Assembly (NCBI GenBank): GCA_027490575.1 | Contig: JAIXXV010000039.1 | Location: 1-38,954, forward strand | Origin: a bacterium | Lineage (GTDB): Bacteria; Patescibacteriota; Minisyncoccia; Phycocordibacterales; CAIZLB01 | DNA length: 38,954 bases | Reading direction: 5' to 3' | Shown here: in pieces, positions 1 to 38,954 of the stretch | How positions within the stretch are numbered: the first letter of the stretch is position 1 | Layout: every line of letters starts with the position of its first letter | Notes under the pieces: model-generated | The model's input: only the letters and a program-made list of their open reading frames with translations | What the model was told of the DNA's origin: nothing | Databases searched by the model: none | Translations under genes and position numbers: made by a program

Positions 1-13
1 TAAACAAAGAAAA

Positions 14-1294
14 ATGATACCTAAAATATTTTTGACATTGTTTATGGTCATGATGATTGTTTTTGTTTTACCTGAAAATACAGGGGCCAACCAAGAGGCT
101 GCTGAACTTCAGAAAATGATAGAGGAGAGGAGTAAGAGAATTGAAGAGCTGAACCAAGAAATAAAGCAGTACCAAGAACTTACTGACAAGACCAGTCAAG
201 AAGCAAAGACTTTGCAAGCCAGAATCAAACAGCTTGAAAGCAATGCTAAATCTATAGACCTAGAAATACGTCGTATCAGAGAAAGAGTAGAGGTTGCAAA
301 CCTTGATATTAAGAAACTTGGATTCAACATAAATGAATCAGAAGAAAAAGTAGAGCAAATGAGAAAGGTCCTAGCTGATAGTATTAGAAGTATACACCAG
401 ATGGATAGTACAAATATTATTTTAACAATTCTAAATAATAAAAACTTTTCATCTACACTTGAGGAGCTAAATGCTCAAATCAGTTATACAAATTCTCTAA
501 AACAATATGTTGATCTGACTAAGAAACATAGAACCGAACTACAGACAGTAAAAAGCTCCCAAGAAACGAGAAAACTAGAACTTGAAAAACTTCAGGTTGA
601 ACTTGCTGGTAAAAAAGAAGCTGTGGTCCAAACTAAAAGTGAGCAAGACAATATATTAAAGGTTACAAAAAACCAAGAGCAAGAATATCAAAAACTTCTG
701 AAAGAAAAACAAGCTGCTAAAACAGCTTTCGAGAAGGACTTATTCGAGTACGAATCTAAACTCAAATACACACTGAATCCTGGATCTCTACCAAAATCTG
801 GTGGTGACAACTTTGTATGGCCACTTGAAAATATTCACATTACACAGCAATTCGGGCGTACAGTTGCAGCTCAGAGATTGTATGTTTCTGGTTCGCACAA
901 CGGTACAGACTTCAGGGCCCCTATAGGCACCAAGGTGATGAGTATTGGGTCAGGTACCGTTATGGGTACAGGTGACACTGATCTAGAGTGTAGAGGGGTG
1001 TCTTGGGGCCGATGGGTACTTATCAGACACAACAACGGCCTATCCTCTATGTATGCCCATCTTTCTTCTATAGGAGTACAGCAAGGTCAAACAGTATCGG
1101 CAGGTGATACGATCGGACTATCAGGAAATACTGGGTATTCAACAGGTCCACACCTTCACCTCACGGTATATGCAGCAGACGCCGTAAAAGTCGAAAGGCG
1201 GCCTAGTATAAGCTGTAGAGGGCGAGTGTTTTTGATGCCTATAGCACCTATACAGGCTTATCTAGATCCGCTATTGTATCTACCTAAAAGATAA
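14..1294 (+). CDS. Secreted coiled-coil M23 (LytM/EnvC-like) peptidase
   Basis: This is a 426-residue murein hydrolase or hydrolase activator acting outside the membrane. Residues 1-25 form a signal peptide or anchor, residues 27-250 a long Glu/Lys/Gln-rich coiled coil, and residues 265-390 the LytM/peptidase M23 domain. The zinc-site residues are all present: H295 and D299 in HNGTD, H349 in YAHL, and H380/H382 in HLH, so it is probably catalytically active. C326 and C401 could form a disulfide. Coiled coil plus M23 is the EnvC layout, which in other bacteria is controlled by FtsEX; an ftsX gene could lie just outside the window, but this is inference. The start follows an A-rich leader without a Shine-Dalgarno site. 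asnB follows 16 nt downstream on the same strand. Confidence 0.9.
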   Translation: MIPKIFLTLFMVMMIVFVLPENTGANQEAAELQKMIEERSKRIEELNQEIKQYQELTDKTSQEAKTLQARIKQLESNAKSIDLEIRRIRERVEVANLDIKKLGFNINESEEKVEQMRKVLADSIRSIHQMDSTNIILTILNNKNFSSTLEELNAQISYTNSLKQYVDLTKKHRTELQTVKSSQETRKLELEKLQVELAGKKEAVVQTKSEQDNILKVTKNQEQEYQKLLKEKQAAKTAFEKDLFEYESKLKYTLNPGSLPKSGGDNFVWPLENIHITQQFGRTVAAQRLYVSGSHNGTDFRAPIGTKVMSIGSGTVMGTGDTDLECRGVSWGRWVLIRHNNGLSSMYAHLSSIGVQQGQTVSAGDTIGLSGNTGYSTGPHLHLTVYAADAVKVERRPSISCRGRVFLMPIAPIQAYLDPLLYLPKR

Positions 1295-1310
1295 ACTAAA
1301 ATAAACAAAT

Positions 1311-3323
1311 ATGTGCGGAATAACAGGAATACTAGGAACACCAGACCAGACAAAGAAAAAGATTGACCGCATGGTTGATGTTATTACTCACAGAGGTCCA
1401 GATGACAGAGGGGTACACATTGATCAAAAGTTTGCTTTTGGAATGAGGCGACTTTCTATCATAGATGTAAACAAAGGGCATCAGCCAATATCAAACGAGG
1501 ATGATACAGTTACAGTTGTTTTCAATGGTGAGATTTACAATCATAGATCATTTAGACCTGACCTTATATCTATGGGCCACAAGTTTAAAACTGACAGTGA
1601 TACAGAAAGCCTTGTGCACTTATACGAACAATATGGTACAGACATGCTCAAGAAGCTTAGAGGCATGTTTGGATTTTGTATACACGATAAAAACAAAAAC
1701 ATCCTTTTTATTGCCAGAGATTTTTTTGGTATAAAGCCTATCTACTACAGGATCAAGAGAGAAGTACCAGGCAAGACAAATATCAAGAAAAACTCTACAA
1801 AAAATGAATCGACGCCAACTTTAACTTCAACATCAACTAAAAATGAAAAAGTTATAAATAATTCTTCAGAAGCGAGTGAAGTAAAGAAAAAAATCATATC
1901 ATTTGGATCAGAGATAAAATCGATACTAGAGGATGATTCTTATGTACCGAAGGTCAATGATTCCGCAGTACTGAACTATCTATCGTATCAATATAACCCA
2001 CTTGAGGAGACTATGTTTGAAGACATATACAGACTTCAACCTGGGCACTATATGATAGTTGATCTTTCTGATAATACGTTTACTACACAGCCGTATTGGC
2101 ACTATAAGTTCAACCACAAAAGTGAGTGGGATTCAGTTGATGAAAGCGGTTTAGCTGAAGAGATAAAAAAAGTTGTTGAGGACTCTGTTGAGCACCACCT
2201 ACTAAGTGATGTTCCGCTTGGATCATTTTTATCAGGAGGAGTTGATAGTGGAATCATAGTAAGTACGGTCCAAGCAATACGCAAAAAAAACAAACAAGAA
2301 ACACTATCTACGTTCACTATAGGATTCGATCATGTATCAGAGCAATCAGAAGCGAAGCAAGTGTCTGATATGGCCAAAACTGATCACAATGAAGTCATCA
2401 TAAAGTTTGAAGAGTACTTCAAAGAGCTCCCGAAGATTGCATGGCACTTTGATGAGCCTGTTGCTGACCCCTCAGCTGTGGCGCTTTACTTCCTTGCCAG
2501 AGAAGCTAGTAAAAAGGTCAAAGTGGTACTTTCAGGTGAAGGCGCAGACGAACTATTCGGTGGTTACAATATATATAGAGAACCTTTTGATACAGCAGTA
2601 ATAGCTAAGCTTCCAAGCTTCATTAAAAAGTTTATTGTAAAACCGATATCAAAGATACCTCTGAAGATGTATGGCTTGAACTATATAAAGAGGGCGGTTA
2701 CAGCTCTTGAGGACAGATATATCGGAAATGCATATATATTTAAGCAAAGTGAGGTAGATAAGATATGGCCAAAAGTTCTCAGACCCAACCTAGAGAATCC
2801 ACAAAAAGCTATCATTTCTAACTATTTTGATTCTGTAAATGATGAGAGCGACTCACGTAAAATGCAGTACATAGATATAAACTTTTGGTTACCAGGTGAC
2901 ATACTAGCTAAGGCAGACAAGATGACCATGGCGCATTCACTTGAGCTACGCGTACCTTTCCTAGACACTCAGGTAGCAAAGATATCTGCAAAGGTACCCG
3001 ACTCATTGAAATATAAAGATGGGAAAACTAAGTACATCCTAAGAAAAGCTTTTGAGTCTGTTTTACCACAAGAAACTGCAGATAGAAAGAAGCTAGGGTT
3101 TCCAACACCTATAAAGCAGTGGATAAAAGACCAGCCAGATGAGATCAGAAAGATTATACTTACAAACTCCTACATAAAGAACAAGTTCAGCACTGTATAC
3201 ATACAAGACATGATAGAAAGCCATATAAGTGGCAAGTCAGACAATGCTAGAAAGATATACATACTGCTCATGCTAGCTCTGTGGTACAATATATTCATAG
3301 ATAAAAGTATTAAGATTCATTAA
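1311..3323 (+). CDS. asnB: Asparagine synthase (glutamine-hydrolysing)
   Basis: It makes asparagine from aspartate, glutamine and ATP. The N-terminal class II glutaminase domain starts with the catalytic Cys2 (MCGITGILG) and has the FNGEIYNH motif at 71-78. The C-terminal synthetase domain has the ATP-pyrophosphatase loop SGGVDS at 308-313 and the GEGADELFGGY motif. At 670 residues it is somewhat long, because residues about 148-195 are a Lys/Ser/Thr/Asn-rich low-complexity insertion between glutaminase strands. The start codon follows an AT-rich leader (aaaataaacaaat) without Shine-Dalgarno. It probably belongs to one plus-strand transcript with its neighbours. In CPR bacteria AsnB-like genes often sit near envelope or sugar genes, so a role in modifying a surface polymer cannot be excluded. 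Confidence 0.93.
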   Translation: MCGITGILGTPDQTKKKIDRMVDVITHRGPDDRGVHIDQKFAFGMRRLSIIDVNKGHQPISNEDDTVTVVFNGEIYNHRSFRPDLISMGHKFKTDSDTESLVHLYEQYGTDMLKKLRGMFGFCIHDKNKNILFIARDFFGIKPIYYRIKREVPGKTNIKKNSTKNESTPTLTSTSTKNEKVINNSSEASEVKKKIISFGSEIKSILEDDSYVPKVNDSAVLNYLSYQYNPLEETMFEDIYRLQPGHYMIVDLSDNTFTTQPYWHYKFNHKSEWDSVDESGLAEEIKKVVEDSVEHHLLSDVPLGSFLSGGVDSGIIVSTVQAIRKKNKQETLSTFTIGFDHVSEQSEAKQVSDMAKTDHNEVIIKFEEYFKELPKIAWHFDEPVADPSAVALYFLAREASKKVKVVLSGEGADELFGGYNIYREPFDTAVIAKLPSFIKKFIVKPISKIPLKMYGLNYIKRAVTALEDRYIGNAYIFKQSEVDKIWPKVLRPNLENPQKAIISNYFDSVNDESDSRKMQYIDINFWLPGDILAKADKMTMAHSLELRVPFLDTQVAKISAKVPDSLKYKDGKTKYILRKAFESVLPQETADRKKLGFPTPIKQWIKDQPDEIRKIILTNSYIKNKFSTVYIQDMIESHISGKSDNARKIYILLMLALWYNIFIDKSIKIH

Positions 3324-3326
3324 AAT

Positions 3327-3551
3327 ATGAATAAATTAGAACTTAAGAAAAACAATAAAGGATTCATAGAGCTTATAGTAGTTGTCATTATCGCCTTGGT
3401 TCTTTTGAATGTACTCGGAATCGACATAAAAAGTTTTCTTGCACAACAATGGGTTAGAGACTTTGGTATGTACGTAGTTGGACTACTCAAGATAGTCTGG
3501 GCTGACATATTAGAGATAGTGGCGTTTATAAAGAGCCTGCTCGGCAATTAA
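3327..3551 (+). CDS. Small membrane protein, pilin-like N-terminus
   Basis: The 74-residue product begins 3 nt after the asnB stop. Residues 1-10 are basic and polar, followed by G12-F13-I-E-L and a hydrophobic helix to about residue 31, then a second amphipathic or hydrophobic stretch (about 47-72). The KGFIEL segment resembles the processing region of type IV prepilins (GF..E), but Glu is at +3 rather than +5 and the protein is too short for a pilin, so this is only a resemblance. No function is assigned. Its last codon and stop lie inside the first unit of a heptamer array (3545-3572). Confidence 0.7.
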   Translation: MNKLELKKNNKGFIELIVVVIIALVLLNVLGIDIKSFLAQQWVRDFGMYVVGLLKIVWADILEIVAFIKSLLGN

Positions 3552-3572
3552 CAATTAGCAGTTAGCAATTAA
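3545..3572 (+). repeat. Heptamer array, 4 units, on a stop codon
   Basis: The units CAATTAA, CAATTAG, CAGTTAG and CAATTAA are perfectly in phase. The stop codon of the small membrane protein gene is bases 5-7 of the first unit. A G-rich stretch (about 3581-3600) and then AAGAATTGCCGGCAAAG follow before the cupin gene. It belongs to the same family as the arrays after ftsI, rsmH, lysS, mrdA and rseP. Confidence 0.85.
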
Positions 3573-3655
3573 GAGACAAAATGAGAGGGCAAGGGGACAG
3601 AAGACCGAATCAAGAATTGCCGGCAAAGATTTAAAAAACATTAAAAAATAAAATC

Positions 3656-4069
3656 ATGGATGCATTAAACAAAAAAGGATACAAAGTAAATCTAGAAGGG
3701 GAGACAGTTGCAAACAGTGACTTCAGAAGAGTTCTTTACACTGGTGAAAATATTCAGCTAGTCCTCATGTCACTAAAGCCGCTAGAAGATATCGGAGAGG
3801 AGATACACACTGAAAATGATCAATTTTTCAGATTTGATGCTGGTAATGGAAAAGTTGTTATAAATGATACTGAATACAATGTAACTGATGGCGATGGAGT
3901 AGTGGTACCAAAAGGTGCTAAGCACAATGTCATCAATACATCAGAAACTGAAGATTTAAAATTTTATACAATCTACGGTCCTTCACATCACAAAGACGGA
4001 GTTATCAGAAATACTAAAGCTGAGGCAATGGCCAATGAAGAAGATTTCGATGGTGTTACAACGGAATAA
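3656..4069 (+). CDS. Single-domain cupin protein
   Basis: The 137-residue protein is one conserved beta-barrel cupin. Cupin motif 1 is around residues 45-65 (EEIHTENDQFFRF, with His and Glu as likely metal ligands), and motif 2 is around 80-100 (GDGVVVPKGAKHNV). Related small cupins resemble the metal-binding half of mannose-6-phosphate isomerases, but the substrate is unknown. There is no signal peptide, so it should be cytoplasmic. The leader is A-rich (aaaaataaaatc) with no Shine-Dalgarno site. The 3' end overlaps the start of the UmuD-like gene, so the genes are probably co-transcribed; a functional link is not evident. Confidence 0.85.
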   Translation: MDALNKKGYKVNLEGETVANSDFRRVLYTGENIQLVLMSLKPLEDIGEEIHTENDQFFRFDAGNGKVVINDTEYNVTDGDGVVVPKGAKHNVINTSETEDLKFYTIYGPSHHKDGVIRNTKAEAMANEEDFDGVTTE

Positions 4070-4520
4070 TCAATACCACCAAGAAGATTTGCAACTAGAC
4101 AATAAACGCAACACTGACGGAAATATCTCAGGTACAACCCTTCAAGGCATAGTTGAAGCTGGTTTTTCTACACCTACTGAAGGATTTTCAGATGCAGAAA
4201 ACTTATCCCTGGACGATTGGATCATAAAAGATAGAGATAAAAGTTTTATGCTAAAGGTTCGCAGTGACTCTATGGCAGATGCCGGTATACAAGTCGAGGA
4301 CTATCTCATAGTAGAAAGAACTTCAACTGCCAGTACCGGAAGCATTGTACTAGTAGCTATTGATGGTAAATGGACAATGGGATATCTTAGAAATGGCAAC
4401 AATGGCTACTTTATAGAAAGAGCAAATAGAAAATACTCAGACGATCAAAGATGTATATACCCAAAGGACAGCCTACTCATAGAAGCCAAGGTGATTTCTG
4501 TTATAAGAAAATATGACTAA
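4035..4520 (+). CDS. UmuD-like S24 family protein, catalytic Lys missing
   Basis: The protein aligns along its length with UmuD/LexA C-terminal domains. The cleavage-site region EAGFSTPTEGF has Ala42-Gly43 at the position of UmuD Cys24-Gly25, and the nucleophile lies in SDSMADAGI (Ser79). At the UmuD Lys97 position (FTVKKL in E. coli) this protein has WTMGYL, so the general-base lysine is replaced by Gly116; a lysine occurs four residues earlier (K112). It may therefore be unable to cleave itself, or may use another base. There is no helix-turn-helix, so it is UmuD-like, not LexA. The start is uncertain: ATG 4035 or 4050, both overlapping the cupin gene. The 3' end overlaps umuC by 8 nt, giving translational coupling. 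Confidence 0.85.
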   Translation: MKKISMVLQRNNQYHQEDLQLDNKRNTDGNISGTTLQGIVEAGFSTPTEGFSDAENLSLDDWIIKDRDKSFMLKVRSDSMADAGIQVEDYLIVERTSTASTGSIVLVAIDGKWTMGYLRNGNNGYFIERANRKYSDDQRCIYPKDSLLIEAKVISVIRKYD

Positions 4521-5958
4521 TGATAAAAGCGCCCGCGCGAGTGAACAAAAAAATATAACGCGAAAACCATACATATTGCACGTTGATGGTGACTCTTTTT
4601 TTGCTACTTGTGAGGTATCGAGAAGACCAGACCTTCGTGGTAAACCTGTAGTCGTTGGACAAGAGCGAGGTATTGCATCAGCTTTTACATATGAAGCTAA
4701 GGCACTTGGCATAACTCGTGGTATGCCTATATTTCAGATTAAGAAACAGTTTCCTCAAGTGACTGTCATAGCCTCGCATTTTGATTTGTATAAAGACTAT
4801 CAGCAAAGACTTGTCAGTATGCTACGTAACCATCCGCTATGTATGAAAGCCAACATTGTCGTGGAAGTTTATAGTATTGATGAATGTTTCGCAGAGGTAC
4901 TTTTTTCTGATGCAGAAATAGCATCAAATAAACATCAATATTTTCTAAAAGAAATCAAAAAAGATATTCAAGCTGCACTTGGTATTACTTTTTCATTTGG
5001 TATTGCAAAAACAAAGACATTGGCCAAAGTGGCGTCTAAGCTAAACAAACCCGATGGATGCTCCTTCCTAATCGGACAACCAAGTGACACTCAGGACATT
5101 GATCAAGTGTTTCGAGATACACATATTGGAAATATTTGGGGTATAGGCAGAGAGACCACTCGTGACATGACATCTTATAACATTTTAACAGCAAAACAAT
5201 TTGTAGATATGCCCATAAAACAAATTGAGAAAAACTTCAACAAACCTATATCTGAAAAGTGGTATGAGCTTAAAGGTATACCAGTGCTAAAAATAGAATC
5301 TGTTGGCGTAGATAAAAAATCTGTGCAATCTACTAGATCTATTAGATCTATCACTCATAAGACTAGAGATAGGGAACTGCTATTTTCTGAGTTATCTAGA
5401 AACGTGGAAGCGGCATGTTCTGAGATAAAAAATACCGGCTTGTACACAAACCACATATCTGTTTTCTATAGATGCATAAAAGAAACAGGGGAATCATTTA
5501 ATCCCACGGGTTCGACTGTAAATGAATCTGAAAATAAATCCGGATGGACTGGAACCAAATTACCCTGTATACGCTATCGCAACTCATTTGCATTAAAGCT
5601 AGATAACTTTACACAGGATCCTTCTTATATACTCAAACTCATTAAACAATATGAACCTGTGCTTTATAATCCGGACAATACCATTGACTATTTTAAGTCT
5701 ACAGGCATCACATTAAATAATTTAACAAGAAAAGAACATATTCAATCAGACCTTTTTGACGCACAGTCGACCAAAGACCTTGATGAAGAGTACCTAGACG
5801 TAGTTGAGTCCATAAGGCAAAAGTTTGGCTACGGATCGATTCTAAGGGCATCCAGTATGGACTCCTATGGCAAAAGAAAAAATGAAGCCTCTCAAATGGC
5901 AAAATATGACGTCTACGAGTCAGACCTTCCGCTTATATACATGGGTGAGGTTTGGTAG
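4513..5958 (+). CDS. umuC: Y-family DNA polymerase, UmuC-like
   Basis: This is a translesion DNA polymerase. The palm motif HVDGDSFFA (D25) and the catalytic SIDE motif at residues 121-124 provide the metal-binding carboxylates. The finger region RGKPVVVGQ and the motif SFGIAKTKTLAKVASK are typical of the UmuC/DinB family, followed by a little-finger region to about residue 400. Its position directly after, and overlapping, an UmuD-like gene argues for UmuC (Pol V catalytic subunit) rather than DinB. Length is 481 residues, longer than the roughly 420 of E. coli UmuC, with extra C-terminal sequence. I see no LexA-type operator in front of the operon, so the usual SOS control is not supported by sequence. 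A probable structured RNA follows the stop. Confidence 0.92.
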   Translation: MTNDKSARASEQKNITRKPYILHVDGDSFFATCEVSRRPDLRGKPVVVGQERGIASAFTYEAKALGITRGMPIFQIKKQFPQVTVIASHFDLYKDYQQRLVSMLRNHPLCMKANIVVEVYSIDECFAEVLFSDAEIASNKHQYFLKEIKKDIQAALGITFSFGIAKTKTLAKVASKLNKPDGCSFLIGQPSDTQDIDQVFRDTHIGNIWGIGRETTRDMTSYNILTAKQFVDMPIKQIEKNFNKPISEKWYELKGIPVLKIESVGVDKKSVQSTRSIRSITHKTRDRELLFSELSRNVEAACSEIKNTGLYTNHISVFYRCIKETGESFNPTGSTVNESENKSGWTGTKLPCIRYRNSFALKLDNFTQDPSYILKLIKQYEPVLYNPDNTIDYFKSTGITLNNLTRKEHIQSDLFDAQSTKDLDEEYLDVVESIRQKFGYGSILRASSMDSYGKRKNEASQMAKYDVYESDLPLIYMGEVW

Positions 5959-6000
5959 CCAAGGCAACCATGTACTTAGAGCCACACATTGCGTCACGTA

Positions 6001-6029
6001 TTGCGCAAATCGGAAAAGTTATGTATAAA
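6001..6029 (+). promoter_or_regulatory. Candidate promoter for downstream structured RNA
   Basis: The sequence TTGCGC (6001-6006), a 17-nt spacer and TATAAA (6024-6029) form a plausible sigma-70-type promoter 40-70 nt after the umuC stop. The predicted start near 6036 lies just before the first hairpin of the pseudoknot region and no ORF follows, which supports a non-coding transcript. This is a match by eye only. Confidence 0.4.
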
Positions 6030-6035
6030 TGTATC

Positions 6036-6192
6036 CAACGGCTAGCCATGCCGTTTGTTCGTAGGAGCGAGTCTGGCTTTTGGTCTATTGGCTGACTCAA
6101 CAAACAAAGCCAAAGATGTCTCCGGTTGACGAGGGGATGTAATCGATGGAAATAGACGGCGGGCTCTGGTTTTTACACCGGGGCCCGCATTT
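6036..6192 (+). ncRNA. Candidate structured RNA with H-type pseudoknot
   Basis: The segment contains helices that abut exactly. ACGGC/GCCGT pair at 6038-6042/6050-6054. GTTTGTT (6053-6059) pairs with AACAAAC (6099-6105), and GAGTC (6069-6073) with GACTC (6094-6098), coaxially. The loop sequence TGGCTTT (6074-6080) pairs with AAAGCCA (6106-6112) immediately downstream, forming an H-type pseudoknot. The segment ends with a 12-bp hairpin at 6159-6190. I find no tmRNA, RNase P, SRP or 6S signatures and no tRNA-like T arm, so the class is unknown. Conserved structure is seen; transcription is inferred. Confidence 0.5.
6159..6190 (+). terminator. Twelve-bp GC-rich hairpin
   Basis: GCGGGCTCTGGT and ACCGGGGCCCGC pair over 12 positions (two G-U) around a TTTTAC loop. 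The sequence after it (atttattatg) is AT-rich but not a proper T-run, so it may be a terminator or the last helix of the structured RNA. Confidence 0.5.
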
Positions 6193-6272
6193 ATTATGTG
6201 GTTTATTATATATTATGTCGTAAAAGATATATTGTGCGACATACATATAATAGCTCCAAAACACTCCCCGTC

Positions 6273-6461
6273 AGACTATGAAGGACTCTGTGGTTAAGTT
6301 AAAGTTTTTTTGCCAAGTCGGTAGTCTTCTCTGCTAACCAAGGTCTGAGTAAATATAATATGCGAGTTTGATTATCAAATAAACATGGTCACTTCCACCA
6401 ATCGTAAGATCCAATTTTGGCCCCCCTACCGAAATCGGGCTAAATCCTAGGGAAGTGGTCA
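6273..6461 (+). ncRNA. Second folded region, RNA-like on plus strand
   Basis: Nested helices are visible. TCAGAC (6273-6278)/GTCTGA (6345-6350) encloses GGTTA (6294-6298)/TAACC (6337-6341). An 11-bp stem, TGGTCACTTCC (6386-6396)/GGAAGTGGTCA (6451-6461), encloses TTTGGCCC (6416-6423)/GGGCTAAA (6437-6444). The two larger stems contain G-U pairs when read on the plus strand but A-C mismatches on the minus strand, so a transcript would be plus-sense. No known RNA family is recognised. Confidence 0.4.
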
Positions 6462-6599
6462 CACAACTCTTATATAAATCCATCATAAATTTGTATTCAT
6501 CTGATCCACAGGCATAATGAGAATCACCTCCTATAGTCAAACCTCACAGTACGACAACACCTACTGTTCCCTCCTCTGACATTAGACTGAGATCCTAAA

Positions 6600-6635
6600 A
6601 CAAAAACCCACCGTTAAGTGGATTTTTTGTTTTTG
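6600..6635. terminator. Bidirectional intrinsic terminator
   Basis: The stem CCAC/GTGG (6608-6611/6618-6621) is extended by flanking AAAAAC and GTTTTT-type runs. Both strands end in a T-rich tract, so it can stop the minus-strand SLT gene and any plus-strand transcript from the preceding region. Confidence 0.75.
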
Positions 6636-6636
6636 G

Positions 6637-7140
6637 TTATATGTTTTCAGCTAGAAGTTTTGGAGCAAACATTTGCTGTGCAACCTCTGACTTCATCCAA
6701 CAAGGTGAAGAAGAATTCCATGGTTTCGCCCCGCTCTCATTGTAGAGTCTACGTGAGTAGGCCATGTTACCTTCCACTGTGTGGATATCATATCCAAGCT
6801 TTGATGCTCTTTCTAGGTGGTAACGTTCATTGACTTGGAGTACTCCTACGTCTTTGTTGTTAACCTTTCCTCTAAAAAGTGAACCATCCTTCTCGTATTG
6901 TCTGAATCTAGATTCGCAGTATGCGATCTCTGCCATAAGTGGAATATCTTTAAAATATTCTCTTATAGCCTGTTCGACACCTTGATTAGGATTTGTCGAC
7001 TGCTTGGAAGCCGTCGATGTAGTAACCTTCGAGTCAACCGCTGCCTGCGTACTCGTGGCAACTTCATCTTGAGGTTTTGCAATTGTATCTTCGTTCTGGT
7101 TAGTCGCGACCGTTGGGGTCATGAGACCTGAGACAAGCAT
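6637..7140 (-). CDS. Exported lytic transglycosylase-like (SLT/lysozyme-fold) protein
   Basis: The C-terminal half (residues 60-160) is a small lysozyme-like domain. IAYCESRFRQ carries the probable catalytic Glu, DVGVLQVNERYH is the GLLQI/NxxYH-type motif, and MAYSRRLYNESGAKPW completes the fold. It likely cleaves or binds peptidoglycan outside the membrane. The linker (10-55) is Thr/Ser/Ala-rich. From ATG 7140 the signal peptide is truncated. The in-frame upstream codons read LILQLTIGIA, with no ATG/GTG/TTG before a TAG. In the +1 frame an ATG at 7195 starts MHITSLRIAY. Removing one base from the four-A run at 7163-7166 would join them into a complete signal peptide. The annotated start is therefore provisional. 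Confidence 0.8.
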   Translation of the reverse strand: MLVSGLMTPTVATNQNEDTIAKPQDEVATSTQAAVDSKVTTSTASKQSTNPNQGVEQAIREYFKDIPLMAEIAYCESRFRQYEKDGSLFRGKVNNKDVGVLQVNERYHLERASKLGYDIHTVEGNMAYSRRLYNESGAKPWNSSSPCWMKSEVAQQMFAPKLLAENI

Positions 7141-7462
7141 TGCAATACCTATAGTGAGTTGTAAAATAAGCTATTCTTAAACTTGTAATGTGCATGTCTA
7201 TATCTGAGATTCTATGCACTTGCACTAATTTAAAAAACACATGAACCATGTGTTTACGTCAATATAATAGCACCATACCCCCTACCCTGTCAATAGACTT
7301 TTTAAAAGTTTATTATATATTCATGTATAAATACGGCTCAAAATATAGGTATTTTTGAGAACATTCTCGAACTCTCCACCTCATAATATTGACAGCTTTT
7401 TATAAATATTGTCAGATAAATACAGTTGTCTGCAGGGGGTTAGATTTCGAACTATACTTGGC
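7141..7462. other. Gene-free 322-nt region
   Basis: The first 55 nt probably encode the missing signal peptide of the SLT gene in another frame. The rest holds the terminator at 7233-7256, a palindrome GAGAACATTCTC near 7354, and a TGACA/TGTCA inverted repeat around 7390-7413. No further gene is visible. Confidence 0.5.
7233..7256 (-). terminator. Terminator of the 104-residue membrane protein gene
   Basis: On the minus strand AAACACATG, a 3-nt loop and CATGTGTTT form a 9-bp stem followed by TTTTTTAAATT, a good intrinsic terminator about 200 nt after the gene's stop. Confidence 0.7.
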
Positions 7463-7777
7463 CTAAATCTCTAGATTCTCTATCTCTCCCCTCACCTTCT
7501 CGATAGTCTCGTTGAAGTTTGGAGGGCAATAAATCTCTATAAGAGCAGGTCTTTGGTTGTTGTTTATGGCCATTAGTGACAGTATAAGCGAACTTATACC
7601 CATAATCAGGCTAAGTGCCACCAGAAGATGTCTTAGAGTCCAATTTCTGACCAAATAGGCCCAAAAGGCATTGAAATATCTTTTGATATGGGTTATACTA
7701 AGTGACGCTACTTTTTGGTATATCTTGTTACTCATAGCGTACATATCGTACCCTAGGTTACCTGAAGAAAGCTTCAA
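7463..7777 (-). CDS. Small single-pass membrane protein, unknown
   Basis: The product is 104 residues if the TTG at 7777 is used. ATG codons at 7744 and 7735 give 93 or 90 residues and are equally plausible; none has a clear Shine-Dalgarno site. One transmembrane helix lies at about residues 48-70 (LLVALSLIMGISSLILSLMA), preceded by a basic segment and followed by a short outer or inner tail with a Cys and acidic C-terminus. I do not recognise the family. It has its own terminator and is divergent from rpmA. Confidence 0.55.
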   Translation of the reverse strand: MKLSSGNLGYDMYAMSNKIYQKVASLSITHIKRYFNAFWAYLVRNWTLRHLLVALSLIMGISSLILSLMAINNNQRPALIEIYCPPNFNETIEKVRGEIENLEI

Positions 7778-7815
7778 TTAAATATTAATTTCTACTAAAA
7801 AGTTTACTAAACGCC

Positions 7816-8088
7816 ATGGCAACAAAAAAAGCGGCCGGTTCCGCTAAAAACCTAAGAGATTCAAATCCTCAATACCTTGGTATAAAACTATACGGTGGTG
7901 AAAAAGCATCTGCAGGTGCTATCATCGTTAGACAAAGAGGAACAAAGATCCTAGCTGGTAAAAATGTAGGTCTAGGTAAAGATCATACACTTTTCGCACT
8001 TAAAGACGGTATTGTAAAATACGGATCAAAGAGAGTTACAGCCTTTGACAACAAAGTTGGAGTAAAGAAAACTGTAGCTGTTGAATAA
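7816..8088 (+). CDS. rpmA: 50S ribosomal protein bL27
   Basis: The 90-residue protein matches bL27. It has the basic flexible N-terminus ([14 protein letters not shown]) that reaches the peptidyl transferase centre, LGIKLYGGE, and the [29 protein letters not shown] core. No N-terminal leader peptide of the Firmicute type is present. In most bacteria rpmA directly follows rplU; here rplU is 5.4 kb away on the other strand. The gene is monocistronic, with its own terminator at 8123-8150. No Shine-Dalgarno site precedes the ATG. Confidence 0.97.
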
Positions 8089-8122
8089 TTCACAAATCTA
8101 ACAAGCTGAGAATTGCAGTCAA

Positions 8123-8150
8123 AAACCACCAGTTAACAAGCTGGTGGTTT
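8123..8150 (+). terminator. rpmA intrinsic terminator
   Basis: AAACCACCAG and CTGGTGGTTT form a 10-bp stem with an 8-nt loop followed by ATTGTTTG, 35 nt after the rpmA stop. Confidence 0.85.
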
Positions 8151-8165
8151 ATTGTTTGTAGGTGA

Positions 8166-8171
8166 TATAAT
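8166..8171 (+). promoter_or_regulatory. Perfect -10 box, leaderless start
   Basis: TATAAT lies 6 nt before the ATG at 8178, so transcription should begin at or within a base of the start codon. A -35 box is not obvious; the region overlaps the rpmA terminator tail. Confidence 0.6.
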
Positions 8172-8177
8172 TTGTTA

Positions 8178-8735
8178 ATGAGCACCGAATCACAACCTTC
8201 AGCTGAGAACTTTTCACTTGAGTATTTTGATAAAATTTTTGAGGAAAAAGATGATATAACACTTGAAGATTTAAGTATTATGAAAGAAGCTGGTATTACA
8301 ACGGAACAATTTTTAAATTACCTACGAGAAATAAAGGGGGTTCTTTTTCATGGTTCAAGAGCGAACATACCATTAGATTCAAAAATTAATTCAGGAAGTA
8401 GAGAAAAAGTGTATGCATCATCTGATCCCGCTATTGCAATATTGAAATCTATTTATCTAAACAATGCAACAAATCTGGGATACCCTATGTTTATAAACGA
8501 TTCAAGAAGCAACTTTATACTTGAAATAGTTGATCCAAAGCCTGATACAGAGGGAAATAGTGGTTATGTCTACGTAATTTCTGATACACAAAATTTTGAG
8601 GCAGACCAGGGTAGCAACTGGCAATACTCAAAACAAGACCCTGCTAAAGATGGAGTAAGTTTTTTAAAGAAATTTGAAATTGAACGAGATGATTTTAAAT
8701 ACCCCGTTGTTATAAAGCAAACAAAAAACACCTAG
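8178..8735 (+). CDS. Possible ADP-ribosyltransferase-fold protein
   Basis: This is a 185-residue cytoplasmic protein from the ATG at 8178 (a TTG two codons earlier is less likely, because the -10 box is too close). Residues 1-50 are acidic and helical. Then GVLFHGSRANIPLDSKI and KVYASSDPAIAILKSIY resemble the first two conserved strands of the PARP/KptA-type ADP-ribosyltransferase fold (H in F-H-G-S, Y in V-Y-A-S-S). A convincing third catalytic residue (Glu/Gln) is not evident, so activity is doubtful. It is a stand-alone unit: leaderless promoter before it, strong bidirectional terminator after it. It could be a toxin-like or nucleic-acid-modifying protein; this is inference. Confidence 0.7.
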   Translation: MSTESQPSAENFSLEYFDKIFEEKDDITLEDLSIMKEAGITTEQFLNYLREIKGVLFHGSRANIPLDSKINSGSREKVYASSDPAIAILKSIYLNNATNLGYPMFINDSRSNFILEIVDPKPDTEGNSGYVYVISDTQNFEADQGSNWQYSKQDPAKDGVSFLKKFEIERDDFKYPVVIKQTKNT

Positions 8736-8760
8736 TCATTTAAGAAAACTAGGTGTTTTT
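8724..8760. terminator. Strong bidirectional terminator
   Basis: AAAAACACCTAGT and ACTAGGTGTTTTT form a 13-bp stem between the convergent 8178 gene and rplI; T-runs occur on both strands. Confidence 0.9.
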
Positions 8761-8772
8761 ATCAGTCAATGA

Positions 8773-9216
8773 CTAGTTAGCAGAAACAGATACTGTGAAC
8801 TCAGCTGATTTACCTTGAACATTTACCTCTACTTTGTGATCACCTACCTCTTTGATAGGTTTATCTAGTACGATGTACTCAGCTGTTATATCAACATGAG
8901 CTTGCTCTTTCAAAGCTACTATAATCTCATCTTTGTGGATACCTCCAAATAGGTGGCCTTTGTCGTTGGCTTTACCAGAAACCTCTATCTTTACACTTTC
9001 AAGACTAGCAAGGTTCTTAAGCAATAGATCCTCTCTGATCTTTCTTTCAGCGTCTTCTGTTGCTTTTAGAGCTGCAACTCTTGCTACTGCTTTAGCAGAT
9101 GCATTTTCAGCAAGACCTTTTGGGAAAAGTGAGTTCATTGCAAAACCCTCTGCAACGTCAACTACGTCGTATTTGTGACCAACTTTTGGAACTGTTTTTA
9201 ATAGAATAACTTTCAT
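8773..9216 (-). CDS. rplI: 50S ribosomal protein bL9
   Basis: The 147-residue protein has the bL9 signature MKVILLKTVPKVGHKYDVVDVAEGFAMNSLFPKGLA, a central helix (about 40-75) and the C-terminal domain with the HLFGGIHKDEI segment. bL9 is reported missing from several CPR groups such as Microgenomates, so its presence helps place the organism. It is monocistronic and convergent with the preceding gene. Confidence 0.97.
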   Translation of the reverse strand: MKVILLKTVPKVGHKYDVVDVAEGFAMNSLFPKGLAENASAKAVARVAALKATEDAERKIREDLLLKNLASLESVKIEVSGKANDKGHLFGGIHKDEIIVALKEQAHVDITAEYIVLDKPIKEVGDHKVEVNVQGKSAEFTVSVSAN

Positions 9217-9273
9217 AATGTTTCTTTTCTTTGCGCTATATTAATGAGTATGAACCACTCTATCACATTTAGA

Positions 9274-10518
9274 CTATCTATTCAATAGTATATTTATTGC
9301 TTTTTCCATTTGAGGGTCCTTTCCAGATTTTATATCTTCTGGTGTAATTTTGACCTCGAAATCAGGCTTTAGACCGCCTTCTGATATTGATTTACCGAGA
9401 GGCGTTAGCCATCTAGCTACGGTTACCTTCAAAGCTGTCTTGTCGTCTATCTTCATGTACTCTTGAACAGAACCTTTTCCAAAAGTAGCAGTACCAACAG
9501 TTTTTGCAATGCCGTATTCATTGAGCGCACCGGCCAAAATCTCCGAAGCAGATGCAGAACCTCCGTCTATCAGTATGACCATTTGTAGATTTGGATTAAA
9601 TATATTGTAGCCCTTACTCCTTTCAACTACATTTTCACCGCTTTTACTGTATTCTTCTGTTACTACTATTTTGCCAGGAGGCAAAAACCAACTCGCCATA
9701 TCAACCGCTGATTCCAAGAACCCGCCTGGATTCCCTCTTAGGTCCAATATCAGTTTATTTGATTTTGAATTTACGAATTCTCTGAGTGCATTTCTAAACA
9801 ATGATGCTGACTGAGCTGAAAAGTTGTATAGCTTTATAGTGAATATTCCGTTTTTGGCATCATTGATAGTATCCAATGTAGGCAGGTTTATGACGTCTCT
9901 GACAATAGTAAACTCCAGCGGTGAAGCCTCTCCGTCTCTTGCTACCGTAAGACTTACGCTTGTACCCCTTTTACCTCTGATAAGTTTTACTGATTGGTCA
10001 ACATTCATACCTTGAGTTATCTGGTCACCTATCTTTAGGACTTTATCCCCTGCTTTTAGGCCTGCTTTTTCTGCTGGTGAATTTTTGAGAGGTGTAACTA
10101 CGGTCAATATGCCGTCTTTCATACCCATTTCCATACCTACACCCTCAAAGTTGCCATCGATTTCTGTTTCAAATGCTGTAGTCTCCTCTGGCGTGAAGAA
10201 TACTGTATAAGGGTCACCCATAGAATCAACCATGCCTTTTATGGCGCCGTATACTCTGTCTTTGCCAGTAGTGCTAGCAGTCTTGTTTTCAGCAAACTTC
10301 TCATCTATAAGACCCCATACCCTCCAAAAAAGATCAAGATCTGAAGCAGAAACCTGATCTGCAGACTTTGCCTGGCTCTCTAGGATTCTATTGCTAGCCT
10401 CAACTGTCCTAGATTTTCCTGAAATATATCCAAAATAAAAAGTTCCAACTATCACTAGTATTAGACCTATTGATAATAATATTTTATTTTTCTCAAATTG
10501 ATTGTCTTCTTGTTGCAT
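9274..10518 (-). CDS. ctpA: C-terminal processing peptidase, S41 family
   Basis: This is a 414-residue membrane-anchored periplasmic-side protease. A single N-terminal helix (12-32) anchors it, a PDZ domain follows (about 115-195, GVGMEMG to SLTVARDG), and then the S41 catalytic core. The core has LDLRGNPGG (259-267), the nucleophile region DGGSASASEILAGAL (318-332) and the general-base lysine in FGKGS (K348). It cleaves proteins from their C-termini. The gene appears monocistronic, divergent from the 10657 membrane-protein gene. The start is supported by the basic segment before the membrane helix; no Shine-Dalgarno site is present. Confidence 0.93.
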   Translation of the reverse strand: MQQEDNQFEKNKILLSIGLILVIVGTFYFGYISGKSRTVEASNRILESQAKSADQVSASDLDLFWRVWGLIDEKFAENKTASTTGKDRVYGAIKGMVDSMGDPYTVFFTPEETTAFETEIDGNFEGVGMEMGMKDGILTVVTPLKNSPAEKAGLKAGDKVLKIGDQITQGMNVDQSVKLIRGKRGTSVSLTVARDGEASPLEFTIVRDVINLPTLDTINDAKNGIFTIKLYNFSAQSASLFRNALREFVNSKSNKLILDLRGNPGGFLESAVDMASWFLPPGKIVVTEEYSKSGENVVERSKGYNIFNPNLQMVILIDGGSASASEILAGALNEYGIAKTVGTATFGKGSVQEYMKIDDKTALKVTVARWLTPLGKSISEGGLKPDFEVKITPEDIKSGKDPQMEKAINILLNR

Positions 10519-10597
10519 AAATATAAGTTAAATGTAGATGTATTATCTCAAAGATACTGCCTGTGGTCAATTTATAAGCAATATTAAATTTGTGTAG

Positions 10598-10603
10598 TAT
10601 AAT
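10598..10603 (+). promoter_or_regulatory. -10 box upstream of membrane protein gene
   Basis: TATAAT at 10598-10603 would give a roughly 47-nt leader for the gene at 10657. A second box, TATAAA at 10646-10651, lies 5 nt before the ATG and could give a leaderless transcript. Confidence 0.4.
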
Positions 10604-10656
10604 TTTAATATTCAAAACTTATGAGGCGTAAACGATTAAGTAAATTATAAAGTAGA

Positions 10657-11262
10657 ATGCAAATATTATTTAGCACATTAGAACTTGTCGGTATATCACT
10701 TGGAGCTGGTTCAGCTATGGTATTTGATACTTTTTTTATAATGTCTTTGAGAAATCACACTATCAAAGCCTCAGAATCAATATCCCTTTATCGTATAAAC
10801 CTAATGGCCATAATTGCCACTACCACAGCAATTATTGCACTAAACATTAGGCAAGCACTTATACTCGAAAACCTTTCAGAATCCAACTATCAAAACCTTG
10901 GGGATGAGAATTATGTTGTTAAAATGTTTTTGTACTCAATCATTTTCATAATCACACTTACTATAAGAAAGTATCATCTAAAAACACTGCTTAGACATCA
11001 GCACTCTCACGCTCACCTATCACATTCATTTAAGCTACATCAGGACTCATTGATCTCAGCTGTTAGCTTCACTACAGTTGGTTGGATAATGATTATCTTT
11101 TTAATGTCACTTGAGCAAAAATATTTTATTTATGAAATTGAAAATGTATATAGTTTTACAAGTAGTATGACCTTGCTATTTATCGTTTCTTATATCTTAA
11201 TAGGTTATATTTTCTCTAAAATTAACGTCTATTTAAAGACCCGGTTACTATCCACAAGTTAA
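10657..11262 (+). CDS. Multi-pass membrane protein, unknown
   Basis: The 201-residue protein has about five hydrophobic helices (roughly 1-30, 46-68, 86-108, 134-155, 165-188). A His-rich loop (RHQHSHAHLSHSFKLHQD, about 118-135) could bind metal or heme. The N-terminal pattern LELVGISLGAGSAMVFDTFF resembles small CPR membrane proteins of unknown role; I cannot name a characterised family. It lies alone between ctpA (divergent) and dnaB. Confidence 0.7.
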   Translation: MQILFSTLELVGISLGAGSAMVFDTFFIMSLRNHTIKASESISLYRINLMAIIATTTAIIALNIRQALILENLSESNYQNLGDENYVVKMFLYSIIFIITLTIRKYHLKTLLRHQHSHAHLSHSFKLHQDSLISAVSFTTVGWIMIIFLMSLEQKYFIYEIENVYSFTSSMTLLFIVSYILIGYIFSKINVYLKTRLLSTS

Positions 11263-11278
11263 ACACAGGTTAACCACA
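11248..11278 (+). promoter_or_regulatory. Two DnaA-box-like 9-mers upstream of dnaB
   Basis: CTATCCACA (11248-11256) and TTAACCACA (11270-11278) each differ by one base from TTATCCACA. They are 22 nt apart, upstream of dnaB and overlapping the 3' end of the previous gene. Autoregulation by DnaA is possible but unproven. Confidence 0.3.
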
Positions 11279-11325
11279 TAATTTAGAGGTTTTGATGATA
11301 GCTTCATAAAGTCTTAAGGTGTAAA

Positions 11326-12723
11326 ATGATTGATATGTCTACAGTAGTTGCATCACCATTCAATGTCAAAAACCACCTAAAAGTCCCTCCACATAACATG
11401 GATGCTGAGAAGTCTGTCCTTGGTTCTATACTACTTAGAAAAGACGCCTTATATGATATAAACGATATCATTTCGCCAGAGCAGTTTTATAGTGAAAAGC
11501 ATAAGCTCATTTACAACAATATGATGGAGCTGGCTGTTAAGAACGACCCTATCGACATCATATCTCTCAAAAGCAAACTAGAAGACAAAGGAGTGCTCGA
11601 ACAAGCCGGTGGCGCATCTTTTCTCGCTGAGCTGGTGCATATAGTTCCATCAGCAGCCAATGTCGTACACTATGCCGAGATAGTCAAGAAAAAGTATATG
11701 ATGAGAAGGCTTATACAAGCTTCAGAAAAACTTGCGCAACTAGGGTTTGAAGAAAACGGTGACCTAGAAGATATCTTGGACAAGGCAGAGCAACAAGTCT
11801 ACGAGCTCGGCAACAAAGGTTCATCAAGAAAGTTCATAGAGATGAAAGATGCCCTGAACGAAGCCTGGGACGCATTGGATAAACTTCACAATGCTGGTGA
11901 CGAGATGAGAGGTGTACCTACTGGATTTAGAGATCTTGATACAAAGCTTTCAGGTCTTCAAAAATCCGACCTTATCATACTCGCAGCCAGACCTTCAGTT
12001 GGTAAGACATCATTCGCACTAGACCTTGCCCGCAATGCAGCCATCAACAGCAATGTACCAGTTGCAATCTTCTCACTTGAAATGAGTGCGCACCAACTTA
12101 CAACGCGTATGCTTTCAGCTGCATCATATGTCGACTCTTGGAAACTGCGTACAGCAAAGCTACAGGATGATGACTTTGTAAAACTTAGAGATGGTATAGA
12201 CAGACTTAGTAAAGCGCCTATATACATAGATGATCAGCCAGGAAACAATATCATAAAGATGCGAAGTACAGCACGTAGACTCAAGTCTGAAAAAGGACTG
12301 GGTTTGATTATCGTGGATTACCTTCAGCTTATTACACCTTCAAATGTAAAGAGTGACAATGTCGTACAGCAGATTACAGAGATTTCTCGTTCACTAAAAC
12401 ATTTGGCAAGAGAGATGGATGTTCCTGTACTTGCACTATCGCAGCTTTCTCGTGCAGTTGAGCAAAGAGGTGGAAAGCCGAGACTTTCTGACTTGAGAGA
12501 TTCAGGTTCCATCGAGCAAGATGCCGATGTCGTTATGTTCATACACAGAGAAGATAGATACAAAGAGCATGATGAGCGAGACGGTATTGCAGAGATACTC
12601 ATAGAAAAGCACAGAAACGGACCTACTGGTGTGGTTCAACTTAAATTCATTCCTGAACGTACAACATTCCTTACTATGGATAAAAACGACTTTAGTGATT
12701 TTGGAGGAGGAAGCTCATTCTAG
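11326..12723 (+). CDS. dnaB: Replicative DNA helicase DnaB
   Basis: This is the hexameric 5'-3' helicase of the replication fork. The N-terminal DnaB domain begins around residue 20 (PPHNMDAEKSVLGSIL), followed by the RecA-like helicase domain with Walker A ARPSVGKTS (about 222-230), IFSLEMSAHQL, Walker B LGLIIVDYLQLI, and SRAVEQRGGKPRLSDLRDSGSIEQDAD. The 465-residue length is normal and there is no intein. AAGGTG precedes ATG 11326 by 4 nt; ATG 11335 is an alternative. Two DnaA-box-like 9-mers lie just upstream. It is followed by recR. Confidence 0.97.
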   Translation: MIDMSTVVASPFNVKNHLKVPPHNMDAEKSVLGSILLRKDALYDINDIISPEQFYSEKHKLIYNNMMELAVKNDPIDIISLKSKLEDKGVLEQAGGASFLAELVHIVPSAANVVHYAEIVKKKYMMRRLIQASEKLAQLGFEENGDLEDILDKAEQQVYELGNKGSSRKFIEMKDALNEAWDALDKLHNAGDEMRGVPTGFRDLDTKLSGLQKSDLIILAARPSVGKTSFALDLARNAAINSNVPVAIFSLEMSAHQLTTRMLSAASYVDSWKLRTAKLQDDDFVKLRDGIDRLSKAPIYIDDQPGNNIIKMRSTARRLKSEKGLGLIIVDYLQLITPSNVKSDNVVQQITEISRSLKHLAREMDVPVLALSQLSRAVEQRGGKPRLSDLRDSGSIEQDADVVMFIHREDRYKEHDERDGIAEILIEKHRNGPTGVVQLKFIPERTTFLTMDKNDFSDFGGGSSF

Positions 12724-12736
12724 TAAATATGTAAAT

Positions 12737-13390
12737 ATGGATCCATTCAATAATTTAGAAGAAATATTCAGAAGATTTCCTGGTATTGGACCCAGACAAG
12801 CCAAGCGTTTTGTCTATCACCTATTATCCTTGGAACAATCAGACCTCGAGAGTATTAATGAAAATCTCTCTGTCCTAAAAAAGACAACTGTAAGATGTTC
12901 AGTATGCCAAAGATTCTTCTTCAATAGAATCGAGAGCTTGCCAAATGATGGAGCTGGTATCGTATGCAATATTTGCAAGGATCCTAACAGAGACGCTTCA
13001 TATCTTATGATTGTATCTAAAGACATAGATCTCTTATCTGTTGAAAAGAGTCGTTCTTACAATGGCATGTATTTTGTACTCGGAAACAATATACCCATAC
13101 TCGAAGAAAATCCGACTGAACGCATTAGACAAAAAGAACTACTACAAAGGGTCAACAGTCTTATCAATCAGGACAACAGTGCGATTCTAAAAGAAGTCAT
13201 CATTGCTACAAGTGCAAATCCTGAGGGTGACAATACGGCAGATTATCTAAACAATCTCCTACGCGGACATATAAATGACGAAGTAAAAGTCACAGTTCTA
13301 GGTAGAGGTCTGTCTACTGGTAGCGAGCTTGAGTATTCAGACAGTGACACTATCAAGAGTGCTTTGATGAATAGAAAGGTGGTGAAGTAG
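12737..13390 (+). CDS. recR: Recombination mediator RecR
   Basis: RecR helps RecF/RecO load RecA at gaps. The ATG at 12737 gives 217 residues starting MDPFNNLEEIFRRFPGIGPR, as in the family (helix-hairpin-helix); the longer upstream frame overlaps dnaB and is not needed. The C4 zinc finger is C54, C57, C77 and C80. A Toprim domain follows (LMIVSKDIDLLSVEKS to NGMYFVLG), in which the usual VVE after the first strand is VSK, so it is divergent there. The C-terminal VTVLGRGLSTGSELEYSD motif is intact. The gene starts 13 nt after dnaB and is probably co-transcribed. Confidence 0.95.
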   Translation: MDPFNNLEEIFRRFPGIGPRQAKRFVYHLLSLEQSDLESINENLSVLKKTTVRCSVCQRFFFNRIESLPNDGAGIVCNICKDPNRDASYLMIVSKDIDLLSVEKSRSYNGMYFVLGNNIPILEENPTERIRQKELLQRVNSLINQDNSAILKEVIIATSANPEGDNTADYLNNLLRGHINDEVKVTVLGRGLSTGSELEYSDSDTIKSALMNRKVVK

Positions 13391-13446
13391 TTGGTGAAAA
13401 ACTGCGTCTTTTTTTATGAATTCAGAACGCGGTCACTTCCAGAAAT

Positions 13447-13475
13447 AAAAAAGACACCTGGGCGGCGTCTTTTTT
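13447..13475. terminator. Bidirectional terminator between recR and rplU
   Basis: AAAAAAGAC and GTCTTTTTT form the base of the hairpin, with CC/GG above a mismatch, between the convergent genes. Confidence 0.85.
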
Positions 13476-13496
13476 AAACAAGCTAGTGAGTGGGTA

Positions 13497-13862
13497 TTAT
13501 GAAAGAGAATCAATCTTAACCTTAAAGAAAGGTTGTCTGTGTCCGTTTTTCTTAAAACCAGATCTGTTTTTTTGGATGTATCTTGCAACTACAACTTTTG
13601 CACTTCTGCCGATTTCAGCAATAGTAGCTTTAACTTTAGCACCAGATATCAAAGGAGCTCCTACTTTTGTATCAGAACCGTTGTCAGTCATAAGGACTTG
13701 GTCGAATACAACAGAGTCACCTACTTTGAATTCACCTGTCATTTTCTCAATCTTTACAGTTTCCCCTGCAGTAACCTTGTACTGCTTTCCACCTGTCTTT
13801 ATAACAGCAAAAGCCTCAGAAGAAGTCTTAGCTGCTGGCTTGTTTTTTGTAGTTGTTTCCAT
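13497..13862 (-). CDS. rplU: 50S ribosomal protein bL21
   Basis: The protein matches bL21: FAVIKTGGKQYKVTAGETVKIEKM, GDSVVFDQVLM and KVVVARYIQKNRSGFKKNGHRQPFFKVKI. The first 14 residues are a Thr/Lys extension. I place the start at ATG 13862 because TATACT (on the minus strand, 13871-13876) lies 8 nt before it, suggesting a leaderless mRNA; ATG 13868 and a longer frame to 13916 are alternatives. The usual partner rpmA is elsewhere. Confidence 0.94.
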   Translation of the reverse strand: METTTKNKPAAKTSSEAFAVIKTGGKQYKVTAGETVKIEKMTGEFKVGDSVVFDQVLMTDNGSDTKVGAPLISGAKVKATIAEIGRSAKVVVARYIQKNRSGFKKNGHRQPFFKVKIDSLS

Positions 13863-13996
13863 AGACATGCAGTATAACCTATAAGTTAAATCTATGCAAT
13901 ATAGGACTGAATCCAAATTGTCCTGGACTGTGACTAAGAATAACCTTATTTATAGCCATTTTATTGAATATGCAGACCGCGCCTGATGTCGCCCTA

Positions 13997-14806
13997 CTAC
14001 TGACCCTGAACCCTGGTAGTATCGCCGTATTTGATATTGGCAAGTAAAGCTTGGGTCTCTCTTAGGAAATCATTTGGCGTAGGATAAGCACTAGTATCGC
14101 CTGTGATGGTAAATACGTATTCAGCCCCGCCATATATAGTAGCGTAAATCACTATGTATGAATTTGATACTTTAGTTGATGATAGGTCCAACTTTGTACT
14201 TGATTCATAAAGATACCAGTGATATCTTGATCTGTTTACACCGATAACACCTCTGTTGGTATTAGTAAATCCTGTAGGAACGACAATATCTTTTTTCAAG
14301 AAAGTGCCACTATCGTGATAATTTCCATAGTATTCTATCTCAGGTCTTTTACATACGCGGTCTGGTCTCAACTGTTTTACACTTAGACCAAGATTGCTTT
14401 TTGGAGATGTTTTTTTGTCTCCAAGTACATAGTCACTGAAATACCAATTTGTATTGAATGGCAACTCGATAATATTTTTCTCACCTTCGCTTGGCTTTAT
14501 ACCATAAGTATAATTGATCAATGTTGTAGCTGAACCTATACAATCAGTGAGCTCTTTATCCAAAGTTTCAATCCTTTGTCTTGCACTTTCTGGATTCCCT
14601 ACTCCACCTGATTGAGGAATATAGTTTTGACTTACCAGTGGCCGACTATTTAGTCCAGTCGCACCAGATGAACCACCAGTACCATTGATCCTATCTGAAA
14701 TACTGTCTACAGGATTTCGAAGTCTTCCTATAGCTACGAATATCAATGGTAAAACAATGATTGAGATGACGAGTATGATTACTAGGAAAATTAAGAATTT
14801 TTTCAT
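13997..14806 (-). CDS. Anchored exported protein, unknown
   Basis: Residues 1-30 are a basic N-terminus plus hydrophobic helix, typical of a signal anchor. Residues 35-75 are Gly/Ser/Asn-rich linker, and the rest (80-269) is a probable folded extracellular domain with two Cys residues and many aromatic strands. I recognise no family. A TATAAT on the minus strand lies 12 nt before the start, so the leader would be about 5 nt. A 12-bp repeat array lies directly upstream. Confidence 0.75.
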   Translation of the reverse strand: MKKFLIFLVIILVISIIVLPLIFVAIGRLRNPVDSISDRINGTGGSSGATGLNSRPLVSQNYIPQSGGVGNPESARQRIETLDKELTDCIGSATTLINYTYGIKPSEGEKNIIELPFNTNWYFSDYVLGDKKTSPKSNLGLSVKQLRPDRVCKRPEIEYYGNYHDSGTFLKKDIVVPTGFTNTNRGVIGVNRSRYHWYLYESSTKLDLSSTKVSNSYIVIYATIYGGAEYVFTITGDTSAYPTPNDFLRETQALLANIKYGDTTRVQGQ

Positions 14807-14835
14807 ATTAACTTGATAATTATATCATTTTTACT

Positions 14836-14887
14836 GTGCAATTGTAGTCACAATTGTAGTCGCAATTATAGTCTGATTACAGTGCAA
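14836..14887. repeat. Degenerate 12-bp tandem repeat
   Basis: About 3.5 to 4 units of the form CRCAATTGTAGT occur in tandem between the rmuC stop and the 13997-14806 gene's start, in the presumed control region of the latter. Confidence 0.6.
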
Positions 14888-14937
14888 TTTCACCATTCAA
14901 ATCAAATGCGCACACGGCGCATATTTACCCTAAGTAC

Positions 14938-16107
14938 TTACTCTAACCCTTCATCATCCTGGCTCGGCTTATCCAGTACTATAGGGTCAACAGTTGGCTG
15001 AATACGTTTTGTACCATCTGAGGTTATGCGTATGACGTCCTTATCTATCTTCTTGAGTTCATTGTGGGCTTTGTTGTAATGGCTCACAGTAGTACCAAGC
15101 GCCTTGCCAAGAGACTGCATATACTGGTCGTGGTTTTTGATGTGGTTCCCTAGCTCCTCTACGTTTTTACGAATCTCTTTTGCTGACTCTTCTATCTGCA
15201 TAGATTTTAGCCCTTGCAAAACAGTTTGTAGATAGGCCAAGAAAGATGTTGGCGAAACAATGATGACCTTTTTATCTTTGAATGCGTACTCTATAAGGTC
15301 ACGAGTGTTCATCTTTACAGAACCAACTTGTGCCACCAGCAAATCATAGTAAATAGCCTCATGAGGTATGAACATAAAAGCGAACTCCATGGTCCCCTCC
15401 TCCGGCTTTATATACTTAGACGTCTCATCGATACGATTTTTGAGATCTGATTTGAAAAGTTTTTCTAGACGTTCTCTTTCAACAGGATCACGCTCTTCTG
15501 CAAGTCTATTGTAGTTCTCAAGACTAAACTTTGAATCAATGGGTATGATTTTATCTTTTACAAAAACCACAGAGTCAACTATAGTACCATCTTTGAATGC
15601 GTATTGCATTTGAAAACTTCCTGTAGGTAAAACATTCTTCAAAAGTGTTTCAAGATAATACTCACCGAGTATACCTCTTTGTTTTGGGTTTTTAAGTATG
15701 TCTTGGAGCGACTGGAGTTGATCTGCAAAAGACACCACCTGCTTGTTGGTCTCATCTAGTTTTGTCAGTCTCTCTGTAACGTCTTTTAGTAGTTTAAATG
15801 ATTCACCCGTCTGATAACGCACAGTGTCTTGCATTTGCTTGTGCGACTCACCAAGCTTTCCGTCCATCGCCCTACTCATATCTATAATCTTTGAGTCCAG
15901 ACCTCTCGCCATATCTGTAACCTTTGAGTCAACGCTTCTGCCAAGCTCATTGATCTGCTGTAAAAGCATCTGTAGTGCAGGGTTTTTCTCGTCCTCTAGC
16001 TCCGATGTAGCAGGTTTTGCTTTGTTTCTAATGAGTATAACCGCCATCATGATGGTACTAGCTATCAAGAACAAAAGTATAAGTATGAGCAGTATTTGTT
16101 GGTCCAT
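14938..16107 (-). CDS. rmuC: RmuC family DNA recombination protein
   Basis: RmuC is a putative nuclease-fold protein that limits inversions between repeats. It has an N-terminal transmembrane helix (3-26), a coiled coil (about 35-130), and the conserved C-terminal core (KNPKQRGILGEYYLETLL, IPIDSKFSLENY, VIIVSPTSFLAYLQTV). The 389-residue length is normal. TATAAT on the minus strand at 16116-16121 lies 8 nt before the ATG, so the transcript is probably leaderless. The gene is divergent from the yqeY-like gene. Confidence 0.94.
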   Translation of the reverse strand: MDQQILLILILLFLIASTIMMAVILIRNKAKPATSELEDEKNPALQMLLQQINELGRSVDSKVTDMARGLDSKIIDMSRAMDGKLGESHKQMQDTVRYQTGESFKLLKDVTERLTKLDETNKQVVSFADQLQSLQDILKNPKQRGILGEYYLETLLKNVLPTGSFQMQYAFKDGTIVDSVVFVKDKIIPIDSKFSLENYNRLAEERDPVERERLEKLFKSDLKNRIDETSKYIKPEEGTMEFAFMFIPHEAIYYDLLVAQVGSVKMNTRDLIEYAFKDKKVIIVSPTSFLAYLQTVLQGLKSMQIEESAKEIRKNVEELGNHIKNHDQYMQSLGKALGTTVSHYNKAHNELKKIDKDVIRITSDGTKRIQPTVDPIVLDKPSQDDEGLE

Positions 16108-16115
16108 ATCGTTAG

Positions 16116-16121
16116 ATTATA
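16116..16121 (-). promoter_or_regulatory. rmuC -10 box, leaderless start
   Basis: Reading on the minus strand, TATAAT is followed by 8 nt and ATG, leaving no room for a 5' untranslated region. Confidence 0.6.
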
Positions 16122-16159
16122 TCACTTCAACCCCGCAAACCAAATTTTTAGGAATGGTG

Positions 16160-16165
16160 TATAAT
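16160..16165 (+). promoter_or_regulatory. yqeY-like gene -10 box
   Basis: GTGTATAATAAG contains a perfect TATAAT (16160-16165). Transcription from about 16173 would place the heptamer array inside the roughly 52-nt leader. Confidence 0.5.
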
Positions 16166-16170
16166 AAGAA

Positions 16171-16212
16171 GAATTAAGAATTAAGAATTAAGAATTAAGA
16201 ATTAGCAATTAG
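16171..16212 (+). repeat. Heptamer array, 6 units, in a 5' leader
   Basis: Four perfect GAATTAA units are followed by GAATTAG and CAATTAG, in uninterrupted phase. Unlike most arrays of this family it precedes a gene, between the -10 box and the ATG at 16225. Confidence 0.9.
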
Positions 16213-16224
16213 TAATAAAATTAA

Positions 16225-16680
16225 ATGACACTACAAGAATCAATAAAAGGAAGCCTTAAAGAATCAATGATGGCAAAGGACACTGTCAAAACAACTGTTA
16301 TACGTGGACTTATGTCTATGTTTACAAATGAGCTAGTAGCACTTGGCAGAACTCCGCAAGACGCACTTTCTGACGATGAAGTCCTGACTGTCATAAGGAG
16401 AGCTATAAAGCAGAGAAAAGACTCTATCGAGCAGTTTACAAGTGCAGGTAGACCAGAGCTCGCAGAGTCAGAGCAAGCTGAGCTATCTATACTTGAAAAC
16501 TATGCACCGAAGATGATGTCACAAGATGAGATAAAAGCACTAGCGGTAGCAAAAAAAGCTGAGCTGGGTATAGATAACAAGTCTAAATCAGGTATGATTA
16601 TGAGCGCATTGATGAAGGACCTGAAGGGTAAAGCAGATGGAGGTGACGTGAAGGCTGTGGTTGAAGGGTTGTTTGTTTAA
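16225..16680 (+). CDS. yqeY: GatB/YqeY domain protein
   Basis: The 151-residue protein is the stand-alone YqeY type: SLKESMMAKDTVKTTVIRGLMSM, the AIKQRKDSIEQFTSAGRPELAESEQAELSILENYAPKMMS helices and the C-terminal KADGGDVKAVVEGLF, related to the tail of GatB that contacts tRNA. Its role is not firmly known. It sits between divergent rmuC and a convergent operon, and ends at a strong bidirectional terminator. Confidence 0.93.
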   Translation: MTLQESIKGSLKESMMAKDTVKTTVIRGLMSMFTNELVALGRTPQDALSDDEVLTVIRRAIKQRKDSIEQFTSAGRPELAESEQAELSILENYAPKMMSQDEIKALAVAKKAELGIDNKSKSGMIMSALMKDLKGKADGGDVKAVVEGLFV

Positions 16681-16724
16681 TTATGAACATTTTCCAATCT
16701 GAGAGATGGTCGATTTTGTGTAGG

Positions 16725-16752
16725 AAAAAAGCGGCACCAGTGCCGCTTTTTG
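16725..16752. terminator. Bidirectional terminator
   Basis: AAAAAAGCGGCAC, a CA loop and GTGCCGCTTTTT make an almost perfect palindrome between the convergent yqeY-like gene and the secreted-protein operon. Confidence 0.93.
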
Positions 16753-16771
16753 TTTAACGCATTTACTATAT

Positions 16772-17836
16772 CTATAATCTAACCTGACAACTTCCACCAA
16801 CTATAACACTTGGAGAAGGACAATATGTACAACCTCCCGTAACAGTATTCCTTTGATAATTTGTAGGACATGGGTTACAAGTACCCGATGTCTGGAAATA
16901 GTGGTTAAGGTCAACACAGGCAGAAGGTAATACAAATCCAGGTGTACTAGCAGGGGCGATAGCCGGGTCAAGTATAGCTTTGGTGTTATCTTGCATCGTA
17001 GCATCGTTGCATATCTTTACTATCATATTTCTAGTTGACGATGTATCCATCAAGGTTATTGTTTGATCAGAATTTTCAGTACCAGTCCTATCATCACGTA
17101 TCAACACTGTAGCTGTGTTATAGTCTGTTGCTATATTGTTTGATAAACTGTCACCGTTTATCAAAGCACCGTCCGTGTTATCACTACTCCACCATATACC
17201 ATTTGCTGACTGAGAAAAACCTATAACTCTATGCCTTACTGCGGCACCAGCAGTATCTGTGATTGTTTGAAAAATACTACAAATATTTCCATTTCTACAA
17301 TAATCTGGCAGAGTAACACTCGTATAAATTGCCAAACTCTGATTAAATGGAGCAGGGTTGGTTGTGACAGATGCAGTACATTGACTTGTTTCAGTTTGAT
17401 TAGCCAATGCCATATAGGATCTTAATGCGTAATTTGCAACCTTAGTTAAACAATTAACACTTTGAGTAGGATTATTTACAAAATTAGTTAACGCTCCTAC
17501 TTGATTATAAACAGATGTCTCTCCTGATCCTAGTTCAGGTATACATATATCCTCAGCAGACAGTATTTTTCCATAAAAAACTGAGGTTCCAAAAGAAAAC
17601 AGTCCAGACGCAGCCGGACTAGAAGTTGAGCTGTTTACAATAAGAGCACCTACCTTTTCTTGGATAGAAGAACCTACGTTTATAGGTGCAGGTATATTTC
17701 CAGATGGAGCTGATCCTGTAGGACCTGTCCAAGCCATTGAGTTACCAAATGCGAATATTACTAAAGTAAATGTTGCTATGATTAGTATTTGAAATATGCT
17801 TTTTAAGTTTTTTTTCATTTTATTGTACTTAGACAT
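16772..17836 (-). CDS. Secreted surface protein with Cys-rich tail
   Basis: The 354-residue product has a signal peptide (about 7-35; ATG 17818 is an alternative start). After it comes a motif shared with the next gene upstream: W-T-G-P, Pro/Asn-rich, AP-I-NVG..QEK.G.LIVN. The central domain has IWWSSDNTDGALINGD and TVLIRDDRTGTEN, matching WWSEHNKKGSAVNGD and LLVRDDRASMTN of its neighbour, so the two are tandem paralogues. The last 50 residues have spaced Cys pairs (CNPCPTNYQRN, CTYCPSP) like an EGF/GCC2-type repeat. It is the last gene of a four-gene operon and is presumably exposed on the cell surface. Confidence 0.8.
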   Translation of the reverse strand: MSKYNKMKKNLKSIFQILIIATFTLVIFAFGNSMAWTGPTGSAPSGNIPAPINVGSSIQEKVGALIVNSSTSSPAASGLFSFGTSVFYGKILSAEDICIPELGSGETSVYNQVGALTNFVNNPTQSVNCLTKVANYALRSYMALANQTETSQCTASVTTNPAPFNQSLAIYTSVTLPDYCRNGNICSIFQTITDTAGAAVRHRVIGFSQSANGIWWSSDNTDGALINGDSLSNNIATDYNTATVLIRDDRTGTENSDQTITLMDTSSTRNMIVKICNDATMQDNTKAILDPAIAPASTPGFVLPSACVDLNHYFQTSGTCNPCPTNYQRNTVTGGCTYCPSPSVIVGGSCQVRL

Positions 17837-17874
17837 GTGGATATATTTGTAGCTATATTTTACATCATTAATAC

Positions 17875-18765
17875 TTATTCACCAATATCACTAGTCACTT
17901 CAGTGTTAAAGCAAAATGACACAGCCATCCCTCTATCTGTCCTGGTATCATAAGCTGATAGCCTTGTACTACCTATCTCGGTATAGTTTGTACGCGCATT
18001 TTCACCTATATTTGTCATTGAGGCTCTATCGTCTCTGACAAGCAACCATTGTACTGCTCCAGTTGAAAGAGTTCTCTGCATTGGCGGTATTACATTGCTT
18101 GTTGTAGTATCCCCGTTGACTGCACTACCTTTTTTATTATGCTCACTCCACCACTTCCTTCCACCATTTGTTTGTACAGCAGTTTCTTGTATGAATCTAG
18201 TGTATCTAGTTATATCCAGAACGTTTTTAGAATTATAAAGCTGGTATCTGATAACACAGCCCTCAGGTGTTGAACAAGACGGTGGTACATCTATACTACT
18301 GTAGCCTACTACTCTACTTGACTTAGGTGTACAAGCATCTGCAGTAGCCGAACAATCCGCATCTGGGTCACCCTTATACAACATAGAGTTGAATACAGGT
18401 GCAGAACACTGGAAAGAAGATTCTACAGGCGCTACCATGGAGCCTAGACAAATCTCATCACCATTTACATTTGTACATATATCGCCCTCGGCTACTATAC
18501 CTCCGTCAAATTCTGCATCTCCAAATACAGCCAATCCTATCTGCGACACAAGACCTGAGTTGACAATAAGTGGCCCGGTCTTTTCTTGATCTTCATCACC
18601 TACATTTAGAGGCGCAGCTGCATTGTCCTCAGGTGGGTTTTCAGGTGCTCCGGTCCACCCTACTTGAGCATAAGAATTTGCATATGCAAATATAAGCATT
18701 GTTACAATTGCAATAGAAAGCGTATGTACCGTGCTTAATATTTTTGATTTTTTAATGTTTTTCAT
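17875..18765 (-). CDS. Secreted surface protein, tandem paralogue
   Basis: The 296-residue product has a signal peptide (about 1-33) followed by the W-T-G-A...PP..N.AAPLNVG...QEKTGPLIVNSG motif shared with the downstream gene. It has eight or more Cys residues in the exported part, so disulfides are likely. The shared motifs RKWWSEHNKKGSAVNGD and WLLVRDDRASMTN show common ancestry, but this copy lacks the Cys-rich tail. It lies 29 nt after a small coiled-coil protein gene in the same operon. Function is unknown; adhesion or a surface coat is a guess. Confidence 0.8.
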   Translation of the reverse strand: MKNIKKSKILSTVHTLSIAIVTMLIFAYANSYAQVGWTGAPENPPEDNAAAPLNVGDEDQEKTGPLIVNSGLVSQIGLAVFGDAEFDGGIVAEGDICTNVNGDEICLGSMVAPVESSFQCSAPVFNSMLYKGDPDADCSATADACTPKSSRVVGYSSIDVPPSCSTPEGCVIRYQLYNSKNVLDITRYTRFIQETAVQTNGGRKWWSEHNKKGSAVNGDTTTSNVIPPMQRTLSTGAVQWLLVRDDRASMTNIGENARTNYTEIGSTRLSAYDTRTDRGMAVSFCFNTEVTSDIGE

Positions 18766-18794
18766 ATACTTCGAGTTTTGTTGGCTTAATATTG

Positions 18795-19046
18795 TTAATT
18801 TTGCTTTTGTAATGATCTTATACGGTCCAGTCGAGCCTGATGCTCTGTGTACTCCTCATCACTCAATGTTTGTTTTTGCTCAACCCTCTGCCTTACGTCC
18901 TCGAGTCTATTTTTCTGCTCCACTTTTTCAATCATTGCAGGGTCAACAGGTTCAGATTTTGGCAACCTGTTTATATATAAAAAATACGCTACTCCCACCA
19001 AGACTAAGACTAGTATTATTGAAAGTATAGCTAGTGCTTTTTTCAT
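18795..19046 (-). CDS. Small anchored coiled-coil protein
   Basis: The 83-residue product has one N-terminal transmembrane helix (4-24) and a charged Gln/Glu/Arg-rich helix (38-83) that should be a coiled coil. It starts 2 nt after the previous gene, implying tight co-translation. Unknown family; the layout mimics the neighbouring 115-residue protein. Confidence 0.7.
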   Translation of the reverse strand: MKKALAILSIILVLVLVGVAYFLYINRLPKSEPVDPAMIEKVEQKNRLEDVRQRVEQKQTLSDEEYTEHQARLDRIRSLQKQN

Positions 19047-19048
19047 AA

Positions 19049-19396
19049 TTATTCTCTTATACCCGTCTCATTCTCAAAGTTCTTTCTAATGTTATTTAGT
19101 ATCTCCTGCTTTTTCTGAGACTCTGTTTTTGTCAGGTTGACTCTCTCTAGCTCTGCTTGTTTTTTAATGTTTGCAATCTGCTCCTCTTTCATCTTGATTT
19201 GCATATCAATAGTCTTTTTCTCTTGTTCTTCTAAGACTTTTGATTGTCTAATACTCATGACTTGGTAAACGACAAAAACAGCAACAAGTACTATGACAGC
19301 AATAACAGAAAAGAAGATGATTTTTATTCTCTTTTTTCTTTTTAATGTTTCTCCAGTATCAAAATATTTATTTTCAGAATCTTGTATTTCAGGCAT
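19049..19396 (-). CDS. Anchored coiled-coil protein, first operon gene
   Basis: This 115-residue protein has a basic cytoplasmic segment (18-25), a transmembrane helix (26-46) and a Lys/Glu/Gln-rich coiled coil (55-110). It may pair with the next protein. TGGTATAAT, an extended -10 box, ends 7 nt before the ATG, so the whole operon appears to begin with a leaderless message. No known family. Confidence 0.7.
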   Translation of the reverse strand: MPEIQDSENKYFDTGETLKRKKRIKIIFFSVIAVIVLVAVFVVYQVMSIRQSKVLEEQEKKTIDMQIKMKEEQIANIKKQAELERVNLTKTESQKKQEILNNIRKNFENETGIRE

Positions 19397-19403
19397 TGGC
19401 TAA

Positions 19404-19412
19404 ATTATACCA
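19404..19412 (-). promoter_or_regulatory. Extended -10 promoter of surface-protein operon
   Basis: On the minus strand TGGTATAAT fits the extended -10 consensus TGNTATAAT and lies 7 nt before the start codon at 19396. Confidence 0.65.
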
Positions 19413-19460
19413 TGCAAAGTTAGTGGTTTGATGGAGAGATGTGCACAGGTGGTGGTGGGT

Positions 19461-19478
19461 TTAAAATCTGTGAGCCTA
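19461..19478. repeat. 18-bp copy of tRNA-Glu 3' flank
   Basis: TTAAAATCTGTGAGCCTA matches 17 of 18 bases at 21003-21020, where the sequence spans the 3' end of tRNA-Glu. It could be the far boundary of an inserted segment (att-like). Confidence 0.45.
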
Positions 19479-19562
19479 TAGCGTGATAGAACCTTTTGGT
19501 TCATTACCTAGTAAGGTTATTTTCAATAATTTTCATATGTTTAATCGACCTTTCTCGAGCGA

Positions 19563-20177
19563 TTAAAGTTTGTCAAAAATAAGTGAAATGTTGTAAGCTA
19601 TAAAAATACCAGAATTTTCTGTTTTATTAACCGAATCACCAAGATAACTACTGACAACTCCAATTATTTGAGTCTTATTATCTTTATTTGTTATAGTAAC
19701 AGGTCCTCCAGAAAACCCTCTATTATTGTGACCATCTAAATAAATAATTTCTTTATTTATTGAAGATACTATTGATTTTTTAATAAATGGAAATGGCTTC
19801 TTATTATTTAATTCACCAGAATCAGTGAACATACCATACGGGAAACCCAAGAAATAGGCATTTTGAGCAAGTAGGGTGTGATGCGTGCCAATATCTATTG
19901 GTAATACAGCCGTAATAAACTTATCACCAAAATCTAGCGCTATCAGATCTATTTTTTCATCATCACAAAAAATAGGTTTTACCTTAAGCCTTTTCCATCC
20001 ACCATCAGCAAATACCTCTATTTCATCATTCTCCGAAACACCCTCGAAAACATGTTTAGCTGATATTAAGAATTGTTTATCTTTTTTTTCGACCGTAAAA
20101 ACAGTACCTGTACTATTTCCATATTTAACAAATAATACTCTTATGATGATATTTGATTTTGGTAAATCCTGATTCAT
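19563..20177 (-). CDS. Trypsin-like serine protease domain protein
   Basis: The 204-residue protein has the chymotrypsin/HtrA-fold triad: H42 in ISAKHVFEG, D77 in KIDLIALDF and S156 in RGFSGGPV. There is no signal peptide, membrane helix or PDZ domain, so it would act in the cytoplasm, which is unusual for an HtrA relative. It lies with the transporter gene between an att-like repeat and tRNA-Glu. TACTAT on the minus strand is 7 nt before the ATG, giving a leaderless start. An 8-bp hairpin (TTTAATCG/CGATTAAA) overlaps its stop codon. Confidence 0.85.
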   Translation of the reverse strand: MNQDLPKSNIIIRVLFVKYGNSTGTVFTVEKKDKQFLISAKHVFEGVSENDEIEVFADGGWKRLKVKPIFCDDEKIDLIALDFGDKFITAVLPIDIGTHHTLLAQNAYFLGFPYGMFTDSGELNNKKPFPFIKKSIVSSINKEIIYLDGHNNRGFSGGPVTITNKDNKTQIIGVVSSYLGDSVNKTENSGIFIAYNISLIFDKL

Positions 20178-20184
20178 ACTTACT

Positions 20185-20190
20185 ATAGTA
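20185..20190 (-). promoter_or_regulatory. -10 box of protease gene
   Basis: TACTAT on the minus strand lies 7 nt upstream of the ATG at 20177; no -35 is evident. Confidence 0.45.
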
Positions 20191-20196
20191 CTAAAA

Positions 20197-20865
20197 CTAG
20201 TTTATTTTAAGCGGGTTAAAATCTGTATTTTTATCATAATAATCCTCTCCTTCAATTTTCTTTAATTTTGCAACTACAACATAGGTCATAGGTGTGAAAA
20301 TAATTTCAACAATAACTTTTAACAACCATCCTGATAATATCGAGGTAATAAGAAGATTATTTGGGATAACTGAATACAGGGCTATTGTATAAAAAAGTAT
20401 AGTATTAGCGCCCTCACCCACAATCGTAGACCCGATAGTTCTGGTCCACAAGTATTTGCCGTTTGTCCAGAGTTTCATTTTTGCTAAAACATAGTTGTTT
20501 AAAATTGCGCCAGCCCAAACCGCAATCCATCCACCTATAAGTATTCTCGGTACCGAGCCTAGCACCCTAGTGTAGGAATCATTTGCATCAAAACCTACAG
20601 CTGGTGGCAAAATAACAACTATAGAATATACAATACCTGCTATAACCGACGCCATCAGAGCTTGCCAAATAACTTTCTTTGCTTTTGTGTATCCATAGAC
20701 TTCAGTTAATATGTCTGAAAATATGTATGTTATTGGAAAATATAATACAGTAGCAGATACTGTAAAAAAACCGAGTTGAATAATTTTACCCGCAGTGACA
20801 TCAGATATTAATTGAAATGTTACATAAAGCGTCGTTAGTAATCCCAGGTACTTATATGTTTTCAT
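20197..20865 (-). CDS. yhhQ: YhhQ-type queuosine precursor transporter
   Basis: The product belongs to the VUT/YhhQ family (COG1738-like) that imports queuosine precursors. It has six or so hydrophobic helices and the family motif FSDILTEVYGYTKAKKVI near residue 47. ATG 20865 gives 222 residues and is preferred over the longer frame from 20883, because TATAAT (20872-20877, minus strand) is 6 nt before it. The queuosine substrate is a family inference; small-genome bacteria could salvage it from neighbours. Confidence 0.87.
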   Translation of the reverse strand: MKTYKYLGLLTTLYVTFQLISDVTAGKIIQLGFFTVSATVLYFPITYIFSDILTEVYGYTKAKKVIWQALMASVIAGIVYSIVVILPPAVGFDANDSYTRVLGSVPRILIGGWIAVWAGAILNNYVLAKMKLWTNGKYLWTRTIGSTIVGEGANTILFYTIALYSVIPNNLLITSILSGWLLKVIVEIIFTPMTYVVVAKLKKIEGEDYYDKNTDFNPLKIN

Positions 20866-20871
20866 GGTGTA

Positions 20872-20877
20872 ATTATA
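20872..20877 (-). promoter_or_regulatory. -10 box of yhhQ, leaderless start
   Basis: TATAAT on the minus strand is followed by 6 nt and ATG at 20865. Confidence 0.6.
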
Positions 20878-20934
20878 TAACAAGTAACCTTACTTATACC
20901 AGCTGTTAAATCTGTGCGTCGCAGGTACAAGCGC

Positions 20935-21010
20935 CTTTTACTCACTTTGTTTCGTAAAAGTCTGAGTACCTCGACATCACGATTTTATACTCACTTCGTT
21001 CGTTAAAATC
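20935..21010. repeat. Two related hairpins with ACTCACTT loop
   Basis: CTTTTAC/GTAAAAG (20935-20941/20954-20960) and GATTTTA/TAAAATC (20981-20987/21004-21010) enclose loops of the form ACTCACTTNGTTNCG. The second ends inside the repeat next to tRNA-Glu. Confidence 0.5.
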
Positions 21011-21012
21011 TG

Positions 21013-21084
21013 TGACCCTACGGAGAATCGAACTCCGATTACAGCCTTGAGAAGGCTATGTCCTAACCGTTAGACGATAGGGCC
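21013..21084 (-). tRNA. tRNA-Glu (anticodon CTC)
   Basis: The 72-nt gene folds into a full cloverleaf on the minus strand. It has acceptor GGCCCTA/TAGGGTC, anticodon stem TAGCC/GGCTG with loop TTCTCAA (anticodon CTC), T arm CGGAG/CTCCG with loop TTCGATT, and discriminator A. CCA is not encoded. It reads glutamate GAG codons. A broken second copy of its 5' half lies upstream. Confidence 0.93.
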
Positions 21085-21115
21085 AATATTTTGTTTTTCA
21101 ATCCACGCCCACCTT

Positions 21116-21176
21116 CCTTGAGAAGGCTATGTCCGCTACCTTATTCAGGGTTAGACGATAGGGCTAATATTTTGTT
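21116..21176 (-). pseudogene. Truncated tRNA-Glu duplicate
   Basis: This segment repeats the 5' half of tRNA-Glu, from the acceptor strand through the anticodon stem-loop plus the upstream AACAAAATATT. It carries about 10 extra bases in the D loop and lacks the T arm and 3' acceptor strand. It cannot make a functional tRNA. Confidence 0.8.
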
Positions 21177-21236
21177 CTCACCTACCAAGACGGGCAGTGA
21201 ACTCACACATTCTACATTTTTTTAAGAAAAGATAAA

Positions 21237-21264
21237 GACCTGTACCACTTTCGTGGCACAGGTC
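21237..21264 (-). terminator. Terminator of orphan gene 21291-21683
   Basis: A 12-bp stem (GACCTGTRCCAC type, one mismatch) with a 4-nt loop is followed on the minus strand by TTTATCTTTTC. Confidence 0.85.
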
Positions 21265-21290
21265 GGCAACACTCTAAACAAGCAGTATAG

Positions 21291-21683
21291 TCAAGACCCA
21301 GGCATCAATGCTTTAACATAGTCTCTCGTCGGTTGCAACTTATGCTGCATCAAGCTGATGAATTCATTTGGCAGATTGGCATTGTCCCCGGACTGGTGAG
21401 CTTCCACCAAGACAGTGATGAGGGTGTTAATATCACCGAGTTCATCTTCAAGCCAGACAGCTCCTCTAAGCAGAGAGATTACAGCTGAGACCACCATGTT
21501 CTTTTGGTCAAAACGAAGTCGTCTCCACAGACGGAGGGTTTCTTCTCCTGAAACGAAAGAAAGAGTTGTAACCTCCAAATCCCTTCGCTCAAGTTCTGAT
21601 ACCACTTCATCAACCTCAGACTCGTCGATAGGTCGAGAGTGTAGTTGAATTCCTGACGGCAAAGTAATACTAACTATTCTCAT
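21291..21683 (-). CDS. Orphan 130-residue protein, unknown
   Basis: This protein matches no family I know. It is soluble, without signal or membrane segments, acidic near residues 20-35, with probable helices at 20-35, 48-75 and 80-98 (VVSAVISLLRGAVWLEDELG). It is one of four orphan genes of almost identical length (128-132 residues) inserted between housekeeping operons, each with its own promoter and terminator. By eye it is richer in G+C than its neighbours. Its 5' leader shares a conserved folded element with that of gene 35711-36100. No clear Shine-Dalgarno site is close to the ATG, although AAGGTGAG lies about 28 nt upstream. Confidence 0.75.
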   Translation of the reverse strand: MRIVSITLPSGIQLHSRPIDESEVDEVVSELERRDLEVTTLSFVSGEETLRLWRRLRFDQKNMVVSAVISLLRGAVWLEDELGDINTLITVLVEAHQSGDNANLPNEFISLMQHKLQPTRDYVKALMPGS

Positions 21684-21703
21684 TTGATTTACACTTTGGT
21701 GAT

Positions 21704-21762
21704 ACGTTCAACTCACCTTGCTCCCTTTCAGAGCCGTTGAATGTTTATTGTTGAAAGAACGT
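21704..21762 (-). promoter_or_regulatory. Conserved 5' leader RNA element, copy 1
   Basis: On the minus strand the leader begins with ACGTTC (21757-21762), which pairs with GAACGT (21704-21709). Inside is the hairpin GCTC-TGAAAGG-GAGC (21720-21734). The sequence CACGTTCTTT..TAAACATTCAAC.GGCT.TGAAAGG.AGC is shared with copy 2 at 36121-36178. Confidence 0.55.
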
Positions 21763-21768
21763 GACATA

Positions 21769-21796
21769 TTTATATTACACATTTTCAAAAGTACAA
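21769..21796 (-). promoter_or_regulatory. Promoter of orphan gene 21291-21683
   Basis: On the minus strand: TTGTAC (21791-21796), a 16-nt spacer, TATAAA (21769-21774). The predicted start near 21762 coincides with the first base of the conserved leader. Confidence 0.55.
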
Positions 21797-21847
21797 TCTC
21801 TATTGTCCATCACCCTCAATTATTAATTCTTAATTTGCCCCCTGCCC

Positions 21848-21903
21848 CAAACTGCTCCCTGCTATCTGATATCTGTTAACTGCTAACTGCTATCTGTTAC
21901 CTA
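21848..21903 (-). repeat. Heptamer array after ftsI
   Basis: Eight units in phase on the minus strand run TAGGTAA, CAGATAG, CAGTTAG, CAGTTAA, CAGATAT, CAGATAG, CAGGGAG and CAGTTTG. The ftsI stop is bases 5-7 of the first. A G-rich stretch and AATTAAGAATTAATAATT follow. Confidence 0.88.
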
Positions 21904-23627
21904 TCCGGCGGAATCTGATAATAATTGATCAAATACTTTGTTGTATCTATGAAAGGCTGTGCAAGAGTCTCTGAAGAGTATCTAACACCTCTAGGGTTGA
22001 CTGTATAGAGGAAGACCAGGAACTTTGGATCTGAGGCTGGCAGGAACCCTACAAATGAGTGGAGGAATCTGTCCTCGGCATACTTTCCATTTTCAGCAAT
22101 TTGGGCAGTACCTGTTTTTCCACCTATTGAGTATCGTGGATTTTTGGCTTTACCATCAAAGAGTGAGTTGTCGACGTTGTAGACCATCATATCCCTCACT
22201 TGTCTTGCGGTGTCTTCTTTGATAACTCTCTTGCCCACCTTTGGCTCGACTGTCTTGCTTCCACCTATCATATAGTCATATCTTTTCACTACGTATGGTT
22301 TTACAAGCTCGCCTCCATTGGCTATAGATGCAAATGCTTTTGTCAGACCTATCGGCGTAAATGCAATACCTTGTCCAAAAGAAGCTGTGTAGTATTCGAT
22401 TTTTCTTGGACTGTTCAAGTTTGAGGCAAGACCAGCAACCTCATTAGGCAAATCAATATCTGTTTTTTGACCTATCTCAAAGCTTCTAAAATATTCGCCA
22501 AACTTCTCTATACCGACTTTGTCTACCACAAAAGCAAAACCTGTGTTTAGTGACTTAGCTAGAGCCTCTTGCAAAGTGATAACTCCTCTACCCTTTTTGT
22601 CGAAGTTATAAAATGTTCTGTTGTCAGAAGTAACAAATCCTTTGTCGTTGTATGTAGTCTTTGCATTTACCACACCTAAGTCTATACCGACTGCCATAGT
22701 CAGAGGCTTGATGATGGAACCCATTTCGTAAACACTTTCTACTAGATCATTTTTAAAGATTCCTAAGTCTCTTTCTTTGCCAAAATGATTCGGATCAAAA
22801 CTCGGATAAAGTGCCATTGCAACTATCTCCCCTGTTTTAGGATTCATGATAATACCACCTGTCTTTTGTGATGAATAAGTGTCAGATATACCTTTCAATG
22901 CGCTTTCCAAATATGCTTGAGTATGTGGTTCTATAGTAGTCACAATATCGGCTTCAAGACTTTTTCCTGTTGCCACGGTTTTAATATTTGAAAATAGTTC
23001 AGCAAAAAAGTTAGAGTATGCTTTATCGCTATCTCTCCTCAAAGAGTCTTCATAAAATCTTTCAAGTCCATATCTACCTGCAATATCATTTTCCTTGTAT
23101 GCCATAAAACCAAGCGTATGTGATGCAAGATTTCCACCAGGATAATATCTCCATTTGTCTTTGTACAAGCTAACACCTGGTATCTTTAATGCAGATATCG
23201 TCTCTCCGTAGTTTTCTTCTAGTTGTCTTTTGACCTCTTCGTAAGTGTCCCCAACCTTATTTGCTCTTTTTATATAATCTTCATAATCCAAATAACCTTC
23301 AGGTAAAACTTTTGAGATTGCCTGATAAGTAGATTCTACTGTTCCGTTTTTCTGAAGAGTACTAGGATTTATGACCAGTATGAAGCCCGTTCTAACGGTA
23401 GCTGCGGATATTATTCTGTTTTCCTTGTCAGAGAAGTATACAGTTCCCCTGTTGAAAGCATTTGCAGGTCTTTGATATTGTCTATCTGCCTTTTCAGAAA
23501 AATAATCAGAGTGGACAACCTGAACAGAATATATTTTAACAAAAAGAAAAAGCGAAAAAACCAATATACAACCTAGGATAAACCGAGCTCTGTTTCTGAT
23601 AGTGTTTTTGGGAGTATCTTTATTCAT
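21897..23627 (-). CDS. ftsI: Penicillin-binding protein FtsI (PBP3-like)
   Basis: This is the septal peptidoglycan transpeptidase. It has an N-terminal transmembrane helix (about 15-35), a pedestal domain, and a transpeptidase domain with S304-x-x-K307 (EMGSIIKPL), S359-L-N361 and K504-T-G. All catalytic motifs are intact. The 576-residue length is normal. It is the last gene of the dcw-like group mraZ-rsmH-ftsL-ftsI. The C-terminal codons run into the heptamer array, whose first unit provides the stop. Confidence 0.95.
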   Translation of the reverse strand: MNKDTPKNTIRNRARFILGCILVFSLFLFVKIYSVQVVHSDYFSEKADRQYQRPANAFNRGTVYFSDKENRIISAATVRTGFILVINPSTLQKNGTVESTYQAISKVLPEGYLDYEDYIKRANKVGDTYEEVKRQLEENYGETISALKIPGVSLYKDKWRYYPGGNLASHTLGFMAYKENDIAGRYGLERFYEDSLRRDSDKAYSNFFAELFSNIKTVATGKSLEADIVTTIEPHTQAYLESALKGISDTYSSQKTGGIIMNPKTGEIVAMALYPSFDPNHFGKERDLGIFKNDLVESVYEMGSIIKPLTMAVGIDLGVVNAKTTYNDKGFVTSDNRTFYNFDKKGRGVITLQEALAKSLNTGFAFVVDKVGIEKFGEYFRSFEIGQKTDIDLPNEVAGLASNLNSPRKIEYYTASFGQGIAFTPIGLTKAFASIANGGELVKPYVVKRYDYMIGGSKTVEPKVGKRVIKEDTARQVRDMMVYNVDNSLFDGKAKNPRYSIGGKTGTAQIAENGKYAEDRFLHSFVGFLPASDPKFLVFLYTVNPRGVRYSSETLAQPFIDTTKYLINYYQIPPDR

Positions 23628-23715
23628 TCTTACTAATAATCTTACAACAAATCACACAAAATTACCTTAAATTGTTCGGGTTAAAGCGCGCACTTCACGC
23701 TATCACCTCTTCAAA

Positions 23716-24042
23716 CTATCTTATCGCAACATTTCTATTTGCCACCTCTCTTGTCAGAAAAACAATATCAGTACTCTTCACCTGCTTAAATCCTAATGCA
23801 AAAGCTGAGTTTATGTTTATTGATTCAAAGCTATTTATATACGAAAACTCATTATCAGAAAGCTCTGAATTAAGGCTGGCTATTTCAGACTTTAGTTGAT
23901 TGCCCGCAACAGCATTCCCTACCATCTTATACATGAAAGAACAATAAATCATGAATGTCAGCACTATCGCAGACAAAAGAGTCCAAAACGCGATGATATT
24001 GGCTTGATTTGAATTTGCTATTTTAGCTACTGTGTTTTTCAT
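23716..24042 (-). CDS. ftsL: FtsL-like divisome protein
   Basis: The 108-residue bitopic protein has a transmembrane helix (about 18-40) and a short coiled coil (about 48-65), then a small tail. Its position between rsmH and ftsI is the position of ftsL in dcw clusters, which is the main reason for the call; sequence similarity is weak, as is usual for FtsL. It would bridge FtsI with other division proteins. The leader contains AACATTAAAAAAC next to the ATG, resembling the leader of the cupin gene. Confidence 0.65.
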   Translation of the reverse strand: MKNTVAKIANSNQANIIAFWTLLSAIVLTFMIYCSFMYKMVGNAVAGNQLKSEIASLNSELSDNEFSYINSFESININSAFALGFKQVKSTDIVFLTREVANRNVAIR

Positions 24043-24130
24043 GTTTTTTAATGTTCTATGCTGTTTTAATAATGTTTGTTTGTTTTGCCCTTGTCTTGCC
24101 TTATCCTCTTTGCTCCTGTTTTTTGCCGGG

Positions 24131-24208
24131 ACATTCTTAATTCTTAATTCTGCCCCATGCCTCTCCCTGCCTCTTAACTGATAACTGTTACTTGATACCT
24201 GTTATCTG
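24131..24208 (-). repeat. Composite heptamer array at the rsmH 3' end
   Basis: On the minus strand CAGATAA, CAGGTAT, CAAGTAA, CAGTTAT and CAGTTAA (24174-24208) are followed by a G-rich stretch (24150-24173) and tandem GAATTAA units (24131-24149). The first three units encode the last residues of RsmH and its stop. Confidence 0.88.
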
Positions 24209-25216
24209 TTTCTGAGCTATCCGAAGTTTCGAGCTTCTTGATCTTGGATTTATCTTTACTTCATCTGCCTCTGGCACTAGTGGTCGTTTGGTGAGTATCT
24301 GAAGCAATCCTTGATCTGAAGACTCCTTAAAAAAATTCTTAACGATACGATCCTCTAAACTATGGAATGATATGACTGCAATCCTTCCACCTTCCTTCAG
24401 AAGTTCTACAGCTTGTGGTAACGCGTCTTTGATGGATTGAAGTTCATCATTAACTGTTATCCGCAAGGCTTGGAAAGTCTTTGTGGCGGGATGCGTCTTG
24501 CCATGTCTCGCACCTGATGGATAAGCAAACTTGATGATTTCAGCAAGCTTTGCAGTAGTTTTGATCGGCTCCTTAGCCCTTTCCTCAACTATCTTCTTTG
24601 CGATACGTCGAGAAAACTTGTCTTCGCCATAAGCAAATATGATGTCAGCAATGCTTTCCTCTTCCCATGTATTGACTATGTCAGATGCATTGAAAGAGTA
24701 AGTATCGCTTTGACCGAAAGTCATCAGTAGCGGTTCGTCTTTTTTAAAAGCAAAACCTCTGCCAGACTCTTCGATCTCATAAGAACTTATACCGAGATCA
24801 AACATGATTGCATCAGCCTTAAAATCAGCTGGCAACTCACCTTTAGTTTGAAGATCGTCTATGTTTTTTTGAAGGTTTCTAAAGTTATCTTGGATAAATG
24901 TGAGTGTTGGACTTTCGAAACTTGGATCATTTGCCTTTTGAGTTTTGACCATTGCTTCAATGTTTACCTTTGCTCTCTCGATAGCTTCTGGATCAAGGTC
25001 AACTCCAATGAGATGAACATTTCCAGACAACTCTTTGATAATAGCTTCACTGTGTCCCCCATCACCTAGATTACAATCTATGACGATGGGTTTAGTACTT
25101 TTGCTTGCGCCGGCAACTTTAGCAGCGCCGGATACAAGCGTCGCTGAGCCATTTTTTATCTCAGATAAATTTAGACCTTCTATGATTTGTTGTAAAAGAA
25201 CAGGTATGTGTCGCAT
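24188..25216 (-). CDS. rsmH: 16S rRNA m4C1402 methyltransferase RsmH
   Basis: It methylates N4 of C1402 in 16S rRNA using SAM. Motifs include the SAM site DCNLGDGGHSEAI (about 47-60), DLGISSYEIEESGRGFAF, and the C-terminal RIAVISFHSLEDRIVKNFF. Residues about 22-42 are an Ala/Ser/Gly/Lys insertion (NGSATLVSGAAKVAGASKS) before the SAM motif, not present in typical RsmH. The last residues (KQITGIK) are encoded by the heptamer array. The gene starts 4 nt after mraZ, so they are co-translated. Length is 342 residues. Confidence 0.95.
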   Translation of the reverse strand: MRHIPVLLQQIIEGLNLSEIKNGSATLVSGAAKVAGASKSTKPIVIDCNLGDGGHSEAIIKELSGNVHLIGVDLDPEAIERAKVNIEAMVKTQKANDPSFESPTLTFIQDNFRNLQKNIDDLQTKGELPADFKADAIMFDLGISSYEIEESGRGFAFKKDEPLLMTFGQSDTYSFNASDIVNTWEEESIADIIFAYGEDKFSRRIAKKIVEERAKEPIKTTAKLAEIIKFAYPSGARHGKTHPATKTFQALRITVNDELQSIKDALPQAVELLKEGGRIAVISFHSLEDRIVKNFFKESSDQGLLQILTKRPLVPEADEVKINPRSRSSKLRIAQKQITGIK

Positions 25217-25220
25217 GGAT

Positions 25221-25664
25221 TTATATAGCCCCTATCTCACCTAGTTTTTCTGCTAATTGGTCAGCTGATTTGACGATTTTGTCTTGGCAAGCTTTCCATT
25301 TAGACTCTTCCCAGATTTCAACACGACTATAAACCCCTGCGAAAACTACCTTTGAACGACTTGTTATACCAGCATGCTCTTGATGATTGTCAGGAATAAG
25401 TATTCTTCCAATAGAGTCAATATCAATCTCACGAGCGCTTCCCAAAAGATATCTACCGAAGTCTCTACTATCAGATTTACCTATAGACAATTTTTCAAGA
25501 TTACCTACGACGATTTTTTCCCAACCTTTCAACGTGAACATAAAAAGACATCCATCAAGTCCTTTTGTGACTATGACTTTCTTGCCTATTTCCTTTCGGA
25601 AGTTTGCAGGCAGGGATATTCTTTTTTTCTCGTCTATTGTGTGAGTGTATTCGCCTATAAGCAT
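25221..25664 (-). CDS. mraZ: Transcriptional regulator MraZ
   Basis: The 147-residue protein has two SpoVT/AbrB-like halves: MLIGEYTHTIDEKKRISLPANFRKEIGK and the second ARE-like GSAREIDIDSIGRILIPDNHQEHAG. MraZ represses its own dcw operon by binding repeated TGG-type boxes. Such boxes occur at 25889-25925, supporting autoregulation. It is first in the operon, followed by rsmH. Confidence 0.95.
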   Translation of the reverse strand: MLIGEYTHTIDEKKRISLPANFRKEIGKKVIVTKGLDGCLFMFTLKGWEKIVVGNLEKLSIGKSDSRDFGRYLLGSAREIDIDSIGRILIPDNHQEHAGITSRSKVVFAGVYSRVEIWEESKWKACQDKIVKSADQLAEKLGEIGAI

Positions 25665-25888
25665 TGCTTTTTTTGGTTATAACACCTGTTATCAGATCTT
25701 GGGAATGGGTGCCTTTGATCTGATTTGTCATTGTTCAGATGACCTGTACTGAACCGAAGTTTGTTGGCAGCGCACTTCGATTCGAAAAACTCACTAATCT
25801 TCCTGATATAAGAAGCTAGGAGTGCTTACTCTGTTCTAAGCTTGTTTTACAAAGCAGAATCCAGATTTTAAGCGATTTGCTTCCTATA

Positions 25889-25934
25889 CCACTTTATCCC
25901 ACTTATCTACCATTTTATGCCACTTCACTCACTT
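25889..25934 (-). promoter_or_regulatory. mraZ: MraZ operator boxes
   Basis: On the minus strand AAGTGG, AAATGG, AAGTGG and AAGTGG recur with spacings of 10, 11 and 10 nt (box ends at 25925, 25915, 25904, 25894), with a degenerate fifth at 25929-25934. This is the repeat pattern of known MraZ sites. The last box overlaps the -35 position of a TAAAAT promoter. Confidence 0.75.
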
Positions 25935-25940
25935 AAGCAA

Positions 25941-25966
25941 CAAAAAAACCCACTTCGAGGTGGATA
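25941..25966 (-). terminator. Terminator protecting the mraZ operator
   Basis: On the minus strand CCACCTCGAAGTGGG is a compact hairpin followed by TTTTTTTG, placed between the orphan genes and the mraZ promoter. Confidence 0.75.
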
Positions 25967-25976
25967 ACTTCGGATT

Positions 25977-26011
25977 CAGTTAACAGGTAGCAGTTGGCAG
26001 ATTGCGGTTAA
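25977..26011 (+). repeat. Heptamer array, 5 units, no adjacent stop codon
   Basis: CAGTTAA, CAGGTAG, CAGTTGG, CAGATTG and CGGTTAA lie on the plus strand in a region without a plus-strand gene. It is an exception to the stop-codon rule of the family. Confidence 0.75.
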
Positions 26012-26052
26012 TAATTTTTGTGCTGTTTTTTTGGCGAGGGAATTTTGGATAT

Positions 26053-26085
26053 AAAAAAGCGCCGTACCTTTGCAGGTAAAGCGCT
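26053..26085 (-). terminator. Terminator of orphan gene 26124-26522
   Basis: GCGC outer and TACCT/AGGTA inner pairs form a hairpin followed on the minus strand by TTTTTTAT. It is nearly identical in sequence to the terminator at 26674-26709. Confidence 0.8.
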
Positions 26086-26123
26086 AACTGTTCGTTGACG
26101 AACATATAGATTGCGATGTGTGG

Positions 26124-26522
26124 TCAGATGATGATCTTGACCAGTATTCCCAGCTTGTTTCCGAGGTCGATGAAAGCGAATGTAGAGCCGAAAGGCGGTG
26201 TGACATATGGAACTTCTGATTGACGGCAGATGAGTCGGCCGTATTTCTCGAAAAACCATTTGGCAAACCCCTCTGGACCACTAGCAAAATCAGAGTTTCG
26301 TCTCCACATTTCAACGATGATGTCTTCGTTTTCACCCAACCCTACAGAGTATCTGCCTGGAGTCTGCTCCTCTTGTCTTAGAACAAGTGCAAGCCAAGCA
26401 GAGAGTTCATACTCTAGCTTGATAATGAAGTTAAACTTGCCCGGGTCGTAATTACCAACTTCACCTGCCTTGATAGACAGAATCCTTTTTTCAAAGCTTG
26501 CTAATCCATGTAATACTAACAT
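26124..26522 (-). CDS. Orphan 132-residue protein, unknown
   Basis: ATG 26522 is preferred over the longer frame from 26552 because AGAAGGAGG, a full Shine-Dalgarno site, ends 4-5 nt before it. The soluble product is rich in aromatic residues (ELSAWLALVL, EGFAKWFFEKYG) and ends in a hydrophobic strand (KLGILVKIII). No family is recognised. It is one of the four similar-length orphan cassettes and directly neighbours another (26740-27126), with almost the same terminator. Confidence 0.72.
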   Translation of the reverse strand: MLVLHGLASFEKRILSIKAGEVGNYDPGKFNFIIKLEYELSAWLALVLRQEEQTPGRYSVGLGENEDIIVEMWRRNSDFASGPEGFAKWFFEKYGRLICRQSEVPYVTPPFGSTFAFIDLGNKLGILVKIII

Positions 26523-26584
26523 ATTGCCTCCTTCTGTTAAATTTAAGAACATATCGAGGTTCTTTTTAGATCCACGATATTTAG

Positions 26585-26613
26585 ATAGTACAACATAAAT
26601 ATAAAATTGTAAA
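26585..26613 (-). promoter_or_regulatory. Promoter of orphan gene 26124-26522
   Basis: On the minus strand: TTTACA (26608-26613), 17-nt spacer, TACTAT (26585-26590). The roughly 57-nt leader contains the hairpin AAGAAC/GTTCTT and a strong Shine-Dalgarno site. Confidence 0.6.
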
Positions 26614-26673
26614 TAGTTTAAGGTGTAAGCTTTATTTAAATCAATGACTAGCCTATGTGCCTATTTTTGTTAT

Positions 26674-26709
26674 AAAAAAGCGCTGTACCCTTGCAGGTAA
26701 AGCGCTTTT
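26674..26709 (-). terminator. Terminator of orphan gene 26740-27126
   Basis: AAAAGCGCT/AGCGCTTTT flank a GTACC..GGTA core; T-runs occur on both strands. Its core differs by only two bases from that of 26053-26085. Confidence 0.85.
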
Positions 26710-26739
26710 GAACCACCTAAGGTCGGTAGTTCATACTCA

Positions 26740-27126
26740 CTAATTGGCTTTGAACAAGATAGCCTTACCATCTCTGATTAGCATAGCCTTGAACTCACAA
26801 ACTTTTTCAGAGTTAGGCCTTGATTTGGATACGACAGACTGACCGACAGCTCTCCAGAGAAGATTCACAAGCGTTTTCACATCTGTTACCTGCTGAGCAC
26901 TTCCTTCTTTTGCCCATGATACAACTACCTCAGAAGTTATCTTGCGCTCTACTTTTTCTCTCCACAAAGGAAGGTTTATCATAGTTGTGACCGCACTTTC
27001 CAAAGATTCTTTGCCTATGAACATGACGATATCGTTCATCTTCATATCTGCTGATTGATCACTTAACGACACCACACGTATCTTGATGATACCGTTATTT
27101 TTTATCGAAACTATTCCTGTATTCAA
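26740..27126 (-). CDS. Orphan 128-residue protein, unknown
   Basis: The start codon is TTG 27126, chosen because AAGGAGG lies 8 nt before it. The protein is soluble with mixed strands at the ends (GIVSIKNNGIIKIRVVSL; CEFKAMLIRDGKAILFKAN) and a helical middle with WREKVERKITSEVVVSW. No known family; no similarity to the other orphan proteins is visible apart from length and cassette organisation. Confidence 0.72.
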   Translation of the reverse strand: MNTGIVSIKNNGIIKIRVVSLSDQSADMKMNDIVMFIGKESLESAVTTMINLPLWREKVERKITSEVVVSWAKEGSAQQVTDVKTLVNLLWRAVGQSVVSKSRPNSEKVCEFKAMLIRDGKAILFKAN

Positions 27127-27195
27127 GACGTTATCCTCCTTATGTTGAATTTTTGTTTAGAACTATGCCCGACCCTTCATGGACCAGACACAGCA

Positions 27196-27223
27196 ATATT
27201 ACACTTCAGACAGTTTGCGTCAA
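27196..27223 (-). promoter_or_regulatory. Promoter of orphan gene 26740-27126
   Basis: On the minus strand: TTGACG (27218-27223), 16-nt spacer, TAATAT (27196-27201). The -35 box begins inside the last heptamer after lysS. The leader then has a 9-bp GU-rich hairpin (GTCTGGTCC/GGGTCGGGC). Confidence 0.6.
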
Positions 27224-27233
27224 CTGTTAACTG
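27220..27233 (-). repeat. Heptamer pair at the lysS stop
   Basis: CAGTTAA (27227-27233) and CAGTTGA (27220-27226) on the minus strand; the lysS stop is bases 5-7 of the first unit. Confidence 0.7.
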
Positions 27234-28762
27234 TTGTCCCTAGGTCGCATCAACGGAAACATCTGAACCTCACGAAGTGGCTTATCTACCAAAAAGGCAA
27301 AGAGTCTTTCTCCAAATCCAAAACCGAAAGTCGGTGGCATGCCATGCTCTAGCATTTCTACAAAATCCCATTCGGGCATCATAGCTTCTTTGTCACCTGC
27401 GCGTAGGAGTGATTGCTGGTGTTCAAAACGTGCGCGTTGGTCAAGCGGATCATTGAGCTCTGAGTACCCTTTGCCTATCTCAGCACCTCCGATAAGCACT
27501 TGGAACTGCTCTACGGTTTTAGGATTGTTTCTACTTCTCTTTGCGAGTGGTTGCATAAAGTCTGGATAATCCATGACTATAGCCGGACCAGATATTTTCT
27601 TTCTGCAATACTTCCAAAGTGAATCAACCATTCTCTCTCTTGTAATAGCGTCAGACTTCACACTTAGCTCTTCTAGCTTTTCTTTTAAATCATTCTCAGT
27701 AGCTTCATATATATCGACACCTGTTTGAGCCTTGATCTCATCTGCATATGATATTTTTTTCCACTCATCAGCAAGGTCAAACTCATGCTCTCTAGCTGAA
27801 AACTTTGTAGTACCAAATACCTCGGTCGCAATCTTTATATATAACTCACGAACAAGCTCCATACCCTTTAGATAGTCAGCATATGACCAGTAGAACTCAC
27901 AGTTTGTGAACTCTTGCGCATGGTTAGGACTTGTACCCTCGTTTCTGTATGCACGACCTATTTCAAATGTTTTTGGAAACCCTCCTGCCATCAATCGCTT
28001 TTGCCAAAGCTCACCGACAGAAATACGCATGAAAACATCTATATCTAAATCATTGTGATGAGTCTTGAAAGGCTCTGCTTCTGCACCACCTGTGGTAACC
28101 TCTATGGTAGGTGTTTCAACTTCTAGGAAATCATTATCATTTAAAAACCCTCTAACTGTTTGCCAGAACTTTGCTTTCTTTATGAACATGTCTCTGAGCT
28201 CGGTATTTGAAAGCACATCTAGATATCTCTTTCTATATCTCTCTTCTACATCTTGTAGTCCACTCCATTTTTCTGGTAATGGTAATAGCGACTTAGTTAG
28301 CATTCTCCATGAAAATACCATCATTGATTGTTGACCTGTCTTTGTTATGAAAAGTGGACCAGTTATCTCTACAAAATCTCCAATGTCTACTGTGTCCAAA
28401 AACAAATCTCTACCCTCAGCCACTTTTGAATGAACTGCTTTTTCGTCTTCACTAGCAGACTCATCAAGCTTAGGTGATCTATAAAATCCTTGGAAGTTTT
28501 CAGTTCCGTCGTATAGGTTGAAAAAAGTGATGGCACCTTGAGTACGCACTGACATAACACGCCCAGAAAGTGTCATATGTTTAGCTTCAGCTATAGCAGT
28601 CAGGCTACTGTCAGGTGCTATTTCATAACTATCAAAAGACTCTATAGCTTCTTTTAGCGTATGAGTTTTAAATGATTCAGCTGGATACGGATTTATACCC
28701 AGACTTTTAAGTTTATTTAGTTTTTGAATACGTACCTCTCTAAGATCTTCTAATGATGTCAT
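27227..28762 (-). CDS. lysS: Lysyl-tRNA synthetase, class II
   Basis: It charges tRNA-Lys. The N-terminal OB-fold anticodon-binding domain (about 50-180) precedes the class II core with motif 2 FEIGRAYRNEGTSPNHAQEFTNCEFYW and motif 3 near MPPTFGFGFGERLF. The C-terminus ends soon after motif 3 in PLMRPRDNS, as usual. The 511-residue length is normal. The last codons enter the heptamer repeat. It lies between greA and the orphan cassettes. Confidence 0.96.
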   Translation of the reverse strand: MTSLEDLREVRIQKLNKLKSLGINPYPAESFKTHTLKEAIESFDSYEIAPDSSLTAIAEAKHMTLSGRVMSVRTQGAITFFNLYDGTENFQGFYRSPKLDESASEDEKAVHSKVAEGRDLFLDTVDIGDFVEITGPLFITKTGQQSMMVFSWRMLTKSLLPLPEKWSGLQDVEERYRKRYLDVLSNTELRDMFIKKAKFWQTVRGFLNDNDFLEVETPTIEVTTGGAEAEPFKTHHNDLDIDVFMRISVGELWQKRLMAGGFPKTFEIGRAYRNEGTSPNHAQEFTNCEFYWSYADYLKGMELVRELYIKIATEVFGTTKFSAREHEFDLADEWKKISYADEIKAQTGVDIYEATENDLKEKLEELSVKSDAITRERMVDSLWKYCRKKISGPAIVMDYPDFMQPLAKRSRNNPKTVEQFQVLIGGAEIGKGYSELNDPLDQRARFEHQQSLLRAGDKEAMMPEWDFVEMLEHGMPPTFGFGFGERLFAFLVDKPLREVQMFPLMRPRDNS

Positions 28763-28837
28763 ATGTAGATATATTAACCCGCAAAGTCAAAACTTCAAAA
28801 CCTGAAACCAGTACAGATGCGCCGTTTTTGGAAGAAC

Positions 28838-29308
28838 CTACTCTATAGAGATAACTTTGTACTTTACCTCTCCAGCAGGAGCATTGAAAACAAACTCTTC
28901 GCCTTTCTTTTTACCAAGTAGTGCTTGACCTATAGGTGATTTGAATGAAATCTTGCCTGTAGCAGTGTCAGCCTCTTCTGAACCCACGATAGTATAAACA
29001 CGCTCTGACTTGTCGCCAGCTTTTTTGATGTGAACCACTGAACCAACTTCTACAATATCACTATGATGAGCAGAAACTATCTCAGCATGTGAGAGTATAG
29101 ACTCGAGTTGTGATATACGATCCTCTAGTGTAGCTTGCGCTTCTCTAGCCTCATGGTACTCAGCATTTTCAGAAAGGTCACCTAGTCCTTTTGCAAACTC
29201 AAGCTTATCAGCAATATCTTTTCTTTTTACAGACTTAAGATCCTCAAGCTCGTGTTTGAGTTGTTCAAATTTTTCTTTTGATAGGTATTCTTTCTGTATA
29301 TTTACCAT
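28838..29308 (-). CDS. greA: Transcription elongation factor GreA
   Basis: It rescues backtracked RNA polymerase by stimulating transcript cleavage. The N-terminal coiled coil (5-75) carries the acidic tip DLSENAEYHEAREAQ (about 45-59), followed by the C-terminal FKBP-like domain with SPIGQALLGKKKGEEFVFNAPAGEVKY. The 156-residue length is typical. TATACT lies about 22 nt before the ATG on the minus strand, giving a short leader. Confidence 0.96.
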   Translation of the reverse strand: MVNIQKEYLSKEKFEQLKHELEDLKSVKRKDIADKLEFAKGLGDLSENAEYHEAREAQATLEDRISQLESILSHAEIVSAHHSDIVEVGSVVHIKKAGDKSERVYTIVGSEEADTATGKISFKSPIGQALLGKKKGEEFVFNAPAGEVKYKVISIE

Positions 29309-29447
29309 ATTATTGTGTTATTAGACCAAAAGTATACTAGGTTTGATAGCTGGGGTCAATCACCCTTTTACAGGCTTATTATAAGCCATCTTTGCATTAG
29401 ACTTGAAGATATTTGGACTTCGTAAAGTACCTAGCTACTTTTATTAT

Positions 29448-30227
29448 TTAATTATTTTTACTTTTCATTTCATTCACATTTTTTTGAACAAATGTTTCAA
29501 ATGATTTTAGTATTTCAACCGGTACAGCATAGACCACTGTATTCGACTGATCAGATGACATGTCGTTTATAGATTGAAGTGTTCTCAAGTGAAGCGCACC
29601 AGGGGTCTCTGACAATATACGAGCAGCTTTTGCCATATTTTCAGCAGCTGCATACTCACCTTCTGAGTTAATGATAACAGCTCTCTTTTCACGCTCAGCT
29701 TCAGCTTGTTTTGCAATTGTTCTCTCCATGTCTCCAGATAGTTTTATATCCTTGAGCTCTACATTTGCAACATTAAGTCCCCAAGCTGATGTTTGCTCAG
29801 CAACTATGCCTTTTATCTTATCAGCCATCATATCTCTGTTTGCCAAAAGCTCATCCAGTGTCGCCTCACCCACAACATTTCTCAAAGTAGTTTGAGCGTA
29901 TTGTGAAATAGCATATCTAAAATCCTCAACAGTTATCACTGCTTGTTCTGCCCTAACTACATTGTAGTAGATAACAGCATTTACCTGTACAGATACATTA
30001 TCTCTGGTGATAGCTGATTGATCAGGAACATCCACCGCTTTTGTTCTAATGTCTACTTTTTGAAATGACTGTATGACAGGAAAAACCAATCTCCAACCTG
30101 GATTCATGATTCCAGTGAAAACACCTAGCGTAAATCTCACCCCTCTTTCGTATTGGTTGATTTGTCTAATACTTACAAGGACTATTCCGAACAAGATAAA
30201 TAATATTGTGGTTATAAATTCAGACAT
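29448..30227 (-). CDS. Slipin / SPFH (Band 7) membrane protein
   Basis: The 259-residue protein has an N-terminal membrane hairpin (4-25) followed by an SPFH domain (INQYERGVRFTLGVFTG, PGWRLVFPVIQSFQKVDIRT, VQVNAVIYYNVV) and a helical C-terminus (EAEREKRAVIINSEGEYAAAENMAKAARIL). Such slipins are scaffold proteins, often linked to an NfeD partner and proteases; no NfeD gene is present here. It follows mrdA on the same strand. Confidence 0.93.
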   Translation of the reverse strand: MSEFITTILFILFGIVLVSIRQINQYERGVRFTLGVFTGIMNPGWRLVFPVIQSFQKVDIRTKAVDVPDQSAITRDNVSVQVNAVIYYNVVRAEQAVITVEDFRYAISQYAQTTLRNVVGEATLDELLANRDMMADKIKGIVAEQTSAWGLNVANVELKDIKLSGDMERTIAKQAEAEREKRAVIINSEGEYAAAENMAKAARILSETPGALHLRTLQSINDMSSDQSNTVVYAVPVEILKSFETFVQKNVNEMKSKNN

Positions 30228-30347
30228 AAGTTTGTATTTTGTATTTAGATGCTCCGAGATATGCTTAAGTATGCTTAAGGCAATCGGACGCTGTTAAATG
30301 TTAATGGGTGTATTATAGCATGTATGGACAATTAGTAATTATGACTA

Positions 30348-30403
30348 CTACCTGCTACCTGTTACCTGCTACCTGTTACCTGCTATCTGTTAATTGCTAA
30401 TTG
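30348..30403 (-). repeat. Heptamer array after mrdA, 8 units
   Basis: CAATTAG, CAATTAA, CAGATAG, CAGGTAA, CAGGTAG, CAGGTAA, CAGGTAG and CAGGTAG in perfect phase on the minus strand. The mrdA stop is bases 5-7 of the first unit, and its last Asn codon is also in the repeat. This is the most regular array of the window. Confidence 0.95.
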
Positions 30404-32175
30404 TTCTCAAGGTATTCCGGCGCATACAAAGACATCCAATCAAGCCACAACCTCACAGCAGGTGTAGCACCGACAGTAGCGGTATATGGGGCCTTTTCAA
30501 GCAAGACCGCAAATGCATATTTTGGCTTGTCATATGGAAAATATCCTACTGACCAAGAGTTTATAAACTGATTTCTCACTCCGAGTTGTGCAGTACCTGA
30601 CTTACCTGCAACCTTAACATATGGAACATTTATAGATTGCATAGTTCCCTCAGTAACAGCCATGCGCATTCCTTCTCTCACTACGTCATACCACCTATTG
30701 ACCATATCAGGTGTATTTGGTGCGTTGGGCTCTGGTGATACTTTACCTACGCCTTCTATCTTTCTAGTATAGGCCTTACTAGAGTCGTATATGCCTTTGG
30801 CACGCAACTCATTTTCAGTTTCTAGTGAAAGCATGGTCGGTGTGTGCAAAGTGCCTCCATTTGCAATAGCAGCTGTATATCTAACTGCTTGTATGGGAGT
30901 GATCTGAAATCCATATTGACCTATCACTGTGTTATACGTATCACCCACCCTCCATATATCTCCTTTAAACACTTCTCTCTTCCATTCAGGTGTAGGTATC
31001 ACACCTTTCTTTCCTCCGAAAAAAGTACCCTCCAGTGTCTCGTCCAATCCAAACATTTTAGAATATGTATCAATACGATTTATACCCAAACCTTTTTGAT
31101 TCATGAATCCACCTCCTATCTGGTAAAAATACACATCGGAAGATACTGCAATAGCCTCTCTTGCATCAGTAAATCCATGCGCTTTCCAGTCTTTGAAGAT
31201 AGAAAACTCACCAGGTCTAAATGGGTTCGGTAGTCTCATCTCTCCTGTACTCTCTATCTGCTTATCAGGCGATATTATACCTTCTGAAAGTGCTGCGAGT
31301 GTGAAGAGGGGTTTCAAAATAGATCCTGGAGTATATAGACCTTTTGAAACTCTATCCAAAAACGGTGTGTTAGGGTCATTTAAATACGACTGTATTTTTT
31401 CAACATCTTTTCCATCTGTCATGACATTTGAATCGTACTCTGGATATGTCACACTAGCTAAAACTTCACCAGTATATATATCCATCACAACACCTGCACC
31501 GCCCTGAAAACCTGACCTGCGCGCAATTTCTTCTATAGAGCTATAGAGTGATTTTTGAATTTTTTCATGTATGGATAATTTTATATTTTCTCCCTTTATG
31601 GCAGGCCTCAGTACACTTTGAGATATTATATTTCCAAGAGCATCAGTCTCTGCAATCTTCAAACCGTTTTGTCCGGTAAGCAAAGTATCGAAGTATCTCT
31701 CTACCCCATCTGCACCTTCGTATTTTGTATCATAATAAAAACCAAATCTATCTTTTTTTGGATATCTAACATAACCGACCAAACTATGAAGTCCTTTCTG
31801 ATCAGAATATTTTCTTAGTGAAAATTCTGGCTCTGATTCATCACTTACATTCCATGCCAAAATATTACCTTCTCTATCTGTGATAGCTCCTCTCTCAGCA
31901 AAAACTAAACTCTGTCTTAGTCTATTGTTTTCGGATATATGCTTAAATTTTTCGCCTTCGGCAATCTGAAGTGAGCCTATACGATATATAAATGATACTG
32001 GTATCAATACAAATATGATGCCAAGTATAACAATGGTCCTTCTTGAAATAGCGCGTTCAATCTGTCCCTCGAACTGGTCTTTGTCGAATTGTGGAATATT
32101 TGAAGAATCTAAAAAAATCTCGTCTGGATCTATCTCTTTCGATTTTCTTATAGTTTTAGATCTTCTGAATATCAT
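30397..32175 (-). CDS. mrdA: Penicillin-binding protein 2 (MrdA)
   Basis: This is the elongasome transpeptidase. It has a cytoplasmic N-terminus with many charges, a transmembrane helix (about 46-66), a pedestal domain, and a catalytic domain with S285-x-x-K288 (YTPGSILKP), SSD in the second motif and KSGTAQ. The 592-residue length is normal. It is the last gene of the proS-mreBCD-mrdA run and overlaps mreD by 4 nt (ATGA). A rodA gene does not follow, so the partner polymerase must be encoded elsewhere. Confidence 0.95.
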   Translation of the reverse strand: MIFRRSKTIRKSKEIDPDEIFLDSSNIPQFDKDQFEGQIERAISRRTIVILGIIFVLIPVSFIYRIGSLQIAEGEKFKHISENNRLRQSLVFAERGAITDREGNILAWNVSDESEPEFSLRKYSDQKGLHSLVGYVRYPKKDRFGFYYDTKYEGADGVERYFDTLLTGQNGLKIAETDALGNIISQSVLRPAIKGENIKLSIHEKIQKSLYSSIEEIARRSGFQGGAGVVMDIYTGEVLASVTYPEYDSNVMTDGKDVEKIQSYLNDPNTPFLDRVSKGLYTPGSILKPLFTLAALSEGIISPDKQIESTGEMRLPNPFRPGEFSIFKDWKAHGFTDAREAIAVSSDVYFYQIGGGFMNQKGLGINRIDTYSKMFGLDETLEGTFFGGKKGVIPTPEWKREVFKGDIWRVGDTYNTVIGQYGFQITPIQAVRYTAAIANGGTLHTPTMLSLETENELRAKGIYDSSKAYTRKIEGVGKVSPEPNAPNTPDMVNRWYDVVREGMRMAVTEGTMQSINVPYVKVAGKSGTAQLGVRNQFINSWSVGYFPYDKPKYAFAVLLEKAPYTATVGATPAVRLWLDWMSLYAPEYLENN

Positions 32176-32450
32176 GCATAGAATCTTACCTTGTTTTTTA
32201 AAGACTGCAAAATAATCATTGTTATAAGTCCAGCCGACAAGAAAGGTATACCATATGGTCTATCAAATGTGTGAAAAAACAATGAACTTGAATACATCAT
32301 GTCCATTATTAACCCCACTAGAAGTATTTCATAATATACAAAATACCAACTAGCTATTATAGCCATTAAAAAAGTCAGGTACCAAGGTATGAATGGTAAG
32401 AAAAGTAGACTTCCAAATATTATTATATTAACGATTAATCTTTTGGACAT
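32172..32450 (-). CDS. mreD: Short MreD-like membrane protein
   Basis: The 92-residue product has about three hydrophobic helices (5-30, 35-55, 68-85). The assignment rests on position between mreC and mrdA; MreD is normally about 160 residues, so this one is clearly reduced. It would link MreC to the PBP2/RodA complex. Confidence 0.7.
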   Translation of the reverse strand: MSKRLIVNIIIFGSLLFLPFIPWYLTFLMAIIASWYFVYYEILLVGLIMDMMYSSSLFFHTFDRPYGIPFLSAGLITMIILQSLKNKVRFYA

Positions 32451-33165
32451 TGACGTATTTTAATGAGTTTAGATTTACAGGGAGTTTGAAATATAAATGA
32501 GTAAATGCTTCACCGTCGCTTGATTCTATCTTTTCTAAGCTACCGAGTATATATGAATATGTTCCAGGAACTACAACTGGGTCTAGCTCATTAACCTCAA
32601 TATTTTTTGGAGCTTTTATGTAGAAATTTCCTGAGCCATGACCTTCTGCAACTACATTTGCAGTTGTTGAACCGGTACCTATGATGACATCTATGCGCTC
32701 TCCTGGAGTTGAGAATAGTTTAACTATAGAAGTTTTTTCTCTAACCTCATCTACATATCCAATCAGAAAATCATTATCAGCATATACCCTGTCACCTAAC
32801 ACTATTCCTTGATCTTCACCAATATCTATCATTAAAGAATCATAAGAAGTTTTCGGGGGTCTCATTATCACAACTGCCAAAACAGTACTATCACTTTCTA
32901 CACTTTTTCTACCAAGTAGCTCTTTCAGTTCAGCATTTTCAGATCTAAGCATTTGAACAAGTGAGTTTTCTGAAACAGGTCTAACGGTCTCTCCGTAGTA
33001 TCCAAAAACATACCCAACGCCTCTTTGTAATGACCCTAAGACATTCTTAAGTTCAGTTTCAAATACAAATCCCAGCAATGCTAATATACAAAAAACAATA
33101 AATGCTTTGAACAAATGTCTATTGTTATCCCTACGTTTATCGCGCAACTGGTAATTCATTTTCAT
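32428..33165 (-). CDS. mreC: Rod shape-determining protein MreC
   Basis: The 245-residue protein has a basic N-terminus, a transmembrane helix (about 17-37), a coiled coil (about 62-82, ENSLVQMLRSENAELKELLG) and two beta-barrel domains (AVVIMRPPKTSYDSLMIDIGEDQGIVLGDRV). It links the MreB filament with PBP2. ATG codons at 33165 and 33159 are both possible. It overlaps mreB by 29 nt and mreD by 23 nt. Confidence 0.93.
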   Translation of the reverse strand: MKMNYQLRDKRRDNNRHLFKAFIVFCILALLGFVFETELKNVLGSLQRGVGYVFGYYGETVRPVSENSLVQMLRSENAELKELLGRKSVESDSTVLAVVIMRPPKTSYDSLMIDIGEDQGIVLGDRVYADNDFLIGYVDEVREKTSIVKLFSTPGERIDVIIGTGSTTANVVAEGHGSGNFYIKAPKNIEVNELDPVVVPGTYSYILGSLEKIESSDGEAFTHLYFKLPVNLNSLKYVNVQKINR

Positions 33166-34201
33166 TTTGTATTAGCATATCTTCAAACTCTTCAAGTTCT
33201 TCTAGTATGATACCTGCCCCTCTCGCAACTGCTGTAAGTGGATCCTCTGCAACAAAAACCTGTATGCCGACATATTCAGAAAGTACCTGTGGCAGACCTT
33301 TTATAAGTGCACCGCCCCCAGCTAGGTATATGCCGTTTCTCATGATATCGGCCAATATCTCAGGAGGTGTTGTCTCAAGAACTTCCTTTACGGCATCCAA
33401 CAAAGTATCGATAGACGACCCTATAGCCTCTCTGATATCTGAGTCTGTAATGATCACTTCACGTGGAAGCCCTGTCACTAGATCTCGACCCCTTATAGTA
33501 GTCTCCAGTGCAGGATTACATGGAAGTACACTTGATATTGCGACTTTAACTTCTTCAGCAGTTTTTTCTCCAATGAGTATTTTGAATTCATTTCTTATAT
33601 ACGAGACTATGTCATTGTTAAGCTTATCCCCTGCTATCTTTAGGTTTTTAGCTCTAACGATACCGCCGAGCGATATAACTGCGATATCAGTAGTACCGCC
33701 GCCTATATCTATAATCATACTTCCTGTAGCTTCTCTAACAGGAAGCCTAATACCTATAGCAGCAGACATTGGCTCCTCAACTATATGCACAAGTCTTGCG
33801 CCAGCATTTTTTGCAGCATCTCTCACAGCCCTCCTCTCCACATTTGTAATACCATATGGAACCCCGATCACTACTTTTGGACCTAACATTTTTTTAGATA
33901 TACCTTCTGCTTTTCTAATGAGATACGAAAGCATTTCTTCTGTAATCTCAAAGTCTGATATTACTCCATCCACTAGAGGCCTGACGGCAGTGATGTGACC
34001 TGGTGTACGCCCAAGCATAGATTTTGCTTGAGACCCTACAGCTACAACTCTTCCGGTCTTTTGGTTTACAGCAACAACAGATGGCTCGTTGATAACAACA
34101 CCTTTTCCAGAAACATAAACAAGCGTATTGGCAGTACCGAGGTCGATGCCAATATCATTCGAAGCAAATCTTAAGAATTTTAGTTTTAGTTTTTTAAACA
34201 T
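33137..34201 (-). CDS. mreB: Rod shape-determining protein MreB
   Basis: This bacterial actin has the phosphate 1 motif GIDLGTANTLVYV (18-30), the phosphate 2 motif DIGGGTTDIAVISLGG and the adenosine motif LAGGGALIKGLPQ. An amphipathic N-terminal helix (MFKKLKLKFLRF) should bind the membrane. Length is 354 residues, slightly longer than usual because of an acidic C-terminal tail. It overlaps proS by 8 nt, an unusual but tight coupling. Confidence 0.97.
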   Translation of the reverse strand: MFKKLKLKFLRFASNDIGIDLGTANTLVYVSGKGVVINEPSVVAVNQKTGRVVAVGSQAKSMLGRTPGHITAVRPLVDGVISDFEITEEMLSYLIRKAEGISKKMLGPKVVIGVPYGITNVERRAVRDAAKNAGARLVHIVEEPMSAAIGIRLPVREATGSMIIDIGGGTTDIAVISLGGIVRAKNLKIAGDKLNNDIVSYIRNEFKILIGEKTAEEVKVAISSVLPCNPALETTIRGRDLVTGLPREVIITDSDIREAIGSSIDTLLDAVKEVLETTPPEILADIMRNGIYLAGGGALIKGLPQVLSEYVGIQVFVAEDPLTAVARGAGIILEELEEFEDMLIQNENELPVAR

Positions 34202-35480
34202 TGGTTTTTAGTTTTTCTACTAGCTCATCCACTGTCATATCTTGCACCTCACCTGTAGCCCTGTCTTTTACCTCTACAAGGTATTCACCGTCAGCCCCTT
34301 GCTTGTTTTTGTCACTAATCACTACTCTAGTAGGTATACCAATGAGATCCGAATCTCCAAACTTCTCACCTGCACGTGCATCTCTGTCGTCGAAGATGAC
34401 TTCTATGTTTTGTCCTGTCTTTGTTTTTTGCTCTACTAGTTTTTTGTAAATGCTTTCCGCTCGAGCATTTGTTTCGTCTGAACCATTGACAAGTACCAGA
34501 TGCACATCGAAAGGCGCCACTGACTTTGGCCACACTATACCTTTGTCATCTGATAGGGCTTCTACTATAGCTCCCATAAGTCTAGGCACTCCGATACCAT
34601 AGCTTCCCATAAAAACTGGATTGTTTTTACCTGACTCATCTGTGAAGTTTAGCTCAAGCGGTTCTGAGAACTTTGTACTTAGTGTAAATATATTCCCGAC
34701 CTCTACAGCTTTCGCAGTTTTAAATTTGTCTGGATTAACGCCTACTATAGCGTGAACTTCTTGATTGTTAACTTCTTCGTTCAAAGCAATGCCTTTTTCT
34801 TCATCTATGTAGATAGTGTCCTCACCAGCATCAGTCACCATCTGAAACTCATGCGAAAACTTAGCAAAAGTACCTCCACTTGCAAATGTAATATATGTAA
34901 GATGTCCAATACCTACCTTATCAAAAATCCTCATATAAGCATCTTTACACTTATCATAAAACTCACCGTGCTCGTGTTCATCTTTTGAAAATGAGTAAAG
35001 GTCTTTCATCAAAAACTCTCTACCTCGCATGATACCGCTCTTTGCACGTTTCTCATTTCTAAACTTTGTTTGAAACTGATATACGTATTTAGGCAAATCT
35101 CTAAAAGATGCAATATGATCTTTCATCAAAAGTGTAAGTGGTTCTTCATGTGTAAATCCAAGTCCGACCTCAGTATCATTTGCAAGTTTAGTCTTGAACC
35201 AGTTGTCTACTTTTACATCATCCCATCTATCAGTTTTTTTCCAGACTTGAGAATCTTGAAGTGAAGCGAGCGACAACTCTTGTCCACCAATACCATTCAT
35301 CTCATCTCTTATGATTGTTTTAATTTTTTCAATAACACGAAGACCTAGTGGTAAAAAAGAATAAACACCAGCCATATCCTTATGAACAAACCCGGCTCTT
35401 ATGAGCAACTGCGCGTTTTTTGAAACCTCATCCTTTGGAGCCTCTCGCCTAGTTTTTGTAAAAAGTGTTGATTGTCGCAT
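34194..35480 (-). CDS. proS: Prolyl-tRNA synthetase, short form
   Basis: It charges tRNA-Pro. The class II core carries VYSFLPLGLRVIEKI, motif 2 KFRNEKRAKSGIMRGREFLMKDLYSF, and motif 3 with MGSYGIGVPRLMGAIVE; a C-terminal anticodon-binding domain (about 325-425) follows. At 428 residues it lacks the editing (INS/YbaK) domain inserted between motifs 2 and 3 in long bacterial ProS, like alpha-proteobacterial forms. It is the first gene of the operon with mreB; a TATTAT about 25 nt upstream on the minus strand may be its -10. Confidence 0.95.
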   Translation of the reverse strand: MRQSTLFTKTRREAPKDEVSKNAQLLIRAGFVHKDMAGVYSFLPLGLRVIEKIKTIIRDEMNGIGGQELSLASLQDSQVWKKTDRWDDVKVDNWFKTKLANDTEVGLGFTHEEPLTLLMKDHIASFRDLPKYVYQFQTKFRNEKRAKSGIMRGREFLMKDLYSFSKDEHEHGEFYDKCKDAYMRIFDKVGIGHLTYITFASGGTFAKFSHEFQMVTDAGEDTIYIDEEKGIALNEEVNNQEVHAIVGVNPDKFKTAKAVEVGNIFTLSTKFSEPLELNFTDESGKNNPVFMGSYGIGVPRLMGAIVEALSDDKGIVWPKSVAPFDVHLVLVNGSDETNARAESIYKKLVEQKTKTGQNIEVIFDDRDARAGEKFGDSDLIGIPTRVVISDKNKQGADGEYLVEVKDRATGEVQDMTVDELVEKLKTNV

Positions 35481-35512
35481 GGTATAAGTTAGTTATGGTC
35501 ATATAATACACC

Positions 35513-35560
35513 AAAAAAGCCTTTTTGTTAGGTTTGTCAGGGCTTTATTTTTTTGGGAAA
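35513..35560. terminator. Hairpin upstream of proS
   Basis: AAAGCC and GGCTTT flank a loop of about 22 nt with T-rich ends on both strands. Weak, because the loop is long. Confidence 0.4.
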
Positions 35561-35639
35561 TGTGGTGGGTTGGTTTGGTTTTATATGATTTACACTAAGG
35601 AAAATAAGTGCATGGTTGCACGGCGTATAAATTAAAATG

Positions 35640-35673
35640 CTGGTAGGCCTGGGAAATACCCATTACCTACCAG
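35640..35673 (-). terminator. Terminator of orphan gene 35711-36100
   Basis: CTGGTAGG and CCTACCAG enclose GGG/CCC pairs; on the minus strand the sequence continues CATTTTAATTT. Confidence 0.75.
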
Positions 35674-35710
35674 CAGTTATAAATGCTTTTTCGCACTCAA
35701 ACCAAGGTTG

Positions 35711-36100
35711 TCAATATTTCTTGACAGGTTTGAATTTCACAGCTCGCAACTCCTGTCCACGACAGTAGATTGTCCAGATACCGAATTCTTGTTTACCGTA
35801 AGGGACATTCCTGTCGTAAGGTCGTTCCATCTCCTCACTTTCTGGCAAAGCATACAAGAGGTGGATTAATGTCTCAGTCTCCCTCTCATTTTCAGAAAAG
35901 TGCTGCATCATAGGCTTTTCTTGACGTAAAGCTAAGCAGTCAGCAAGAACTCTGAAACATTCTCTAGGGTCGCGCTTTAAAAACTCCTTTCCTGCATCTG
36001 ATCTTTGGTAGGAAATCCACACAGAGTGTGCATCATACACAACTTCTTTGAGCAGCTCAGCAAGGAGTTGCTCGGGGTTCATACTTTCGTATTCTTTCAT
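35711..36100 (-). CDS. Orphan 129-residue protein, unknown
   Basis: ATG 36100 (MKEYESMNPEQ) is chosen because AAAGGATAAGACA puts a Shine-Dalgarno site before it; the frame extends to 36148 without reason. The product is soluble, acidic and helical in the first 90 residues (EQLLAELLKEVVYDAHSVWISY, CFRVLADCLALRQ), with a beta-rich, basic end (GIWTIYCRGQELRAVKFKPV). No family is recognised. It shares a conserved 5' leader with gene 21291-21683, the strongest sign that the orphan cassettes form a functional class. Confidence 0.75.
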   Translation of the reverse strand: MKEYESMNPEQLLAELLKEVVYDAHSVWISYQRSDAGKEFLKRDPRECFRVLADCLALRQEKPMMQHFSENERETETLIHLLYALPESEEMERPYDRNVPYGKQEFGIWTIYCRGQELRAVKFKPVKKY

Positions 36101-36120
36101 TGTCTTATCCTTTTGTGCAT

Positions 36121-36178
36121 CGTTCTGAGCACAGTGGCTTCCTTTCAAAGCCGGTTGAATGTTTAACTAAAAGAACGT
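36121..36178 (-). promoter_or_regulatory. Conserved 5' leader RNA element, copy 2
   Basis: On the minus strand CGTTCT (36172-36177) pairs with AGAACG (36121-36126), enclosing GGCTT-TGAAAGG-AAGCC (36136-36152). Compared with copy 1, the loop TGAAAGG is identical while one stem pair changes from C-G to T-A. Confidence 0.55.
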
Positions 36179-36184
36179 GATGTA

Positions 36185-36213
36185 TTAATACCACGTTGCT
36201 TTTAGCTGGTCAA
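36185..36213 (-). promoter_or_regulatory. Promoter of orphan gene 35711-36100
   Basis: On the minus strand: TTGACC (36208-36213), 17-nt spacer, TATTAA (36185-36190). The start should fall near 36178, exactly at the conserved leader. Confidence 0.6.
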
Positions 36214-36242
36214 TATGGAAGCTGAAAGTAAAATTTCAACTA

Positions 36243-36284
36243 CTAATTACTAATTACTAACTGTTAATTGTTATCTGTTAATTC
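36243..36284 (-). repeat. Heptamer array after rseP, 6 units
   Basis: GAATTAA, CAGATAA, CAATTAA, CAGTTAG, TAATTAG and TAATTAG on the minus strand. The rseP stop is bases 5-7 of the first unit. Confidence 0.92.
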
Positions 36285-37348
36285 ACCAACACAAACACAT
36301 CCTTCACCGTCACTACAATCATCAAAGTTATAAGTAGCAAGAAACCGACCGCATTTAGCCATAGTTGAACTTTTGGACTAACATCTCTTCTAATAATACT
36401 TTCTATAAGCACTATAAGTAGTCTGCCTCCATCAAGCGCAGGAAACGGTACTAGGTTTATAACTGCCAAGTTGGCAGATATGATAGCCGCGATGACGAGT
36501 AGACTTGCAAAACCAGTCTTAGCTGACTCACCCACCACACCTGCAATGCCTACCGGACCACTGACTTGCTTGAGACTAGCCTCACCTATGAAAATACTTT
36601 TAACAAAGTTTCCTAATCCTACAGCAGTATTGATTGTTAGGTGGTATGTTTGTTTTGCACCATTGTAAAATGCGCTGAAGAATCCTGCTTTGAATTCTGC
36701 ATATACATCCATCGATATACCTACAGCTTTTTTGTTAGCAACTATTCCCTCTTCTGGTGTCACAGGTACTATCTCAACACTATCATTTGCTCTTTGTACT
36801 TTAAAATCTATGCTGTTTTCTGCTGATGCAATGATACCTTGAACCTCTTCTGGTGTTTGTGTTGGTATAGATGATACTTCCAGTATCCTGTCACCTGGCT
36901 TCAATCCTGCTTTTTCAGCAGGGCTTCCTGGAGAAACCATGACTATAGTTAGTTCTGGATTTTTGATCTGATCGGCAGGCATAGCTTCTGTCGAGACCTT
37001 AGTACCGAGCATCAATGAACCTGATAGCAAGACCCATGCAAGTAGTATGTTGAATGTAACACCAGCAACTAGTACCACAGCCTGTTGCCATCTAGGTTTT
37101 GAAAGCATGCTGTCTGGTGTCTTGGCATCATCTGCATTTTCACCATATATCTTTACATAACCACCTAGAGGCAGGAGGTTGATTGCATAACGAGTCTTTC
37201 CCCACACCCAACTGAAAAGTCTAGGAGGAAAACCTATAGCAAACTCGTCGACACGTATTTTGAAAAGTCTAGCTGCAAGAAAATGCCCTAGCTCATGTAT
37301 GAATACAAGTAGTGTTAGAACTAAAAGGAAAATGATTGCAGTGGACAT
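36278..37348 (-). CDS. rseP: Site-2 protease RseP
   Basis: This is an intramembrane zinc metalloprotease. The HExxH motif is H18-E19-L-G-H22 in the first membrane helix, a PDZ domain lies at about 105-195, and LVPFPALDGGR near residue 300 provides the third zinc ligand (LDG). About four membrane helices and a length of 356 residues fit the family. It cleaves membrane-bound regulators or remnant signal peptides. It follows frr on the same strand, 58 nt away. Confidence 0.95.
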   Translation of the reverse strand: MSTAIIFLLVLTLLVFIHELGHFLAARLFKIRVDEFAIGFPPRLFSWVWGKTRYAINLLPLGGYVKIYGENADDAKTPDSMLSKPRWQQAVVLVAGVTFNILLAWVLLSGSLMLGTKVSTEAMPADQIKNPELTIVMVSPGSPAEKAGLKPGDRILEVSSIPTQTPEEVQGIIASAENSIDFKVQRANDSVEIVPVTPEEGIVANKKAVGISMDVYAEFKAGFFSAFYNGAKQTYHLTINTAVGLGNFVKSIFIGEASLKQVSGPVGIAGVVGESAKTGFASLLVIAAIISANLAVINLVPFPALDGGRLLIVLIESIIRRDVSPKVQLWLNAVGFLLLITLMIVVTVKDVFVLVN

Positions 37349-37406
37349 ATAGCTTAGATTTTATTAGTTGATATTTATAATGTGCTTATTTTTCCAGCCA
37401 AAGGTT

Positions 37407-37958
37407 TTAATTTTCTATCTCTTTTTCCTTCTTACCAAAAGCTTCTTCTAGTTTAGTAGATGCATCTTGGAAAATCTTTTCCATCTCGGTCTTGGCTCTC
37501 ATGGCGTCATCTTCACCCATTTCACCTGATTTCTTTTTTGTATTTATATCATCTGAGACTTCATTTCGCTCTCTACGCAGTGCAACTCTAGCATCTTCAA
37601 GCTTAGTCTTTGCCACCTTCACAAGTTGCATACGTCTCTCACCTGTAAGCTCTGGGAATATTACTCTGATACCTGTACCGTCAACTACAACACCTACACC
37701 TAAGTCTGCCAGGTTTATCGCCTTCTCTATAGCTTGTATTTGTGAATTGTCCCAAGGTGAAATACGAATAGTCTTTGCATCCTCAGCTGAGATACTTGCA
37801 ACAGATGATATCGGCATCTCAGAGCCGTATGAATCTACTTTTACTGGATCAAGAAATGATATAGAAGCACGTCCAGTTCTAATACCTGAAAGCTCTTTGT
37901 TAAACCACTCCTGTGTTTCTTTTAATTTTTGTTGAAATTTTAAAAAATTGTATGCCAT
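37407..37958 (-). CDS. frr: Ribosome recycling factor
   Basis: It splits the post-termination ribosome with EF-G. The start at ATG 37958 gives 183 residues beginning MAYNFLKFQQKLKETQEWF, which is normal for RRF; the seven upstream residues from GTG 37979 are not family-like. Motifs include LSGIRTGRASISFLDPVKVDSYG, IRISPWDNSQIQAIEKAI and the ELTGERRMQLVKVAKTKLEDARVALRRERNE helix. Confidence 0.96.
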   Translation of the reverse strand: MAYNFLKFQQKLKETQEWFNKELSGIRTGRASISFLDPVKVDSYGSEMPISSVASISAEDAKTIRISPWDNSQIQAIEKAINLADLGVGVVVDGTGIRVIFPELTGERRMQLVKVAKTKLEDARVALRRERNEVSDDINTKKKSGEMGEDDAMRAKTEMEKIFQDASTKLEEAFGKKEKEIEN

Positions 37959-38018
37959 ATATGGTTGATATACTATCACATATTTGATGAATATAAAGTG
38001 AATTTTAAATGAAGCTAC

Positions 38019-38053
38019 AAAAAAACACCCCAGCTAGAAACTAGCTTAGGGTG
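38019..38053. terminator. Strong terminator between frr and upstream gene
   Basis: CACCCTAAGCTAG and CTAGCTGGGGTG pair around a TTT loop and are followed by TTTTTTT on the minus strand. Confidence 0.9.
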
Positions 38054-38121
38054 CGTGGGTGCCGGGTTTACGGCTTTTGTATGTCACGCCAGGACACAAG
38101 GTACGAATGTTATTTGTGATT

Positions 38122-38391
38122 CTATTTTTTGGACTTTGCACGCAATGTTTGGTGGCGCTTTTTTGATACAGCTTTTTCCACCGACTTCGCATTTTGTTTG
38201 ACTTTGGTTTTGGTTTTCGGCTTTCTGATTTTATTTCCTTCCTTTTTTTGACCATTTTTTCCATCCGTTGACTGCTTGAGCCAACGAATAGTTGGGAAGT
38301 CGAGTAAAGGTTCACTGATACCTTCTGCAACATCAGTTAACACCCTTCTTCCGCCTTCATACACTCCACCCAATTCATCCAATGTAATCAT
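38122..38391 (-). CDS. Small basic protein, unknown
   Basis: The 89-residue product has an acidic first third (MITLDELGGVYEGGRR) and a Lys/Arg-rich second half resembling a nucleic-acid-binding tail. TATACT on the minus strand is 9 nt before the ATG, and a strong terminator follows the stop, so it looks like a real single-gene unit. An overlapping frame at 38046-38333 is rejected as a shadow. Confidence 0.6.
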   Translation of the reverse strand: MITLDELGGVYEGGRRVLTDVAEGISEPLLDFPTIRWLKQSTDGKNGQKKEGNKIRKPKTKTKVKQNAKSVEKAVSKKRHQTLRAKSKK

Positions 38392-38499
38392 GGCAACATG
38401 AGTATACTATAAATAGTTTATGAATAAAACTTCATAATTCGCCTGTCTACATAGTCCTTTCTCGCTGAGTCACACACAACCAAACACACAGATCAATGC

Positions 38500-38952
38500 T
38501 TATGCTTTAATCATCAATGCCAAGTTTTCCAATATAAGTTTTTTAGATGACGATGTGTCATACAGGTATTCATATATATTTGTAAATATTTTTGCATTAC
38601 TTATTCTTTTATTTAAATACCCTTCACTCATATTATCTTTATCAGTCTTTTTCTGACTCGAAATTGTGTCTAACGCATTTGCCTCATGTGTACAAACAAT
38701 CATTTCAATATTTTTTACGAACTCAAATATAAAACTATCATCTATGATTTCATCTTCCTTGTCACCAAGAATTTTCTTTACAATTTCCAACCTTGAAGGT
38801 ATTTCGGATTCTATGAATCTCTTTGCCAACTTGCTGATCGATACTGTATTCATACCATCACCCATGCCATCTACGGACGAGTCACCGGATGATTTCTTTT
38901 TACCACCTACCTCACTTGCTATATCAACCTCCCCATCAGAAAAACTTTCCAA
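38500..38952 (-). CDS. Hypothetical protein, probably running off the window
   Basis: 150 residues are visible, beginning with TTG at the very edge, so the real start may be outside. The first 35 residues are Gly/Ser/Asp-rich and disordered; the rest is helical (SKLAKRFIESEIPSRLEIVKKIL, FIFEFVKNIEMIV). No membrane segment and no recognised family. Confidence 0.6.
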   Translation of the reverse strand: MESFSDGEVDIASEVGGKKKSSGDSSVDGMGDGMNTVSISKLAKRFIESEIPSRLEIVKKILGDKEDEIIDDSFIFEFVKNIEMIVCTHEANALDTISSQKKTDKDNMSEGYLNKRISNAKIFTNIYEYLYDTSSSKKLILENLALMIKA

Positions 38953-38954
38953 AA

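Follow-up and report, generated by a model that had tools for sequence, protein, structure and literature searches.

Four small orphan genes in the window, that is, the whole 38,954-nt stretch of DNA analyzed (contig C5 of a 772-kb genome in 42 contigs), are best explained as long-resident, stand-alone accessory genes of a kind scattered over this and other Patescibacteria genomes, with a leader that would control or boost their translation. We give this reading a probability somewhat above one half (about 0.55). Each of the four looks like a one-gene transcription unit, called a cassette below. Since a common control sequence stands before unrelated genes, at least two of them, c21 and c35, and more loosely all four, may be switched on and off together. 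The proposed unit would comprise a promoter, a leader of about 40-100 nt, one small open frame and a strong intrinsic terminator; the leader would carry a conserved (A)ACATTCAAC box close upstream of a purine-rich ribosome-binding site, often with a GTTC box before it. The transcript start, the expression and co-regulation of these genes and the function of their proteins are discussed as we infer them from the sequence.

Four orphan genes between housekeeping operons

The genes c21 (21291-21683, 130 codons), c26a (26124-26522, 132 codons), c26b (26740-27126, 128 codons from a TTG start) and c35 (35711-36100, 129 codons) are open reading frames on the minus strand, with a coding signal that is positive in frame and negative in the five other frames of each. 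The lengths of 132 and 129 codons assume that c26a starts at 26522 and c35 at 36100, i.e., at their Shine-Dalgarno (SD) sites; the ORF finder puts the two starts further upstream, at 26552 and 36148, respectively. An earlier note on this DNA had placed four orphan genes of these lengths at these positions, between housekeeping operons, and both the frames and their surroundings bear this out. Judging from the translations, we take c21 to be flanked by ftsI and a tRNA gene, c26b and c26a to sit between lysS and mraZ, and c35 between rseP and proS. At the tRNA gene (21013-21084), a 27-nt near-exact repeat (96%; 21069-21095 and 21150-21176) resembles a partial second copy of the tRNA start. Arrays of an approximately 7-nt repeat of the TAACAG/TAGCAG type lie at 21851-21899, 24149-24211, about 25985, about 27223, 30330-30406 and 36232-36280; several begin at the stop codon of a housekeeping gene, and two of the places were seen by eye.

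The four proteins have no recognizable families, as the earlier note had stated: searches of Pfam, NCBIfam, PADLOC and PHROGs gave no match at a usable score for any of them (4/4), and a sequence search of c26b against the PDB found nothing. Single-sequence AlphaFold models of c35 and c26a were discarded (mean pLDDT 44.0 and 41.7, respectively). The 14 other family genomes contain no homolog of any of the four. This says little, since identity is as low as 36-51% for LysS itself in the 12 other family genomes with an alignment of at least 250 residues.

The genes are richer in G+C, as had been proposed, with GC3 values of 0.44 (c21), 0.46 (c26a), 0.42 (c26b) and 0.45 (c35) against 0.24-0.42 in 21 neighbors. 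Codon usage was also compared with 21 neighbors; synonymous choice is near neutral in the four orphans (-0.020 to 0.046 bits per codon) and reaches at least 0.05 bits per codon in 18 of the 21 neighbors.

Terminators, Shine-Dalgarno sites and promoters

Folding energies place a terminator on the minus strand behind each gene, at 21237-21264 for c21 (-22.1 kcal/mol), 26053-26085 for c26a (-15.8 kcal/mol), 26674-26706 for c26b (-16.1 kcal/mol) and 35638-35675 for c35 (-25.9 kcal/mol). Terminators of -15 kcal/mol or stronger follow all four cassettes and two of the 30 other listed genes (bL9, -16.4 kcal/mol; yqeY, -19.5 kcal/mol). Those of c26a and c26b have a sequence in common (91% identity over 44 nt, E 5e-13); a search of the own genome that allowed up to three mismatches gave no other copy. 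Between the c26a stop codon and the c26a terminator, a perfect inverted repeat, TGTTCGT-CA-ACGAACA (26089-26104), was seen by eye.

Strong SD sites precede three of the genes, AAGGAGG in c26a and c26b and AAAGGA in c35, which agrees with the previous description of three such sites unlike those of the neighbors: 28 of the 30 other listed genes have 0-4 matching bases, dnaB has 5 and recR, the start of which is not well placed, has 6. The start of c21 adjoins a weak AAAG, and GAAAGGGAG is found about 40 nt upstream of it.

The promoter, hairpin leader and terminator that had been attributed to each gene fared differently. The terminators stand (-15.8 to -25.9 kcal/mol), while the sigma-70 promoters do not stand out, with 53 promoter-like sites in the window against 46.6 ± 7.4 in shuffles and some of them before every gene. 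Leader folding, also compared with shuffles, is distinct for c26b (z -2.8) and c35 (z -2.1) and not distinct for c21 (z -1.1) and c26a (z -0.9).

A leader common to c21 and c35, with two predicted hairpins

The leaders of c21 (21684-21775) and c35 (36101-36191), both on the minus strand, contain a GTTC box (21757-21760 and 36173-36176, respectively), an ACATTCAAC box (21736-21744 and 36154-36162), a hairpin H1 (21720-21734 and 36136-36151) and a hairpin H2 (21698-21717 and 36114-36133). A search of the window aligns 56 nt of the two at 80% identity (21774-21720 against 36190-36137, E 4e-8), and the alignment can be extended to about 100 nt, from a -10-like element down to the start codon; a sequence comparison of the two genes found no similarity in their coding DNA or in their proteins.

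H1 and H2 lie at matching places in the folds of both leaders, and 10 of their 10 base pairs are kept in c21 and c35. Seven pairs are invariant and the three variable ones are all changed on both sides (C-G/U-A, G-C/U-A and A-U/C-G), with zero one-sided changes, against 36.8-65.0% of cells paired and zero double changes in six slid controls. A shuffle control, in which 58 of 500 scored as high, is not decisive because only two sequences exist. When twelve substitutions were placed at random in the 40 columns concerned, all ten pairs survived in 0.2% of 20,000 trials, a figure that is optimistic because the structure was picked from folds of these same sequences. H1 contains a ribosome-site-like GAAAGGRAG, and the CGUUC box, conserved in both leaders, can pair by eye with the GAACG loop of H2 through five invariant pairs; in a 98-nt piece of c21, the optimal fold drops H2 and takes a pairing of the CGUUC-GAACG type instead. 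We think it likely that this elaborate form is regulated by RNA structure: H1 would hold the GAAAGGRAG, and the pairing of the CGUUC box with the H2 loop would make the leader a regulated RNA. Small leader peptides were also considered for c21 and c35 and dropped, since by eye they are not conserved between the two.

A broader proposal appears doubtful to us: that a new cis-regulatory RNA of Patescibacteria, with the ACAUUCAAC box next to the ribosome site and, in the elaborate form, a GUUC-GAAC pairing, puts a scattered and changing set of unrelated orphans under one translational control and serves as a ready-made leader for new genes to take up. A model of the c21/c35 structure, R3, found no further member in the 70 sequence sources searched, window included. 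With Rfam 15, a single tRNA reached the gathering score in the whole window, and at a permissive threshold the c21 and c35 leaders gave chance matches only.

The conserved stretch could also act as DNA, as an operator or promoter bound by one transcription factor, the four genes then belonging to a transcriptional regulon. The similarity of c21 and c35 starts at the -10-like element, where c35 carries a palindrome, AACGTGGTATTAATACATCACGTT (36174-36197), which may be an operator or form a 5′-terminal hairpin of the transcript; both features would suit a DNA element. The changes in H1 and H2, however, keep base pairs, and the ACATTCAAC box stays, by eye, beside the ribosome site and not at a fixed distance from the promoter, so that we regard a DNA-level element as rather unlikely.

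A looser box before c26b and c26a

A loose ACATTCAAC box close upstream of a purine-rich ribosome site also stands before c26b and, weakly, before c26a. The c26b leader (27127-27200, minus strand), which reads GTTCTAAACAAAAATTCAACATAAGGAGG, has a 5′ hairpin, a GTTC box (27160-27163), a AAATTCAAC box (27144-27152) and the SD site AAGGAGG. That of c26a (26523-26590, minus strand), which reads GTTCTTAAATTTAACAGAAGGAGG, has a GTTC box (26547-26550), the poorer box AAATTTAAC (26536-26544) and the SD site AAGGAGG, and is weak with the model R2 described below. In this simple form, the leader would serve as a translation enhancer just upstream of the SD site. A single RNA structure for the whole class was rejected: 16 leaders have no structure in common (z -2.3 to +2.2) and most of them are little structured.

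Two leader models were used, R1 from ten leaders, including the four of the window, and R2 from nine leaders, all from other genomes; the independence of R2 is only partial because its nine leaders came from patterns or a model drawn from the window. Among the 34 hits of R2 on the window, c26b ranked first (E 0.0036), c21 second (E 0.04), c35 third (E 0.054) and c26a eleventh, and on eight other stretches of the own genome, three further own leaders took ranks one to three of 19 hits.

Counts from plain patterns are weak on their own. The pattern GTTCN{6,24}ATTCAACN{0,10}AAGGAG occurs at 13 places in 397 genomes against 10 for the reversed control, and ATTCAACN{0,14}RGGRG 72 times over 15 genomes against 48 in the control; in the own genome, the latter gave 11 rows against 2 in the reversed control, five of them representing four leaders and six not being leaders (C8, C19 twice, C32 and C39 twice). 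A scan of the window with one mismatch gave 5 matches against 0.75 in the control; with two mismatches, the 10 matches against a control mean of 6.8 were no better than control.

These results bear on the possibility that the four are ordinary, unrelated lineage-specific genes with ordinary signals, c21 and c35 owing their leader to a single promoter-leader duplication. Counts so near to control would be expected then, as would the weakness of c26a with R2 and a structured leader in c21 and c35 only; a purine-rich SD site with an A/C-rich stretch upstream arises easily, and relatives as diverged as LysS indicates would leave small genes without detectable homologs. Against this, R2 gives the top ranks to three leaders of the window and to three others of the own genome, and most genes that follow the box stand alone as orphans with a terminator. 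We consider this explanation somewhat unlikely.

Further examples in the same genome

In the own genome, R1 found the four window leaders and two more, on C12 and C18, and reading through the C12 stretch revealed a third extra leader, a divergent one. The genes concerned encode 87 and 189 aa (the divergent pair on C12) and 249 aa (C18), each followed by a terminator seen by eye. A seventh R1 row, on C19, was read as not a leader, and twelve further own-genome stretches (180.7 kb) contain no leader at E up to 5. The genome search recommended by the earlier note thus yielded at least three more genes of this layout and a total of at least seven, a lower bound because only 150 of the 745 first-look candidates were scored with R1, which did not pick up the 189-aa gene on C12. 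On C18, the same terminator ends the 249-aa cassette and the gene preceding it (L087, G000:C18), and the contig ends immediately behind the second of the two copies.

Examples in other genomes

Searches of other Patescibacteria gave eight or nine such genes, and those behind the box encode 175, 175, 256, 31, 164, 234, 160 and 333 aa, with terminators seen by eye. The pattern ACATTCAACN{2,10}GAAAGG, searched in 397 genomes of the order, occurs at seven places in six genomes, two of the places being in the own genome, against one place in the reversed control. Four of the five places outside the own genome lie directly before a start codon: L009 (genome G003, 175 aa), L011 (165 aa, signal-peptide-like), L013 (164 aa) and L014, which presumably heads a carbohydrate-kinase-like protein, as read from the translation; the fifth, L012, is by eye not a leader. 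Among the twelve non-own places of the GTTC pattern, inspection by eye showed cassettes at L018 (234 aa) and L021 (160 aa); a long secreted-looking protein follows L024, and L016 is a good leader for which a reading frame was not found; the other eight are chance-like, inside longer reading frames, or unclear.

A stricter pattern, scanned over one genome per species, gave 27 stretches, four of them from Patescibacteria (L031, L042, L043 and L045). Two of the four are cassettes, L042 (Taylorbacteria, 333 aa) and L043, which is the L021 gene again. Within the family, R1 produced 30 non-own rows, 27 of which were read; three are leaders, namely L009, L059 in genome G002, a homolog of L009 (88-90% identical), and L085 in genome G004 (256 aa). 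L074, in which ACATTCAAC stands without an SD site before a transpeptidase-like protein, was not counted. The sole leader among 15 places examined in relatives is L158 (G003:C50:23800-26300, minus strand), where a leader of this kind is followed by a 31-codon frame and a terminator.

The genes behind the box are not all orphans, as L014, L024 and the phosphoribosyltransferase-like L042 illustrate; the last was the one protein of 13 cassette proteins scanned to reach the Pfam cut-off (26.9 bits against 26.3). When 14 cassette proteins were compared mutually, only L009 and L059 were homologous. The idea of a class of regulated accessory genes, already put forward in the earlier note, gains from the whole leader common to c21 and c35 and from these layouts in the own genome and in relatives; its attributes of acquisition and of host interaction or defense, considered below, do not share in this.

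Origin of the cassette genes

The GC3 of ten cassette genes elsewhere tracks the locus, from 0.36 at 36.7% G+C to 0.76 at 54.3%, and the cassette genes therefore look long resident. As the G+C of such genes elsewhere follows the host and none of the four proteins has a viral homolog, the term "acquired" lacks support; an acquired origin may still apply because GC3 is raised in the window. Searches of c26a and c26b for phage homologs and of c26a for plasmid homologs were likewise negative. A role in host interaction or defense found no direct backing either, the best PADLOC match of the window proteins being at E 0.017 (13.5 bits), with no phage or defense neighbors recognized around the four genes. 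In viruses, the pattern AAACATTCAACN{1,8}AAAGGAGG hit 12 IMG/VR stretches, most of which are, by eye, the string inside a longer gene and none of which resembles a Patescibacteria cassette.

Mobility of the units, i.e., insertion of single genes between operons by recombination, perhaps at terminators, would account for the tandem c26a and c26b with their nearly identical terminators and for the terminator that the C18 cassette has in common with the preceding gene. It would also suit genome G011, which keeps the order of lysS, mraZ and mraW; the roughly 690 bases from lysS to mraZ contain no cassette-like gene there, and the c26a/c26b pair is therefore not a fixed part of this place. On the other hand, no common flanking sites or target duplications are found among the four units, the sole other shared repeat being the intergenic 7-nt arrays, and the G+C follows the host; we find mobile cassettes very unlikely. 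The units resemble integron gene cassettes as tandem single-gene units with similar 3′ inverted repeats (c26a and c26b). The differences are that these repeats are terminators and that a separate ribosome site and leader belong to each unit.

An origin from phages, or an anti-phage function, is in our judgment more improbable still. Small orphan one-gene units resemble phage morons, accessory genes that in at least one described case are transcribed from a promoter of their own (PMC7067206), and the raised GC3 would also fit; conversely, PADLOC and PHROGs gave no usable family, viral homologs were absent for all four, and phage neighbors were not seen. The likeness to morons consists in the stand-alone accessory gene, with clear terminators in four genes here; the differences are that no prophage is present, the neighbors being read as ftsI, mraZ, lysS, proS and rseP, and that several unrelated genes have one leader in common.

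Discussion

The reading that we prefer, stand-alone accessory genes behind a translational leader, can be set beside two known kinds of regulatory sequence. We take TTTAACAGAAGGAGG of c26a to resemble the enhancer of T7 gene 10. This enhancer, nine A/U-rich nucleotides located upstream of the SD site, increases translation (PMC8748333) and would be the best analogy for the simple leader form; the putative element here differs in having the core ACATTCAAC and in being chromosomal. With the cis-regulatory leader RNAs of Rfam, the elaborate form would have in common a structured leader before the start codon and, in H1 and H2 of c21 and c35, apparently compensatory changes, whereas no family is matched at cut-off and the genes behind are unrelated orphans. 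The portions of the literature that our search reached hold no description of this leader, and solely on this ground do we call it undescribed.

Patescibacteria have small genomes, yet many genes without assignable function. If our reading is true, the common leader would offer a handle to find and test a set of such orphans jointly, e.g., for roles in host-cell attachment. Conservation of a regulatory sequence in front of differing genes would, moreover, be unusual, and would bear on how new genes come to be expressed.

Follow-up and report, generated by a model that had tools for sequence, protein, structure and literature searches.

Two similar leaders in the window

The minus strand of the window, the whole stretch of 38,954 nucleotides that was analysed, carries two units in which a short gene is preceded by a leader with two hairpins, HP1 and HP2, and followed by an intrinsic terminator. 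Their features are given below, where R1 denotes a covariance model built from the two leader copies, A and B, and R2 a nine-sequence covariance model.

36185..36213, minus strand: promoter predicted for A (TTGACC and TATTAA separated by 17 nt), 6 nt 5′ of the RNA
36098..36178, minus strand: copy A of the leader RNA, beginning at the predicted 5′ end (ACGUUC) and reaching as far as the AUG; 101 bits with R1, 83.4 bits with R2
36136..36152, minus strand: HP1 of A, GGCUUU-GAAAG-GAAGCC, with the Shine-Dalgarno-like GAAAGGAAG inside
36114..36133, minus strand: HP2 of A, UGUGC/GCACA with loop UCAGAACGAU; contains the conserved GUG and shows two double changes relative to copy B
36121..36177, minus strand: putative pseudoknot of A between the 5′ end and the HP2 loop, CGUUC (36173-36177) with GAACG (36121-36125); invariant in A and B, covariation uninformative
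35711..36100, minus strand: gene A, 129 aa, without Pfam or PHROG match
35634..35674, minus strand: intrinsic terminator of unit A, predicted from sequence
21681..21762, minus strand: leader RNA copy B; 104.5 bits with R1, 67.8 bits with R2
21720..21735, minus strand: HP1 of B, GGCUCUGAAAGGGAGC, with GAAAGGGAG
21698..21717, minus strand: HP2 of B, GGUGA/UCACC with loop GUUGAACGUA
21707..21741, minus strand: P3 of B, UUCAAC (21736-21741) with GUUGAA (21707-21712)
21291..21683, minus strand: gene B, an orphan of 130 aa without Pfam match
21228..21268, minus strand: intrinsic terminator of unit B, predicted from sequence

A preliminary description had noticed that the leaders of these two genes share about 50 nt while their proteins look unrelated. 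Both observations were confirmed, and the match turned out to be even longer: it begins in the −10 region and continues up to the ATG. The leaders are 80% identical, with a local alignment score of 116 (shuffles: mean 50, sd 6.9, maximum 80) and a blastn E-value of 2.8e-6 in a search of 415 kb of the same genome. A comparison of the proteins of genes A and B, on the other hand, found no similarity. The homology of the two leaders spans the promoter through the start codon, well beyond the initial 50 nt.

The leaders also share a predicted fold. Their consensus folding energy was −11.3, compared with −3.0 (sd 2.0) for column shuffles, and only one of 1000 shuffles was as good. The hairpin with UGAAAGG described initially, together with its compensating change (U-A to C-G), is real and its pairs are kept in both copies; HP2, which had gone unnoticed, adds two further compensating changes between A and B. 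The outer pairing of ACGUUC with GAACG proposed in the same description does exist; its two partners are the 5′ end and the HP2 loop, however, which makes it a pseudoknot and not an enclosing stem. This pairing is limited to A, B and two members in G004, and a family-wide test of it was weak (209/5000). When HP1, HP2 and the 5′-end pairing are taken together, all 15 pairs hold in both copies, three of them through a double change, and none is broken.

Seven-base intergenic repeats (CAGATAACAGTTAGCAG..., AATTAAGAATTAAGAATT) are found throughout the genome, including the regions of the window near 36240-36290 and 21830-21900.

A leader RNA family in Paceibacteria

The preliminary description had proposed to derive a covariance model from both copies and to look for covarying matches upstream of short orphan genes. 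This search, performed on a sample of 397 metagenome-assembled genomes of the same order, was successful. With R1, two members scored strongly, both in G004, and other genomes gave weaker ones; R2 retrieved about 24 members, spread over roughly 18 genomes. E-values for the two models were as low as 1e-17, although such model E-values are rough. One of the members is a third copy in the bacterium's own genome (L290, G000:C6:32179-32258). All members (24/24) are located directly 5′ of short genes, on the coding strand. An independent DNA pattern, applied to 84,980 genomes, matched five Patescibacteria records (three from Ca. Taylorbacteria, one from Ca. Harrisonbacteria and one uncultured), some of which are the same genomes as the model matches. 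One record, L255, matches G001, a genome of the window's genus, which places that genus in Ca. Taylorbacteria. A pattern search of 2.9 million viral contigs found no member.

Several weak model matches (L246-L248, L300-L302 and L252 from Lachnospiraceae) were judged to be chance or coding sequence and were excluded. Pattern scans for a hairpin with a fixed ATTCAAC revealed nothing further because the family does not conserve ATTCAAC; success came with the covariance model alone.

Comparison with Rfam 15 yielded only tRNA in the window and no match above the family cut-off at 20 member loci, and Rfam in E-value mode gave one chance-level match only for both leaders. No published description of the leader RNA was found in the literature, which was covered in part. 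A and B are copies of a structured 5′ leader RNA family of the ultra-small Paceibacteria (Ca. Taylorbacteria and relatives) that is apparently undescribed so far, and both the family search and the covariation support the initial proposal of a new cis-acting leader RNA before unrelated orphan genes. A recent duplication of the promoter region, with a hairpin that arose by chance, would fit the 80% identity of A and B but not the presence of covarying members with the same architecture in many families of the order, and this explanation can be discounted for practical purposes.

Architecture of the leader

Promoters of the TTGACA-N16-18-TATAAT type lie 4-11 nt 5′ of the RNA in about 20 of the 24 members, and the conserved 5′ end of the element (nAGYUCUUUGAA or ACGUUCUUU) is therefore likely to be the transcript start. 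The 5′ end is followed by a variable spacer, HP1, two nucleotides, HP2, 10-17 nt and the AUG. HP1 consists of a GGCU/AGCC stem in which (U)GAAAGGAAG, an extended Shine-Dalgarno sequence, occupies the loop and the 3′ arm, whereas the stem of HP2 (GGUG..CACC) occurs in the variants UGUGC/GCACA, GGUGA/UCACC and GGUGU/ACACC.

A third helix, P3, connects the HP2 loop with the 4-6 nt that end the spacer preceding HP1. Its versions include CGGG/CCCG, UGGG/CCCA, CUGG/CCAG, AGGGA/UCCCU, UGGC/GCCA, CAGGUU/AACCUG and UUGGA/UCCAA. P3 was absent from every model, and its covariation was evaluated by comparing the pairing of each spacer with its own loop and with swapped loops. Across all members the own loop scored 10.7 and swapped loops 8.1 (sd 0.41; 0/10000), and the same held for the 15 members outside the training set of R2, with 11.4 for the own loop and 9.3 (sd 0.50) for swapped loops (0/10000). 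Counting pairs in the alignment gave 20 double-change cells compared with 6.5 in shuffles (0/500), and slid controls reached at most 9. In subfamily 1 (A, L243 and L251) P3 is weak and the pairing between the 5′ end and the loop (ACGUUC with GAACG) is found instead. The predicted fold is a pseudoknot composed of HP1, HP2 and P3, for which no probing data exist.

Shine-Dalgarno sequence and start codon

A Shine-Dalgarno-like HP1 loop is present in 22 of the 24 members, about 45 nt 5′ of the AUG, whereas only 5 of the 24 have a Shine-Dalgarno sequence near the AUG. In the third copy of the own genome (L290) the HP1 loop contains AGGAGG and the stem has covaried to GGUU/AACC, a combination that supports a putative Shine-Dalgarno role of the loop. 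L303 has lost the HP1 loop sequence and shows CAGGAG before the AUG instead; L296, an otherwise good member, lacks a Shine-Dalgarno sequence at both places, HP1 and the vicinity of the AUG. The contigs that were read did not include the 3′ end of the 16S rRNA, and its pairing with UAGAAAGGA(A/G)G is assumed. Among ordinary genes of the host (at least 150 aa, 415 kb of the own genome), Shine-Dalgarno-like motifs occur in 8% compared with 7% in the control, a figure obtained with start codons that were chosen mechanically. With this reservation, Shine-Dalgarno initiation seems to be reserved for accessory orphan genes in this genome.

The conserved GUG within HP2 raises the question of which codon is used. 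As a start of the gene itself, GUG was rejected on frame statistics, its phase relative to the gene being uniform (9/7/8) and its frame running for anything from 1 to 159 codons. The distance in nucleotides from the GUG to the AUG of the gene, on the contrary, is constant at 33.25 ± 2.2 nt, a value that is mildly biased because an AUG was accepted only if it opened an ORF of 45 or more codons. Since the phase is random, the frame length variable and the nucleotide distance constant, the gene is considered to start at the AUG, with the fold serving as a spacer. The same figures weigh against the GUG being the start of a short upstream frame whose translation would open HP2 and feed ribosomes to the gene by coupling, since neither the length nor the phase of such a frame is constrained. 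Several details nevertheless speak for it: the GUG lies 4-5 nt 3′ of GAAAGGNNG in the members examined, its G is kept where the pairing partner has been lost (L288, L292, L295 and L299), the stop of the frame and the start of the gene overlap as AUGA in A, L291, L296 and L303, and B, L243, L251 and L244 have two-codon frames. Coupling through an upstream frame is, on balance, considered improbable.

Unrelated downstream genes and exchange of reading frames

The 24 proteins encoded downstream of the leader, 53-249 aa in length, are mutually unrelated, and a Pfam search with 20 of those located outside the window produced only one above the cut-off (L286, Gcw_chp). A shared protein family for A, B or the other downstream genes was rejected, no similarity having been found. 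The genes do not belong to a single pathway, as those of a metabolite riboswitch would, and there is no ribosomal-protein gene among the 24. A single, distant homologue of gene A (L240, 119 aa, 30% identity, E 7e-10) occurs in a different family of the order, and its leader lacks the element; because this homologue lies behind an unrelated leader, gene A and its leader are inferred to travel separately.

Riboswitch, protein-binding leader and small RNA target had been offered as possible functions in the preliminary description, and the first of them becomes less likely because the downstream genes are unrelated. More generally, binding of a small molecule or of a cellular RNA-binding protein could stabilise or melt the pseudoknot, so hiding or exposing the Shine-Dalgarno sequence, in which case the genes of the units would constitute one regulon. 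The compact pseudoknot, its conserved unpaired residues (UGAAAGGA, and AAACAAU in the HP2 loop) and the Shine-Dalgarno sequence inside it are reminiscent of translational pseudoknot riboswitches. In addition, full-length folds of both window copies offer a second solution, with ACAUUC paired to the Shine-Dalgarno region 5′ of the AUG, as would suit a switch. However, the downstream genes have no common function or recognisable pathway, and there is no candidate for the ligand or the protein, so that a regulated switch remains possible but rather unlikely.

Comparison of conserved loci provided a view of the units in which the leader and the gene can be followed independently. In three families (G353, G078 and G079) a member is located between dnaK and dnaJ, both assigned by eye from the sequence, and is antisense to both. 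Both flanks align across the families and the leaders give scores of 56, 31 and 51 compared with about 14 ± 2, whereas the scores of the ORFs (18, 18 and 16, compared with about 17 ± 2.4) are at the level of shuffles. At a second locus, G075 and G185 share a downstream neighbour (81% identity over 1247 nt; flank score 572 compared with 20), and their promoter and leader are also 81% identical (leader score 119 compared with 14), but the ORFs are unrelated (21 compared with 17.3, sd 2.4). The upstream side could not be included at this locus, where the contig of G075 ends. Terminators, too, are common to units with unrelated ORFs. The units are cassettes whose ends stay constant and whose contents can be replaced.

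The exchange of ORFs between leader and terminator at fixed loci, and the recurrence of the same frames elsewhere with other ORFs (L287a/L288), would also be compatible with a DNA recombination site, an attC-like hairpin for cassette exchange in which any RNA function is secondary. Against this, the fixed spacing to promoter and AUG, the Shine-Dalgarno content and the tolerated G-U pairs point to RNA. An attC site is expected 3′ of the ORF with RYYYAAC..GTTRRRY ends; in 24 of 24 cases the element described here precedes the gene, always on the coding strand, and the 3′ ends of the units are mostly intrinsic terminators. Neither an array nor any occurrence in viral contigs (pattern search) was found, and a primary role in recombination is considered very unlikely.

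Terminator loop motifs CTGAAATATGG; GGTCATGGAGAGTAGGAAGAGGG; CGAGATGGTGGGTTTT (L292/L294, L245/L287/L288/L289, L243/L244/L296) are found behind unrelated ORFs in different families.

A separate class of CA-rich leaders

A third gene of the window, 26740-27126, had been thought to carry a partial match to the leader. This gene is not a member: it has no R2 match and belongs to a class of unstructured, CA-rich leaders. The class came to light through the 11-mer AAACATTCAAC, which was considered as a core motif and rejected, as it led to these leaders and not to the RNA family. Besides 26740-27126, the 11-mer led to L003/L187, to L015/L063 and, upstream of uvrA, to an adenylate-kinase-like gene. 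The short orphans of the window's genus that were reached in this way have GGAGG close to the ATG, and none of these genes belongs to the RNA family. When all leaders in 415 kb were viewed, this second class was seen to be CA-rich and unstructured, with a strong Shine-Dalgarno sequence 5-8 nt before the start. Its units consist of a single orphan ORF of 78-355 aa with its own terminator, at the following loci:

L168+1781, L169+3572, L171+8540, L173-8930, L174-8051, L178-11839, L186-10830, L187+8811 and L187+11427
26740-27126 and 26124-26552 of the window

Only one of 19 proteins tested from this class was above the Pfam cut-off. The two adjoining orphans of the window have terminators that are 91% identical (26663-26706 and 26042-26085) and ORFs that are unrelated. 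Within the family, the region between uvrB and uvrA is a hotspot (L187, L218-L228) that carries highly diverged adenylate-kinase-like genes in most relatives; in the own genome it contains a 189-aa orphan and a divergent 87-aa orphan.

Proposed function

The interpretation that is favoured, at somewhat better than even confidence, is that the leader of these single-gene cassettes serves translation initiation irrespective of the cargo, the ORF being exchanged while the leader and the locus persist. The RNA would start at or near the transcription start and fold into the pseudoknot of HP1, HP2 and P3. HP1 would then display the extended Shine-Dalgarno sequence (GAAAGGAAG; AGGAGG in L290), and the HP2/P3 module between it and the AUG is inferred to act as a compact spacer. 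The 30S subunit could dock on the hairpin and reach the AUG at a fixed distance. Such a leader would work with any gene and would provide a constant front end for units made of promoter, leader, variable short ORF and terminator. Sequence analysis is the basis for the homology, the fold, the covariation, the spacing to promoter and AUG, the position of the Shine-Dalgarno sequence, the unrelated cargo and the exchange of ORFs at two loci. Use of the Shine-Dalgarno sequence, promotion rather than repression of initiation by the fold, and the mode of ORF exchange are inferences made without expression, probing or ribosome data.

A broader proposal, put forward only tentatively and with rather less than even confidence, is that Paceibacteria keep chromosomal expression frames, each with a strong promoter, a pseudoknot leader displaying a Shine-Dalgarno sequence and a terminator, that exchange unrelated short orphan ORFs at conserved loci such as dnaK-dnaJ. 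Shine-Dalgarno initiation would serve largely such accessory genes, and the core genome would do without it. Candidate-phyla bacteria have tiny genomes rich in short orphan genes, and neither the origin nor the expression of these genes has been explained. One structured RNA that marks orphan genes across an order offers a way to find them, and the presence of the leader predicts their expression as single-gene units. The loci compared here show that the reading frames give way to others behind a regulatory front end that stays. The leader would also be a natural pseudoknot that apparently bridges a long distance between Shine-Dalgarno sequence and start codon.

Comparison with known systems

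Integron gene cassettes carry attC 3′ of the gene and are organised in arrays. The units described here resemble them in being single, promiscuous small ORFs with constant flanks, and differ in that the structured element of Paceibacteria is 5′, has its own promoter and forms no arrays. A hairpin between Shine-Dalgarno sequence and AUG is found in mRNAs of the T4 gene 25/38 type, which are single cases with a plain hairpin. In them, as is proposed here, a folded spacer shortens a long distance between Shine-Dalgarno sequence and AUG, but they do not form a conserved pseudoknot family. The S15 rpsO and S4 alpha operon leaders contain an mRNA pseudoknot around the initiation region and autoregulate ribosomal-protein genes. 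The likeness to these leaders lies in a pseudoknot near the initiation region; the difference is that none of the 24 genes behind the leader RNA encodes a ribosomal protein.

The preQ1 riboswitch classes have a small pseudoknot with the Shine-Dalgarno sequence within or adjoining the fold (PMC11625349). Together with SAM-II, they share with the leader a small pseudoknot and a Shine-Dalgarno sequence in or near it. In contrast, the genes that they precede share a pathway, and their fold lies towards the 3′ side of the leader, whereas the Paceibacteria leader precedes unrelated orphans and has a hairpin between its Shine-Dalgarno sequence and the AUG, which are about 45 nt apart. In the tisB mRNA, which encodes a type I toxin of E. 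coli, a 5′ standby-site pseudoknot governs ribosome loading at a distance from the start codon (PMC7708055). This site loads ribosomes for a sequestered ribosome binding site about 100 nt downstream and is controlled by an antisense RNA (PMC7708055). Both cases have a 5′-proximal pseudoknot in a short mRNA, a position that for the Paceibacteria leader is indicated by the promoters just upstream; unlike tisB, the Paceibacteria leader has the Shine-Dalgarno sequence itself in a hairpin and uses one element for many unrelated genes. In conclusion, the leader is a member of no family tested, and in its working principle it resembles the pseudoknot leaders of tisB and preQ1.
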